From the NCBI GenBank assembly GCA_027068915.1, contig JAMOLT010000009.1:1-64000 (forward strand): a stretch of DNA of 64,000 nt, read 5' to 3'. Below, piece after piece: positions 1-64,000 of the stretch; the stretch's first letter is position 1, and each line of letters begins with the position of its first letter. This stretch comes from Sedimenticola sp. Lineage in GTDB: Bacteria > Pseudomonadota > Gammaproteobacteria > Chromatiales > Chromatiaceae. The position numbers and the translations under genes were made by a program. The notes beneath the pieces were generated by a model, which saw only the letters and a program-made list of their open reading frames with translations, was not told the DNA's origin and searched no databases.

Positions 1-25
1 AAAAAAGCCGTCCTAAGACGGCTTT
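1..25 (-). terminator. Rho-independent terminator of ssrA
   Basis: GCCGTC-CTAA-GACGGC hairpin; on the minus strand it is followed by a T-run (AAAAAA on +). Confidence 0.85.
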
Positions 26-36
26 GGATGTTGAAA

Positions 37-403
37 TGGTGGAGGCGGCGGGAATCGAACCCGCGTCCGCGAATCCTCCGCCTTTGGCTCTACATGTTTA
101 GTCCGGTCTATTAAAATTTAGCCGTTTACCACCCGACGGACAGGGCGGTATAACGACGAGTCCGGTAAGAGTTTAGCGAATCCACCCCGGACGAGCTTCA
201 TCGCGATTCTGTGAGAATCGACGCTTCGGTTCCGGACGCACAGACACGGCTCCAGTGAAGCGGCACCCTACCGTTTCTTAGGCGGCGAGTGCGTAGTTGT
301 CGTCGTTGGCAACTATCAGTTTGCAGATGGATTAACGAGGGAATCTACATCCTCGACATGCACCTCAGGTTTTGCTATCCGCGTCGAAAGCCATGTCGCC
401 CCC
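37..403 (-). ncRNA. ssrA: tmRNA
   Basis: 3' end ...GGTTCGATTCCCGCCGCCTCCACCA and 5' end GGGGGCGACATGGCTTTCGACG read on the minus strand; GGGGGCG/CGCCTCC acceptor pairing; tag ORF at 278-310 encodes ANDDNYALAA-stop. Confidence 0.95.
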
Positions 404-578
404 AAAACGCTACAAAATCCACATTGCTGCAGATCACAGACAGTGTAGTGTGCTGTCGGTTCCTGTGCAACAGAAATGGCGCCGATTCGGAAAAAATCAA
501 GAGGGTGCTGCGTTTTGTCACTGCGGCTTGTCGCTCATGTTCCTAGAATGTGGTTTTTGCAGGCAGGAGCAAAGGTTA

Positions 579-1061
579 ATGGATGTTTCCGATAGTGAGA
601 AAAAGGCGGCGCGCTGGGCGCATGATCTGTTTGTGCTGAATGTGCTCTTTTTCCACTTGTTGCTGACGCCGGCTACAATAATGCTGGGCATTGGCCTGAA
701 AGGGTTGCTGGTTCCTCTGGCGGCTTCCCTGGTGGTTATTGCCTATATCTATTTCCGTGGGCAACGTGATCATCGCTGGTTCGTGGCGGCCCATTGGCGG
801 CTGGCGTTTAAGCGTTGCAAGCTGCTGTTGATTGGTTATGCGCTTACTGGGGCCATCCTGTTGCTGGCGGAATTGCTTACCAGTGGCATGCAGGATACGC
901 ATATGGCCAATATTCTGCTGACGGTGATCACCCGGATCGCCATTATGCCAACGCTGATTCTGGTGATGGTGACGGTGGTGATGGAGGCTTCCGCGGCTTC
1001 GTTGGTGGCAAAGGGGGAGGTGCCGGAAAAGATCAGGGAGGCGTTTCCGCCCCATAGTTGA
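579..1061 (+). CDS. hypothetical membrane protein
   Basis: ORF 372..1061, start moved to ATG 579 (upstream part overlaps intergenic/tmRNA promoter region); several hydrophobic segments. Confidence 0.6.
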   Translation: MDVSDSEKKAARWAHDLFVLNVLFFHLLLTPATIMLGIGLKGLLVPLAASLVVIAYIYFRGQRDHRWFVAAHWRLAFKRCKLLLIGYALTGAILLLAELLTSGMQDTHMANILLTVITRIAIMPTLILVMVTVVMEASAASLVAKGEVPEKIREAFPPHS

Positions 1062-3005
1062 TCAGTTTTCTTCGAGTCCCGGCAGCGGCGGCAGTGGGCA
1101 GTCCAGCAGGGAAGAGAAGGCGCGCAGCAGTTCCAGCTCGGTAGCCGTCACTTCGCCGTCTGCGGCCACGCTGGCGGCGCAGGCTTTGAGCAGCTGGGGT
1201 TTGAGCAAGGGCTTGAGCTGGTTGAGCTTGTCCATGGCCTTGTCCAGCTGTTGCAGATCCAGTTCCGGTTCTTTCAGCATTTTCAGGTTTTCCAGCCCCA
1301 GTTCACGGGCTGCGGCTTCAAATGCCTGTCTGGTGTCTGTTTCGCTTTCATGGGTGTTGCGCACCAGGTAGCTGAGCATCATGGAGATTTCATCATGGAG
1401 GCGGGAAAGTTTCTTGTAACGCCCGATACGGGAAATCTTGTGTTCGAAGCTGGCTTCCAGATTATGCAGGATGATCTTCTGCAATGACCATTCGAAAGCA
1501 GTGATCTCGCCGTCCATTTCAATCAGTATGTTGAGGTTGTCCCGGAACAGGTGATACTGACTGCTGGACAGCTGGCGCAGGGCGGGCATGGTCAGGTCAA
1601 CCAGGGTCAGGCGCAGCCGGGGTGCGAGTTGCCGGACGGCACCCATGTATTTTTCGGTGAGCATGGCGACGCCGGTATCAGCCTTGTCCTGCAGATGCCA
1701 CATCTGTTTTTGCAGCATGCTGCGTTCCTCATCCAGCACCAGCGCATAAATCAAAGCCCGGGCGCCGTAGGGTTCTGCGGCGGCCTCGTGCAGTTCACCG
1801 GGGAGATACTGCAACATGCGTTGGGCTTCGCGCATATTGCCGGCGTCTGGAGCACCGGCCTTGCCGATATTGTCCAGCACGTTGCTCAGGATTACACCGC
1901 CCAGGGCCATGTCTTGGGGTGATATGCGAGGCTGCTCCCGCTGGTCTTCTTCGCGTTGTACATCGGCCAGTGAGGCCGATTCCGGCACCACGAACTTGCC
2001 GTCCCAGCCGGGCTGGATCTTGCGAATGCGCTTATCCAGTGGCGGGTGCGTGGCGAACAGGGAGTTGAACAGATGGGGCACGCCTTCTTCAAAATAAGCA
2101 TGGCTGAGTTCTTCGGCATCGGGGTGGTTGATCAGTGCGCCCTGGGAGTCGCCGCCGATCTTTTTCAGTGCGCCGGCAATACCGTCGGGGTCGCGGGTGA
2201 ACTGTACTGCCGAGGCGTCGGCGAGAAACTCGCGTTGGCGGCTTACCGACGCCTTGATCAGGTTGCCGAAGAATACCCCCACATAGCCCAGGATCAGCAA
2301 TCCCAACCCCAGCACCACCAGGGGAATGCCGTTGTTCTCCCTGCTGCTACGCCCGCCAAATGCCCCCCAGCGAAAAACCAGCCGGCCAATGAGCGCCACC
2401 ATGAGAATGCCGAAGAGGATGCCGATCAGCCGGATATTGAGCCGCATGTCGCCGTTGATGATATGGCTGAACTCGTGGGCGATAACGCCTTGCAGTTCGC
2501 TGCGGTTCAGTTTTTCGAGACAGCCCTGGGTGACGGCGACCACGGCATCGCCAGTGGTATAGCCTGCGGCAAAGGCGTTGATGCCGGATTCCTGATCCAT
2601 GACGTAGACCTGCGGGACAGGGGTGCCGGAGGCAATGGAGATTTCCTCGACCACGTTCAGCAGGCGGCGCTCCAGGGGGGTTTTGGGATTGCCGGAAACC
2701 AGACGACCGCCCATCATTTCCGCCACGCTTTTGCCACCACCGCGCAGGGTCAGGGTGCGGATCAGGCTGCCCAGGATGACCACCGTGGTCACGCCCAGCC
2801 CGATGGCGGTGAAGCGTGCCCAATTGAACTGCTCCCAGAAAGTCATGGGGGTGTGATCCTGCACATAGTAGTCGGTGGAATATTCTGCGAACAACATGAT
2901 GAACAGGTTGGTCAGAACAACCAGTGACAATATGGCCAGAACGAAGAGAAAGATGAGCCAGCGCGTCTTGCGCCGGGCATCATCCTGGGCGGAAAAGAAA
3001 TCCAT
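1062..3005 (-). CDS. M48 family metallopeptidase (HtpX-like)
   Basis: 647 aa; zinc motif HEFSH; N-terminal TM helices; paired with LemA. Confidence 0.9.
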   Translation of the reverse strand: MDFFSAQDDARRKTRWLIFLFVLAILSLVVLTNLFIMLFAEYSTDYYVQDHTPMTFWEQFNWARFTAIGLGVTTVVILGSLIRTLTLRGGGKSVAEMMGGRLVSGNPKTPLERRLLNVVEEISIASGTPVPQVYVMDQESGINAFAAGYTTGDAVVAVTQGCLEKLNRSELQGVIAHEFSHIINGDMRLNIRLIGILFGILMVALIGRLVFRWGAFGGRSSRENNGIPLVVLGLGLLILGYVGVFFGNLIKASVSRQREFLADASAVQFTRDPDGIAGALKKIGGDSQGALINHPDAEELSHAYFEEGVPHLFNSLFATHPPLDKRIRKIQPGWDGKFVVPESASLADVQREEDQREQPRISPQDMALGGVILSNVLDNIGKAGAPDAGNMREAQRMLQYLPGELHEAAAEPYGARALIYALVLDEERSMLQKQMWHLQDKADTGVAMLTEKYMGAVRQLAPRLRLTLVDLTMPALRQLSSSQYHLFRDNLNILIEMDGEITAFEWSLQKIILHNLEASFEHKISRIGRYKKLSRLHDEISMMLSYLVRNTHESETDTRQAFEAAARELGLENLKMLKEPELDLQQLDKAMDKLNQLKPLLKPQLLKACAASVAADGEVTATELELLRAFSSLLDCPLPPLPGLEEN

Positions 3006-3016
3006 GCAAACTCAGC

Positions 3017-3622
3017 TTAAAAGGAAACTTCGGGGGCTGACTGCATTTCGGCGCTGTCCTCGAATTCCAGCAGGCTGGCATCGGTGGGATGACCAAACAT
3101 GGCGGCAAACACCACGGGCGGAAAGGTCTGCCGGTAGGTGTTGTAGGCCATTACGGCATCGTTGAAGGCCTGGCGGGCGAAAGCGATCTTGTTTTCCGTG
3201 GTGGTCAGCTCCTCGCTGAACTGCATCATGTTCTGGTTGGCCTTCAGGTCGGGATAGGCTTCCATCACCATGTTGAAGCGGCTCATGGCGCCGGCCAGTG
3301 CCTGCTCGCTGCCTGCCAGGGCGCTCATGGCCTCGGCATTTCCCGGGTCGGCCGCGGCCTTGCCCAGTGCATTGGCGGCGGCGTTGCGCGCGTTGATCAC
3401 GGCTTCCAGGGTCTCCCGCTCGTGCTTCATATAGGCTTTTGCGGTTTCCATCAGATTCGGGATCAGGTCATAGCGGCGCTTGAGCTGAACTTCGATCTGG
3501 GCAAAGGCGTTCTTGTAGCGGTTCTTCAGGGTGACGAGGGTGTTGTATATGCCGATGACATACATGACCAGGGCGGCGATGACGACCAGTATGACAATAG
3601 TGACGATAGTGCCGGTTCCCAT
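3017..3622 (-). CDS. LemA family protein
   Basis: MGTGTIVTIVILVV...YNTLVTLKNRYKNAFAQIEVQLKRRYDLIPNLMETAK; start at ATG 3622 behind GGAGGAGA. Confidence 0.93.
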   Translation of the reverse strand: MGTGTIVTIVILVVIAALVMYVIGIYNTLVTLKNRYKNAFAQIEVQLKRRYDLIPNLMETAKAYMKHERETLEAVINARNAAANALGKAAADPGNAEAMSALAGSEQALAGAMSRFNMVMEAYPDLKANQNMMQFSEELTTTENKIAFARQAFNDAVMAYNTYRQTFPPVVFAAMFGHPTDASLLEFEDSAEMQSAPEVSF

Positions 3623-3746
3623 AATTCTCCTCCTTTGTAGAGATAGACTGACCGGGCCGATGTTAGCATGTAATGCGTGGCCAAAGCAGCATCCCGGCCG
3701 CGATTCGCGGTAGAATCCCACACTTTTCGTAATTCTTCGTCAGATC

Positions 3747-6700
3747 GTGCCCACAGCAATAGACAGCCTGAAAAATCGCATCGACCAGTGCCTGCTTGCA
3801 GACCGGCACAGGCTGCGCCGCCAGTTGCAGAACCTGTCCCGGCAGCTGCAGCAGGGCAGACCGGTGGATGTGGATATGCTGGCAGATATTGAACGGCGGC
3901 TGCAGGAGTCTGAATCCCGGGTGCGGGCGCGCCGGGCCGGCCTGCCGCAACCGCAGTACCCTCCGGAACTGCCCATCACCGCCAGGCTGGATGAAATCCG
4001 TGAGTTGATCGACAAGCATCAGGTGATGGTGCTCTGTGGCGAGACCGGCTCGGGCAAGTCCACCCAGTTGCCGAAGATCTGCCTGGATGTGGGGCGGGGC
4101 GTGTTTGGCCGCATCGCCCATACCCAGCCGAGACGTATTGCGGCGCGCAGCCTCGCCAGCCGCATTTCTTCGGAGCTGGGTTGCGAGCTGGGTACGGCGG
4201 TGGGCTATAAGGTGCGCTTTCATGACCGGGTCAGCCCGGCCACCCATATCAAATTGCTTACCGACGGCATGCTGCTGGCCGAGATACAGCAGGACAGGTT
4301 CCTGAACGAATACGACACCATTATTCTGGATGAGGCCCATGAACGCAGCCTGAATATTGATTTTCTGCTGGGTTACCTGAAGCAGCTGTTGCAGAAGCGC
4401 CGGGATCTCAAGCTCATCGTCACTTCGGCCACCATCGATCCGGACAAGTTTTCAAGGCATTTCGATGATGCGCCGGTGATCGAGGTGTCCGGCCGCACCT
4501 TTCCGGTGGAAGTGCGCTATGCCCCTCCAGTGGAAGAGGAAGACGGTGGAGAACGGGGCGATGCCGTCCAGCAGGCCATTGTGCATGCGGTGGACGAGCT
4601 TTCCAGGGAGGACAGGGGGGATATTCTGGTGTTCCTCTCCGGCGAGCGGGAGATCCGCGAAACCGCAGAGCATTTGCACCGCCACCGCCTGCAGGTGACG
4701 GAAGTGTTGCCCCTCTACGCCCGCCTCAGCCCGGCGGAGCAGGGACGCATCTTCAAACCGTCGGGACAGCGGCGCATCGTGCTGGCCACCAATGTGGCGG
4801 AAACGTCGCTGACGGTGCCCGGCATCCGCCATGTCATCGATACCGGCTTCGCGCGTATCAGCCGCTACAGCCATCGCAGCAAGATCCAGCGTTTGCCCAT
4901 CGAGAGGATCTCCCGGGCCAGCGCCGACCAGCGCAAGGGGCGCTGCGGCCGGGTGGCGGAAGGCATCTGCATCCGCCTGTACACGGAAGAGGATTCTCTT
5001 TCCCGGCCCGAATTTACCCAGCCGGAAATCCAGCGCACCAATCTGGCCTCGGTCATATTGCAGATGAAGATGCTCGGTTTCGGCGACATTCAGACCTTTC
5101 CTTTTCTTGATCCGCCGGACAGCCGCCAGATCAAGGATGGCTACCGGGTGCTAGAGGAGATCGGTGCGGTGGATGGCTTGGGCAAGATCAGCAAGTTGGG
5201 GCGCAAACTGGCCCGTCTGCCCGTGGATCCCCGCATCGCCCGCATGCTGCTCGAAGCCGCCCACAGCCATGCCCTGCGGGAAGTGCTGGTGATCGCGGCC
5301 GCCCTGTCGGTGCAGGACCCCCGGGATCGCCCCATGGACAAACGCCAGCAGGCGGATGAGGCCCATGCCCTGTTCGCCAATGAGGAATCGGATTTTCTGG
5401 GTTTTCTGGCGCTGTGGAAGTTCGTGGAGGAAAAGCGCCGCCACCTCAGCCAACGCAAGTTCCGGCGCCTGTGCCGGGAGTATTTCCTCTCCTATACCCG
5501 CATCCTGGAATGGCAGGACATCCATCGCCAGCTTCGCGCCCAGATGCATGACATGGGCTACCGGGACAACCAGGAGTTTCCCGGCTATGAAACCATTCAC
5601 CGGGCGGTATTGTCCGGGCTGCTCAGTCATGTAGGCTTCAAGCAGACCGGCAAGGGCAAGGGGTACCTCGGGGCGCGCAACAGCCAGTTCCATCTGTTTC
5701 CCGGATCCGCCCTGTTCGGCAACAACCCCAAGTGGCTGGTGGCGGCGGAACTGGTGGAAACCACCAAGCTGTATGCGCGGGTTTGCGCCCGGGTGCAGCC
5801 GGAGTGGATCGAATCCCTGGCCGGGCATCTGCTCAGACACAGCTATTCCGAACCCCATTGGCAGGCCAAGCGCGGCCAGGTGGGGGCGTATGAAAAGATC
5901 AGCCTGTTCGGCGTGGTGCTGGTGCCCCGGCGGCGCATCAACTTTGGCCCCATCGACCCCAAACAATCGCGGGAAATATTCATTCGCTTCGGGCTGGTGC
6001 AGGGTGATTTCCACAGCCGCGCTCCTTTCTGGCGGCACAACCGGGAGCTGGTGGAATATGTCCGGGACATGGAGGCCCGCACCCGGCGGCTGGATCTGCT
6101 GGTGGATGAAGAGCGCATGTACGCCTTTTACGACCAGCGCATCCCCGAGGGGATCTACAGCAAGGCGCAACTGGAACAATGGCTACGCAAGCAGGGCGAG
6201 AAACAGCCGCGCCTGCTGCATATGGAACTGGAAGACGTGCTGGCCCGGGAAACCGACGCTAGCGCCGAAGCGCAGTTTCCCAAAGCGCTGCAACTCCATG
6301 GTATGTGTCTGCCCCTGGAGTACCATTTCGAGCCTGGTCATGAAGCGGACGGCGTGACCCTGGTCGCACCGGCAAGCGTGCTCCGGCAGATTAGCCCGGG
6401 GCGGCTGGACTGGCTGGTGCCCGGCCTGCTGGAGGAAAAACTGGTTGCCCTGATCAAAAGCCTGCCCAAGTCCCTGCGCAAGCAGTTTGTACCCGCGCCT
6501 GACTATGCCGCCAGGGCGCTGCACAAACTGCAAGCGGGTGATACACCTCTGGTACAGGCCCTGGGGCAGGCGCTGAAGCAACTGTCCGGCGGCGCCCATG
6601 TCCCGGAAGATGCCTGGAATATCGAAGCCCTGCCGGACTATCTGCGCATGCGGTTGCGGGTGATTGATGTCGGTGGCATGACATTGGCCGCTGGGCGGGA

Positions 6701-7664
6701 TCTCCTTTCCCTGCAAAACCAGTACGGTGACAGAACAGAAGCGCCGGCCGGGCAGGACTGCCATGCACTCGTGCGCAAGGGTCTCACCCGCTGGGATTTT
6801 GGAGAATTGCCGCAGCAGGTGGAAACCGGCAACCAGGGCATCCGGCTCGTTGCTTATCCGGCGCTGGTGGATGAAGGTGACAGTGTGGCCATCGATGTGC
6901 TGGGGGCACAAGCCCAGGCCCAAAGCGCTCACCGGGCAGGATTGCGGCGGCTGTTGATGCTGGCCATGCCCAGGGAGGTACGCGCCTTGCGCAAGCAGTT
7001 GCCGGGGCTGCAGCAGATGCGATTGCAGTATGCCAAAGCCGCCAAACCGCCCATTGCTTCGCAGAACAAGGGCAGGCAGGATCTGGAAGGGGAATTGCTG
7101 GCGCTGATCATCGACAGAACTTTCCTGCTGGATCGCCCGGATATCCGGGACGGGGAAAGCTTTGCCGCCCGCCTGCAACAGCACCGCGGGGAAATGTCTG
7201 CTCAGGCCCATGAAGTATGCAGGTTGGCCGGAGAAATCCTGCAGCTGTATCAACGCCAGCGCAAGATCCTGTCCGGCATTACCCAGATCAACTGGCTGGC
7301 CTCCACCCAGGACATTCAGGGACAATTGGACAGGCTGGTCTATCAAGGTTTTTTGCAACAGATTCCTTGGCTACAACTACAGCAATATCCCCGTTATCTG
7401 AAAGCGCTGGATTTTCGCCTGGAAAAATTGCGCGGTGGTGCTGTGCGTGACCAGCAACGCCTGAATGAATTGCAGATGGTGCATGATGACTGGCTGCAGC
7501 GCTGGCAGGCGGTGAACGAAACAGGCGTGACGGATCTGCGCCTGGAAGAAATCCGCTGGAAGCTGGAAGAGTTCCGGGTGTCCCTGTTTGCCCAGGAGTT
7601 GAAAACTGCAGTTCCGGTTTCTGCAAAACGCATCCGCAAACGCTGGCGGGAATTGGGGTTATAA
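3747..7664 (+). CDS. hrpA: ATP-dependent RNA helicase HrpA
   Basis: 1305 aa; [35 protein letters not shown], long HrpA C-terminus; GTG start. Confidence 0.96.
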
Positions 7665-7702
7665 TTCCAGTTTCGAGTGATCTGATAAAGGAACAAACCT
7701 GT

Positions 7703-8191
7703 ATGTCCAATTGTCCTTGTGGCTCCGAGCGTGAATATGCAGCCTGTTGCGAGCCAGTATTGTCCGGTGCGGCGCTGGCGGCGACTGCCGAAGCCCTCAT
7801 GCGCGCCCGTTATTCCGCCTACATCGAGGGAAAGATCTCCTTTCTGGGAGAAAGCCTACACCCCGGCAGCCGCCATGACTGGGATGAGGCCGCCACCCGC
7901 AAATGGGCGGAGCAGTCCCAGTGGCTGGGCCTGGAAGTGCGCGCTACGGAAAACGGCCTGGAAGACGATGATGAGGGAATGGTGGAGTTCGTCGCCACCT
8001 ACAAAGAAGATAGTTTGCTCAAGCAACACCACGAGCGCAGCCTGTTCCGCAAGGAGGGCGGGCGCTGGTACTATGTGGACGGCAAGCTGCCGACACCGGA
8101 AACCGTAAAGCGGGAAGCACCCAAGGTGGGGCGCAACGACCCCTGTCCCTGCGGCAGTGGAAAAAAACACAAAAAATGTTGCGGTGCCTGA
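7703..8191 (+). CDS. YchJ family protein with SEC-C metal-binding motifs
   Basis: N-terminal [13 protein letters not shown] and C-terminal [16 protein letters not shown]. Confidence 0.9.
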
Positions 8192-8803
8192 ATGCGCTGT
8201 TTTCTGGCCGTTGTTCTCCTGTTTTTCCTGAGCCAAGGCGCGGTTGGGGATGTGTACAAGTTCGAGGATGCGGAAGGACGCACCTTGCTGACGAATATTC
8301 CCTCCAACGGCAAGGGCATGACCCTGATGAAACGCTTTCGCTTCAGCTATGCCAAGCCCCACAGCGGCGGACGGGCGCCGGTGCTGAAGGTGCTCAAGGA
8401 CAGAATCCGCAAGTACAAGCCGTTCATCATGCAGGCCGCCCGGGACACCGGGCTGGATACCGATTTGATACATGCGGTCATCCTTGCAGAATCGGCCTAT
8501 GATTCCAAAGCCGTTTCGCCCAAGGGCGCGATGGGGCTAATGCAGCTGATGCCGGCCACGGCCAAACGCTTCAATGTCAGCGACGCTTTTGATCCGGCGC
8601 AGAACATTCGTGGTGGAACTCAGTATCTGAAGTTCCTCATGAAACGATTCGGCAATGACCTGGAGCTGGTTACGGCCGCCTACAATGCAGGGGAAGGTGC
8701 GGTGGAAAAATATGGCCGCAGCATTCCGCCCTACAAGGAAACTCAGCTCTATGTAAAAAAGGTCAAGGACTTCATGCAGCAGGGGATGGTGGCATTCAAT
8801 TGA
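8192..8803 (+). CDS. lytic transglycosylase (SLT domain)
   Basis: ESAYDSKAVSPKGAMGLMQLMPATAKRF ... GGTQYLKFLMKRFGNDLELVTAAYNAGEGAVEKYG; N-terminal signal peptide. Confidence 0.93.
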   Translation: MRCFLAVVLLFFLSQGAVGDVYKFEDAEGRTLLTNIPSNGKGMTLMKRFRFSYAKPHSGGRAPVLKVLKDRIRKYKPFIMQAARDTGLDTDLIHAVILAESAYDSKAVSPKGAMGLMQLMPATAKRFNVSDAFDPAQNIRGGTQYLKFLMKRFGNDLELVTAAYNAGEGAVEKYGRSIPPYKETQLYVKKVKDFMQQGMVAFN

Positions 8804-10677
8804 TGCCAGACCCCGGGTTTCAGCTGTTTCCCGCTTCCGCCGAAAAGCTGTGGCGGAAACATCCCTGGCACAGAGAGATTGCCGATTTCCAACTGCCGGA
8901 AAAAGAGCTGCTTTCCCTTCCATCGGCCTGTATCACGGCTTCCCGGCACCTGGGGCCGGAGCAGGCGCAAGGCGGCGTCTATTCCGCCCGGGGAGAATAC
9001 GTTTCTTCCTCGAGGCATCTGCGCAGAAACAAGGATCTGACTGCGGGCAATCCGGAAACCATCGTATCGCCGGGTGATATCCCCCGCTTGTCCGGGCGCT
9101 ATCTGTATCTTGGCTGGTTCTTCAACCACTATGGCCACTTCGTTCTGGAGAGTCTGTCCAGGGCCTGGGCGCTGGATGAAGCCGGCCCGGTGGACGGCTA
9201 TTTGATGCACCTGCATGCGCCGGATGCCAGGCCCGCGGACTATCTGCTGGCGTTCTTCGATCTTCTCGCCGTTCCCCGGGAAAAGCTGATCTTCGTCGGG
9301 CAGGACGTGCAAGTGTCAGAGCTGTTGCTGCCCTCCCAGCAAGGCGTGCTTTCCCGCGACATATCCGGGGAAATGCTGGCCCTGTACCGCCAACTCGGCA
9401 ACCGGGCCGCAAAGCGCAAGGGAGACAGGCATGGTGACAGACTGTACATATCCCGGCGTTTCCTGCCTTCGGATCAGCGCGGGGCAAGCAATGAAAAGGT
9501 GCTCGAAGACAGGTTCCGGGCGCAGGGCTACCAGGTCATCCATCCCCAATTCCTGGACGTGACCACCCAGCTTGCGCTGTTTGCCAATGCCAGGGATTTC
9601 GCCGGACTGGAGGGCAGCGGGCTGCACAATATCCTGTTCGCCAGAGAGCCGCGGCGCGTGTGGATGCTCGGGGCGGAAGACCAGTTGGCGGATGCCATTA
9701 CCCAGGTTCACCTTGGCCGGCTCTGCCGCTGCACCACGGAATTGCACTTGCAGCGGGTGCCGGAATTTTCCGGTCTGCATCCCCGCATAACGCCTTTCCT
9801 GGTGAATCCGCAGGGTAACGACAGTGCTTGTTTGTCGGGGATCGAGCCCACAGCCTATGACCGTTTTCTCTGGTTGTCTGATCTGGCTGCGCAACTGAAC
9901 AAAAAGGGCTGCGATCCTGTCAATACTGAGGATGGACAGCTGACCGGGGAAGAGGCGGAGCTGCTGCATCGTCTTCGGCTGCCATCCGCGGCCGGTGTTC
10001 CGTCCAACGGTGTTGAAAACAGCAATGAGCTGTTTGTTTTCTGGCGTGCCGAACGGGAATATGCCCAGGGGAACATCGCCGCCGCCATCGGACACATGGC
10101 GCAATGCCTGCCGGAATACGAAACCCATGCGGCATTCCTGTACCGCTACGCGCAAATGCTCCTTGCCGATGAGCGCAACGAACAGGCACTGGAAATTGCC
10201 GCCAGTGCGGCGCAGCTGGATCCGGAGAATCCGGATCTGGCGCTGTTTCATGCCGGCTTGGAGTCGGTGGAAAGCCGGCTTGCAAGACTGCGCGGGCTTG
10301 TGGAAGTCTTTTCCCGCTTTATTCCGGCGAGAATCCAGCTGGCGGAAGCGCTGGCGGAATCGGGCAGGTTTGATGAGGCGGCTGACATCCTGGATGCTGT
10401 TATCTGCAATTCACCCAAACACCGCTCATTGCTGCCCCGTCTGACTTGGTACCTGTATCGATCCGCTCAGTATGAAGCGGCGGAGAAGGCAGCCCATGAG
10501 GCCCTGTCCCACGCGCCGGACAATCCTTTCAGCTTCGTTCATCTGTGCCGCATCCATCTGGCGCGCAAGGAACCAGCCGCGGCCCTGGAGTGGATCGACC
10601 AGGCCATGGCGCGCGCCCCGGAGAAAAAGGATCTTCAGCAACTGCGGCAGAAAATCATCAGGAGTTTAGACGGCTAG
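8800..10677 (+). CDS. glycosyltransferase family 61-like protein with C-terminal TPR region
   Basis: GYFNHYGHFVLESLSRAWAL-like motif (WFFNHYGHFVLESLSRAW), RLYISRR, LEGSGLHNILFA; TPR-like C-terminus. Confidence 0.75.
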   Translation: MMPDPGFQLFPASAEKLWRKHPWHREIADFQLPEKELLSLPSACITASRHLGPEQAQGGVYSARGEYVSSSRHLRRNKDLTAGNPETIVSPGDIPRLSGRYLYLGWFFNHYGHFVLESLSRAWALDEAGPVDGYLMHLHAPDARPADYLLAFFDLLAVPREKLIFVGQDVQVSELLLPSQQGVLSRDISGEMLALYRQLGNRAAKRKGDRHGDRLYISRRFLPSDQRGASNEKVLEDRFRAQGYQVIHPQFLDVTTQLALFANARDFAGLEGSGLHNILFAREPRRVWMLGAEDQLADAITQVHLGRLCRCTTELHLQRVPEFSGLHPRITPFLVNPQGNDSACLSGIEPTAYDRFLWLSDLAAQLNKKGCDPVNTEDGQLTGEEAELLHRLRLPSAAGVPSNGVENSNELFVFWRAEREYAQGNIAAAIGHMAQCLPEYETHAAFLYRYAQMLLADERNEQALEIAASAAQLDPENPDLALFHAGLESVESRLARLRGLVEVFSRFIPARIQLAEALAESGRFDEAADILDAVICNSPKHRSLLPRLTWYLYRSAQYEAAEKAAHEALSHAPDNPFSFVHLCRIHLARKEPAAALEWIDQAMARAPEKKDLQQLRQKIIRSLDG

Positions 10678-11687
10678 CCTACGGGCAGAAAACCCTTTCC
10701 CCAGGAAAACCCGGCGGCAGTCAGTGCTTCGGCAATTTCCTCTCTGGCGCCGTGATTGGCTACATAGATGAGGACGAAAGAAGCGGGGTTTTGCCTCAGC
10801 CACTGCATATCCACCACGGGAGCGCCCTGCAGCTGGTTGCCGATCTTGGCTGGATCGATGTCTATCCAGGCCCTGGGCTGAAAGCCCTGATCCAGCAGAT
10901 GGCGGCAGCGCCGGCGGGTTTTGCGTCCCGCACCCCAGATGACGAAGTTGTCCCTGTGCTTGAGGAAGCGGGGATCTTTTGCCAGATATTCCGCCTTCAG
11001 CCGGTCGAAGGATTCACGGCTGCAGCGGGGATCGGTGCGGGAGAGGCGGCCGGGGCTTTCCCGCCAGTCCAGCAGCACCTGATCGATCTTTTCCATGGCG
11101 TGGCCGGAATGAAAAAGCCGCAGCCACAGGTCATAGTCTTCAGGAAACATGCCGCCCCGATAGCCGCCAATGTTTTCAATCGCTGTCTTGCGGAAGCAGA
11201 CCGTGGGGTGGGCGAAAGGTGATTCGATGTAGATCTGGTTGGCGATATCCGCGCCGGAGCAGCACAGATTCTGCCAGCGCATGTATTCCCGGTATCCCGC
11301 CTGGATCAGTTTTTCAGGAAACAGCCGGGCCCGGGTTGCGGAAAGCGTAAGTGCGGGATTGGCCTGGAGATGTGCCAGCTGCATTTCCAGTCGCCGGGGG
11401 TGCATGATGTCGTCGGCATCCATGCGCGCCACCAGTTCGCTGCTGCAATGTTGCAGGCCGTGGTTGAGCGCAGATACCAGTCCCTTGCCGGGGTTGCTGA
11501 TGAGGCGAATGCGCGCATCCCGTTGTGCGTGCTGCTGCAACCATTCCCGGGAGTCGTCACTGGAATGGTCATCGACGGCGACCAGTTCCCAGTTCTCCAG
11601 GGTTTGTTCCTGGATGCTGCGGATACATGCAGGCAGCGTACTGCGGGTGTTGTAAAACGGCAGTAGAATGCTGGTGGAAAATAACAT
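10674..11687 (-). CDS. glycosyltransferase family 2
   Basis: STSILLPFYNTRSTLPACIRSIQEQTLENWELVAVDDHSSDDS ... ARMDADDIMHPRR (GT-A fold). Confidence 0.92.
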   Translation of the reverse strand: MLFSTSILLPFYNTRSTLPACIRSIQEQTLENWELVAVDDHSSDDSREWLQQHAQRDARIRLISNPGKGLVSALNHGLQHCSSELVARMDADDIMHPRRLEMQLAHLQANPALTLSATRARLFPEKLIQAGYREYMRWQNLCCSGADIANQIYIESPFAHPTVCFRKTAIENIGGYRGGMFPEDYDLWLRLFHSGHAMEKIDQVLLDWRESPGRLSRTDPRCSRESFDRLKAEYLAKDPRFLKHRDNFVIWGAGRKTRRRCRHLLDQGFQPRAWIDIDPAKIGNQLQGAPVVDMQWLRQNPASFVLIYVANHGAREEIAEALTAAGFSWGKGFLPVG

Positions 11688-11699
11688 ACAGGAAAGCTT

Positions 11700-12224
11700 A
11701 TGACTCGTGAGAACAGCACCAAGGATAAATCACCTGCGCCGCGTTGGCGACGCTGGGCAATGGATATTCTGCTGGTGTTTGTGGTGGTCTTTGTCGTGCA
11801 TCTTTGGCAGACGCGGGATCTTCCGGTCGGTCCTGCGCCAAAATTGCAGGGCATGATGCTCACGGGCGAAACAAAACGCCTGGAAGACTACCGGGGGGCG
11901 CCGGTGCTGGTACATTTCTGGGCGACCTGGTGCCCGGTCTGCCGTCTGGAGGAGGGGAGCATCGACAATCTGGCGGAGGACTACCCGGTGCTGACCATAG
12001 CCACAGGTTCGGGGGAAACGGCGGAGATAAAAAAGCACCTGGCGGACAATGACCTGAGTTTCCCGGTGCTGATGGATGAGAGCGGGGTGATAGGAGCAGA
12101 TTGGGGAATCCGCGGGGTGCCCAGCAGTTTCATTGTGGATGCGCAGGGGCAGATACGCCATGTGGCGGTGGGTTACACCACGGAGCTGGGGCTGCGTTTT
12201 CGCATGTGGTTGGCAAGCCTGTAG
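11700..12224 (+). CDS. TlpA/ScsD-like membrane-anchored thiol-disulfide oxidoreductase
   Basis: N-terminal TM; VLVHFWATWCPVCRLEEGSI (WCPVC active site); GVPSSFIVD cis-Pro loop. Confidence 0.88.
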   Translation: MTRENSTKDKSPAPRWRRWAMDILLVFVVVFVVHLWQTRDLPVGPAPKLQGMMLTGETKRLEDYRGAPVLVHFWATWCPVCRLEEGSIDNLAEDYPVLTIATGSGETAEIKKHLADNDLSFPVLMDESGVIGADWGIRGVPSSFIVDAQGQIRHVAVGYTTELGLRFRMWLASL

Positions 12225-12254
12225 TGGCTTGCGCCCGCATGAATGCCCGGCTGC

Positions 12255-12488
12255 TCAGATATCGCCGATGACCCGCTCGTCACGGGGGATGCTCAACAGT
12301 TTTTCTGCTTCTACTGTATTCTTTGCGAATACCAGCCGGAACTCCTGGGGGTCGCGCTGCGGATGCCTGTCTCTTTCTTCCTTTATCCGCGTTTTTGCAT
12401 CACGATACTTGGGGTAGGTTTCGATATGAGTGAGTAATTTTGCCCCGGATTCCGGGTGAACCACCACTTCATAGGTAAAATATGGCAT
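12255..12488 (-). CDS. small conserved hypothetical protein (77 aa)
   Basis: intact ORF with coding-like composition, no overlap with neighbours. Confidence 0.6.
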   Translation of the reverse strand: MPYFTYEVVVHPESGAKLLTHIETYPKYRDAKTRIKEERDRHPQRDPQEFRLVFAKNTVEAEKLLSIPRDERVIGDI

Positions 12489-12547
12489 TGTGTAACTCCA
12501 TGCAAATCAATGAGATGTTTTTTTAATCTGATTATTTGCTTTAGGTT

Positions 12548-13966
12548 TTATTCGTCGAGTGTGCGCAGCTCTGCAATGGGCCCCGGGTTTTTGGCTTCCA
12601 CCTGGTGGTAGAGAGAAGTCAGGGCAGCTTGCAGTGCTTCTTCCATGACGGGATGGTAGTAGGGCATCTGGATTAGTTCTCCGACGGTCATTTCCTTTTC
12701 GATGCACCAGGCCAGCAAATGCGCCAGGTGTTCGCCGCGTGGCGTAATCATTTCCGCGCCCAGGATCTTGCCGCTCTTCGTGTCGGCATAGACCCGGATG
12801 ACCCCACGGTTTCTCCCCATGATCAATGCCCGGCCCACCGGGGCGATTTTTATCTCACCGGTTTTGAAGGCACCCGGTTCCAGATCGGCAAATCTGGTGC
12901 CTACGCTGATGATATTGGGATCGCTGAATACGATGGCCAGAGGGGTCTTTCGTTTGAAAGCCCTGATTTCATCGTGTGTGGCGTTATAACCGGCAATTTT
13001 CCCTTCGTCTCCAGCCTCATGAAGTATGGGGCGGTCTGCGTTAATGTCGCCGGCAAGAAACAGGGGGTGGTCGCCGATTTGCATGGTGTTGGGGTTATAT
13101 GCGGGAATGCCGCGTTCGTCCAGCTCGATTCCCAGGTTCTCCAGGCCCAGCCTGTCCAGGTTGGGGCGGCGGCCGAGACTCGCCAGCACCTTGTCCACCA
13201 CCACGCTTTGCTCCCCGGCGGTGATCCGCAGGCGGCCATCAGCCTCTTCGGTGATTTCTGCGCCATGGCCGAGCCAGAGGGGAAATTCTTTGGATATCAC
13301 CTCGATTGCCGTCTTGTTCACTTCCGGGTCGCTGATGCCGCCGATGTGTTCCGCCAGGTCGATACCGGTGGTTTCCACACCCAGGCGGGAGATGGTCTGA
13401 CCCAGCTCCAGGCCGATAACGCCCAAGCCGATCACCGCCATGGAAGGGGGCAGGTCTTCCAGCTCGAAGAATTCATCAGTGGTAACAATGCGGTCGCCAA
13501 AGGCTTGCCAGTCCTTGGGGACGATGGGCGTGGAGCCGGTGGCAATAATGCACCTGTCTGCACGGATGCGTTGGCCGTCTTCCAGTTCGATCAGTCCTGG
13601 TTCGATGAAGCGTGCGTATTGCTGAATGAAGGTATTCTCATCCAGATGATCGGTGCTGTTGGACAGCACGCGATCCACGAAGGTATCGCGCAGATCGCGC
13701 ATGTATTCCAGCGCTTCGGGAACATTCACGTGCATGTCCTTGCAGCCCTCTATGCCCATGCGCCCGAACAGGGCCTTGCGGTGGATATCTTCCGCCACCT
13801 GTATGATGACCTTGGATGGCATGCAGCCCACCCGGGCGCAGGTGGTTCCCGGCTCGCCGCCATTGATCAGAACAAAACTTTTTTCCGCACGCCTGACGCG
13901 CCCCATGGCGTTTAGCCCGGCGGTGCCGGAACCGATAATGGCCACATCTACCTGTTTTTCTTTCAC
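12548..13966 (-). CDS. dihydrolipoyl dehydrogenase (orphan E3)
   Basis: GSGTAGLNAMGRVRR, GTTCARVGCMPSK redox disulfide, NAD site GLGVIGLELGQ, C-terminal HPVMEEAL. Confidence 0.88.
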   Translation of the reverse strand: MKEKQVDVAIIGSGTAGLNAMGRVRRAEKSFVLINGGEPGTTCARVGCMPSKVIIQVAEDIHRKALFGRMGIEGCKDMHVNVPEALEYMRDLRDTFVDRVLSNSTDHLDENTFIQQYARFIEPGLIELEDGQRIRADRCIIATGSTPIVPKDWQAFGDRIVTTDEFFELEDLPPSMAVIGLGVIGLELGQTISRLGVETTGIDLAEHIGGISDPEVNKTAIEVISKEFPLWLGHGAEITEEADGRLRITAGEQSVVVDKVLASLGRRPNLDRLGLENLGIELDERGIPAYNPNTMQIGDHPLFLAGDINADRPILHEAGDEGKIAGYNATHDEIRAFKRKTPLAIVFSDPNIISVGTRFADLEPGAFKTGEIKIAPVGRALIMGRNRGVIRVYADTKSGKILGAEMITPRGEHLAHLLAWCIEKEMTVGELIQMPYYHPVMEEALQAALTSLYHQVEAKNPGPIAELRTLDE

Positions 13967-14156
13967 GGTCGTTCCTCAAGTTTTACTTTATCAACATATT
14001 CTAACGGTATTGCGCATAATTCACATACTGATTTGGGATGTGGGAATATCCGCAGCGAAACCGGTTTGATGTGCTTCACAAATATTAGCCCGGCAACTAT
14101 CTATGTCGTCCTCAGGACGTCAGACGTCCCGAACCGATTGAAAAATAACATGTTCG

Positions 14157-14254
14157 GCCGCCCCGGGTGCATCCGTGGACGTCGTTGCCGCACCTTGACA
14201 GGGAATCACCCTGCCGGCGGTGCGGCGCCTTGCCACGAATGCGCCCGGGGCGGC
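14157..14254. repeat. 98-bp imperfect inverted repeat (about 46-bp arms, 5-nt loop) upstream of htpG
   Basis: GCCGCCCCGGGTGCATCCGTGG...GCCGCACC..GACAGGG-AATCA-CCCTGCCGGCGGTGCGGCGCCTTGCCACGAATGCGCCCGGGGCGGC. Confidence 0.9.
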
Positions 14255-14300
14255 TGAGGGCGATATAGATAGTCGCCGGGTTAAAAATTTTCCGCCGGGC

Positions 14301-14330
14301 CTTGAAAAGACTGTTGGGAAACCAAATGTA
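14301..14330 (+). promoter_or_regulatory. candidate sigma-32 heat-shock promoter of htpG
   Basis: CTTGAAA (14301-14307), 14-bp spacer, CCAAATGTA (14322-14330) against consensus CTTGAAA-N11-16-CCCCATNTA. Confidence 0.6.
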
Positions 14331-14372
14331 AAGCCAATTAAAAACCAGTCAGTATTTCGGGAGAAAATATAC

Positions 14373-16298
14373 ATGACAATCGATGCACACAAAGAAACCA
14401 TGGAATTTCAGGCGGAGGTGAGTCAGGTGCTGAACCTGGTCATCCGCTCGCTCTACAGCAACAAGGAGATCTTCCTGCGTGAACTGATTTCCAACGCTTC
14501 TGATGCGGCGGAAAAGCTGCGCTTTGAGGCTTTATCGGACGATGCGCTGTACGAAGGGGATCCTGACCTGAAGATTCGGGTGTGGGCAGACCAGGATGCC
14601 GGTACCCTGACGGTATCCGACAATGGCATCGGCATGAATCGACAGGAAGTCATGGAAACCATTGGCACCATCGCCAGTTCCGGCACCAAGAAATTCCTGG
14701 AGAATCTCAGCGGGGATGAAACTACGGACAGCCAGCTCATTGGCCAGTTCGGCGTGGGTTTCTATTCGGCGTTCATCGTCGCCGACAAGGTGACGCTCAC
14801 CACCCGGCGGGCAGGCATGGAGCCGGAGCATGGCGTGCGCTGGGAGTCCACGGGAGAAGGCAGTTACAGCATAGAAACTGTGGAGAAGCCTGGCCGCGGC
14901 ACGGAAATCACCCTGCACCTGCGTGAGGACGACAAGGAATTCCTGGACAGCTGGCGTTTGCGGCAGATCATCAACAAGTTTTCTGATCATCTGGCCATTC
15001 CCATTGAAATGCCCAAGGAAGCGCCACCTGCCGAAGAAGAGGACGAAAAGAAAGACCAGCCCGGGGAAATCGAATGGGAGCAGGTGAACAAAGGCATTGC
15101 ACTGTGGATGCGCAGCAAGTCGGAAATCACGGACGAGGAGTACAAGGACTTCTACAAATCCATCTCTCATGATTTTGAGGATCCTCTGGACTGGGTGCAT
15201 AACCGCGTCGAGGGAACCAGTGAATATACGTCCTTGCTCTTTATCCCTTCCCGTGCGCCTTTCGACCTGTGGGACAGGGAGCAAAAGCATGGCGTAAAAC
15301 TCTATGTGCGGCGGGTGTTTATCATGGACGAGGCGGACAAACTGATGCCACACTACCTGCGCTTTGTAAAGGGCGTGGTGGATTCGGATGACCTGCCCCT
15401 GAACGTCTCCCGCGAGCTTCTGCAGCACAATCGCAAGATCGACACCATTCGCAGCGCCAACGTAAAGCGCATTCTCGGTTTGCTGGAGAAAATGGCGAAG
15501 AACGATGGCGAGAAGTATCAGAAATTCTGGGATGAATTCGGCAAGGTGCTAAAGGAAGGACCGGCGGAAGATTTTGCCAACAAGGAACGCCTGGCCGGAT
15601 TGTTCCGCTTTGCCAGCACCAAATCAGAAGGGGATGCACAAACGGTTTCCCTTGATGACTATCTGGAGCGCATGGCGGAGAAGCAGGAAAAAATCTACTA
15701 CATTACGGCAGACTCCCTGACTGCGGCCCGCAACAGCCCTCATCTGGAAATTTTCAAGAAAAAGGGCATTGAAGTGTTGTTGCTGACCGATCGTGTGGAT
15801 GAATGGCTCATGTCCCACCTTACGGACTACAAGGAAAAGCCCCTTCAGTCCGTGACCAAGGGACAGTTGGATCTGGGTGAACTGGACGGTGAAGAGGACA
15901 AGGAACAACAGGAGAAAGCCCAGGAAGAACACAAGACCCTGCTGGAAGGCATCAAGGAGGCTCTGGGAGAAAAGGTCAAAGAGGTGCGAGTCTCCAGCCG
16001 CCTGGTCGATTCCCCCGCCTGCCTGGTGGTGGATGATTATGACATGAGCCAGAATCTGGCGCGGGTGCTCAAACAACTGGGACAGGATGCGCCCATGCCC
16101 ACGCCGATTATGGAGCTGAATGTAGAGCATCCACTGGTTGCGCGGCTGGAGCAGGAGAAAGACCAAACCCGCTATGGCGAACTGGCGCAATTGTTGTATG
16201 ATCAGGCGCTGCTGGCAGAAGGCGGGCAGCTGGAGGATCCCGCCGGATTCGTGCATCGGTTGAACCGATTGATGCTGGATATGTCAGACGATAAATAA
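14373..16298 (+). CDS. htpG: molecular chaperone HtpG (Hsp90)
   Basis: [38 protein letters not shown]; start set at ATG 14373. Confidence 0.97.
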
Positions 16299-16371
16299 AG
16301 GAATTTTCAAATAGGACAGGGCTGACGTGCCATTTGCTGCGTCGGCCCGAAGTGAATTGGAGACTATTGTG

Positions 16372-16977
16372 ATGAATGGATGGCGCCGAATCTTAGTCAG
16401 CAGTCTTTTGCTGATGCTGTTTCCCCTGCTGGCGACAGCTTCCACCCTGATGCAGACGGACATGGCGGAGATGACTGCCGATGCCGAGCTGATTTTTGAA
16501 GGCCGGGTCGTCGGTACCCGGGTCGTCGGCGCTCCAGGGAGCCGCATGTTGCGTACTGTGGTTACTTTCGAGGTTCTGGATCTGGTAAAAGGGGAATATG
16601 ACCAGCCACAGCTGGAACTCTCCTTCGTCGGTGGCAGCCGGGGGGATTTGAAAGTGCAGGTCTCCCATATGCAGACCCCACGCATGGGGGAAGAGGGCAT
16701 CTACTTCGTTGAAGACATTCACAAGCGTCTGGTCAATCCACTTTATGGCTGGCACCAGGGGCATTTTCTGCTGGAGTGGGATCGGCAGCTCCAGCAGCGG
16801 AAAGTAACCACCTTGAGCGGCAAGCCCGTGTTTGGCCTGGAGCGCAAGCGCTCGGCGACCCAGGCAAAAATAAGCAAAGGTCCTGCGCTGGGTGTGCTTG
16901 TAGAACCACTGCAAAGTGTGGATCGCCCCATGAATCCTGCTGATTTCAAGACTGCTGTCAGGGAGATGTTGCAATGA
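16372..16977 (+). CDS. hypothetical secreted protein, translationally linked to the downstream matrixin-like protease
   Basis: signal peptide; stop overlaps the ATG at 16974. Confidence 0.7.
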   Translation: MNGWRRILVSSLLLMLFPLLATASTLMQTDMAEMTADAELIFEGRVVGTRVVGAPGSRMLRTVVTFEVLDLVKGEYDQPQLELSFVGGSRGDLKVQVSHMQTPRMGEEGIYFVEDIHKRLVNPLYGWHQGHFLLEWDRQLQQRKVTTLSGKPVFGLERKRSATQAKISKGPALGVLVEPLQSVDRPMNPADFKTAVREMLQ

Positions 16978-18152
16978 AAAAGAATGGATTAGCTGCTGTA
17001 GCGGCGCTGCTTTTTGCGCTGCTGTCCCTGCCCGCGTCGGCCTATGTGCTCATGGGTTCCCAGTGGCCGGGGAATCAAACCACCATCTACCCGGATTTCG
17101 TATTGCATGGTGACCGTGACAGCCTCTCCGGAATCTCCTGGAACCAGGCTTTCAGGGAAGCCGCGGGTGACTGGAATGCCCGCAGCCCCTTCCAGCTCAA
17201 GATCAATACCGCCAATCCCTCTCATCCTTGCGCCGGGCTGCATGATGACTACCCGGAAGACGGCTATCGCAATGGCGCCGCCTTTCATAACAAATATTGC
17301 TCCATTGATGATGATGGCAACCCAGAGACGGTGGATTTTGGCAAGAAGACCCTGGCAATTACGGTAAATTATACGTTCCGAAACAAACCCCAGGAGACGG
17401 TCGAGTCCGATATGTTCTTCAATAACGCGGAACGCTGGGATATCTATAATGGGGTGCATCAATCCCGGTTTGATTTCCGGCGGGTGGCTCTGCATGAGCT
17501 CGGCCATACCCTGGGTCTGGATCACGAGGAGAGCAACCCCGCCATCATGGCGCCGATTGTCGGCAACATCTATACCTTGCAGGCGGATGATATTGCAGGA
17601 TTGCAGGCCTTGTACGGCAGCAATACCGATCCGGGCGACCCGCCCATTCGCATGTCCATCGAAGAGCCTTTCGACGGCGATGTAAAATCTGGCGTGAGCA
17701 CTTTCCGGGGTTGGGTGGTCTCCAAGAACCCCCTGACATCCCTGACCCTGTATCGCAATGGCAAGCTGTTTGGCAATCTGGATCATGGTGGCAAACGGGT
17801 GGATGTAGAAAAGAAACACCCGAATTATCCGGGTTCGGTGAATTCCGGCTTTGCTTTCGCCACCAACTTTGGGGCACTTCTCGCGGGGCAGCACCAGTAC
17901 CGCCTGGTGGCGCGGGACAACCAGGGGAACATCCTGGAAAAGACGGTCAGCTTCCGGGTAGAGCGTTTTGATAATTCCTGGGTTGCGGATGACAATCGCA
18001 TCTCTTTGGACAACGCCAGCGTCTATTCGCCCAGCGGAAATGACATCCGAATCGACAGGTTGCTGCACGATGGCAAAGAGTATCGCGTGATACTTCGCTG
18101 GAAGAAAGCGAAACAAGGCTTTGATCCTGTTGAAATAATCCGAACAAGATAG
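16974..18152 (+). CDS. secreted matrixin-family (M10) metalloprotease
   Basis: signal peptide; HELGHTLGLDHE (HExxHxxGxxH) followed by M-turn region NPAIMAP; C-terminal Ig-like segment. Confidence 0.88.
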   Translation: MKKNGLAAVAALLFALLSLPASAYVLMGSQWPGNQTTIYPDFVLHGDRDSLSGISWNQAFREAAGDWNARSPFQLKINTANPSHPCAGLHDDYPEDGYRNGAAFHNKYCSIDDDGNPETVDFGKKTLAITVNYTFRNKPQETVESDMFFNNAERWDIYNGVHQSRFDFRRVALHELGHTLGLDHEESNPAIMAPIVGNIYTLQADDIAGLQALYGSNTDPGDPPIRMSIEEPFDGDVKSGVSTFRGWVVSKNPLTSLTLYRNGKLFGNLDHGGKRVDVEKKHPNYPGSVNSGFAFATNFGALLAGQHQYRLVARDNQGNILEKTVSFRVERFDNSWVADDNRISLDNASVYSPSGNDIRIDRLLHDGKEYRVILRWKKAKQGFDPVEIIRTR

Positions 18153-18156
18153 GTAG

Positions 18157-18933
<777 letters not shown>

Positions 18934-18963
18934 TAAGCATGTATTTAAAGTAATGATCAGAAG

Positions 18964-18986
18964 CCGGGGTAATCCCCGGTTTTTGT
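18964..18986 (+). terminator. Rho-independent terminator after adk
   Basis: CCGGGG-TAAT-CCCCGG-TTTTTG. Confidence 0.85.
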
Positions 18987-19196
18987 TATATCCGGTATTC
19001 GCGATTGATGGCGGCGCATGGCGCAAGCTCTTGATCTGTTCTGTATAGCGTGTGAAAAATCTCACCAGACCTACTGGGTGTGGCCGCGATTTTTTACTAC
19101 GCTATTCAAATCAGCATCTTGCTCTGGGCATTCACAATCAACCGCAGATCTTGGGTTATACTGAAAAAAATTTACCGCATAAGCAGGAGGTCTTTG

Positions 19197-19574
19197 GTGG
19201 CTGTTATAGAACTGAATAAAGATAATTTTGAAGATACTATCAACAATAGCGCGTTTGTGATTCTCGACTTTTGGGCGCCTTGGTGCGGCCCTTGCAAAAG
19301 CTTTGCACCCACCTATGAAAAGGTTTCTGAAGATTTTCCCGATGTGGTATTTTCCAAAATCAATACCGAAGATGAACAGGAAATAGCGGCGCATTTCCAG
19401 ATTCGCTCGATTCCCACCCTGATGATTTTTCGTGACCAGGTCATTATCTATAGCGAAGCCGGTGCCTTGCCCGAAGGCTCGTTCCGCCAATTGGTTGAGC
19501 AGGCGGCAGCGCTGGACATGGATGACGTGCGCAAACAGATAGCCGAATCGGAAGCGGGCACTGCTGACGCCTGA
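19197..19574 (+). CDS. thioredoxin family protein
   Basis: DFWAPWCGPCKSFAPTYEKVSED; GTG start with AGGAGG upstream. Confidence 0.93.
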   Translation: MAVIELNKDNFEDTINNSAFVILDFWAPWCGPCKSFAPTYEKVSEDFPDVVFSKINTEDEQEIAAHFQIRSIPTLMIFRDQVIIYSEAGALPEGSFRQLVEQAAALDMDDVRKQIAESEAGTADA

Positions 19575-19674
19575 TTTCAGGTTTCCTTGAAGACAAAGAC
19601 CGGGAGCCGTTGTGCTCCCGGCATTCCAGCCATCCAGGGCAATCGACCTTGCGCTTTTGATCAAATGAATTCCT

Positions 19675-20148
19675 ATGCAATACCCCTGGATTTCCCGCAC
19701 TGACCAGTTGCTCGACTGCCTGCCAACGGTGGGAAAGCTGCTTGATCTCTGTGAAGAAAACTACCATTTGCTGCTGACGCTGGCTCCGCAGTTGCGGTAT
19801 ATGCAGGGGTTGCACGCATCCTGCCGTCCGGGGCACATGGATCTTTTTCTGGAAATTCTGGAACAGACACCCTATACCACGGTTGTGCATTTGACCTACT
19901 ATTTTGCCCATGAAGAGGGGCAATTTGCAGACCCCGATGCCCTGTTGCGTGTCTATCATGATGCAAGGCAGATTGAGGTTGCCAATCTGCGTCAGAAAGT
20001 CCTGCCTATTGAGGCGAATTACCAATATCCCAGCCTTCTCAACAAATGGAAAATCAATGTATTTCTTTCCAAATGGCTGTCTTTTTGTGCTGCCCAGAAG
20101 CATCAATTTACCGCAAATGAGGAATTCTTGACTAAAATGCATGGTTAA
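19675..20148 (+). CDS. DUF1249 (YqiB-like) protein
   Basis: LCEENYHLLLTLAPQLR ... YHDARQIEVANLRQ ... LNKWKINVFLSKWL. Confidence 0.8.
   Translation: MQYPWISRTDQLLDCLPTVGKLLDLCEENYHLLLTLAPQLRYMQGLHASCRPGHMDLFLEILEQTPYTTVVHLTYYFAHEEGQFADPDALLRVYHDARQIEVANLRQKVLPIEANYQYPSLLNKWKINVFLSKWLSFCAAQKHQFTANEEFLTKMHG
20124..20148 (+). promoter_or_regulatory. candidate IscR type-1 site overlapping the -35 of iscR
   Basis: ATTCTTGACTAAAAT matches the left part of ATASYYGACTRWWWYAGTCRRSTAT at 14 of 15 positions; TTGACT (20128-20133) N18 TATTCT (20152-20157). Confidence 0.5.
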
Positions 20149-20217
20149 TGCTATTCTTAAATCCCTAGTGTTTTACTAAGTATATAATCACTCACAAAAT
20201 ACACAGGAGTTGAGAAC

Positions 20218-20691
20218 ATGAGACTTTCTACAAAAGGCCGCTATGCGGTAACTGCCATGCTGGACTTGGCTTTGAATGGTCAGGATGGCCCGGTAACCCT
20301 TTCTGATATTTCTGAGAACCAGGGTATTTCTCTTTCCTATCTGGAGCAGCTGTTTGCCGCATTGCGCGCCAAAAATCTGGTTCGTGGTGTGCGCGGCCCT
20401 GGTGGCGGCTACTTCCTTGGAAGGGAAGCTGATGAGATATCTATCGCCAATATCATTTGTGCCGTCGATGAGTGGGTAGAGTTTACCCGCTGCCAGGGCA
20501 GAGAGGACTGTCGTGGGGGGCAGCGCTGCATGACCCACAACCTCTGGGATGATCTTAGTCGGCAAATATATGAATTTATTGAAGAAATAAGTCTTGCCGA
20601 TCTGGTTAGCCGTGGCCAGGGATCGAATCATGGTTGCCACAAGGAAAAACCTGCCGGCATCCAGGATGACCTTTCTGAGCAGGCTGCATAA
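20218..20691 (+). CDS. iscR: IscR-like Rrf2-family Fe-S regulator
   Basis: [19 protein letters not shown]; cluster ligands C-X5-C-X5-C-MTH. Confidence 0.93.
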
Positions 20692-20754
20692 GTTACCGGC
20701 AGACAAGGAAAACCTTTTGACCTGGGTGGCGAATTTCAATATCATACGCCGCCT

Positions 20755-21285
20755 ATGTTGCAGCGAATTCCTGATCGCGTAGACCCGTGGCGTTTGGCCG
20801 AGCAAGGAGAGACGCTTGAAGGCCGCGTAAAACTGGACTCGCTGCCGCGCCTGGCGCCGCTTCTGGCTATTGCCGATGGAGAAGCGGCGTTTGTTTTGAA
20901 GTTCGGCAGGGACAGGCAGCGCAGGCTGATCATCAGGCTAGGTGTTGGCGCGGAATTGGTGCTGGAGTGCCAGCGCTGCCTGGATTCCATGGTGCAAAAG
21001 GTGGAGAGTGAGGTTTGCCTGGCGTTGGTTCGAGACGCAATGGAAGCCGGGCAATTGCCAAAAGAGCTTGAGCCATTGCTGGCCAGGGAAGGTGAATACC
21101 TGGATGTTGCCGAATTGATTGAAGATGAATTGCTGCTCGGGATTCCTTCATCACCACGACACGAAGAGCGAGATTGCAACCGACAGACAGATGCCCAGGC
21201 GCATCGCCTGTCTGAAACCGAACGGAAAGAAGATAACCCTTTCGCCATTCTTGCCGATTTGCAAGCTGGTGAGAACGACAATTGA
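20755..21285 (+). CDS. yceD: YceD family (DUF177) protein
   Basis: position immediately upstream of rpmF; VLECQRCLDSM and DVAELIEDELLLGIP motifs. Confidence 0.88.
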   Translation: MLQRIPDRVDPWRLAEQGETLEGRVKLDSLPRLAPLLAIADGEAAFVLKFGRDRQRRLIIRLGVGAELVLECQRCLDSMVQKVESEVCLALVRDAMEAGQLPKELEPLLAREGEYLDVAELIEDELLLGIPSSPRHEERDCNRQTDAQAHRLSETERKEDNPFAILADLQAGENDN

Positions 21286-21306
21286 GAAATTGCAGGAGAT
21301 AGCCCC

Positions 21307-21477
21307 ATGGCCGTACAGAAAAGCCGTAAAACCCCATCCAGACGAGGTATGCGTCGTTCCCATGACAGCCTCAAGTCCGAAACATTGTCCATCGATCCCA
21401 CTTCCGGTGAGACACACCTGCGCCATCATGTAAGCCCGGACGGCTTCTATCGTGGCCGCAAGGTAATCAACGACTGA
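21307..21477 (+). CDS. rpmF: 50S ribosomal protein L32
   Basis: translated directly: [56 protein letters not shown]; 56 aa, so below the ORF-track cutoff. Confidence 0.97.
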
Positions 21478-21579
21478 AAAAAACTCGAACCCAGTTCGTG
21501 AACCCGTACCTTGTGTCCAACAGATTCGGCAACCGTGTTGAAGCAGACTCCGGTGTGAATCATTTCCGGAGTTTCTTTT

Positions 21580-22608
21580 GTGACTGAGAAAATCACGATC
21601 GCTCTGGACGCCATGGGTGGCGATTACGGTGCTTCCGTGGTCGTCCCGGCGGCTCTGAATTATTTGAAGGATCATCCGGACCATGAGCTGATTCTCGTTG
21701 GCAAGGAAGAAAGCATCCGCGAGCATCTGCCCGGCGGGAAGCTGCCTACAGGCGTGACTATTCACGGGGCCTCTCAGGAAGTGGGCATGAATGAACTGCC
21801 TTCCCGGGCGCTGCGCAAGAAAAAAGACTCCTCCATGCGCGTCGCTCTTGACTTGGTGAAGGCTGGCACCGCAGATGCTTGTGTGAGTGCCGGGAATACC
21901 GGCGCGCTCATGGCCACGGCGCGATTCGTACTGAAGATGCTCCCTAACGTAGACCGTCCAGCCATTATTACCGCGTTGCCTGCGATCAATGGCCGCACCT
22001 GGATGCTGGACCTTGGCGCCAATGTCGATTGCAGTGCGCAGCATTTGTTCCAGTTCGCGGTCATGGGTTCTGAACTGGTTACTGTCATTGATGATATTCC
22101 TGCGCCAACGGTTGGTCTGCTCAACATTGGTCAGGAGGAAATCAAGGGCAATGAACAGGTCAAGGCCGCCCACGAGCTGCTGCGTCATACGTCACTGAAC
22201 TACATCGGCTATGTGGAAGGGGACGATATCTATCTAAATGAAGAACTGGATATTGTGGTTACTGATGGTTTTATCGGTAATGTTGCGCTGAAAACCAGCG
22301 AGGGCGTGGCGAAGATGATCCGCAGCAATCTCAAGGAGGGATTTAGCCGCAGCATTTTCACCAAGCTGTCAGCCCTGATCGCCTTGCCAGTGTTGAAAGG
22401 CCTGAGCCGCCGTATCGACCCGCGCCGCTACAATGGAGCAAGCCTCCTCGGATTACGGGGCGTGGTCGTCAAGAGCCATGGAGGAACCGATGCCATGGGC
22501 TACGCTCATGCCATCGATATTGCCGCAAAAGCCGTGCATGCAGATATTGCTGCCCGCATTGAAGAGGGCGTCAGCAAACATCTGGCGGACCAGAGGATCT
22601 CGGCATGA
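21580..22608 (+). CDS. plsX: phosphate acyltransferase PlsX
   Basis: [16 protein letters not shown] start; gene order. Confidence 0.97.
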
Positions 22609-23582
22609 GTATATACTCCAGAATTGCCGGCACGGGTAGCTATCTGCCTGAGAAAGTGCTGAGCAATCATGATCTGGAAAAAATGGTGGAAACCTCTGAC
22701 CAATGGATTCAGGAACGTACCGGCATCAAAAAACGCCATATTGCCGAGGCAGGCCAGACTACCTGTGATCTGGCAGAGCAGGCAGCGGCAAGAGCACTGA
22801 AAGCGGCGGGAAAAACAGCACAGGAAATCGACCTTATCGTGGTTGCGACAACCACACCGGACAAGATTTTCCCCAGCACCGCTTGCCTGCTGCAACAACG
22901 CCTTGGGAATCATGGTTGTGCAGCTTTCGATATTCAGGCGGTCTGTACCGGGTTTGTTTATGCAATGGGCGTGGCGGACAAATTTATCAAGACTGGCGCT
23001 GCCCGGACGGCGCTGGTTGTCGGCGCGGAAACTCTTTCCCGCATCCTGGACTGGAATGACCGTGGCACCTGTATCCTGTTTGGCGATGGTGCCGGTGCTG
23101 TAGTTCTTGAAGCTGCAGACAAACCAGGCATCCTGTCTACGCATTTGCATGCGGATGGCGCCTATGAAGAATTGCTTCATGTTCCAGGAGGCATATCCAG
23201 GGGTTTCGATATGGAGGCCGATGGTGCTGATCCGCATTTCATGCAGATGAAAGGCAATGAAGTTTTCAAGATGGCGGTTAACACTCTGGGGCGCATTGTT
23301 GATGAAACTCTGGCAGCCAACGGCATGAAGAAATCAGACATCGACTGGCTGGTTCCCCACCAGGCAAATATCCGCATCATCAAAGCCACGGCCCGTAAGC
23401 TTTCCATGGATATGGACAATGTAGTGGTGACCATCGGCGAACACGGCAACACCTCTGCAGCATCTGTTCCCCTGGCGCTGGATACCGCCGTAAAAGACGG
23501 GCGTATCAAACGCGGTGAAACCTTGCTGCTGGAAGCGTTTGGCGGAGGATTCACCTGGGGTTCTGTTCTACTTAATTACTAA
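22605..23582 (+). CDS. fabH: beta-ketoacyl-ACP synthase III
   Basis: [40 protein letters not shown]. Confidence 0.97.
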
Positions 23583-23595
23583 TGGTTCCTGCATT

Positions 23596-24537
23596 ATGAC
23601 CACACACGTCGGTGTCATTTTTCCCGGGCAGGGTTCCCAGAGCATTGGTATGCTCGGAGCGCTTTCTGATCAGTTTCCTCTCGTAAAACAGACCTATGAT
23701 GAAGCCTCAGAAGTGCTGCAGATAGATTTGTGGGCGCTGGCAAGTGAAGGGCCGGCGGAAATGCTCAATCAAACAGAAAACACCCAGCCCGCCATGCTTG
23801 CAGCAGGAATAGCGGCATACCGGGTGTGGCTGTCCCAGGGCGGCCCAGCGGGAGAGTTGATGGCAGGGCACAGCCTGGGAGAATATACCGCACTCACCGC
23901 TGCCGGCAGCCTGGACTTTATAGATGCGATACGCTTGGTTGCAGCGCGTGGCAGGTTTATGCAGCAAGCCGTTCCTGCGGATCGGGGGGCAATGGCGGCT
24001 ATTCTCGGTCTGGATGATGATGCGGTAAAGGCAGTCTGTTCCCAGGCAGCCGGTGACGAAATTGCAGAGGCGGTAAACTTCAATTCCCCCGGACAGGTGG
24101 TGATCGCCGGCGACAAAGCAGCAGTTGAAAGAGCCATGGAGCTGGCGAAGAAGGCCGGAGCAAGACGCGCCCTGCTGCTGCCGGTAAGTGTTCCCTCCCA
24201 CAGCGCCCTGATGCGCCCTGCTGCTGAGCAGCTGTCCGCCATGCTGGAAACAGTGGAGATGCAGCTACCGAAAATACCTGTTGTGCACAATGTTGATGTA
24301 GCCATTGGCGACAGCATTGCCGCCATTCGTGAGAAGCTGGTGCAACAGCTGTACCGGCCTGTACGCTGGGTGGAAACGGTGCAGGCCATGAAAAACAAGG
24401 GCATGGAGCAGCTGCTTGAGCCAGGCTCCGGTCAGGTGCTGACCGGGCTGGGAAGGCGCATCGACAAGACCATGACGTTCCTGCCGGTGTTTGATCCGGC
24501 ATCACTGGAAAAAGCACTGGAGAGCTGCAATGCCTGA
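23596..24537 (+). CDS. fabD: malonyl-CoA:ACP transacylase
   Basis: GVIFPGQGSQSIGM; GHSLGEYTAL. Confidence 0.97.
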   Translation: MTTHVGVIFPGQGSQSIGMLGALSDQFPLVKQTYDEASEVLQIDLWALASEGPAEMLNQTENTQPAMLAAGIAAYRVWLSQGGPAGELMAGHSLGEYTALTAAGSLDFIDAIRLVAARGRFMQQAVPADRGAMAAILGLDDDAVKAVCSQAAGDEIAEAVNFNSPGQVVIAGDKAAVERAMELAKKAGARRALLLPVSVPSHSALMRPAAEQLSAMLETVEMQLPKIPVVHNVDVAIGDSIAAIREKLVQQLYRPVRWVETVQAMKNKGMEQLLEPGSGQVLTGLGRRIDKTMTFLPVFDPASLEKALESCNA

Positions 24538-25270
24538 TAATACTGTTGCACTGGTTACCGGCGCCAGCCGGGGAATAGGCCGGGCCATCGCTACCCGCCT
24601 TGGCGGACAGGGAATCACGGTCGTTGGCACGGCTACCACTGATGGCGGCGCAGAAGCCATCGGCGCCTATTTTCATGAAGCCGGCATCAACGGCGAAGGG
24701 ATGAAGCTGGATGTATCAGATAGCGATTCAGTAAATGCCGTCGTGGCCGGTGTCGCGGAAAAATATGCCCCCATCACCATTTTGGTGAACAATGCTGGCA
24801 TCACCCGCGACAACCTGCTGATGCGCATGACTCCAGAGGAGTGGGATGCGGTGATCAACACCAATCTCAGCTCCCTGTACCGTGTCTGCAAGGCCTGTGT
24901 CCGGGGCATGATGAAAGCCAGAAGCGGGCGCATCGTCAACATTTCATCTGTGGTTGGCAGCAGTGGAAACGCCGGACAAACCAATTATTCAGCCGCCAAG
25001 GCGGGCATGCTGGGTTTCACTAAATCGCTGGCCCAGGAAATCGGCTCTCGGGGCATTACCGTGAATGCCGTGGCGCCAGGCTTTATCGATACGGATATGA
25101 CCAGGGAATTACCGGAAGCGCAGCGCAAGTCCCTGTTGGCTGCCATCCCACTGGGGCGCCTGGGCTCACCGGAAGAGATAGCCGCTGCGGTGGCTTTTCT
25201 GGTTTCAGAGGATGCCGCCTATGTCACGGGTACTACGCTGCATGTCAATGGCGGCATGTATATGACCTAA
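24530..25270 (+). CDS. fabG: 3-oxoacyl-ACP reductase
   Basis: VALVTGASRGIGRAIA; NNAGITRDNLLMRM; YSAAKAG. Confidence 0.97.
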   Translation: MPDNTVALVTGASRGIGRAIATRLGGQGITVVGTATTDGGAEAIGAYFHEAGINGEGMKLDVSDSDSVNAVVAGVAEKYAPITILVNNAGITRDNLLMRMTPEEWDAVINTNLSSLYRVCKACVRGMMKARSGRIVNISSVVGSSGNAGQTNYSAAKAGMLGFTKSLAQEIGSRGITVNAVAPGFIDTDMTRELPEAQRKSLLAAIPLGRLGSPEEIAAAVAFLVSEDAAYVTGTTLHVNGGMYMT

Positions 25271-25441
25271 TATGAATTATAGAAAAACTGTATATAGCAT
25301 TGAATAAATTGTTATTTATTGCTCAGTATCTTCTGCAGAATGCAGAGAAACAGGGGATTTGGCTAGCAAGCTAATTCCGCATACAATACGACGTTAATGC
25401 GCGGCGCCTGGATCGCGCTCTACCGGAGGAACAATACGAAA

Positions 25442-25675
25442 ATGAGCAGCATTGAAGAACGTGTCAAAAAGATTGTCGCTGAACAGCTGGGTGTAAGTGA
25501 AGACGAAGTTACCCCTGAAGCTTCCTTTATCGATGACCTGGGCGCCGACTCCCTTGACGCAGTGGAGCTGGTAATGGCTCTGGAAGAAGAGTTCGAGTGT
25601 GAGATTCCTGATGAAGAAGCAGAAAACATCACTACTTTGCAACAGGCTGTTAATTACATCAACGCTAACGGATGA
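25442..25675 (+). CDS. acpP: acyl carrier protein
   Basis: [18 protein letters not shown]...[18 protein letters not shown]. Confidence 0.97.
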
Positions 25676-25692
25676 TCGCCAGGCTTAATCAG

Positions 25693-25758
25693 GCCGCAGC
25701 GTTTTCCCGGATCAGCGCCTCCCTAGCATGGGGTGGCGGCTGATCGGAGAACCGCGGC
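25693..25758 (+). repeat. imperfect hairpin in the acpP-fabF intergenic region
   Basis: GCCGCAGCGTTTTCCCGGATCAGCGCC ... GGCGGCTGATCGGAGAACCGCGGC. Confidence 0.65.
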
Positions 25759-25791
25759 TTTCTAGTTACTGTACCAACAGAGGTTTCCTTG

Positions 25792-27036
25792 ATGTCCAAA
25801 AAAAGGATAGTAGTCACGGGGCTGGGCATGGTTTCGCCCGTAGGCCTTGATGTAGCAAGCAGCTGGAAAAATATCCTGGCGGGCAACAGTGGTATCAAGC
25901 CTATTACACACCTGGATATAGAGCCATTCAGCGTTCGTTTTGGCGGGCCGATCTACGGTTTTGATATCGAGCAATACATCCCGAAAAAGGAAGCCCGCAA
26001 GATGGATAAGTTTATCCACTACGGCATTGCCGCAGCGGATCAGGCCATCAAGGATGCAGGCATAGAAGCGACGGAAGAAAACGCCAGACGTATCGGCGTG
26101 GTTGTTGGCTCTGGAATCGGTGGTATCACCGGTATTGAGCAGGGCTATGCAGCCTATCTCAAAGGTGGCCCGAGAAAAATTTCCCCTTTCTTTGTGCCGG
26201 CCAACATCGTGAATATGGTGGCGGGCCATATCTCCATCATTAATGGTTTCAAGGGACCTAACATCTCTATTGTTTCCGCCTGCAGTACCGGAGCCCACTG
26301 TATAGCCGATGGTATGCGCATGATACAGTACGGCACCAGCGATGTTATTGTTGCTGGCGGCGCTGAGATGGCGACCTCTCCCACGGGGCTTGGTGGTTTT
26401 GCCGCTGCCAGAGCGCTCTCTACCCGTAACGATGATCCCCAAGGCGCGAGCCGCCCCTGGGACAAGGATCGGGACGGCTTCGTGCTCAGTGATGGCGCTG
26501 GTGTCATAGTGATCGAGGAACTGGAGCATGCCCGTGCCCGGGGAGCCAATATCTATTGTGAGCTGGTTGGCGCAGGAATGAACTCGGATGCCTTCCACAT
26601 GACTTCTCCATCGCCTGGGGGCGAAGGTGCTGCTGAATGCATGCGTCTGGCGATGGAAGACGGAAACATCAATCCGGAAGAGGTTGACTACATCAACGCT
26701 CATGGTACGTCCACGCCAGCGGGCGATGTGGCGGAAACCATGGCCATGAAACGCGCCTTTGGCGATCATGCCTACAAGCTACGCGTCAGTTCCAGCAAAT
26801 CCATGACCGGCCACATGTTGGGTGCTGCGGGTGGCGCAGAGGCGGTATTTACCATTCTTGCGCTGCGTGATCAGGTGGCGCCACCGACCATCAACCTGGA
26901 CAATCCGGATCCGGAATGTGACCTCGATTATGTTCCTCATGCCGCCAGAGAAATGCCCATGGAAGTGGCGCTGTCCAATTCTTTCGGTTTCGGAGGCACC
27001 AACGGAACGCTGGCTTTCCGTCTCTTTAAAGATTGA
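25792..27036 (+). CDS. fabF: beta-ketoacyl-ACP synthase II
   Basis: [36 protein letters not shown]. Confidence 0.97.
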
Positions 27037-27839
27037 TTCGATCACTTGTTAACGGCATTCCCCGGGATCAGGTATCCATTCTTGATCGGGGTCTGCAGTT
27101 TGGTGACGGGCTGTTCGAAACCCTGGCCGTTGTCGATAACAAAGTCTGTCTGTGGGGTCGCCATATGCGGCGCCTGCAGGCAGGTTGTAAACGCCTGGGG
27201 ATTCCCGCCCCGGATGCCTCGCTGCTGCATCAGGAAGCAATGCAGCTGGTGATGGATGAACGACAGGCGGCGCTGAAGATCACCATTACCCGCGGCGCGA
27301 GCGAAAGGGGCTACAAGCCTGCTGCAGGCGCTTCTCCGACGCGCATTTTTTCCCTGTTTTCCTGGGATGGCCCTTGTTCCGATCCGCTGAGAGTATCTGT
27401 CTCTACCCGGCGTTTGGGGCATAACCCTGATCTTGCTGGCATCAAGCATCTCAATCGCCTGGAACAGGTGCTTGCCCGGGCGGAGTGCGTGGAAAATGTT
27501 CAGGACGCCCTGATGCTGGATATGCAGGGGCATGTCATAGAAGGCATCATGAGCAACCTGTTTCTGCAAAAGGGGCAGCAGATTTTTACCCCGCTGCTGG
27601 ATCGATGTGGTGTTGAAGGCGTGGTCAGAAAACTTGTCCTGGATGTGGCGAAAAATCAAGATGCTGAAGTCGTCAGCGGAGATTTTACCCTGGATGATGT
27701 GTTTCAATCCGATGCCTTGTATCTCACCAATGCACTTGGTGGCATCCGCTTTGTTTCTGAGATTTCCGGACATGACTGGAAACCCAAAACATCTTTTCAC
27801 CCTGTTCTTGCAGAGGCAGCGACAAGCGTATTCAGTTGA
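27033..27839 (+). CDS. pabC: aminodeoxychorismate lyase
   Basis: [17 protein letters not shown] class IV fold; position between fabF and mltG; TTG start. Confidence 0.92.
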
Positions 27840-28858
27840 TGCTCAGATCCATGATAAAACTATTCCTTAAACTGGTCATTGCAGCAATTTTTCTCGCGGG
27901 GCTGGCAGGCATTCTGGTATGGAACCACTACCGGGAGTTCCTGGAAACACCTTTGGCACTGCCAGAGCAAGGCATGGTGCTGAATGTGCCCCAGGGCATG
28001 TCCCTGGGCAAGCTTGCGTATCAGCTGGAACAGCAAAAAATTCTGGAGGATGCCCGTCTGTTGCGCCTGTATGGGCATCTCAACCCGGAAGCTACACAAA
28101 TTAAGAGCGGAGAATATCAGCTGCCTGCGGGCCTTACCCCCGTCGCGCTGCTGGATTTTCTGGTGGCGGGCAAAACCATCAGCCATTCAGTTACCTTGGT
28201 AGAAGGATGGACTTTTGCACAAATGATGCAGGCTGTTCACGAGCATCCGGAGTTGAGCCACAGCCTGAAAGGATTGAGCAGCGAAGAGATCATGCAGCGT
28301 CTGGGGCGCGAGGGAGAGCACCCAGAAGGCCGTTTTTTCCCGGATACCTATCTGTATCCCAGAGGCTTCTCTGATTTCGAGTTGCTGAAGCGGGCATATG
28401 CGCGCATGGAGGAAACACTGGCCCAGGCCTGGGCCCGGCGACCAGAAAATTTTCCGCTGAAAAGCCCTTATGAATTGCTGATTCTTGCCTCCATCGTGGA
28501 AAAGGAAACCGGCAGAGCAGGGGAGCGGGATCGCATTGCCGGGGTATTTCTCCGGCGCCTGAAAAAAGGCATGAAGCTGCAGACAGATCCTACGGTGATC
28601 TATGGCATGGGTGACCGATACAAAGGAAATATACGCCGCAAGGATCTGCGAGAATCCACGCCCTACAACACCTATGTCATTCCAGGATTGCCACCGACAC
28701 CGATTTGCATGCCTGGCCGCGAGTCGATCTTTGCAGTAGTCAACCCTGTAGATGAAAAGGCACTGTATTTTGTCGCCAAGGGCGATGGCAGCCACCAGTT
28801 TTCTGCTACCCTGAAACAACACAATGCAGCTGTACGAAAATACCAGTTGAAAAAATAG
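27839..28858 (+). CDS. mltG: endolytic transglycosylase MltG (YceG)
   Basis: LILASIVEKETG; LQTDPTVIYGMG; STPYNTYVIPGLPPTPI. Confidence 0.96.
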   Translation: MLRSMIKLFLKLVIAAIFLAGLAGILVWNHYREFLETPLALPEQGMVLNVPQGMSLGKLAYQLEQQKILEDARLLRLYGHLNPEATQIKSGEYQLPAGLTPVALLDFLVAGKTISHSVTLVEGWTFAQMMQAVHEHPELSHSLKGLSSEEIMQRLGREGEHPEGRFFPDTYLYPRGFSDFELLKRAYARMEETLAQAWARRPENFPLKSPYELLILASIVEKETGRAGERDRIAGVFLRRLKKGMKLQTDPTVIYGMGDRYKGNIRRKDLRESTPYNTYVIPGLPPTPICMPGRESIFAVVNPVDEKALYFVAKGDGSHQFSATLKQHNAAVRKYQLKK

Positions 28859-29490
28859 TGGACCAAGGATCATTTATAACCCTGGAAGGCATCGAAGGAG
28901 CCGGAAAAACCACCTGTATGGCACAGTTGCGGCTGCTGATACAACAGGCGGGGAAAAGCTATCTGGAAACCCGTGAGCCTGGTGGTACGCAGTTGGGTGA
29001 AGATCTGCGCCAACTGCTGCTTGGGCACAAACACACCGGTATGACCGATGATGCTGAATTGCTGCTGATGTTTGCCTCCCGCGCAGAACATTTGCAGCAA
29101 AAGATTTTACCTGCGCTTGGCCGGGGACAATGGGTGCTCTGTGACCGCTTTACCGATGCCACATATGCCTACCAGGGCGGGGGGAGGGGAATTGCATTCT
29201 CCCGTATCCGGGCGCTGGAAGAATGGGTGCAAAAAGGCATCCGCCCTGATCTCACCCTGCTGCTGGATCTGTCGGTGGAGCAGGGGCTGGAAAGAGCGGG
29301 CAAACGCTCGGCTCCCGATCGTTTTGAAAGTGAAGCCATGGAGTTTTTCAGGCGGGTCAGGCAGTCCTATCTTGAACTTGCCGGAAAAGAGCCGGATCGA
29401 ATCAAGGTTATTGATGCATCCCGTGATCTGGACGAAGTGCTGGCGCAGATTACAATCGTAGTGAATAACTTCCTGCAGGAAAAGACATGA
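28858..29490 (+). CDS. tmk: thymidylate kinase
   Basis: FITLEGIEGAGKTT; TREPGGTQLGE; DRFTDATYAYQGGGR. Confidence 0.97.
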   Translation: MDQGSFITLEGIEGAGKTTCMAQLRLLIQQAGKSYLETREPGGTQLGEDLRQLLLGHKHTGMTDDAELLLMFASRAEHLQQKILPALGRGQWVLCDRFTDATYAYQGGGRGIAFSRIRALEEWVQKGIRPDLTLLLDLSVEQGLERAGKRSAPDRFESEAMEFFRRVRQSYLELAGKEPDRIKVIDASRDLDEVLAQITIVVNNFLQEKT

Positions 29491-30470
29491 CAACCGATCT
29501 GTTCCCCTGGCATTTGGATACCTGGGATTACTTGCAGCAATCCCTCCACCAAGGGCGGTTGCCGCATGCTTTGCTGCTTTCCGGGGCGCAGGGAGTGGGC
29601 AAGGCCAGATTTGCCCGCCAGCTGGCGGCAAGCCTTTTGTGCGAGCAACCACAAGCAACTGGCCTGGCTTGTGGAAAATGCCGTCAATGCCTTCTACTTG
29701 CTGCGGGGAATCACCCTGATTTGCGCATGCTTGTCCCTGAAGAAGGAAAAATACAAATTGGCATAGATGCTGTTCGGGGACTGGTTGCCGGAAATACCCT
29801 TTCTGTGGGGGAAGGGGCGTATCGGGTGTTTATTATTGATCCTGCTGATGCTATGGGCAGAGCGGCAGCCAATGCCTTGCTGAAAACCCTGGAAGAACCA
29901 ATCGAAGGAACGCTTATCATCTTGCTTAGCGCCAAAGCCGACAGGCTTCCCGTTACCATCCGCAGCCGTTGCCAATGCTTGAGGTTTTCCCTGCCAGTCG
30001 AGCAAGATGCTGTCGTTTGGATTGAAAGTAATGTCCAGGTGTTGCCAGGGCAGGCAGTGCAATTGCTGCGCCTTGCCAATGGAGCGCCCTTGCGTGTTCC
30101 CGCATTGGTTGAGAATGGTGAGCTGGAGCGCCACACCCGATTGCTCGAGGACTTTGTGGCAATTGCTGCCAGGCAGGCCTCTGCCGTACTGGTCAGCGAA
30201 ACCTGGCTCAAGGGATATGAATTATCCTCATTGTTGCGCTATCTGGACTCCTGGATGATGGCAATGATTCGTCAGAAGATGACCTGCCAATCAGAAGATG
30301 CTTTTCCCCCCTTGCAAACCTTGTCTGAACAGTTAGACTTGAAGCTTGCGTATCAGTTGCTCGACAAGCTCCATGAAACACAGCGTATGAGTATAAACAA
30401 CCTGAATCCACAACTGGCTCTGGAAAGCATTTTGCTGGAATGTAGCCGCATTGCAAACGGAGAGAGCTGA
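29487..30470 (+). CDS. holB: DNA polymerase III subunit delta'
   Basis: LPHALLLSGAQGVGKARFA; NALLKTLEEP. Confidence 0.95.
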   Translation: MTTDLFPWHLDTWDYLQQSLHQGRLPHALLLSGAQGVGKARFARQLAASLLCEQPQATGLACGKCRQCLLLAAGNHPDLRMLVPEEGKIQIGIDAVRGLVAGNTLSVGEGAYRVFIIDPADAMGRAAANALLKTLEEPIEGTLIILLSAKADRLPVTIRSRCQCLRFSLPVEQDAVVWIESNVQVLPGQAVQLLRLANGAPLRVPALVENGELERHTRLLEDFVAIAARQASAVLVSETWLKGYELSSLLRYLDSWMMAMIRQKMTCQSEDAFPPLQTLSEQLDLKLAYQLLDKLHETQRMSINNLNPQLALESILLECSRIANGES

Positions 30471-30472
30471 CC

Positions 30473-30823
30473 ATGGCCATGCCGGGATTCCAGCAAGGTA
30501 TCATCAACCTGTCCATCAAGGACAAAGATACCCTGTATCGTGCCTATATGCCCTTTGTAGAGAATGGCGGATTGTTTATTCCGACCATCAAGAAATACGA
30601 GTTGGGGGATGATGTCTTTGTTCTGCTAAACCTCATGGATGATGCAGAGCGTGTTCCTGTTGCAGGAAAGGTGATTTGGATAACGCCTGTTGGCGCAATG
30701 GGAAATCGTACTGCAGGCATTGGTGTGCAGTTTGGTCCTCATGATGAGGGGGCCACGCGCAACAAGATCGAAATACATCTTGCGGGCATGCTGGAACTGG
30801 ATAAACCCACGGATACCATGTAG
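30473..30823 (+). CDS. PilZ domain-containing protein
   Basis: 116 aa; KVIWITPVGAMGNRTAGIGVQF; position between holB and tatD. Confidence 0.9.
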   Translation: MAMPGFQQGIINLSIKDKDTLYRAYMPFVENGGLFIPTIKKYELGDDVFVLLNLMDDAERVPVAGKVIWITPVGAMGNRTAGIGVQFGPHDEGATRNKIEIHLAGMLELDKPTDTM

Positions 30824-31605
30824 TGCTGATTGATTCTCACTGCCACCTGGATCGGGTGGATCTTTCGCTGTATCAAAATGATTTTTCAACCTTCATGCAA
30901 CACACCAGGGATGCGGGTGTGGGGCACATGCTGTGTGTGAGCATTGATCTGGAAAGCTATCCGGAGATGTTGGCCCTGGTCTTGCCCTATGAGGATATCT
31001 CCATCTCTGTAGGCGTGCATCCAAATGATTTTGATCGCCGGGAACCAGACGTGGCAGACCTGGTGGCGCTGGCCGCTCATCCGCGCAATGTTGCGATTGG
31101 TGAAACCGGGTTGGACTTCTTTCGCAGTCAGGGTGATCTGGATTGGCAGCGCAAGCGTTTCCGCACCCATATTCAGGCCGCCATTGAAGCCGGTAAACCG
31201 CTTATTGTTCATACCCGTGATGCCCGCCAGGAAACGCTAGAAATCATGGCGGAAGAAAAGGCAGAGCAGGCAGGCGGGGTATTGCATTGTTTTACCGAGA
31301 ATTGGGATATGGCCAGCGCCGGATTGGAGATGGGGTTTTATATTTCCTTTTCCGGCATCGTTACATTCAAGAATGCCGGGGAATTGCGTGATGTGGCTGC
31401 CAGGGTTCCGCTGGATAGACTGCTGATCGAAACCGACTCGCCCTATTTGGCTCCGACCCCTTATCGCGGTAAGCCGAATGAGCCAAAATATCTGTATCGA
31501 GTTGCCGAGGCCATTGCAGAACTGCGTGGCATGGAGGCAGAAGAGCTAGCAGTGCAGACAGCCGTTAATTTTCAGCGGCTGTTCGGGGTTGGTCAAAGCG
31601 CCTGA
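30823..31605 (+). CDS. TatD family metal-dependent hydrolase
   Basis: LIDSHCHLDR; GETGLDFF; ETDSPYLAP. Confidence 0.96.
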   Translation: MLIDSHCHLDRVDLSLYQNDFSTFMQHTRDAGVGHMLCVSIDLESYPEMLALVLPYEDISISVGVHPNDFDRREPDVADLVALAAHPRNVAIGETGLDFFRSQGDLDWQRKRFRTHIQAAIEAGKPLIVHTRDARQETLEIMAEEKAEQAGGVLHCFTENWDMASAGLEMGFYISFSGIVTFKNAGELRDVAARVPLDRLLIETDSPYLAPTPYRGKPNEPKYLYRVAEAIAELRGMEAEELAVQTAVNFQRLFGVGQSA

Positions 31606-31611
31606 GCAACG

Positions 31612-31764
31612 TAACAGGGTGCTGAAAAAAGCTTTCCATGGCTTTTTCAGCCCGGAAAGACAAAAATCTGATTTTTCTTTTCCTTCATTTTCAATGGCTT
31701 ATGTTTATTAAAGATGGCTGTATGCCCTTGTACGACGTACAGCCTGTCAAGGATGCCTCGAATA
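31612..31764. repeat. MITE-like repeat, family A, with a family-B end at 31748
   Basis: TAACAGGGTGCTGAAAAAAGCTTTCCATGGCTTTTTCAGCCCGGAAAGACAAAA ... GTACAGCCTGTCAAGGATGCCTCGAATAATT; its reverse complement aligns with 60688-60857. Confidence 0.7.
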
Positions 31765-31818
31765 ATTTGTGATTGGTGTCCTTTGTGCGCAAGTTGCACG
31801 TCTGTGGCTTGATCAGGG

Positions 31819-32026
31819 CTAAGGTATATTGTGGATTTTCCAGTCCTTCTCGATATCATCAAGAGTTTCCCTGAACACCTGAAGGATGTAGCCCATCGTC
31901 TTTTTTTCGTCAATTTCGGGAATATCCCAATCTGAAATCTGTAGATATTTGTCAACCAGTTTCTGGACGTTATCTACCATTTCGCTACGATATCGATCAA
32001 TTTCCATTTTTTGTATATCAGTCACG
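31819..32026 (-). CDS. small hypothetical protein
   Basis: GTG-initiated VTDIQKMEIDRYRSEMVDNVQKLVDKYL...; charged, coding-like; upstream extension to 32097 uncertain. Confidence 0.5.
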
Positions 32027-32296
32027 GCTCTGTTTCTCCTATTGCCAGGGGCATCACCCGAACAACTTAAAAATGGGGGTTTTTCTGCGTTTTTCAAGTC
32101 TTAGGCCCGCAGGAGTTTCTTTTCATTGTCCTGAAAGTAGCTATGCCGGGGAGAGGGATTTCTGCTATAGTTTTTTTATGTAGCCATTAGCTGCATTTTG
32201 CTTGTGCGACTTGTGTTCCAATGCAGTATAAGGGAGATCTCATTCGGGTGCTTGCAGCCATATCATTTCAACGTAATAGGTTTAGGGGAAAGTAAA

Positions 32297-32824
32297 ATGT
32301 CGATATACACTCATCGTCACTGGCGATTTCTGATCGCTCTGGCTCTGATTATTGGTGGTGTAACCACAAGTTATGCCTGGACAGAAGATGTCAGTACGTT
32401 AAAAGATATCAACACCTTGTGTAAACTTGAGCCGGATGCACAGTGTTCCTGGGCAGTGCGTGTCGGATTGCAGGCGCCTGGCATTGATATGCATAATGCC
32501 TCCATGGCTTCGATGCGGCTGGACAATGCTAATTTACAAAGAGCGAATTTGTCTTATGCCATTTTGCAACTGGCCAGCCTCAAAGGTGCCAATTTAATGC
32601 TGGCGAATATGCAGGGTGCTCATCTGCATGGTGTCAATTTCCAGGAAGCAAATCTGACAATGGCAAACCTGATGGATACCAACCTGTTGGATGCCGATCT
32701 GAGTGGCGCCAATTTACGTGGGGCAAATCTGACCGGTGCAATCCTGATCAAGGCAAAGTTTGACAATGCCATCTGGACTGACGGTCGCCGCTGCGCAGTG
32801 GGTTCTATCGGGGAATGCCGTTAA
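32297..32824 (+). CDS. secreted pentapeptide-repeat protein
   Basis: signal peptide; repeated A(N/D)LxxA units from LDNANLQRANLSY to LRGANLTGAI. Confidence 0.88.
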   Translation: MSIYTHRHWRFLIALALIIGGVTTSYAWTEDVSTLKDINTLCKLEPDAQCSWAVRVGLQAPGIDMHNASMASMRLDNANLQRANLSYAILQLASLKGANLMLANMQGAHLHGVNFQEANLTMANLMDTNLLDADLSGANLRGANLTGAILIKAKFDNAIWTDGRRCAVGSIGECR

Positions 32825-32852
32825 TTGGTACATTTCCAGGCTTCATCCAAAT

Positions 32853-32889
32853 GGAACCCCGGTATTTCATCATCCGGGGTTCCTTTTTT
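32853..32889 (+). terminator. Rho-independent terminator
   Basis: GGAACCCCGG-loop-CCGGGGTTCC-TTTTTT. Confidence 0.9.
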
Positions 32890-32958
32890 ACAGCAATAAA
32901 ATCATCGAATATAATGCTTGCCAAAGTCGGCATTTTAAGTAGAATGTGCTCGGTCAGT

Positions 32959-33035
<77 letters not shown>

Positions 33036-33050
33036 ATATTCATCAAGAAG

Positions 33051-33082
33051 ACCCAATCACTTAGCGGTGGTTGGGTTTTTTT
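33051..33082 (+). terminator. Rho-independent terminator of the tRNA
   Basis: ACCCAATCAC-TTAGCG-GTGGTTGGGTTTTTTT. Confidence 0.85.
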
Positions 33083-33145
33083 GTGTTTAGTTGAAAACTC
33101 CTTCGGATCCACCTTGGATCGAAACCGGGACAACATAAGAAAATG

Positions 33146-33200
33146 CTCAGAAAATGGCCGCACGTCCTTGTGTGGCGTACAGGTTGTTGAAAAACCAGAA
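33146..33200. repeat. partial copy of repeat family A
   Basis: AAAATGGCCGCACGTCCTTGTGTGGCGTACAGGTTGTTGAAAAACC aligns in reverse complement with 60706-60760. Confidence 0.6.
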
Positions 33201-33214
33201 CTGGCGGAGATGGG

Positions 33215-34396
33215 CTACACGTTAACCAACCAACCTCCAGGGTTGCTTATCAGTTGCTCGAAGGTTTGCAGAAAACGAGCGGCATCCGCACCATAAACCA
33301 CACGATGGTCGCAACTCAGTGTGAAGCTGGCGATGCCTTGTTTTTCTGCACCTATGGAAAGAATTGCAGCTGCACCCAGCGGAACGATGGCTTCAAAACT
33401 TTTCACAATATTGAACATGCCAAGATTGGACAAATAGATCGTCGCCCCTTTGTAGTCATCGGGAGTAAGCCGCTGTCGGGTGAGTTTGTCTTTTAGTATG
33501 CGCCAGTCTTCCGCCAGTTCCATGATCGGTCGTCTGGCAGCATCATCAAGTACAGGTGTCACCAGCCCTCTTGGCGTATCGGCTGCAATGCCGACGTTCA
33601 CCTGCTTGCGCACCGCCAGCCCTCTGGGTGTAAAGACGCTGTTGAAGTCGGAATGCTTTCCAGTAGTCAATGCCAGCGCCCGTGCCAGCAGTAATGTTAG
33701 AGAGAGCCCATGGGTTCTGGCTGCCTGGTGCAATGGATCAAAAGGAAGATCCGCACTGATGTGGAATATCGGTGTATTCAGGGTGGCTGCCATATTGGTG
33801 GCAATTGCGCGACGCATGGGGGAAAGGAGCTTGTAATGCCATTCAGGGCCAGCATCCAGATCCGGTGATGCTCCCTGCAATGCGGCAGCGACAACCTGTG
33901 GACTATGAATGAATCCGTGAGGATCGGGACTGGTGGTTGCCAGGTCAATTCCCAGTTCCTGTGCCAGACCACGCGCATATGGCGAGATTTTTATGCGCCC
34001 ACCATGGTTTGCATTCGCTTTCCCCATGGAGGAGCGTGGAGGTTTTGTTATTACTGTTTCTGATTCAACCGTTGCTGTGTGTGGCGTTTCCTGTTCTGCT
34101 TTTTCAGGTGAGATGGCTACTGGCTTAGCCGATGTTTCTTCAGCACGAATCTCCGCAGTATCAGTGATATATCCAATGATGCCGCCAACAAGAATATCAC
34201 TGCCAGCTTCGGCCAGGGGGCCGGCAAGATACCCATCAGAAAAGGCTTCGATATCCATGATTGCCTTGTCTGATTCCACTTCAGCCAGTGCATCACCTTT
34301 TTTTACCGGGTCGCCTGGTTTCTTGAGCCAGCGGGCAAGATGGCCGGTTTCCATGGTGTCCGAAAGAATCGGCATGGTGATGGCTTCCTTTTTCAT
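33215..34396 (-). CDS. pyruvate dehydrogenase complex E2 (dihydrolipoamide acetyltransferase)
   Basis: lipoyl domain EVESDKAIMDIEAF; catalytic LSCDHRVVYGADAARFL. Confidence 0.92.
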   Translation of the reverse strand: MKKEAITMPILSDTMETGHLARWLKKPGDPVKKGDALAEVESDKAIMDIEAFSDGYLAGPLAEAGSDILVGGIIGYITDTAEIRAEETSAKPVAISPEKAEQETPHTATVESETVITKPPRSSMGKANANHGGRIKISPYARGLAQELGIDLATTSPDPHGFIHSPQVVAAALQGASPDLDAGPEWHYKLLSPMRRAIATNMAATLNTPIFHISADLPFDPLHQAARTHGLSLTLLLARALALTTGKHSDFNSVFTPRGLAVRKQVNVGIAADTPRGLVTPVLDDAARRPIMELAEDWRILKDKLTRQRLTPDDYKGATIYLSNLGMFNIVKSFEAIVPLGAAAILSIGAEKQGIASFTLSCDHRVVYGADAARFLQTFEQLISNPGGWLVNV

Positions 34397-35385
34397 GAGG
34401 TTTCTCCCGACAAGATGGTATGGCGTGCTGCATCCATGATAGTGGATACCGTAGGTATGCTGGCTGATTCCAGAGCACCGTTATACGGTGTGGGAAGATT
34501 CAACCCGGCATGACGCCGTGCGGGGGCGTCCAGTTCATAAAAACAGCGTTCGCTAAGTGTTGCAACGATTTCGGCACCGGCACCGGCAAAACCACAGTCT
34601 TCCTCTACCACCAGCAGATGGTGGGTTTTTTGTATGGAACCTGTGCAGGTATCCCAGTCGATGGGGCTCAGGCTGCGCAGGTCTATGACTTCTACTTCGA
34701 TGCCTTCAGCTGACAGACGTTTCGCCGCCTGTAGCACCAACACAGCCATACGGGAATACGTGACAAGGGTCAGATCCCTGCCGGGACGGCGTACCACAGC
34801 GCGGTGCATGGGGATGGGTTCAAGCGCTGCATCCAATGGCCCTTTACTGAAATACAGCAATTCGTGTTCAAGCAGCACGATCGGTTCGTTGCTGCGAATC
34901 GCCTGCCGTAATTGCCACCAGGCATCTTGCGGTGTAGAGGGTACGGCAATGCGCAACCCAGGTGCGTTCATCAAGGTATGTTCCAGCCGTTGCGAGTGTT
35001 GTGCTGCCAGCTGTTTGGCCACACCGCCGGGCATACGAATCACCAGAGGCATGGGGAACTGCCCGCCAGACATGAAGGGAATTTTTGCTGCCATATTGAT
35101 AATGGCATCCAATGCCAACAGGGCAAAGTTGATGGTCATTATTTCCACAACGGGGCGCATGCCAACCATCGCGGCTCCAACACCAAGGCCGGTAAAACCG
35201 CCCTCTGAAATAGGGGTGTCACGAACGCGCCATTCACCATATTTGGCATACAGATCCTGGGTGACACGATAACTGCCACCGTAAAGCCCAACGTCCTCAC
35301 CAAGAATGAAGACGCTGTCATCAGCGGCCATTTCCACATTGAGTGCCTTGTTAAGTGCCTCCCATAGGAGGATGTCGGCAGCCAT
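34393..35385 (-). CDS. pyruvate dehydrogenase E1 beta
   Basis: ILGEDVGLYGGSYRVTQDLYAKYGEWRVRDTPISEGGFTGLGVGAAM. Confidence 0.95.
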   Translation of the reverse strand: MAADILLWEALNKALNVEMAADDSVFILGEDVGLYGGSYRVTQDLYAKYGEWRVRDTPISEGGFTGLGVGAAMVGMRPVVEIMTINFALLALDAIINMAAKIPFMSGGQFPMPLVIRMPGGVAKQLAAQHSQRLEHTLMNAPGLRIAVPSTPQDAWWQLRQAIRSNEPIVLLEHELLYFSKGPLDAALEPIPMHRAVVRRPGRDLTLVTYSRMAVLVLQAAKRLSAEGIEVEVIDLRSLSPIDWDTCTGSIQKTHHLLVVEEDCGFAGAGAEIVATLSERCFYELDAPARRHAGLNLPTPYNGALESASIPTVSTIMDAARHTILSGETS

Positions 35386-36437
35386 CAGATCAATACCTCC
35401 TTGCCACGATTGCAATTGAGAGCCTTCCAGGCATCTTCCATACCGGGTTCCGGGCTCTGCTGCGCATATTCAACCGCATGGTTCACGGTTTTGTCCGCTT
35501 CCTTTTTCATGAGAATGACACCTTCTGGCTGTATATAACCTTCACGATGCAGGTGCCCGGTCAGGTGTGCTATGTTGTCTTCACCAACAGCGTGGATCTG
35601 CTCCTCTGTGGGGTAATTTGGAATGCTTTCTTCCAGTACTATGGTTACCGGATCTTCATCCTTGAATGCCTGTACTTCCACCTTTGGTCGGTAGCTGCCT
35701 GGATCGGACATGGAATGCCCGCGAAAACGATAAGTCTCAATTTCCAGAAGCTGAGGGCCAGTGCCCTCACGAATGCGCTGTAAAGCTGATTGGGTGGCCT
35801 GATAGACGGCCAGCACATCCATTCCATTCACGTATTCTGCAGGGATGCGGTAACCACAGGCTCGCTTGTAGACATTAGTGACAGCGGAATGGCGATGAAT
35901 TTCTGTGCCAATCTGATAGCGGTTGTTTTCACACACAAACAGCACGGGAAGATTCCACAAAGATGCCATGTTGAGTGATTCATGGAAGGTTCCCTGATTT
36001 ACTGCGCCATCCCCGAAGAAGCAGATTACAGCCTCGGGTAGCTCTTGCATGGCGATGGTGTAGGCAATACCGGTTGCTACGGGGTAAGTTTCCCCGACAA
36101 TGCCATACCCCCCCATAAAACGCCTTTCCCTGTCGAATAGATGCATGGAGCCTCCCATGCCTTTGCTGCAGCCATCACGGCGCCCAAACAACTCAGCCAT
36201 CACGATATTGGCAGGCACCCCACGCACCAGGGCATGTATGTGTTCACGATAGGTGCTAACGATATAGTCACTGGGTTCTGCGGCATGCAGTACCCCGACA
36301 GCAACTGCTTCTTCGCCGGGATACAGATGCAAAAACCCTGCAATGTTTCCCCGCGTGTATTCGATTGCGGCCCTTTCCTCAAAGGCGCGTGCTAACAGCA
36401 TGTCATGTAACATGGAAATCAAGTTGTCGCGCTTCAT
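35385..36437 (-). CDS. pyruvate dehydrogenase E1 alpha
   Basis: STYREHIHALVRGV; GKGMGGSMHLFD; FFGDGAVNQGTFHESLNMASLWNLPVLFVCENN. Confidence 0.95.
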   Translation of the reverse strand: MKRDNLISMLHDMLLARAFEERAAIEYTRGNIAGFLHLYPGEEAVAVGVLHAAEPSDYIVSTYREHIHALVRGVPANIVMAELFGRRDGCSKGMGGSMHLFDRERRFMGGYGIVGETYPVATGIAYTIAMQELPEAVICFFGDGAVNQGTFHESLNMASLWNLPVLFVCENNRYQIGTEIHRHSAVTNVYKRACGYRIPAEYVNGMDVLAVYQATQSALQRIREGTGPQLLEIETYRFRGHSMSDPGSYRPKVEVQAFKDEDPVTIVLEESIPNYPTEEQIHAVGEDNIAHLTGHLHREGYIQPEGVILMKKEADKTVNHAVEYAQQSPEPGMEDAWKALNCNRGKEVLI

Positions 36438-36504
36438 TCGACGGCTCCCAGAATCACAAGGACAGGTTGGATCTACAAGGCTATCCTCATGATGAAGGGG
36501 AGGC

Positions 36505-36520
36505 TGTCACTTGAATGACA
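36505..36520 (-). promoter_or_regulatory. TGTCA-N6-TGACA site upstream of the PDH operon
   Basis: CTGTCACTTGAATGACAG; -10-like TAGCCT at 36478-36483 (minus), 21 bp away. Confidence 0.75.
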
Positions 36521-36655
36521 GTGATGAATTGAAGTTAGCACCCTGTTAAGGGCATCTCTAACAATTCGTGGTCGGCACCCTTGTGTTTGAGCGGCACGAT
36601 TACTGCGTTGAAAATCTTGCAAATGACGAGGCTCACCTGCAGTCCCGCAAGTGAT

Positions 36656-37354
36656 TCAGGCAGTCTGGAGTGTATCGAGAATATCTTTATTGCGGAGTTG
36701 CATCTGCCCGTCAAAATCATAGACATGAGGTGCGCCGGTTTTCAGTTCATAAGCGAGGATTTGTTCAGGGGTCATCTGCTCAATATGCATAATGATGGCG
36801 CGAAGGGAGTTGCCATGAGCGGAGACCAGTACATGTTCTCCCCGTTGCAGATGAGGCACGATATGGGACTGGAAATAGGACAGTGCACGGACGGACGTCA
36901 TGGCAAGGCTTTCGCCGTTGGGTGGGGGGACATCGTAGCTGCGCCGCCAACTGTGTACCTGCTCTGCACCGAATCGTTGGCGGGCATAATCTTTGTTCAA
37001 TCCCTGCAGATCGCCATAGTAGCGTTCGTTTAGTTTCTCCGAGACATAGATTTTCAACTCTTCCTGATCCCCTTTGGTGGGGGAAAAATGCTCATACCAG
37101 TCACAGTCGCTCTCATGAACGCGCAGATACTGATGGCAGTGGTGATTCTGCTTGAGAATTTCGTACAGGGTATCCTGAGCCCGCAGAAGGGCTGAAGTAA
37201 AGGCCAGGTCGATATGTTGTTCGGCGAGCAACGTGGCTGCTTGCCGGGCCTCCTCCACTCCCTTTAGGCTGAGAGAGACATCAATCCAGCCAGTGAACCT
37301 GTTCTGCAGATTCCAGATCGACTGGCCATGGCGGATCAGAATCAGGCGGCCCAT
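36656..37354 (-). CDS. gpmA: 2,3-bisphosphoglycerate-dependent phosphoglycerate mutase
   Basis: LILIRHGQSIWNLQNRFTGWIDVSLSLKG; SAHGNSLRA. Confidence 0.96.
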   Translation of the reverse strand: MGRLILIRHGQSIWNLQNRFTGWIDVSLSLKGVEEARQAATLLAEQHIDLAFTSALLRAQDTLYEILKQNHHCHQYLRVHESDCDWYEHFSPTKGDQEELKIYVSEKLNERYYGDLQGLNKDYARQRFGAEQVHSWRRSYDVPPPNGESLAMTSVRALSYFQSHIVPHLQRGEHVLVSAHGNSLRAIIMHIEQMTPEQILAYELKTGAPHVYDFDGQMQLRNKDILDTLQTA

Positions 37355-37357
37355 GAC

Positions 37358-39817
37358 TCAGGTTTCGGCATTTTCGGGTTGATGGCGTATTGTTGATTCA
37401 TCTGTTGATGCCAAGCTGTTTTCAAATGCATCAATATCCCGAATCGTCTTCAGAACACTGTCTGGATTCAGGCTGATGGAATCGATGCCCAGTTTTACCA
37501 GGTATTCAGCAACTTCGGGGTAATCCGATGGGGCTTGTCCACAGATGCCACTGTGTCGCTGGTTGCGTCGGCAGCCTTCGACTGCCCACTTGATCATCTG
37601 CAGTACACCGGGATCTCTTTCATCGTAGTCGAAGGCCAGGGTCTCGCTATCTCTGTCCACACCGAGAATGAGCTGGGTCAAATCATTGGAGCCAATGCTG
37701 AAACCATCGAACAGTGTGCTGAATTCGTCGATCTGGACGATGTTGTTGGGGATCTCACACATCACATAGATTTTCAATCCCTTTTCACCACGGCTGAGGC
37801 CTTGCTCGGCCATGGCATCGATGACCTTCTTTCCCTCTGGTACGCGGCGACAGAAGGGGATCATCAGGATCACGTTTTCCATGCCCATCTTTTCCCGGAC
37901 GCGCTTCATCGCAGCGCATTCCAGGGCAAATCCCTCAGCGTAGCTTGGATGAGTGTAGCGAGCCGCTCCGCGGAAGCCAATCATTGGATTGTTCTCCGCC
38001 GGTTCAAAAAATTCACCCCCCAGCAGGGTGGCGTATTCATTGGTCTTGAAGTCGCTCATGCGGACTACGCAGGGTTTCGGATAAACCGATGCTGCAATGG
38101 TGGCGACACCTTCGGAGAGAGTCTTGATAAAGAAGTCGACTGGATTCTCGTAGGCACTACTCAAAGAGGCAAGGGCTGCCCGTGTTTCCTCATCTACCTT
38201 TTCTGGATGTTTGAGGGCCATGGGATGTGCTTTGATATATTCATTGATGATGAATTCCATGCGTGCCAGACCAATGCCATCCACGGGCAGGGACGCCAGA
38301 CTGAATGCCTGATTCGGGTCGCCCAGGTTCATCATGATCTCTGTCCTGGGGTGTGCAAGATTGCTGAGATCGCTCTCCTCGACGATAAAGTCCAGCATCC
38401 CCTCATAGATGTTTCCCGTCTCACCTTCAGCGCAACTCACGGTAATCATCTGGCCGTTTTTCAATACCTCGGTGCCGTTGCCTGTTCCTACCACTGCAGG
38501 AACCCCCAACTCGCGCGAGACAATGGCCGCATGACAGGTGCGGCCACCCTGGTTGGTCACAATTGCCGCGGCAGTTTTCATAACTGGCTCCCAGTCCGGT
38601 GTTGTGATATCGGTTACCAGCACCTCACCAGGTTGGAAAAGACTTAGATGCTTGACGTCATTGATAATGTGCACAGGCCCTGCGCCGATCTTGGTGCCGA
38701 TGGCCCTGCCTTGGGTTAGAATTCTGGATCTCTCCTTCAAATGAAAGATCTTGAGTATGTTGCCTTTCTTTTGTGATTCTACGGTTTCTGGGCGCGCCTG
38801 CACCATGTATAGATGGCCATCCAGTGCATCTTTTGCCCATTCCATATCCATGGGCTTGTTGAACCCTGCCATACTGGAGTAGTGGTTCTCCACCTTGATG
38901 GCATAGTCGGTGAGTATCATGATGTCTTCATCAGAAATGCAAAATTTATTCCGTTCCTCGGGGGTGGTGTCCACATTCCTGGTATATTCCACAGCGATGT
39001 TATCGATGTTAAGTGAGTCGGTAAAGATCATCTTTTTTTCTTTTTTTCCCAGCCGGCGTTTGAGTACTGCCCTATGTCCTTTCTTGAATGTGGGCTTGTG
39101 TACATAGAAGCTGTCAGGGTCGACGGTGCCCTGAACGACGTTTTCACCCAAGCCAAGTGCGGCGTTGATAAAGACCACATCCCTGAATCCTGTTTCGGTA
39201 TCCAGTGAAAACATGACGCCGCTGGCGCCTTCATCGCTGCGTACCATCTTCATTACCACCACGCACAGGTAAACCTTGTAGTAATCGAAATTGTTGTCGT
39301 ACTTGTAATGGATGGAGCGGTCGGTGAAGTTAGAGGCCAGGCAGCGTTTGTAGGCGTCGAGCAGAGCATCTTCGTTGCTGATATTCAGATAGGTATCATT
39401 CTGACCGGCAAATGAGGCTTCAGGAGAGTCTTCCGCTGTTGCCGATGAGCGAACAGCCAGAGAAACATCTTCACCATATTCCTCTTTGAGTCTGGCGTAC
39501 TGGGCAAGAATTTCAGAGCTGAGGTCTTCAGGCAGCCGGCACTGGTAAATAATTTCTCTGGATTTTGCCCCGCGTCTTTGCAGGTCTTTAATATCGTTCG
39601 GGTCGAGCCCATCGAGCGCCTCATGCAGTTTATTCCAGGCATTGTTGGAGTCAAGAACATGACGATAGGCTGCGGCGGTCACAGCAAAACCGTTGGGTAT
39701 GCGCACGCCTTCGGCGGAAAGTTTCCGGTACATTTCTCCGAGACTGGCATTCTTGCCGCCTACCTCCGAAATTTCATCAATACCGGTTTCGTTGAACCAT
39801 TTGATATAGGCAGACAT
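37358..39817 (-). CDS. ppsA: phosphoenolpyruvate synthase
   Basis: GGKNASLGEMYRKL; GGRTCHAAIVSRELGVPAVVG; start at ATG 39817. Confidence 0.96.
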   Translation of the reverse strand: MSAYIKWFNETGIDEISEVGGKNASLGEMYRKLSAEGVRIPNGFAVTAAAYRHVLDSNNAWNKLHEALDGLDPNDIKDLQRRGAKSREIIYQCRLPEDLSSEILAQYARLKEEYGEDVSLAVRSSATAEDSPEASFAGQNDTYLNISNEDALLDAYKRCLASNFTDRSIHYKYDNNFDYYKVYLCVVVMKMVRSDEGASGVMFSLDTETGFRDVVFINAALGLGENVVQGTVDPDSFYVHKPTFKKGHRAVLKRRLGKKEKKMIFTDSLNIDNIAVEYTRNVDTTPEERNKFCISDEDIMILTDYAIKVENHYSSMAGFNKPMDMEWAKDALDGHLYMVQARPETVESQKKGNILKIFHLKERSRILTQGRAIGTKIGAGPVHIINDVKHLSLFQPGEVLVTDITTPDWEPVMKTAAAIVTNQGGRTCHAAIVSRELGVPAVVGTGNGTEVLKNGQMITVSCAEGETGNIYEGMLDFIVEESDLSNLAHPRTEIMMNLGDPNQAFSLASLPVDGIGLARMEFIINEYIKAHPMALKHPEKVDEETRAALASLSSAYENPVDFFIKTLSEGVATIAASVYPKPCVVRMSDFKTNEYATLLGGEFFEPAENNPMIGFRGAARYTHPSYAEGFALECAAMKRVREKMGMENVILMIPFCRRVPEGKKVIDAMAEQGLSRGEKGLKIYVMCEIPNNIVQIDEFSTLFDGFSIGSNDLTQLILGVDRDSETLAFDYDERDPGVLQMIKWAVEGCRRNQRHSGICGQAPSDYPEVAEYLVKLGIDSISLNPDSVLKTIRDIDAFENSLASTDESTIRHQPENAET

Positions 39818-40097
39818 AGTTCCCTCCTGTTTTATTTTCCTTGAGCTCGCCGTCAAAGGAAGATTTTGATCAAGCCGTGGATAGTATGAAATGATCTGTT
39901 AGCTGTACCTGAAAAAAGGAAGTGACCAATCCGCGATGGGAACGATGACGTTACACCTCATTTAAAAATCAGTTACAGGCCATGCATGCCCAGATTGGCG
40001 CCGCCACAAAATGTCCTTACCGGTTGTGATCATCTTGCGCATTGTTACCATTTGGAAATACACGTTGGTAATGCTAGCCCATGGTATGTCGCATTTC

Positions 40098-40113
40098 TGT
40101 CACTTGGGTGACA
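40098..40113. promoter_or_regulatory. TGTCA-N6-TGACA site between ppsA and the usp fusion gene
   Basis: CTGTCACTTGGGTGACAG; -10-like AATGAT at 40135-40140 (+) and TAGCAT at 40071-40076 (-), both 21 bp away. Confidence 0.75.
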
Positions 40114-40206
40114 GATGTTTGCCCCTGGGTAATCAATGATGATGACATGCAGAGCTTAAGCAGAAGTGCTATTTTTGAGCCAAATGGGTACCAGGAGGAA
40201 AGGTAA

Positions 40207-41076
40207 ATGTTTCAATTCATTCCGGTTACAGAAAAAAATATTTTTGCAATCAAGGTGACAGGTAAGTTGACCGATGATGATTATCAGCAATTCTTACCCC
40301 AACTCACAACGCTGATTCACAAATATGGCCCGATATCCTTACTGGTGGAGCTTGATGATTTCCATGGCTGGGAGGTAAAAGCCGCGTGGGATGATTTTAA
40401 GTATGGCGAGGAGCATGACAAGGATTTTGTGCGCATCGCTATTGTTGGAGGCAAATCCTGGCAAAAATGGATGGCGGCAATCGGTGATGTTTTCACCCAG
40501 ACCAAGATTCGCTTCTTTCCCCGGGATAAACTTCAGGAGGCTTGGGCGTGGTTGCGGGAAGATGACAAGGAAAAATCCGACTCTTCAATGGAAGCAAAGA
40601 TTGAATTGATTCCAGACAAGATTAAGCCCTACACGCATATACTGGTGGCCCTGGATTTTTCTCCGCATTCCAATTTGGCTCTTGCCCGGGCAACGGAGAT
40701 GGCGCGTTATTACAATGCCAGGTTGTCACTGTTGCATACGGTAGAAAACATTTATTATCCAAGCCTGGACTATGACCCCCTGATGATAGATCCTTCAGAA
40801 TTTATGGAAATTGATCAGCAAACGTATGATCAAGCCGTAGTTCGGATTGAAAAATTGGCTGGAAGCCTAGGTTATCCGAATGTTCAACACGAAGTGCTGT
40901 GGGGAGCGCCAAAGAGCACGGTGCTGTCATATGCGGAAGCTCAGAATGTGGATCTGATCGTTGCCGGTTCTCATGGTAAACATGGTATTGCCAGGCTGCT
41001 GGGTTCTACTGCGAATAGTATTGCGCATGGTGCAAGATGTGATGTGCTTGTTGTGAAGTTTCCTGAAGACCGGTAA
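40207..41076 (+). CDS. SpoIIAA-like / universal stress protein fusion
   Basis: N-terminal FQFIPVTEKNIFAIKVTGKLTDDDYQQFLPQL...GWEVKAAWDD; C-terminal HILVALDFSPHSNLALARA and GSHGKHGIARLLGSTANSI. Confidence 0.9.
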   Translation: MFQFIPVTEKNIFAIKVTGKLTDDDYQQFLPQLTTLIHKYGPISLLVELDDFHGWEVKAAWDDFKYGEEHDKDFVRIAIVGGKSWQKWMAAIGDVFTQTKIRFFPRDKLQEAWAWLREDDKEKSDSSMEAKIELIPDKIKPYTHILVALDFSPHSNLALARATEMARYYNARLSLLHTVENIYYPSLDYDPLMIDPSEFMEIDQQTYDQAVVRIEKLAGSLGYPNVQHEVLWGAPKSTVLSYAEAQNVDLIVAGSHGKHGIARLLGSTANSIAHGARCDVLVVKFPEDR

Positions 41077-41176
41077 CGGCGGAAACAAGGACTGTTGTCT
41101 TCTATATAGTGCAATTTCCAAAGCACACGCCATGCCCGCTGGGCTGGTCAAAATTGTTGTTGCCCATAGTCCAAAT

Positions 41177-41216
41177 TAACAGGATGTTGAAAAACACTGT
41201 TTTCAACATCCTGTTA
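41177..41216. repeat. perfect 17-bp-arm palindrome (family A minimal unit)
   Basis: TAACAGGATGTTGAAAA-ACACTG-TTTTCAACATCCTGTTA. Confidence 0.95.
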
Positions 41217-42005
41217 CAGTTGCCGAGAGACAAAACCCTGGTGCAGATAATGGGCGCCTAGAAAAATCAGTAATGCCGCAAATAGTAATCTCAACCCATG
41301 CTCCGGCAGCCAAAGTGCTATTTTGCTTCCCAGCCATGCACCGCTTAAACTGCCCAACGCCAGTCCTGGAATCAGTCGGGAATGAATGTTGCCCAGGCGC
41401 CAGTTTTCCCATATTCCGCTGGCCACTGCCGGTAGCCTCGCTGCCAGCGAGCATCCCTGTGCAAGCTGCTGCGGCATTCCCATGCCAAGAACGAAAAGCG
41501 GTGCAAGAATGGGGCCTCCGCTAATGCCGATAATGCCAGCTACCAGGCCTTCAATCACACCAACCATTAACAGGTAGGGTATTTCCCATTGATCACTGAT
41601 TGTCAGGGCAGAGCCGATTTCATCCCTGGATATCACCAGGATTCCCCCAACAGCTACGACTATGCCAAAACCTGCTTTCAATCGTTTGGCGGGCCAGTTT
41701 TCTGACCAGCTGGCTGCCAGTGGTGCAACCAACAATGAGGGCAGGGCAACCCAGATGGCAACTGGTAGATCCAGCATGTTGCTCTGGTGGTAGATAAAAG
41801 CGCCCATGCCGGTAGAAAAAATGGCTACTACAATAGCCGTACCCCGTGCGGCAACAGGGGTCAACCCCACCCATCCCATGAGAAGGGGAATAACCAGCGT
41901 CCCGCCACCCAGGCTGACCAGGCCACCTCCAAAGCCTGCGATCAGTCCAATGACAATCGACTTGTAGTACAGCCCCGGCTGTGTTGTTGAGGTCTTTCCA
42001 GGCAT
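41214..42005 (-). CDS. TauE/SafE family sulfite exporter / membrane protein
   Basis: IAGFGGGLVSLGGGTLVIPLLMGWVGLTPVAARGTAIVVAIFSTGMGA; start may lie at 42005 or further upstream. Confidence 0.88.
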   Translation of the reverse strand: MPGKTSTTQPGLYYKSIVIGLIAGFGGGLVSLGGGTLVIPLLMGWVGLTPVAARGTAIVVAIFSTGMGAFIYHQSNMLDLPVAIWVALPSLLVAPLAASWSENWPAKRLKAGFGIVVAVGGILVISRDEIGSALTISDQWEIPYLLMVGVIEGLVAGIIGISGGPILAPLFVLGMGMPQQLAQGCSLAARLPAVASGIWENWRLGNIHSRLIPGLALGSLSGAWLGSKIALWLPEHGLRLLFAALLIFLGAHYLHQGFVSRQL

Positions 42006-42098
42006 GGAATCAGCTCTATCCCGAGTTCGGTTGGAATGCAAAATGGTGAAACTAAACCACATGAAAGATAAATCCTAGTTTCTTCGACCATGTCAGTC

Positions 42099-42114
42099 TG
42101 TCATGTAGGTGACA
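42099..42114. promoter_or_regulatory. TGTCA-N6-TGACA site between tauE and hdeD
   Basis: CTGTCATGTAGGTGACAG; -10-like TATACT at 42136-42141 (+) and TAGGAT at 42072-42077 (-), both 21 bp away. Confidence 0.8.
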
Positions 42115-42184
42115 GAAGCCCCCTGTGAATATGCATATACTTTTTACCATCTAATAATCAATACACTTCTTAGGAGAAAGAGAG

Positions 42185-42760
42185 ATGCAAAAGCCTGGAT
42201 TAACAGCTGGTGATGTTCTTGAGGAAATGCCGAATATGGAACAAGTCAGTCAACGTTTTGGACGTTATTCCATAATCATTGGGATCCTGTTGGTTATTCT
42301 TGGAGGGCTGGGAATTATTCTGCCGGAGCTTATGTCACTGGAAACCACAGTGTTTATTGCGAGCCTGTTTCTTATTGGTGGTGCATTCTGGTTGGTCCAT
42401 GCATTCAAATACAGCCTAAGGGCCTGGTCGGACTGGCTGAAGCCTGTTCTGCTGCTGGTTACCGGTGGCCTGATGCTGTTTTATCCTTTGGGTGGTGTTG
42501 CCGCTGTTGGATTGCTGCTTGCTATTTATCTGCTGCTGGATGCGTTTGGCAGCTTCATGCTCACCTCCGCCCGCCACCCGGAAAAAGGGTGGGGCTGGAT
42601 GATGTTTAACGGTGTGGTGTCATTTATGCTGGCGATATTGTTTTTGATCGGCTGGCCACAGACATCCATGTTCCTGGTGGGATTGTATGTGGCGATCAGT
42701 TTGCTTTTCGATGGATTTGCACTGGTGTATATCGGATGGATGCAGCGTAAATGCACTTAA
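42185..42760 (+). CDS. HdeD family acid-resistance membrane protein (DUF308)
   Basis: six hydrophobic segments; GGLGIILPELMSLETTVFIASLFLIGGAFWLVHA. Confidence 0.85.
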   Translation: MQKPGLTAGDVLEEMPNMEQVSQRFGRYSIIIGILLVILGGLGIILPELMSLETTVFIASLFLIGGAFWLVHAFKYSLRAWSDWLKPVLLLVTGGLMLFYPLGGVAAVGLLLAIYLLLDAFGSFMLTSARHPEKGWGWMMFNGVVSFMLAILFLIGWPQTSMFLVGLYVAISLLFDGFALVYIGWMQRKCT

Positions 42761-42839
42761 TAGGCAGCTTTCTGAACCTTGTCCGAGACGGTTTTCTCTA
42801 TTTTCTGGCAAGTCTTAAGGATCTGTATGGAAATCCACG

Positions 42840-43757
42840 ATGAATACGCCCGTAGGAAAAATGCAGTTCATTCTTGATGCTGCAAAAAAGTATCCCAGAA
42901 TTCCTGTCGCAATTGTTGATGCGGGAGAGCCTCATATACTCAAAGGCATCATGGAATCCGAGCGGGCTGGGTTGGTTGATCCCATTTTTATAGGGCAGAC
43001 GAGCAGAATTCATGCGGTGGCAAAACAGCTGAGCATCAATCTGGAAGGCAGACAGATTATTCAGGCAAACTCTGATGCTGAATCATCGGAAGTGGCGGTA
43101 GATCTGGTTGGGCAGGAAAAGGTCTGCGCCCTTGCAAAAGGCTGGATTCACACCGATACACTTATGCATGCAGTGTTGGGAAAATTGCGTACAGCGCAAA
43201 GGATCAGTCATGTTTTTATTGCTGAACTGCCCACTTATCACAAACTGCTGTTCATTACGGATGCTGCCATCAATATCAATCCGGACATGATGACCAAGGC
43301 GGCTATTGTGCAGAATGCAGTGGATCTTGCGCGGATGCTTGACGTTGAGTTGCCCAAGGTTGCAGCACTGTCGGCGGTGGAGGTGGTTAAACCCGCTATT
43401 CCCTCGACAGTTGATGCTGCCTGTCTCAGTGTCATGTCAAAGCGTGGACAGATAGAAAATGCCGTGGTTGACGGGCCGCTGGCTTTTGACAATGCCATTT
43501 CCTGTGATGCCGCCCAAACCAAGAAAATAAGTAGTGAGGTGGCGGGCGATGTGGATATTCTATTGGCGCCGGATATCGATGCTGCCAATATCCTGTCCAA
43601 GGATCTGGAGTATCTGGCTGGTGCAACCATGGCGGGGATTGTCGTGGGGGCAAGGGTTCCGGTAATCCTGACTTCTCGTTCAGACCCGGCGGAAGCCCGT
43701 TTGCTTTCTGCGGCCTTGGCGGTATTAATGCACTATCGGTGGTTCGCAACGACCTGA
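42840..43757 (+). CDS. phosphate acetyl/butyryltransferase family protein
   Basis: GLVDPIFIGQ; VVDGPLAFDNAIS; APDIDAANILSKDLEYLAGA. Confidence 0.9.
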   Translation: MNTPVGKMQFILDAAKKYPRIPVAIVDAGEPHILKGIMESERAGLVDPIFIGQTSRIHAVAKQLSINLEGRQIIQANSDAESSEVAVDLVGQEKVCALAKGWIHTDTLMHAVLGKLRTAQRISHVFIAELPTYHKLLFITDAAININPDMMTKAAIVQNAVDLARMLDVELPKVAALSAVEVVKPAIPSTVDAACLSVMSKRGQIENAVVDGPLAFDNAISCDAAQTKKISSEVAGDVDILLAPDIDAANILSKDLEYLAGATMAGIVVGARVPVILTSRSDPAEARLLSAALAVLMHYRWFATT

Positions 43758-43844
43758 TCTTGCGGAACCTGTGATGCTTGCGGGGAGGGCGGTTGCCAGG
43801 GAGTTACGCCATCCCTGTAAGGTTTGTCTGGTTCCGTGCTGTTT

Positions 43845-44456
43845 TTAGGTGGCTTCTTCCTTGTTTTGCAGTTGCCTCCTTAAACGACCAAGTTCCTGAC
43901 GATAGCGTTCAGCATCACCAAAATCCACAAAATTCTGTGCATGCCGATGCTGGCTGGCAAGATGACTCGCATGCTTGATCGGGCACCAGTATTGTTCCGT
44001 GCGGGCAAAGACTTCCCGGACATATTCAATTAGGCCGTTCCCGTACCCACAATACACGCAATTGAGTTTCTCGATGATATTGAGGTAATCCAGATGTTGC
44101 CGGTCAATAACCAGGTATTTTGATCGTTTTACCAACGCGATACCGTAAACACGGAAGCAAATATGTTGATACAGGGTAACGAACAGATCCAGAAGCACCA
44201 ACGGGATAATGACGCTATATACTATGGGGGCGGTGAGAACGTGTCCCATGCGGGCATCGCGCAGATAGGGCCAGAGATCCATGCGATATTGTTTGTGTAG
44301 CTTCCGAATGCTTTCATCAAATATGACTTTTCCCTTTTTTAGTTCGTAGTTGAACTGCTTCTGTTTCTTTATGTAAAGAGATTCAAACTCTCTTTCAAGT
44401 TCGGTTTGCAAGCTGTGTATGCGAGTGAGAATTTCCTCGAAAGCAGAGTGGGGCAT
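43845..44456 (-). CDS. conserved hypothetical membrane-associated protein
   Basis: coding-like ORF with hydrophobic segment VLTAPIVYSVIIPLVLLDLFVTLYQHICF; CVYCGYGNG motif; start tentative. Confidence 0.7.
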   Translation of the reverse strand: MPHSAFEEILTRIHSLQTELEREFESLYIKKQKQFNYELKKGKVIFDESIRKLHKQYRMDLWPYLRDARMGHVLTAPIVYSVIIPLVLLDLFVTLYQHICFRVYGIALVKRSKYLVIDRQHLDYLNIIEKLNCVYCGYGNGLIEYVREVFARTEQYWCPIKHASHLASQHRHAQNFVDFGDAERYRQELGRLRRQLQNKEEAT

Positions 44457-44542
44457 GTCGGGTTCCTGATGTTCAGTAGTACTTCTATTATAGATGGCAA
44501 TACAGATCATGCATGCCTTAACATCCTGTTAAGAAGATTCAC

Positions 44543-44661
44543 TTAAAGGCGCCTCTAATAATCGTCATTCCGGTGCATGCCGGAACCCATGAGTTCTTGA
44601 TATCTTTAGACACCGGCCTGCGCCGGTGTGACGAAAATAGAATTATTCGAGGTGCCCTTAA
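44543..44661. mobile_element. 119-bp MITE-like element (family B)
   Basis: 20-bp terminal inverted repeats TTAAAGGCGCCTCTAATAAT / TTAAGGGCACCTCGAATAAT, 17 of 20 identical; inner CCGG-rich hairpins. Confidence 0.75.
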
Positions 44662-44750
44662 ATGTGGCCAAATCAATACGGCAAAAAACAATGCTGGTTT
44701 TATTGCTGGCTTCGAGCGGTCGATTCATTATGTATATTTCTTATTCCCCA

Positions 44751-47255
44751 TCAATGCTGCCACAGGATCAGGTTGGCCTCCAGGGGCACTTGGGCTCGCA
44801 GGTGATGGGGAACCACACGCACTGTATAGTCTGATGCAGGGCGTTGCGCTGCCACAGACAATTCGTAAAGGTAACCGTTCACGGCGCCGGCGAGTCTTTC
44901 CACACGGCGAAAGGGGTGGCATTCCGGGTTTCTTCCCTCCAAAGGATCTGCATACAGTTCCACTTGAACGGCATTTGGATCAAGGTCATCCAGGTATAGC
45001 TGAACCTGAAAATAAAAGAATTTTTCATCATTGGAGATTTCAACATTGCCAAAATGAATGGCCTGCCAGTGTTGCTCCAGATGCCGTTGCCAGGCAACGA
45101 TGTTCTTGGCTTCTGCATCGTTATCAGAGCAACGCTTTCTTGCTGATTTTGCCATGGGCAGATAATACTCTTCGACATATTCTCTTACCATGCGGTTGCT
45201 GGAATAAGCTGGTGTCAGTTCTGCCATGCTGCTACGCATATGCCTTATCCAGGTTTTCGGTATACCATGAGAGTTTCGCTGGTAGAAGGCCGGAATGATT
45301 TTCTGCTCCAGGCAGTCATACAGACATTGTGCCTCATGCAGATCCCAACCCTGATCAGAACCATGTTCCTGCCCATCACCGAGCGCCCAGCCCACATCCG
45401 GTCGCCAGGCTTCTGCCCACCAACCATCCAGTTCAGAAAAGTTCAGACCACCATTGACCAAAACTTTCATGCCGCTGGTTCCACAGGCCTCCCATGGGCG
45501 GCGGGGTGTATTAATCCACAGATCCACGCCTTCCACCAGATGGCTGGCTATGAGTAAATCATAGTCAGCCAGAAATACGACATGGCGTTGTAAGCGGAAA
45601 TCTCGAATGAAATGAATCCACTCGCGGATCATGGCCTGTCCGTCCTGATCCTGAGGGTGGGCTTTGCCAGCAATCACCAGTTGCACCGGCTGGTCTGCGT
45701 TGGCTAGAAGCCGTGTCAGGCGCTGTTTGTCCTGTAATAACAGATTGGGGCGCTTGTACGTGGCAAATCGTCTTGCAAAACCCAGAGTCAATGCATTGGG
45801 ATCCAATACATTTTTCATGTCTTGGGGCTGAGGTTGATACTGTGTATGTTGTTCGCGAACCCATTCGATGAGGCGTTGACGGTTGCGAGTACGCATTTCC
45901 CAAAGGCTGGTGTCCGATACGTTCAACATCGCTTGGCTGATTTTTTGAAGATCTTCACGCCAGCGCTCTTTTCCACAGGATTCTGTCCAGAGACGGTCTG
46001 ATTCCGGTGAGTCCCAGCTGGATACATGTACACCATTGGTGACATGCTGAACAGGCACTTCCTTCTCTGGCCAACGTGGGAATAGAGGCTGAAACAAACC
46101 ACGGCTCACTTGGCCATGCAGGCGGCTGACGCCATTCACTGCGCCGCTGCCGTGAATGGCGAGCCAAGCCATGTTGAATGGCTCGTTTGTAGCATCCGGC
46201 CGACTGCGCCCCATTGCCAACAGTTTATCGATGGAAATGCCAACCTCATTCGCCCAGTTGCCAAAGTAACGCGCCAGCAAAGTGGGAGAGAATTGATCAA
46301 AGCCAGCTTTCACCGGCGTATGCGTAGTGAACAGGTTGCCAGGGCGAGTGGCAGTCAGCGCTGTCTGGAAATCCAATTTCTTCTTGTGCATGTGTGCACG
46401 GGCGCGCTCCAGAATGGAAAAGGCGGCGTGACCTTCGTTGAGATGACAAACTTCCGGCTCCTGCTTCAATGCCTTCAGTAGGCGATATCCACCAATACCC
46501 AAAACAATTTCCTGTTGCAGGCGACGCTCGGAACCTCCGCCATAAAGTTCTCCGGTAATTCCGCGATCTGCCGGGCCATTCATCGGGTCATTGCTGTCCA
46601 GAAGATAGAGCGTGACTCTTCCAACCTGGGCCTGCCAGGTTCGCAAACGCAGATTTCGTCCGGGCAGTTTCACAATAATGCGCAGCCATTCTCCCTCATC
46701 TGTGCGCACGGGGACTACCGGAATCTGGGTCGGGTCATTAAATGGATAAAAGGCCAGTTGGTTGCCATCACCGTCCAGGGCCTGACGAAAATAACCTTGC
46801 TGATAAAGCAACCCTACTGCGTACAATGGAACACCCAATTCACTACAGGTCTTGAGGTGGTCGCCGGCCAGCACCCCAAGTCCCCCTGAATACAGGGGCA
46901 GGGCTTCACTAACACCGTATTCCATGCAAAAGTAGGCGGTGGGGCTGAAGTCGCTATCTTTGTGTACACGAGAAAACCAGGTTTCTGCCTGCAGGCTGTT
47001 GTTTTGCTCTTCACGCAGCTCCTGCAGCAGTTGAAGGAATCTCTTATCTGCCGCTAACTTTTTCAGTCGCTGCAGGCTTACCGTCTGTAAAATCAGCCAG
47101 GGGTTGCGGGTATGGTGCCACAGGACTCTGTCAACACGTTGCCATAGCGTATCGGCCACATGACTCCAGGACCAGCGCAGATCCAGTGCCAATAACCTCA
47201 GCTCCTCCAGTTCGGAAGGTAAGTCGGGACGCAGCTCATAAGGACTGGGGTTCAT
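44751..47255 (-). CDS. glgP: alpha-glucan (glycogen) phosphorylase
   Basis: AYFCMEYGVSEALPLYSGGLGVLAGDHLKTCSELGVPLYAVGLLY; RRPWEACGTSGMKVLVNGGLNFSELDGWWAE. Confidence 0.94.
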   Translation of the reverse strand: MNPSPYELRPDLPSELEELRLLALDLRWSWSHVADTLWQRVDRVLWHHTRNPWLILQTVSLQRLKKLAADKRFLQLLQELREEQNNSLQAETWFSRVHKDSDFSPTAYFCMEYGVSEALPLYSGGLGVLAGDHLKTCSELGVPLYAVGLLYQQGYFRQALDGDGNQLAFYPFNDPTQIPVVPVRTDEGEWLRIIVKLPGRNLRLRTWQAQVGRVTLYLLDSNDPMNGPADRGITGELYGGGSERRLQQEIVLGIGGYRLLKALKQEPEVCHLNEGHAAFSILERARAHMHKKKLDFQTALTATRPGNLFTTHTPVKAGFDQFSPTLLARYFGNWANEVGISIDKLLAMGRSRPDATNEPFNMAWLAIHGSGAVNGVSRLHGQVSRGLFQPLFPRWPEKEVPVQHVTNGVHVSSWDSPESDRLWTESCGKERWREDLQKISQAMLNVSDTSLWEMRTRNRQRLIEWVREQHTQYQPQPQDMKNVLDPNALTLGFARRFATYKRPNLLLQDKQRLTRLLANADQPVQLVIAGKAHPQDQDGQAMIREWIHFIRDFRLQRHVVFLADYDLLIASHLVEGVDLWINTPRRPWEACGTSGMKVLVNGGLNFSELDGWWAEAWRPDVGWALGDGQEHGSDQGWDLHEAQCLYDCLEQKIIPAFYQRNSHGIPKTWIRHMRSSMAELTPAYSSNRMVREYVEEYYLPMAKSARKRCSDNDAEAKNIVAWQRHLEQHWQAIHFGNVEISNDEKFFYFQVQLYLDDLDPNAVQVELYADPLEGRNPECHPFRRVERLAGAVNGYLYELSVAAQRPASDYTVRVVPHHLRAQVPLEANLILWQH

Positions 47256-47258
47256 TTT

Positions 47259-49649
47259 CTACTGTTCTGCAGTGGGGTTGGTGGGCCATTTCCAGTCACG
47301 AATTTCCGGCATGTCTTCGCCATGAGTGGTGATGTATTCATGGTGTTCCACCAAGCGGTCACGCATGGCCTGGTGAATGTGGCCGGCACGATCTTTTAGC
47401 TCTGGAACACGATTGGCTACATCCATGACCAGATGAAATCGATCCAGATCATTGCGTACCACCATATCGAAAGGCGTAGTGGTAGTGCCTTCTTCTTTGT
47501 AGCCACGCACATGCAGATGGTCATGGAATTTGCGTCGATAGGTTAGGCGATGAATCAGCCAAGGGTAGCCATGGAAAGCAAAAATTACCGGGATATCGGT
47601 TCCGAATAATGCATCGAAGTTGCTATCTGAAAGCCCATGAGGATGCTCTTCATGGGGCTGCAGGGTCATCAGATCCACGATGTTGATCACCCGTATGCGC
47701 AACTCTGGTGCAACCTGATGCAGCAGATCTACAGCGGCAAGGGTTTCGATGGTCGGGACATCACCGCAGCAGGCCATGACGGCATCCGGCTTGCCTTTCT
47801 GGTCGTTGCTGGCCCATTCCCAGATGCCGATACCCGTATTGCAGTGCTTGATAGCTGCATCCATGTTCAACCATTGGGGCTCGGGCTGCTTGCCTGCAAT
47901 AATGATATTCACCAGATTGCGGGAGTTCAGACATTCGTGGGTGACACAGAGCAGGCTGTTGGCATCCGGTGGCAGATATACGCGCACAATATCCGCTTTC
48001 TTGTTGATAACATGGTCGATAAAGCCGGGATCCTGATGAGAGAACCCGTTGTGATCCTGTCGCCAGACGTGAGAGGTCAGCAGAATATTCAGGGAGGCGA
48101 TATCAGCCCGCCACGGAATTTCATTGCACACCTTGAGCCACTTGGCATGTTGATTAAACATGGAATCCACAATATGAATGAAGGCTTCGTAACAGGAGAA
48201 CAGTCCATGACGCCCGGTAAGTAAGTAGCCTTCCAGCCAGCCCTGACAAATGTGTTCAGAGAGGATTTCCATGACCCGTCCATCCGCTGCCAGATGGTCA
48301 TCGTAGTCATAACTATCCGCCATCCAAACCCGGTTGGTCACTTCAAATAACGCCGACAGGCGATTGGATGCAGTTTCATCCGGACCCATGACCCGAAAGT
48401 TGGCGGCTTTCATGTTGAGCCGCATGACATCGCGCAGATACTCTCCCATCCTGCGAGTGGCTTCCCCCAGCGTGGCACCCGGCTGATCCACCGGCAGCGC
48501 ATATTGTTCATAATCAGGCAGATGCAGAGGCTTGAGTAGCAGGCCACCATTGGCGTGGGGATTGGCTCCCATGCGTCGTGTCCCCTCAGGAGCCAGGGCG
48601 GCTATCTTAGGCTTGAGCCAGCCGCTTTCATCGAACAGTTCTTCCGGCCGGTAGCTTTTCATCCAGTCTTCCAGAATCTTCATATGTGCCGGACGAGTCG
48701 CGTCCGGGATCGGAACCTGGTGGGCGCGCCAGAAACCTTCCACCTTGAGACCATCCACTTCCTTGGGGCCGGTCCATCCCTTGGGGGTGCGCAAAATAAT
48801 CATGGGCCAGCGGGGCAGTTGGCGATGCCCTTCTTCCCTGGCTTTTTTCTGAATGTCCCTGATCTCTTCAATGATGCGGTCAAAAGTAGCTGCAAGTTGC
48901 TGATGAATGATGAGTGGATCATGGCCTTCCACCACATAGGGATGATAGCCATATCCCTGGAACAACTTTTCAAGGTCATCTTCTTTGATGCGTGCCAACA
49001 CGGTGGGGTTGGCGATCTTGTAGCCATTCAGATGCAGAACGGGCAGCACTGTTCCATCACGTGCTGGATTGATGAACTTATTCCCGTGCCATGCGGCTGC
49101 CAGAGGCCCGGTTTCAGCCTCGCCATCACCGATTACGCACAGAGCAAGCAGATCAGGGTTGTCGAATACGGCACCAAAAGCATGTGACAGGGAATAGCCC
49201 AGCTCGCCCCCTTCATTTATGGAGCCCGGAGTTTCCGGTGCGCAGTGACTGGGGATGCCGCCTGGAAATGAAAACTGTTTGAATAGATGTTTCATGCCTT
49301 CCTTGTCCTGGGAAACATCAGGATACAGTTCGCTGTAGCTGCCTTCCATCCATGTGTTGGCGACCAGCGCAGGGCCTCCGTGTCCGGGGCCGGTGACAAA
49401 TATGGCATTCAGATCTTCACGTTTGATGATCCGGTTCATGTGGGCATATAGCATGTTCAGCCCTGGTGTTGTGCCCCAATGCCCGAGACGGCGCGGCTTG
49501 ATATGCTCGGACTTGAGTGGTTCATCCAGCAGTGGATTGTCCATAAGGAATATCTGACCGGCGGCAAGATAGTTGGCTGCGCGCCACCAAGCGTGGATTG
49601 TCTCAAGTTCATCCTGGGGCAAAGGGAAGGTGCTGGGCGGTGTTTCCAT
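47259..49649 (-). CDS. xfp: phosphoketolase
   Basis: [68 protein letters not shown]. Confidence 0.96.
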
Positions 49650-49782
49650 GAGTATTTTCCTTTCAGGGTTCACCGGAAAGCGTATCCGGGAACAGTTCAA
49701 TATCGTAATGCTCTGCCAAGGCGAAAAATACCGGCAATATGCCCCGGCCATTGTCTGAAAACTATTCTGTGGTGGATTGATT

Positions 49783-50958
49783 TCATGGAACCTTACTACG
49801 CAATACTGAATAGACATGCCGGGCAATGATTTGTTCTTCGTCGGTCGGAATAACCCAAACGGATATCCTGCTGTCCGGTTTGCTGATCAGGGTTTTATGT
49901 TGTTTGTTGGCATGAACGTCAATTTCAACCCCCATCCAGTTGGTTGCCTTGCAAATGGATTCACGGACAGTGCTGGAATTTTCTCCAATACCGGCGGTGA
50001 ATATCAGTGCATCCAACCCTCCCAGGGCGCCAGCCAGTGAGGCAATGGCGCGATGGGTATGATGTACAAAATATTCGACGGCTTCTCTGGACTCTGGTTT
50101 GCTATCAGCCAGAAGCTCACGCATATCACCACTGCTGTTGGATAAACCCGCCAATCCACACTCGTGATTGAGCATGTGATCCAAATCGTTTACTGCAATT
50201 TTTTCCTCCCGCATAAGATAGGTGATGATGCCTGGGTCAAGGCTGCCCGGGCGGGTTGCCATGGGAATGCCATCCAGAGGGGTAAACCCCATTGTGGTCG
50301 CAACAGACCGGCGTTGGTGCATTGCGCACAAGCTGGCGCCATGACCAAGGTGTGCGACAATGACCTTACCCTCTGCCATGGAACCCAAGTGATCTGGAAG
50401 GACACCAGCGATATATTCATAAGAGAGGCCATGAAATCCGTAGCGGCGTATGCCTTTATCGAACCAGTGACGAGGCAGGGCGTATACCTGCTCAATAAAA
50501 GGCATGTTGTGATGAAAGGCAGTATCGAAACATGCGACCTGCGGCAAGTTTGGTTGCTGGCTCTGCAATGCACGGATAACCGCCAGGTTATGTGAAAGAT
50601 GTAGTGGCGCGAGCGGAACAAAAGCATAGAGTTGCTTTAATACAGTGGCCGTCAAACGCACCGGCGAGGAAAAAAGAGAGCCTCCATGGACGACCCGATG
50701 GCCGACGGCCTGAACGGAAATGCCCGGCAGGGTCTTAGCAAGCCATTCAAGCAGCCAGGTTATTGTTTGCTCCTGATTGGCAACATTGACGTGCTCATTA
50801 TTCAATGGATGGTTTTTATCATCAAAAGCCCTGAAGGTGGACTCACCATCCAGATCAGCGAAGCTACCTCGTGCCAAACAACGGGGATATTCTCGGGTAT
50901 AGTCATACAGCCCAAATTTCAGGCTGGATGATCCGGCATTGAGGACAAGGGTTGACAT
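49783..50958 (-). CDS. ackA: acetate kinase
   Basis: [45 protein letters not shown]. Confidence 0.96.
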
Positions 50959-50966
50959 GGGTTGGC

Positions 50967-52040
50967 TTATGCCTGTTCCAGCGCTTCCAGTAATTTTTGG
51001 TAGGAAGCCTGGAATTTCTTCACACCTTCTTTTTCCAATTGTGCTGCCATTTCTTCAAAATCGATGCCATAGCTATCCAGTGAAGCAAGAGTGTCGTACG
51101 TCTCGTCCAGCGCTGTTTCTATTCGTATTTCGGGGTGGCCATGTTCACGGTAGGCTTTCAGGGTCGATGGTGGAAGTGTGTTGACTGTTTGCGCTGCAAC
51201 CAGCTCGTCGACATATTTAATGTCGGAATAAGCGGGATTCTTTGTTGATGTACTGGCCCACAGCAGACGCTGTGTTTGTGCGCCCTGTCTGGCCAGTTTT
51301 TGCCACTGTGAACCTTGCTGTAGCTTCCTGAAAATCTGATAGGCTGATTTTGCTGTGGCCACAGCCACTTTGCCTTGTAAGTTGCTTTCTTTCCCTTCGA
51401 GCATTGTATCTGCAAGGGTCTCAATACGACTGACAAAGAAACTGGCCACGGATGCCACATGTCCGATTGCCTTTTTGTTCTCCAGTCGTTGCAGCAAACC
51501 TTCCTGCCGTGCAATGGCGACTTGTTTGTATCGCCGGGGACTGAAAATCAATGTCGCGTTTACGTTGATTCCCCGGGCGGTCAACTCACGAATGGCATCC
51601 AGTCCAGGCTGTGTAGCGGGCACCTTGATCATTGCATTAGGACGATTGATGGCAATCCACAGGCGTTCCGCTTCGCTGATCGTGGTCTGGGTGTCGTATG
51701 CTAAATCTGGTGATACTTCAAGGCTGACATAGCCATCCAGTGTACCGGATGTCTTGTAGAGTGGTAGCAACTGATCAGCAGCCATACGGATGTCTTCCAG
51801 CACCAGTTGTTCATAGAGGTCTTCGACATCTTTGATTATTGGTTGCAGCACCTTTATTGCATCACCATAGTCATCATGGCTCAATATGGCTTTGGCAAAA
51901 ATGGAAGGATTTGAGGTGACACCGCAAATCCCGTCATTCTTTATCAGGCTCCTCAATTCCCCGCTGATCAGCATGCCGCGCTGAATGTAATCCAGCCAAG
52001 GGCTCTGTCCCAGGGATTTCAGTTGTAGCAAAGGGTTCAT
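50967..52040 (-). CDS. tal: transaldolase
   Basis: GQSPWLDYIQRGML; GICGVTSNPSIFAKAI; MIKVPATQPGLDAIRELTARGINVNATLIFS. Confidence 0.95.
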   Translation of the reverse strand: MNPLLQLKSLGQSPWLDYIQRGMLISGELRSLIKNDGICGVTSNPSIFAKAILSHDDYGDAIKVLQPIIKDVEDLYEQLVLEDIRMAADQLLPLYKTSGTLDGYVSLEVSPDLAYDTQTTISEAERLWIAINRPNAMIKVPATQPGLDAIRELTARGINVNATLIFSPRRYKQVAIARQEGLLQRLENKKAIGHVASVASFFVSRIETLADTMLEGKESNLQGKVAVATAKSAYQIFRKLQQGSQWQKLARQGAQTQRLLWASTSTKNPAYSDIKYVDELVAAQTVNTLPPSTLKAYREHGHPEIRIETALDETYDTLASLDSYGIDFEEMAAQLEKEGVKKFQASYQKLLEALEQA

Positions 52041-52065
52041 TTAGATTCACCGTCCGACAATGGGT

Positions 52066-52476
52066 TTATAGTGGTATACCTAGAGGGGAGCGTAAAGTTC
52101 CCACCTGAAACCAGAACACCCCATTGAATAAAAGCCATTCCACGAAGATAAAGCCGAGAATGGCCAGCAACATCATCATGACGGCACCCAGCAAGGCATT
52201 GGCGAAATCTTTGACTTCGAATCCCGGCACCAGTACTGCCGTGAGCTGAAGCATGAAGGCGTTGATCAGCAACGCAAACAGCCCAAATGAAAAAACTGTG
52301 ATGGGCCAGGTAAGCACCAACAGTAAAGGCCGAATAAATGCATTGATAATCCCTAAAATCAGTGCCGCCAGCAACAAACTTCCAGTTGATTGTGCTTTTA
52401 TGCCGGGGACAATGGCGATGACCAGCAGTAAGCCAATACTGGTCAGTATCCAGATTACTAAGATTCCCAAAAGCAT
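52066..52476 (-). CDS. phage-holin-family (YvlD-like) small membrane protein
   Basis: four hydrophobic segments; ILGIINAFIRPLLLVLTWPITVFSFGLFALLINA. Confidence 0.85.
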   Translation of the reverse strand: MLLGILVIWILTSIGLLLVIAIVPGIKAQSTGSLLLAALILGIINAFIRPLLLVLTWPITVFSFGLFALLINAFMLQLTAVLVPGFEVKDFANALLGAVMMMLLAILGFIFVEWLLFNGVFWFQVGTLRSPLGIPL

Positions 52477-52760
52477 ATTTTTCTCTCCTTGATACAAAGT
52501 GTTCAATTTTATGTGCCATGAATCAAATTCAACATTTCTATTTGAATCGAGCGACGGGCAGCTCTATAAACTGTCATTCTGGTGCAGGCCCGGGTTGGCG
52601 GCGCGATGAAAACCGAGAAACTCAAGATGCCCTATCGTAAAATTTGGTGTATAGCCTCCTCATCAAGCGGCGCTTTTACGGTTTTGCTGTTCATTTCACG
52701 TGCCAAAGTGAGTGACTTGTACTAGAAGTTGTAAAGTTACCTGCTTTGAAATTAATCTAC

Positions 52761-52776
52761 TGTCACCCAAGTGACA
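52761..52776 (-). promoter_or_regulatory. TGTCA-N6-TGACA site upstream of the holin-like-tal-ackA-xfp-glgP operon
   Basis: CTGTCACCCAAGTGACAG; -10-like TAACTT at 52734-52739 (minus), 21 bp away. Confidence 0.65.
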
Positions 52777-52835
52777 GATTGAAATTTTTCATGAGGATGA
52801 AAGTTGTCCAGGTTTATGCTGTATCGGCCGAGTGG

Positions 52836-52895
52836 CCCTTAACGGGATGTTGAAAAAAACCTTCCATGACTTTTTTCAACCTGGAATGACGGGAA
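52836..52895. repeat. partial copy of repeat family A
   Basis: TTAACGGGATGTTGAAAAAAACCTTCCATGACTTTTTTCAACCTGGAATGACGGG aligns with 31612-31660. Confidence 0.7.
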
Positions 52896-53353
52896 TACGG
52901 GTATGTACCATTCGCCTATGGGTCAATAGCTTCTCCTTACCAGAGATGATATTTGACAGCAACTCGACAACGTACCCCTGCCAGACTCGACTACTCTTCG
53001 GGTTTGATCTGAAAGTAGTTTGAGATATGCCCATGACTATTGTGTGTCCGGGGGCGCAGCCATACCCAGTTCCAGCACCTACAGATGGACATCTATTTCA
53101 GCCGCCGGAAGTTTCTGGCAGATCTCAACACTGATATTACTTGCATGACAGCCCTCCAAAGCGCGTTTTTTTTGATTTGCTGCATTCTACGGTGCAACTG
53201 AAGCAGTTCTTCCCGACAATGCAGTATCGAATTCGTTTCCGGCTTAGTGGTTGCGGGGTGTTGTGCTATGTTGCAAGGGGCCATGTCTCAATGCCCGCCT
53301 ATCGTTGGCAGGATCCATTTTTCTCTCTTTTTCCCTCCTGAAATGTCCTGGTG

Positions 53354-53369
53354 TGTCATGTGGATGACA
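53354..53369 (+). promoter_or_regulatory. TGTCA-N6-TGACA site upstream of the small ORF / helical protein operon
   Basis: GTGTCATGTGGATGACAG; -10-like TAAACT at 53391-53396, 21 bp away. Confidence 0.75.
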
Positions 53370-53465
53370 GATAGAGATTCCTGTCAGGCATAAACTCACT
53401 TTGTCACATTGGCTGGCGCGAAATGCAGGCCATCTCAAAACTTTTTTGCTAGAGGGGACGCATGC

Positions 53466-53597
53466 ATGAAAAACCGGCCTCGAAACAGCGTACTGAGCCT
53501 GGTGATCACCGGTATTCTGGCGATTGGCATTGTCGCCACACAAAGCCACTCCGGATCTTTACGAAAGTGTGAGTGTGACACCCGGTCGTACGATTAG
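53466..53597 (+). CDS. small putative membrane/secreted protein (43 aa), possibly frameshifted
   Basis: MKNRPRNSVLSLVITGILAIGIVATQSHSGSLRKCECDTRSYD; hydrophobic N-terminus; first ORF after the 53354 promoter. Confidence 0.45.
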   Translation: MKNRPRNSVLSLVITGILAIGIVATQSHSGSLRKCECDTRSYD

Positions 53598-53650
53598 CTT
53601 AGCTGAAGGGCGCATCATGTTGCGCTCTTTAGGAAACAAACAGGAAAATG

Positions 53651-54316
53651 ATGATGAAAGTCAAAGAACATATTGCTCAGGAAGTTAAAAAGATAGCCAC
53701 CCAAGGCAAGGCCGTTGATGAAAAAGTGGTCGCTTTCGTGAAATCCGATTTTCAGAAGATTCTGGCTGATAGTGAAAAAGCCGGACAGTCGATCAAGCAG
53801 TCGACCAAAGAAATGCTTGAAGGTGTAGAGACAGGTCTCAGGGCTGCTGGGCATAAAACGGAGGATATCGTTTCCAGATCGGCCAATGCCATTGCTGATG
53901 CCACGCACGATATCACGGTGCAATCACTGGATGCTGCGCGCTCCACTGCCAATGATGCCAAGGCCTTGCTGGACAAGGCCGTGGATAAATCCTTTGACGA
54001 CATGGACAAAATAAAGGCCACCACCAAGGCAGGGATGGATAAGGCGTACGCCGCGTTGCAGGAGAAAACGGCTGCAGAAAAACAAAAGCTGAATGAGGTT
54101 GGTGAGGGTATCAAGGAATACGCTGGAAACAAGGCCCATGAGCTGACTGATGCCACGCGCAGTGCGCTGCATAAAAGCGCAGAAAAAAGTATAGATCACC
54201 TGCAGGTACTGACGGAAGTGAGTGAAGCGCACGGCAAGAGGTTGTTGCACCATAGCCACGCCAAAGTGAGTGAGTGGCTGGAAATGCTGAAGAACAAGGT
54301 GCATCACAAGACATAG
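53651..54316 (+). CDS. Ala/Lys/Glu-rich amphipathic helical (LEA/apolipoprotein-like) protein
   Basis: long heptad-like helical sequence without Cys or Pro-rich regions. Confidence 0.8.
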   Translation: MMKVKEHIAQEVKKIATQGKAVDEKVVAFVKSDFQKILADSEKAGQSIKQSTKEMLEGVETGLRAAGHKTEDIVSRSANAIADATHDITVQSLDAARSTANDAKALLDKAVDKSFDDMDKIKATTKAGMDKAYAALQEKTAAEKQKLNEVGEGIKEYAGNKAHELTDATRSALHKSAEKSIDHLQVLTEVSEAHGKRLLHHSHAKVSEWLEMLKNKVHHKT

Positions 54317-54376
54317 TTCGAGAAGCTTTTGATTTCTTGATGACGACAAGTAAGCTCATTAAAAGGAAATGCGCAC

Positions 54377-54538
54377 ATGAGTCACAAAAACAGTTTTGTC
54401 GTCATCCAGTATGAAACAACCTTAAAATCAGATAAGTTCCTGCTCATCGCCCATGGTAGCCAGGATGAAATTACACATGCCAGCGGCGTTCCTGGCACCA
54501 CCTATGAAGTGGAAGTGGCCGTGCACGTTTCAGCATAA
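54377..54538 (+). CDS. small hypothetical protein (53 aa)
   Basis: translated directly: MSHKNSFVVIQYETTLKSDKFLLIAHGSQDEITHASGVPGTTYEVEVAVHVSA; below ORF-track cutoff. Confidence 0.6.
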   Translation: MSHKNSFVVIQYETTLKSDKFLLIAHGSQDEITHASGVPGTTYEVEVAVHVSA

Positions 54539-54609
54539 TGTCGCTATTTGTGCCGCTGTTATCATTGGTATTCGCCATGCGGGGGCGCCGTTGAAAACAA
54601 AGAGGAATT

Positions 54610-55953
54610 ATGGACAAACGAGAATCACCTGAAATAAAAGCATTTGGTCTCTGGAGTGCGGTCTTTCTGGGAATTGGCTCCATGATAGGGGCAGGGATCT
54701 TCATCGTGATCGGTGAGGCAGGTGTGATTGCCGGCAATCTTGTCACGGCTTCATTTTTTATTAGCGGCATCATTGCATTGCTGTGCGGCTATTCCCTGAG
54801 CAAATTCGCCATCCGTTATCCCAGCCGCGGCGGGATCATTGAGTATCTGGTGCAGAGCTATGGAGAAGGGTTCTTCTCTGGTTCACTCGGTATCTTGTTC
54901 TATTTTGCGCAGCTGGTGTCGCTTGCTGCCGTGGCCAAATCTTTTGGCACGTATGCTGCGACTTATATGAGCGGTGGTGTGACACCTTTTTACACTAACA
55001 TTTTTGCTGTGGGTGTCCTGCTTTTTTTTGTGCTCATCAACCTTGCTGGTGCTGCCATGGTGGCCAAAGCAGAAAATGTTATCGTTATCATCAAACTGGG
55101 TGCATTGATTAGTTTTACTGCTGCAGCGCTGTTTTTTATTGACCCATCTCATTTGGCGGTGGATAAGGCGCCGGATGCTATCAATATATTTTATGCATTA
55201 GGCCTGACGTTTTTTGCTTATCAAGGTTTTAGCGTTATTACGAACAGTGTCGAAGATATGCAGGATCCAGGTCGCACCATGCTTCGAGCAATGTTCTGGG
55301 CAATCGGGCTGGTTGCAGTGCTTTATATTACTGTTTCCTTCGCTGTATTTGGTAACTTGTCACTGGATACGATTATAAAAGATAAGGACTTTGCCCTTGC
55401 TGAAGCGGCAAAGCCTGCCCTCGGAGCATGGGGTTTTAAGGTTATGGCAGCGATCGCATTATTAGCAACGGCATCCGCGATTAATGCCACGCTCTATGCC
55501 GTAACGCAGATCAGCTACACTCTGGCCAAAGAAGGTGATCTTCCCGAAGAGTATGACTACCATATTTTTCATAATACGGAAGGGCTTATTATTTCTGCAT
55601 TGCTGATTGTGCCGATGATCCTGTTATTGAATCTGGGGCAAATTGCCACCATTGCAGCGATCTCTGTGCTCCTGATTCAGGGATTTACCCATACCGGGCA
55701 TCTGTTTAAGTGTGAAGAGACTGGCGGCAATCTTTGGTTGATTTTAATGGCTGTCATTGGGGCGTTTGGGGCGGCATGGTTTGCCATTGACTACACATCA
55801 AAGTCGATGCCACATATTATCTACTATATTTCAGGTATATTTTTCATGGCGTTTATCTTTGAAGTAATGCTGCGCTTGTTCAATGACCGGTCTGTGCATA
55901 AACAGATTGTTTCAAGACTTGAAAAAGTGGAAAAGATTCTTTTTAAAAACTAG
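54610..55953 (+). CDS. APC family amino acid permease
   Basis: FGLWSAVFLGIGSMIGAGIFIVIGEAG; 12-TM pattern. Confidence 0.92.
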   Translation: MDKRESPEIKAFGLWSAVFLGIGSMIGAGIFIVIGEAGVIAGNLVTASFFISGIIALLCGYSLSKFAIRYPSRGGIIEYLVQSYGEGFFSGSLGILFYFAQLVSLAAVAKSFGTYAATYMSGGVTPFYTNIFAVGVLLFFVLINLAGAAMVAKAENVIVIIKLGALISFTAAALFFIDPSHLAVDKAPDAINIFYALGLTFFAYQGFSVITNSVEDMQDPGRTMLRAMFWAIGLVAVLYITVSFAVFGNLSLDTIIKDKDFALAEAAKPALGAWGFKVMAAIALLATASAINATLYAVTQISYTLAKEGDLPEEYDYHIFHNTEGLIISALLIVPMILLLNLGQIATIAAISVLLIQGFTHTGHLFKCEETGGNLWLILMAVIGAFGAAWFAIDYTSKSMPHIIYYISGIFFMAFIFEVMLRLFNDRSVHKQIVSRLEKVEKILFKN

Positions 55954-56138
55954 TTTATGTGGTGGCCTTTTCGCGGAAAGCGTTCCGGCTGCACTCCGTT
56001 GAAAAGCCGCCGCTGCCGGGGTGTGAAGAGTATCTGTGGATATCGGTAATCATTCCAGCAAGTACAACCGCTGCTGTTTTGTTTTAAAAAAAGAAGTGAA
56101 AGATAAAGGTATCGTCAGAAACCGATAGAATAACCTCT

Positions 56139-56744
56139 ATGATTGATCCTTTTACAAATTTCCAGGTACTGCAGGAAGGAAGCCAACCGTTCCTTGCTCA
56201 CTATGGCTTGATTCTCGTCTTTGTCGGTGCTCTGCTGGAGGGTGAAACCGTTATTCTTCTGGCGGGTGTGCTCTGTCATCGAGGTGCCGTAGCTTTTGAA
56301 TGGGCTGTGGTTGCGGCTACCTTGGGTGCTTTTACCGGAGATCAACTCTGGTTCCATCTCGGACGTCGCTATGGCCAGGGCGCCTTGTCGCGATTTCCGA
56401 AGCTAGTGAAACAGGCAGACAAGGTGCAGCCCTGGATTAAACAAAAGGCTGACTGGATTGCTGCTGGCTCCCGCTTTGTCTATGGCACCCGTACCGTCGC
56501 CCCGGTGTTATTGGGCCTGCATGGCTATTCACCGATTCGTTTCGCGTTGATCAATAGTCTCAGTGCGAGTATATGGGCAACGGCAGGTGTCGGTGCTGGT
56601 TATCTTGTTGGCGCTGGCGCTGAACAGCTTTTTGGCCAGATCAAACATGTCGAACAATTGTTACTGCTCATTGTCCTGGTGATGCTGGTTCGCTGGTGGT
56701 ACCGATATAGAAAATCGACCCCAACCGCCAGTGCTGGCAAGTAA
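56139..56744 (+). CDS. DedA family membrane protein
   Basis: FVGALLEGETVILLAGVLCHRGAV; GSRFVYGTRTVAPVLLGL. Confidence 0.9.
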   Translation: MIDPFTNFQVLQEGSQPFLAHYGLILVFVGALLEGETVILLAGVLCHRGAVAFEWAVVAATLGAFTGDQLWFHLGRRYGQGALSRFPKLVKQADKVQPWIKQKADWIAAGSRFVYGTRTVAPVLLGLHGYSPIRFALINSLSASIWATAGVGAGYLVGAGAEQLFGQIKHVEQLLLLIVLVMLVRWWYRYRKSTPTASAGK

Positions 56745-58149
56745 CGTGTTCAACAGCAATGAACCATTACATCTTGTCTGGGTCGGCTTGCTGCATAGTG
56801 CTACAGTCATTGGTGTCTTGCTGGCGCTACTGCTGATTTCCAGGGTTCTGCGCAGTCCGCGTATCCCATCGGCAACCATGGGTTGGCTTATCGTGATTAT
56901 TTTTATCCCGCTAATCGGTATCCCGCTTTACCTCCTCTTTGGAGAGCGAAAACTCAGTACCCAGATAAAACAGAAAGGGCAACTGGATCTGCCAGATACG
57001 CCCGACACCTATGACCACTCAATGAATTCATTGCTGATCTCTCTTGGTATTCCTTCATCCAGTGATGGTAATAGCATGAGCTTTCACGAGGATGGAGAGG
57101 TCTCCTGGCAGGCAGTGCTCACACTACTGGAAAATGCTCAGAAAAGTATCGATATTGCTATTTTTATACTGGCGGATGACGAAATTGGAAAGGAAGTGCT
57201 ATCGCTCCTTGAAGACAAGGCGGCCCAAGGCGTTCAGGTGCGGCTGTTGCTTGATGGGGTTGGCTCCTTCGAGTTACCTAAAAAACGCTTGCTTCCACTT
57301 GCAAGGCATGGCGGCCAGATAGCCTGGTTTATTCCGGTGTTGCATCGACCGCTTCGCGGTAGAACTAATTTACGCAATCACAGAAAAATGATTATTGCCG
57401 ATCAGGAAAAAGTCTGGTCTGGTGGGCGTAATCTGGCTTCCGGATACTTTGGTTCTGACTGTTCAGAAAATTGCTGGATAGATCTAAGCTTCACCCAGCA
57501 AGGGGCAATCGTGTCCACTTATCATATGATTTTTGAAGCAGACTGGAACTTTGCAACCCATACGCCGATGAACAGTACGAAGGGTATTTCTCAAACACCA
57601 TCCCATGGAGGGAGCCGTGTGCAGGTCATTCCTTCAGGCCCGGATGTTGCCGACGACCCGATCTATGCGGCCATCTTGATGGCATGCTATATGGCGCGTC
57701 AGCGTATTATGATTGTTACACCCTACTTTATACCTGATGCCGGAGTGCAGGAAGCCCTGAAACTGGCGGCGTTGCGCGGCGTTGTAGTTGACCTGGTATT
57801 GCCTGGGAAATCGAATCACCGCATGGCCGATATTGCTCGCAGCCGTTATTTGCGTGAACTTGCCAAAGCAGGGGGGCGAATCTGGTTTCCGCCCGGTAGT
57901 ATGGTTCACGCCAAAGCGCTGGTCATCGACAATACGTTCGCCATGGCTGGCTCAGCAAATCTGGATATCCGTAGCCTGTTCCTGAATTGTGAGGTGATGA
58001 GTGGTTTCTACAGTGACATTGACATCCAATGGTTAGCGAACTGGCTTGAAGTATTACGCGACCAATCTGTTCGTCATCATCCACAACCAGTGGGGGTATT
58101 CAGGGAAATGCTTGAGGGACTGACGTTGCTGGGCGCGTATCAGCTTTAA
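56731..58149 (+). CDS. cls: cardiolipin synthase
   Basis: two HKD motifs: NHRKMIIADQEKVWSGGRN and VHAKALVIDNTFAMAGSAN. Confidence 0.94.
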   Translation: MLASNVFNSNEPLHLVWVGLLHSATVIGVLLALLLISRVLRSPRIPSATMGWLIVIIFIPLIGIPLYLLFGERKLSTQIKQKGQLDLPDTPDTYDHSMNSLLISLGIPSSSDGNSMSFHEDGEVSWQAVLTLLENAQKSIDIAIFILADDEIGKEVLSLLEDKAAQGVQVRLLLDGVGSFELPKKRLLPLARHGGQIAWFIPVLHRPLRGRTNLRNHRKMIIADQEKVWSGGRNLASGYFGSDCSENCWIDLSFTQQGAIVSTYHMIFEADWNFATHTPMNSTKGISQTPSHGGSRVQVIPSGPDVADDPIYAAILMACYMARQRIMIVTPYFIPDAGVQEALKLAALRGVVVDLVLPGKSNHRMADIARSRYLRELAKAGGRIWFPPGSMVHAKALVIDNTFAMAGSANLDIRSLFLNCEVMSGFYSDIDIQWLANWLEVLRDQSVRHHPQPVGVFREMLEGLTLLGAYQL

Positions 58150-58225
58150 CATCCTGTTAAGGAAGCATACACCCCAGGGACTCAGATAAATCGACCACGA
58201 ACCTTTGGCTGGTGGTCTGTTTCTT

Positions 58226-58984
58226 TCAGGAAAGGTCGTGTTTGTTTTCTAACCGGTGAAGGGCGAGACCAGCCTGATGTTTGAGTGCCCGTAAATCCTT
58301 GACCAGCAGGCTGTCGTTGCTATAGTGAACAATGGCCTCCTTGCGTAGTGTCTGCAGATGCTTATTTACTACCTGCCGCACGGAGCCGAGCATGCGGGCA
58401 AGGGCTTCATGTTTGAGGTCTGCAATGAGGCCTACAGGCAATGGTGAGAGGGGCTGTTCAAAATGACGGCGGGTGTCAGTGTGGCGCAGGATCAGCCGGG
58501 CCAGACGTGAGGCCGTGTCGTACAGGGCCAAGTCTACGGTGAGGGTTTCCATGCTGCGGAGCAGGCTGCCGAGGTAGGGCAGGAAACGCTGATTAAACTC
58601 AGGGTATGCCGATATCCAATGTCTCACGGTATAGATGGGGGCGGAGAGTAACTGCAGATCGTTCATGGCCGTGGGCTCGATGTTGTGCGGCTGACCATCC
58701 AGCAGAGTGATGATATCGAAGCCATCACCCGGACCGAGCAAGAACAAGGTGATACTTCTGCCGGTGTTGGGGTTGCTACGGGTGACCTCAATGCGCCCGT
58801 CAAGGACAATGAAAAAATGTGTCCTCAACATCTCCGTGCTGATAGTCAACCCCTTGCCGTAGGTCTTGTGGTGGAAGACGGATAACATTTCTTCCAGCAT
58901 AGGTTGTGGCAAGCCACTGAACAGTGGCGACTTTTCCAATATGCTTAGATGCAGGGAACTGGCCGAATGGTTGCCCATGCTCAT
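58226..58984 (-). CDS. CRP/FNR-family transcriptional regulator
   Basis: cNMP-binding-like N-terminus and HTH LKHEALARMLGSVRQVVNKHLQTLRKEAIV; start set at ATG 58984. Confidence 0.9.
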   Translation of the reverse strand: MSMGNHSASSLHLSILEKSPLFSGLPQPMLEEMLSVFHHKTYGKGLTISTEMLRTHFFIVLDGRIEVTRSNPNTGRSITLFLLGPGDGFDIITLLDGQPHNIEPTAMNDLQLLSAPIYTVRHWISAYPEFNQRFLPYLGSLLRSMETLTVDLALYDTASRLARLILRHTDTRRHFEQPLSPLPVGLIADLKHEALARMLGSVRQVVNKHLQTLRKEAIVHYSNDSLLVKDLRALKHQAGLALHRLENKHDLS

Positions 58985-59175
58985 GCAGAAATATTGTTCG
59001 GCAGGTAAATGATGATTACAACCCCTTGTTCGTGATGAACGTAATGCAGGGTTGAATGATCCGCCAATCAACGAGCGTTTGCAAGTGCGACGGATAGAGG
59101 TTTTTGGCTTGCTGGCCGGGGAACTACAGCAGGGCAGATTGATATAAATTGCCCGCCCCGCTGAGTTTGTGTGGA

Positions 59176-60453
59176 TCAATATTTATTGTGGATCAAGCCG
59201 CGCAGTCGTGCACGAATGGATTCATAAAGATCTCGCTGTTTAGGGTCTTTTCGGATAATGGCAAGCTCCTTCAATGCCTGGTTCAATTCCTTGCGACTCT
59301 TTTCATCAAGGTTCCCCCGGGCTGCGCTGTCGAGTTCGCTCTTGGCTGTGTCCAGGGCCTGGAAGATGTCTGCTGGGTCGCTCATGGCATAGAACTGCAT
59401 GTTTTCGGCAAAGGCCACATGCTGCTTGGCTTCGATGAGGTCGGCGCGAAGGTCTGCTTTCGGACGTTTTTCTTTCCAACCGATAAAGGCTTTCTCCAGC
59501 TCCCGTTCAACCATGGAATCAATTTTCTTTAAGATCCCCTCGATATTGTTGCCAAAATCCTTGTCATGCTGGTCGAGTTTGACTGCCAGCTTGTCGATCT
59601 GTTTCCCCATCTGACGGATCATATTGAACCGATCCACTGCATCAGTGGTGGTTTTGTCGATGCTTCTTTTGTCCACTTCCAGCCACTTCCTGGCAGCCAG
59701 AAGATCGGCTTTGGCCTCCTCGAAGTTTTTGGCACTATAGTCCTGCCGGGCCAGATAGAGGTTGCTGCGAACCTCTGCAAGGGGAGAGGTGATTTCCATG
59801 GATAGGTAGAGTACGCTGCCTTCAGCCGCTTCCAGTGCCTTGTCGGCCTGCTGGAGATTGCCGTTGGCAAGCGCTTTCTGAGCCGTGGCGATATGCTCTG
59901 CAGTTGATGAGAGGGGTAGATCCATTTCGGTGTAGATCAGCGCTTCCTGTACCGCAACTAGAGCGTTTGTCGCTACTTCCTTATCCCCTTTTTTTAGTGC
60001 CTGTCCTGCTTTTTCCAAATGTTTTCGGGCCAGATGAACTGGGACAATATCCTCAATAGCTGTTAAATCAGAATAGATGGGAATAAGGTCTGTAGTGACA
60101 TCTGCCGGCTTCTTGAAGTTCAGGTGCTCTTTTGCAACTTGGGTGTGTTTAATCGCCTTGGCAGTAGGGCGTGCGTCTTTGATGATCGCCAAGAGTGCCC
60201 CGGCTGCGCCCAATTCTTTCTCCGCCCGGCTCTGGTCTTTGTCGTGAATGGCAGAGCGGGCTTGAGCAATGTGCACCAGGACATTGGCTGCAGAAAAAGA
60301 GACATCATATTGCTGGTGGCTGCTTATGGTGTGCTTGGTGCTGGTATTCTGCGTGGTCTGGTCGGTGCTTTTTGCGGCCATACCTGCAGAGGAAAGTGTG
60401 CCCAGGGAGATTGCGATGAGCAATGGAAGTAGTTTTTTGCGCATTGTTTTCAT
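59176..60453 (-). CDS. YfdX family periplasmic protein
   Basis: signal peptide; repeated helical ALxxxDxxxAxxxLxxA units characteristic of YfdX. Confidence 0.85.
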   Translation of the reverse strand: MKTMRKKLLPLLIAISLGTLSSAGMAAKSTDQTTQNTSTKHTISSHQQYDVSFSAANVLVHIAQARSAIHDKDQSRAEKELGAAGALLAIIKDARPTAKAIKHTQVAKEHLNFKKPADVTTDLIPIYSDLTAIEDIVPVHLARKHLEKAGQALKKGDKEVATNALVAVQEALIYTEMDLPLSSTAEHIATAQKALANGNLQQADKALEAAEGSVLYLSMEITSPLAEVRSNLYLARQDYSAKNFEEAKADLLAARKWLEVDKRSIDKTTTDAVDRFNMIRQMGKQIDKLAVKLDQHDKDFGNNIEGILKKIDSMVERELEKAFIGWKEKRPKADLRADLIEAKQHVAFAENMQFYAMSDPADIFQALDTAKSELDSAARGNLDEKSRKELNQALKELAIIRKDPKQRDLYESIRARLRGLIHNKY

Positions 60454-60541
60454 ATTGCTTATTCCTCTTCATGACAAATAAAACTGATACATGTAAATCC
60501 CCCCAAGGAAGAGAAATTTAGCAATTCCATCTGCTATTGGC

Positions 60542-60557
60542 TGTCACTTAACTGACA
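60542..60557 (-). promoter_or_regulatory. TGTCA-N6-TGACA site upstream of yfdX
   Basis: CTGTCACTTAACTGACAA; -10-like TAAATT at 60515-60520 (minus), 21 bp away. Confidence 0.78.
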
Positions 60558-60589
60558 AATAGAAAAATATTTTATTGGTAATCCTGCAA

Positions 60590-60605
60590 TGCCACGTGGA
60601 TGACA
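60590..60605. promoter_or_regulatory. degenerate second TGTCA-N6-TGACA site (TGCCA-N6-TGACA)
   Basis: TGCCACGTGGATGACA; 48 bp centre-to-centre from the 60542 site. Confidence 0.45.
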
Positions 60606-60687
60606 GGCCGGGTGTCAAGAAAGGGATAGCCCATAGGGCATCTCAAGCGCATAGGCAGCACAACTCGTGTTGTACTGCGTTGGAATT

Positions 60688-60857
60688 AACAGGTTGTTGA
60701 AAATGCTGTTTTTCAATAACCGCTATGCCGTACAAGGATGTGTGGCCATTTCAATGAAAACAAGTCATTGAAAATAGCGGAAAGACAAAATTACTTTTTT
60801 GTCTTTCCGCGTTGAAAAAGAATCTTTAACAGGATTTTGTCAACATCCTGTTAAAGG
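60688..60857. repeat. longest copy of MITE-like repeat family A
   Basis: TTAACAGGTTGTTGAAAA ... CGGAAAGACAAAATTACTTTTTTGTCTTTCCG ... GTCAACATCCTGTTAA; terminal inverted repeats plus inner hairpin. Confidence 0.75.
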
Positions 60858-60986
60858 CTCTTTCAGAGCCGCCCAATCCCCTCTTGGCTGCCGGGTATAC
60901 GCGGTGATTTGCTATTTTACCCACACGATCAGGGGAGGAATCTAAATAGAGATGCCCCGAAAAATTCCAATTTCACAGGGTCGAAT

Positions 60987-63737
60987 CTATATCATCAAAG
61001 CGCCACCTTTTGTTTTACGATAGAAGCGTAGCACCATCATTTTGACTGCATCATTGAAGACAAACCAGGTTAATGCGTAAGCCCACATGCTTAGCGCCCA
61101 TTCCCAGCCGATAGGAGTCATCAAACCGAAGCCATATACGGCGATGATGGTGCCAACCACCCGGCTGGAGAAGGTAGCAGAGAAAAGAATCCAAGAAGGG
61201 TAGGGGCGTTTGAAAAACCAGTCATCGATGCGGGTATTGTATATCGTGCCGTGACCGGCAATGATTAATTTTGCAAAGAACACTGATTGCACGAAATCTA
61301 TAGGTAGTTTCATGTAGACGATTAGCACCCAGAATAACAGGAAGGAAGAAAAGACTCCCGCCAGCCCCAGCCAAGTAGCCATAACCAATACTTGGTGCAT
61401 GTCCCAACGCACCGGCCTTTCCCGTACCTTGGTATTGTCGTAAGCAATGGTCAAGATGGGGATGTCATTCAACAAAGCCAGTACGATAATCATCAATGCC
61501 GTAACCGGGTAAACCTGAAATAGACCGATCGCCAGGCTCATGAAGATAATTATACGAATAGTTTCGGCGATACGAAAAATTGTATAGCTTTGCATGCGCT
61601 CGAAGGTGATACGAGCCTGTTTGATGGCGTCAACGATAACCCGGAGGCCTGAAGCCATCAGAACGATATCAGCGGCTTTTTCTGGCGAATAGGGTGTACC
61701 GTTCACGGAAATGCCAATCTCAGAACTGGTTGTACTACTGCTGTCCCCAGTTAGTTTAACCTCATGACCAGCATTTTCTAATTCCTGGACAATGGTATCA
61801 AGGCTTGGCTCAACTAGCACAATATCCGCTGCTGCACGAGCTGCATCAGTGGCGCCACTGACAGCTATGCCTACGTCTGCCTTTTTTAAAGCAGGTGCAT
61901 CATTGACGCCATCACCGGTCATACCAACGATATGCCCGGCTTTCTGTAATTTATCCACGATAAAATATTTGTCTTCGGGATACACTTGTGCGAAGCCATT
62001 TGCAGCTTCTATTTGGGCGACAATTTCTGACTCATGTTTCTTTATCGTTCCTTGGGGTAGCACTTTAGTAGTCAGTTCTTTGCGTACCTGATCAACGATA
62101 TGCTCAACCGTCTGATCAAGCTGTTCGTTGGAGATATCCGTCTTGAGTGTTTTTAGCATCGCTTTGGAGATGACCTGTGCCAGCATCAGATATTCTTCTG
62201 CATTTTCCCCCTGAAGTTCACGAACATCCTCTATTTTATCGCCGATATCCAGCAATCTAGCTATGTATCGGGCGACTGCAAGGTTGTCACCAGTCACCAT
62301 TTTTGTTTCTACGCCCTTGGCTTTGGCTTCTGCGATGGTATCTTTGGAATCTTCGCGGGGCGGGTCAAACAACGGTATCAGGCCGACAAAGGTGTATTCC
62401 CTTTCATCTGTTTTCCTGAAAGCTACTCCCAGTGTACGAAAGCCACGTTGTGCAAAGGTATCAACCTGGTCATAGGCAGCTTGTTTGTCAAAGTCATGGT
62501 TATGGCACAACTCAATGATGACCTGTGGTGCGCCCTTTGTCGCAACCACGTCAATACCATTGCTGGTAGATATGACAGCTTCAGTGCGCTTGATCACCGG
62601 ATCAAAGGGGGTGAATTTCTTTAGTGTGTAGGTATCCAGTTTTGTCTGTAATCCACGTTTATTTATAACATTGAAAATTGGCTGCTCTATGGGATCCCTG
62701 TTTTCTGGTCGGCTGGCAAGCGCGGCATACAGAAACAGATCATCTTCTTTGAATGCTCCGGATACATAGGGTTGGGCAATGGTCATCCTGTTTTGCGTCA
62801 ACGTGCCGGTTTTGTCGGAGCACAAGATATCCATCCCGGCGAGTTCTTCAATGGCATCAAGGCGACTGACAATGGCCTGTTTCTTTGCGAGAGCAACGGC
62901 GCCAATGGCCATGGTGACAGTCAATACCGCAGGCATTGCCACGGGAATGGCGGAGATAGTCAGTACCAGGGAAAATATCAGCAGTTCCGTCAGTGGTTCT
63001 CCCCGGTGTATACCCAAATATACGATGATGGCGATCATCACCAAGGTAAGTAGAATCAGGAAATTACCTACTTTGATGACCATGCGCTTGAAATGGCTGC
63101 GGCCCTCCATTTCTGCCTTGGCGACTAGGCCAACGGTTTTCCCAAAATAAGTGTTCAGGCCGGTGCCAGTGACAGCAGCAAGCATTTCGCCCTGTTTGAC
63201 GACGGTGTTGGCATAGGCTTCTTCATCCGGTTTTTTATTGACGGGTAAAGATTCGCCAGTCATGGCAGATTGATCAATTTGCACAAAATCACTGCCTCCA
63301 AGCAGCTTGATGTCTGCTGGAATAACATCGCCAATTTTTATTTTTATAATGTCGCCGGGCACCAGTTCTGCCGCATCCAGTTGCTGCCATTGCCCGTCTC
63401 TCTTTACCAGTGCTACCAGGGCAAGTTTCTTTTTTAGTACTGCAATGGCGTTTAATGCCTTGGATTCCTGGTAGAAATCGACGAAAGCATTCACCAGCAA
63501 CATCATCATGATAATGATGAAGTCCTCCCAACGTTGTGCGGAGGCTGAAAGAATCGCTGCTATTTCAATCATCCAGGGAATGGGGCCCCAGAATCTGCGT
63601 GCCAGCCTTGTTAGCCAGCCCGCTTCTTTGGTTTCTATGCGATTGAAACCAAATTTCTGCAGGCGCTTTTTGGCCTCTTCACTGCTGAGTCCGGTGTCTG
63701 GGTTGGTTTGCAGGGGTGAAAAATCAGTATCTGGCAT
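60987..63737 (-). CDS. P-type ATPase, P3A (plasma-membrane proton-efflux) type
   Basis: DKTGTLTQNRM; TGES; MTGDGVNDAPALKKADVGIAVSGATDAARAAADIVL. Confidence 0.93.
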   Translation of the reverse strand: MPDTDFSPLQTNPDTGLSSEEAKKRLQKFGFNRIETKEAGWLTRLARRFWGPIPWMIEIAAILSASAQRWEDFIIIMMMLLVNAFVDFYQESKALNAIAVLKKKLALVALVKRDGQWQQLDAAELVPGDIIKIKIGDVIPADIKLLGGSDFVQIDQSAMTGESLPVNKKPDEEAYANTVVKQGEMLAAVTGTGLNTYFGKTVGLVAKAEMEGRSHFKRMVIKVGNFLILLTLVMIAIIVYLGIHRGEPLTELLIFSLVLTISAIPVAMPAVLTVTMAIGAVALAKKQAIVSRLDAIEELAGMDILCSDKTGTLTQNRMTIAQPYVSGAFKEDDLFLYAALASRPENRDPIEQPIFNVINKRGLQTKLDTYTLKKFTPFDPVIKRTEAVISTSNGIDVVATKGAPQVIIELCHNHDFDKQAAYDQVDTFAQRGFRTLGVAFRKTDEREYTFVGLIPLFDPPREDSKDTIAEAKAKGVETKMVTGDNLAVARYIARLLDIGDKIEDVRELQGENAEEYLMLAQVISKAMLKTLKTDISNEQLDQTVEHIVDQVRKELTTKVLPQGTIKKHESEIVAQIEAANGFAQVYPEDKYFIVDKLQKAGHIVGMTGDGVNDAPALKKADVGIAVSGATDAARAAADIVLVEPSLDTIVQELENAGHEVKLTGDSSSTTSSEIGISVNGTPYSPEKAADIVLMASGLRVIVDAIKQARITFERMQSYTIFRIAETIRIIIFMSLAIGLFQVYPVTALMIIVLALLNDIPILTIAYDNTKVRERPVRWDMHQVLVMATWLGLAGVFSSFLLFWVLIVYMKLPIDFVQSVFFAKLIIAGHGTIYNTRIDDWFFKRPYPSWILFSATFSSRVVGTIIAVYGFGLMTPIGWEWALSMWAYALTWFVFNDAVKMMVLRFYRKTKGGALMI

Positions 63738-63812
63738 GTTGGTTTACCCCTCGGGTTTTTCGGAGGCTGCATGTAACATTGGAAAATTATAAGCGGCGGA
63801 ACAGGGGGGTAC

Positions 63813-63828
63813 TGTCATTTATGTGACA
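63813..63828 (-). promoter_or_regulatory. TGTCA-N6-TGACA site upstream of the P-type ATPase
   Basis: CTGTCATTTATGTGACAA; perfect -10 TATAAT at 63786-63791 (minus), 21 bp away. Confidence 0.85.
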
Positions 63829-64000
63829 AGTGGAAAAACAATATTGAAATGAAAGCAGCTAGCCCGGATATTTCACCCAGCCACCGAAAAATAAAGTTAA
63901 GCGCGCGTTATTTATGGATACTGTTGGAATATTAGCAAAGTACAAAGTGTAACCGGGCCACGGCTTGCGTTCACCCTCGCACTGATCTTGCCGCCCAGAG

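Follow-up and report, generated by a model that had tools for sequence, protein, structure and literature searches.

A candidate pair of cAMP-independent CRP/FNR-family activators and the TGTCA palindromes of a putative stress and energy-reserve regulon in Sedimenticola sp.

The cAMP receptor proteins (E. coli CRP, M. tuberculosis CRP, GlxR and Clr) were the best fold and sequence matches of Crp1, the CRP/FNR-family protein encoded in the analysed DNA (64,000 nucleotides of a Sedimenticola sp. contig, hereafter the window), and they share the class II geometry of its presumed sites, but Crp1 has Ile, His and Asn at the cAMP contacts and Gln in the place of Glu181. It was rejected as a true CRP, since neither the cAMP contacts nor the TGTGA-N6-TCACA sites were present, the sites of the cluster being TGTCA. 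The preliminary description of this DNA had named CooA as a precedent for TGTCA-type recognition: CooA combines the CRP fold with Arg-Gln at positions 180-181 (PDB 1ft9) and TGTC-type half-sites, e.g. the Desulfovibrio CooA sites TGTCGGCnnGCCGACA (PMC545781), and Crp1 shares both the residue pair and the half-site type. However, the overall similarity of Crp1 to CooA was weak (phmmer E 3e-7 to 1ft9 and 4e-10 to 2fmy), the inner half-site bases of CooA are unlike those of the TGTCA sites in the cluster, and no coo (CO dehydrogenase) genes were present among the annotated genes beside these sites. The HcpR/DNR/NnrR regulators (PMC1274295) are cysteine-independent members of the superfamily whose residues 180/181 vary in step with the site bases (Arg180 paired to G3 and Glu181 to A6 of wTGTGA), but their motifs and targets (hcp, denitrification) are different. 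NtcA has the same fold and its model was the best curated NCBIfam match of Crp1 (E 5e-10), but the score was 39.5 bits where the cut-off is 245, and Crp1 was rejected as an NtcA. With FNR only the superfamily is shared: Crp1 lacks the ligands of the [4Fe-4S] cluster (no Cys versus the four required) and was not accepted as an FNR. RedB (PMC9603854) was also dismissed as a known member, its motif being non-palindromic and AT-rich and its targets different. The open-licence literature that was searched gave no account of the regulator family to which Crp1 and its paralogue Crp2 belong, or of their regulon, and this CRP-family branch is apparently undescribed so far.

The crp1 gene (58226..58984, minus strand) is predicted to encode an activator of 252 aa. 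The protein matched Pfam HTH_Crp_2 (E 4.8e-10) and cNMP_binding (E 9e-8), both domains (PF13545 and PF00027) being over their cut-offs, which gives an N-terminal cNMP-type beta-roll followed by a C-terminal Crp-like helix-turn-helix. The structure prediction proposed in the preliminary description agreed with this arrangement: the AlphaFold2 model (pLDDT 90.8) was CRP-like and its top Foldseek matches were M. tuberculosis CRP (MtbCRP; TM 0.72-0.88), GlxR and Clr. On the Pfam matches and the model, Crp1 is a member of the CRP/FNR superfamily. Read from the ATG at 58984, its 252 residues include no cysteine, as had been claimed, which excludes an FNR-type Fe-S cluster. An alternative in-frame TTG at 59179 would give a protein of 317 aa with cysteines, but the ATG was preferred because the starts of the aligned homologues fall near 58984/58978. 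Many relatives of Crp1 at the related loci have 1-4 Cys, and the absence of cysteine was dropped as a trait of the family.

The recognition helix GSVRQVVNKHL (residues 200-210; 58355..58387, minus strand) was placed by alignments and by comparison with the CooA helix GSSRQTTSTALN; Q204 occupies the CRP Glu181 position, and the alignment given earlier (R180=R, E181=Q, R185=K) proved right. The region corresponding to the cAMP phosphate-binding cassette of CRP (residues 85-106; 58667..58732, minus strand) was located by alignment with MtbCRP and by family conservation. The stretch F-G-E...P-R-T of the cAMP-binding MtbCRP reads F-D-I...P-H-N in Crp1, with Ile91, His100 and Asn101 at the places of CRP Glu72, Arg82 and Ser83. 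The proposed loss of the cAMP pocket was borne out by these replacements, which make cAMP binding by Crp1 unlikely. His100, which is located in the former pocket, was kept in 75 of the 82 aligned family members.

The number of TGTCA sites in the genome is far above chance: exact TGTCA-N6-TGACA occurred 10 times in 2.83 Mb, including 7 copies in the window, while the reversed control pattern was absent. Eight of the 10 sites lay within about 32 kb (C9:36505-68403) that also holds both crp genes (binomial p ~1e-14 for a given 32 kb). The site nearest to crp1, TGTCAGTTAAGTGACA (60542..60557, minus strand), is followed at offset 21 by a -10 box TAAATT (60515-60520) and stands upstream of a gene for a YfdX-domain protein (59176..60453, minus strand; Pfam YfdX E 1e-23). 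The latter is probably co-transcribed with crp1, as had been suggested: both genes are on the same strand 191 bp apart, no terminator-like element was found on the minus strand, and the order site-yfdX-crp1 is kept in another Sedimenticola contig (L033). A second site with one mismatch was observed in the yfdX upstream region at 60590-60605, 48 bp from the exact one. Further upstream, TGTCACATAAATGACA (63813..63828, minus strand; -10 TATAAT, 63786-63791) precedes the gene of a P-type H+-ATPase of the plasma-membrane type (60987..63737, minus strand; NCBIfam TIGR01647).

The remaining exact sites of the window were associated mostly with genes of carbon metabolism and stress protection. The site TGTCATGTGGATGACA (53354..53369, plus strand; -10 TAAACT, 53391-53396) lies upstream of a helical, apolipoprotein-like protein (53648-54316), and TGTCACTTGGGTGACA (52761..52776, minus strand; -10 TAACTT, 52734-52739) heads a holin4-transaldolase-AckA-phosphoketolase-GlgP run identified by Pfam (52506 down to 44751). 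Two sites are located between diverging genes: TGTCATGTAGGTGACA (42099..42114) is common to TauE (41214-42062, minus strand) and DUF308-PTA (42185-43757, plus strand) and has -10 boxes on both sides (TATACT, 42136-42141, plus strand; TAGGAT, 42072-42077, minus strand), and a second copy of TGTCACTTGGGTGACA (40098..40113; -10 TAGCAT, 40071-40076, minus strand) separates PPDK-PGM (39856 down to 36656, minus strand) from a SpoIIAA-USP gene (40207-41076, plus strand). Finally, TGTCATTCAAGTGACA (36505..36520, minus strand; -10 TAGCCT, 36478-36483) precedes the PDH operon (36437 down to 33215). Outside the cluster, two further sites were found, near another SpoIIAA-USP gene and a gene for a YflT-like small heat-stress domain protein (L014:7920-8312, contig C61). 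In relatives the target genes keep their sites though the gene order is shuffled. A site precedes a YflT-domain gene at locus L069 and, in Sulfurimonas-type genomes, an Hsp20 gene adjoining crp. The common theme of the site-linked genes is stress protection together with energy from stored carbon. Two other features of the window were recorded, i.e. a tmRNA gene at 37-403 (tag ANDDNYALAA) and an intergenic repeat TTAACAGGATGTTGA with 8 near-copies against 0.04 expected (at 41176, 41203, 44518, 52839, 58146, 60686, 60826 and 60840), several of them near the ends of cluster genes, which is possibly REP-like or terminator-associated.

Of the 115 flanks of 58 different TGTCA sites, 41 had a TANNNT that began precisely 21 bp past the site, compared to a mean of 1.7 flanks and never more than 6 at other offsets, and all 8 sites of the cluster on contig C9 had such a box in at least one direction. 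A 16-bp site and 21 bp to the -10 box place the site centre at -41.5, which for CRP/FNR activators such as E. coli CRP is the class II position. The groups of relatives with His, Ala, Val or Thr at position 181 also had 21 bp between site and box. The fixed distance is most simply explained by activator sites, so that Crp1 and Crp2 are probably activators at sigma-70 promoters and repression through the TGTCA sites is unlikely.

The crp2 gene (C9:64134-64919) lies about 130 bp past the window end. It closes a usp-MBL-fba-crp2 run that has a TGTCA site (C9:68388) at its head. Crp2 has 41% identity with Crp1, and its recognition helix GSARQVVNRHL contains the same Arg-Gln. Among the eight CRP-family proteins of the genome, Gln181 was confined to Crp1 and Crp2; the remaining six all have Glu and were rejected as owners of the TGTCA sites. 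In the tree the Gln proteins formed one clade (96/94), within which Crp1, on a long branch (0.73), grouped with L031, L033 and L034 (100/98), and Crp2 belonged to a separate clade (100/100). TGTCA sites were present both in genomes with the Crp1 type only (G056, G058, G059) and in those with the Crp2 type only (G007, G010, G014), hence either type appears sufficient for the sites, and in the present organism both proteins probably act at them. Two genus members, G005 (84% complete) and G006, had sites with no homologue detected; these fragmentary assemblies were set aside as counter-examples, the G006 contig breaking off right after fba, exactly where crp2 should begin. In some gammaproteobacteria (L064, L065, L066, L072, L076) related proteins of the Val181 type are encoded as adjacent tandem pairs, which suggests paired or heterodimeric regulators.

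When 84,980 species genomes were scanned, the compared ones being mostly incomplete MAGs, 80 related loci were recovered, spanning Sedimenticola, Thiolapillus, Thiotrichales and Thiohalobacter MAGs to Desulfobulbaceae, Nitrospirota and Campylobacterota. Exact TGTCA-N6-TGACA was found at 22 of the 26 loci with Gln181 (37 sites; four Gln loci had no exact site nearby) and at none of the 54 loci with other residues (Fisher p 6e-16, with the loci treated as independent and their relatedness ignored). Unbiased counting of palindromes gave TGTCA as the top word in the Gln group only and TGCTA as that of the His group (12/15 loci), while TGTGA-N6-TCACA palindromes were absent from all 80 loci. On the scale of whole genomes, the 16 genomes with Gln had 3.4 copies of TGTCAY-N4-RTGACA on average and the 19 without it 0.58 (p 1e-5, relatedness ignored), and within the genus the sites were more numerous in genomes with a detected homologue (p 0.0015, relatedness ignored). 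As all Gln proteins form one clade, the link between Gln and TGTCA counts as a single evolutionary event. Two deviations were observed: in a Thiohalobacter-like Gln subclade (L032, L039, L046, L051, L052) many sites were mixed, pairing a TGTCAC half with a TGYAAC half, and the protein at L020 (genome G026) has Pro at the 181 position (GSVRPVVARLL), with two TGTCA sites in the genome but none on its own contig.

The other branches of the family were accompanied by different half-site words, namely TGCYACTTAAGTGGCA (TGCYAC type) in the Lys group, TGCTAC..GTAGCA in the Ala group, TGTAAC..GTTGCA in the Val/Ile group and TGTRAC..GTRGCA in the Thr group. No motif was found at the related loci for a second Lys clade (L068, L071, L073, L079) or for the Ser group. 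All words fit into a common frame TGNNACYYRRGTNNCA, whose scrambled-order control had no match in about 1 Mb. The variation was confined to positions 3-4 of the TGNNA core: Arg180 and the G paired with it are fixed, the next two bases vary and the A is constant, unlike the Glu181-A6 link reported for other members of the superfamily (PMC1274295). We infer that the base pair altered in TGTCA is read by Gln181 together with adjoining residues of the helix.

With the ownership of the sites, the main competitor of a joint role of Crp1 and Crp2 is Crp2 on its own, with Crp1 a diverged paralogue that has other or no targets or is an antagonist at the same sites. Such a division is in agreement with the retention of the Crp2 type in most genus members that have sites, including the three genomes where it is alone, and with the long branch of Crp1. 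Yet Crp1 retains Arg-Gln and an intact helix, and its closest relatives L031, L033 and L034 are the only family members found in their genomes, where TGTCA sites are still present, some of them directly before yfdX-crp1 or crp1, which makes this division improbable. The earlier choice of Crp1 as the candidate regulator thus stood as far as a Gln181 reader is concerned and was amended to the pair Crp1 and Crp2; the Crp2 type is alone in the near-complete G007. Much further from consideration, with hardly any probability left to it, is a regulator of another kind, e.g. a repressor or the sigma-54 enhancer-binding protein encoded at C9:69595-71124, about 1 kb beyond the last site. The fixed 21 bp to a sigma-70 type -10 box corresponds to the CRP class II geometry and not to a sigma-54 enhancer, on which ground this candidate was rejected; moreover, the protein has a FleQ domain, its gene adjoins flagellar genes, and between genomes the sites track the Gln-type CRP genes. 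A Gln181 CRP-family protein as the reader of the TGTCA sites, in contrast, fitted every comparison made.

A different doubt concerns the residue itself and is compatible with the joint role of Crp1 and Crp2: residue 181 and the half-site might be linked through shared ancestry only, with the specificity set elsewhere in the helix or wing. This is a tentative but serious alternative, given that Gln is monophyletic, that helix positions 184-186 co-vary and that the Ala and Val proteins of one clade use a common TGTAACTTAAGTAGCA word. On the other side, the half-sites change at those positions of TGNNA where the contacts of CRP Glu181 and Arg185 lie while the G paired with Arg180 stays constant, and CooA, which is outside this family, likewise pairs Gln with TGTC. 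The earlier explanation of the TGTGA to TGTCA change by Gln in the place of Glu181 was amended in this respect: residue 181 as the sole switch is a step that we infer only, since Gln had a single origin and further positions of the helix differ along with it. The broader proposition has, in our estimate, an even chance of being correct: the residue in the place of Glu181, jointly with those next to it in the helix, may be a natural specificity switch in a CRP/FNR branch not previously described, which would respond to a non-cAMP signal and activate genes of stress and energy reserves through a fixed class II frame (TGNNACYYRRGTNNCA, 21 bp, TANNNT), where Gln goes with TGTCAC, His with TGCTAC, Lys with TGCYAC and others with TGTAAC/TGTGAC, in sulfur-oxidising gammaproteobacteria, Desulfobulbaceae, Nitrospirota and Campylobacterota.

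Comparative sequence evidence shows that the sites exist and cluster, that they keep their spacing to the -10 box, that they co-occur with Arg-Gln proteins and that the regulon is conserved. It makes it highly probable that Crp1 and Crp2 represent a cAMP-independent CRP/FNR branch which binds TGTCA palindromes and activates a class II stress and energy-reserve regulon. Both proteins would bind directly to CTGTCAYYYRRRTGACAG palindromes centred at -41.5 and, when bound, activate class II promoters, including those of their own operons (yfdX-crp1 and usp-MBL-fba-crp2). The regulon would comprise universal stress proteins, phosphoketolase/acetate kinase, glycogen phosphorylase, PPDK, aldolase, PDH, the H+-ATPase and YfdX. 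Through glycogen phosphorylase, phosphoketolase and acetate kinase, together with the USPs and the H+-ATPase, stored glycogen might be fermented and ion gradients kept. The signal may be energy or redox stress, e.g. loss of the oxidant, a guess made because the targets would let a sulfur oxidiser ferment its glycogen.

The reading of one recognition helix has thus led to a testable regulon with two regulators, an exact site, an exact geometry and a conserved list of targets. The family offers a natural series of CRP-fold proteins in which helix residue and half-site change together in a fixed promoter frame, which opens the CRP specificity code to direct tests by swaps. For the organisms themselves, such a regulon would explain how chemosynthetic sulfur oxidisers survive after the loss of their energy source.
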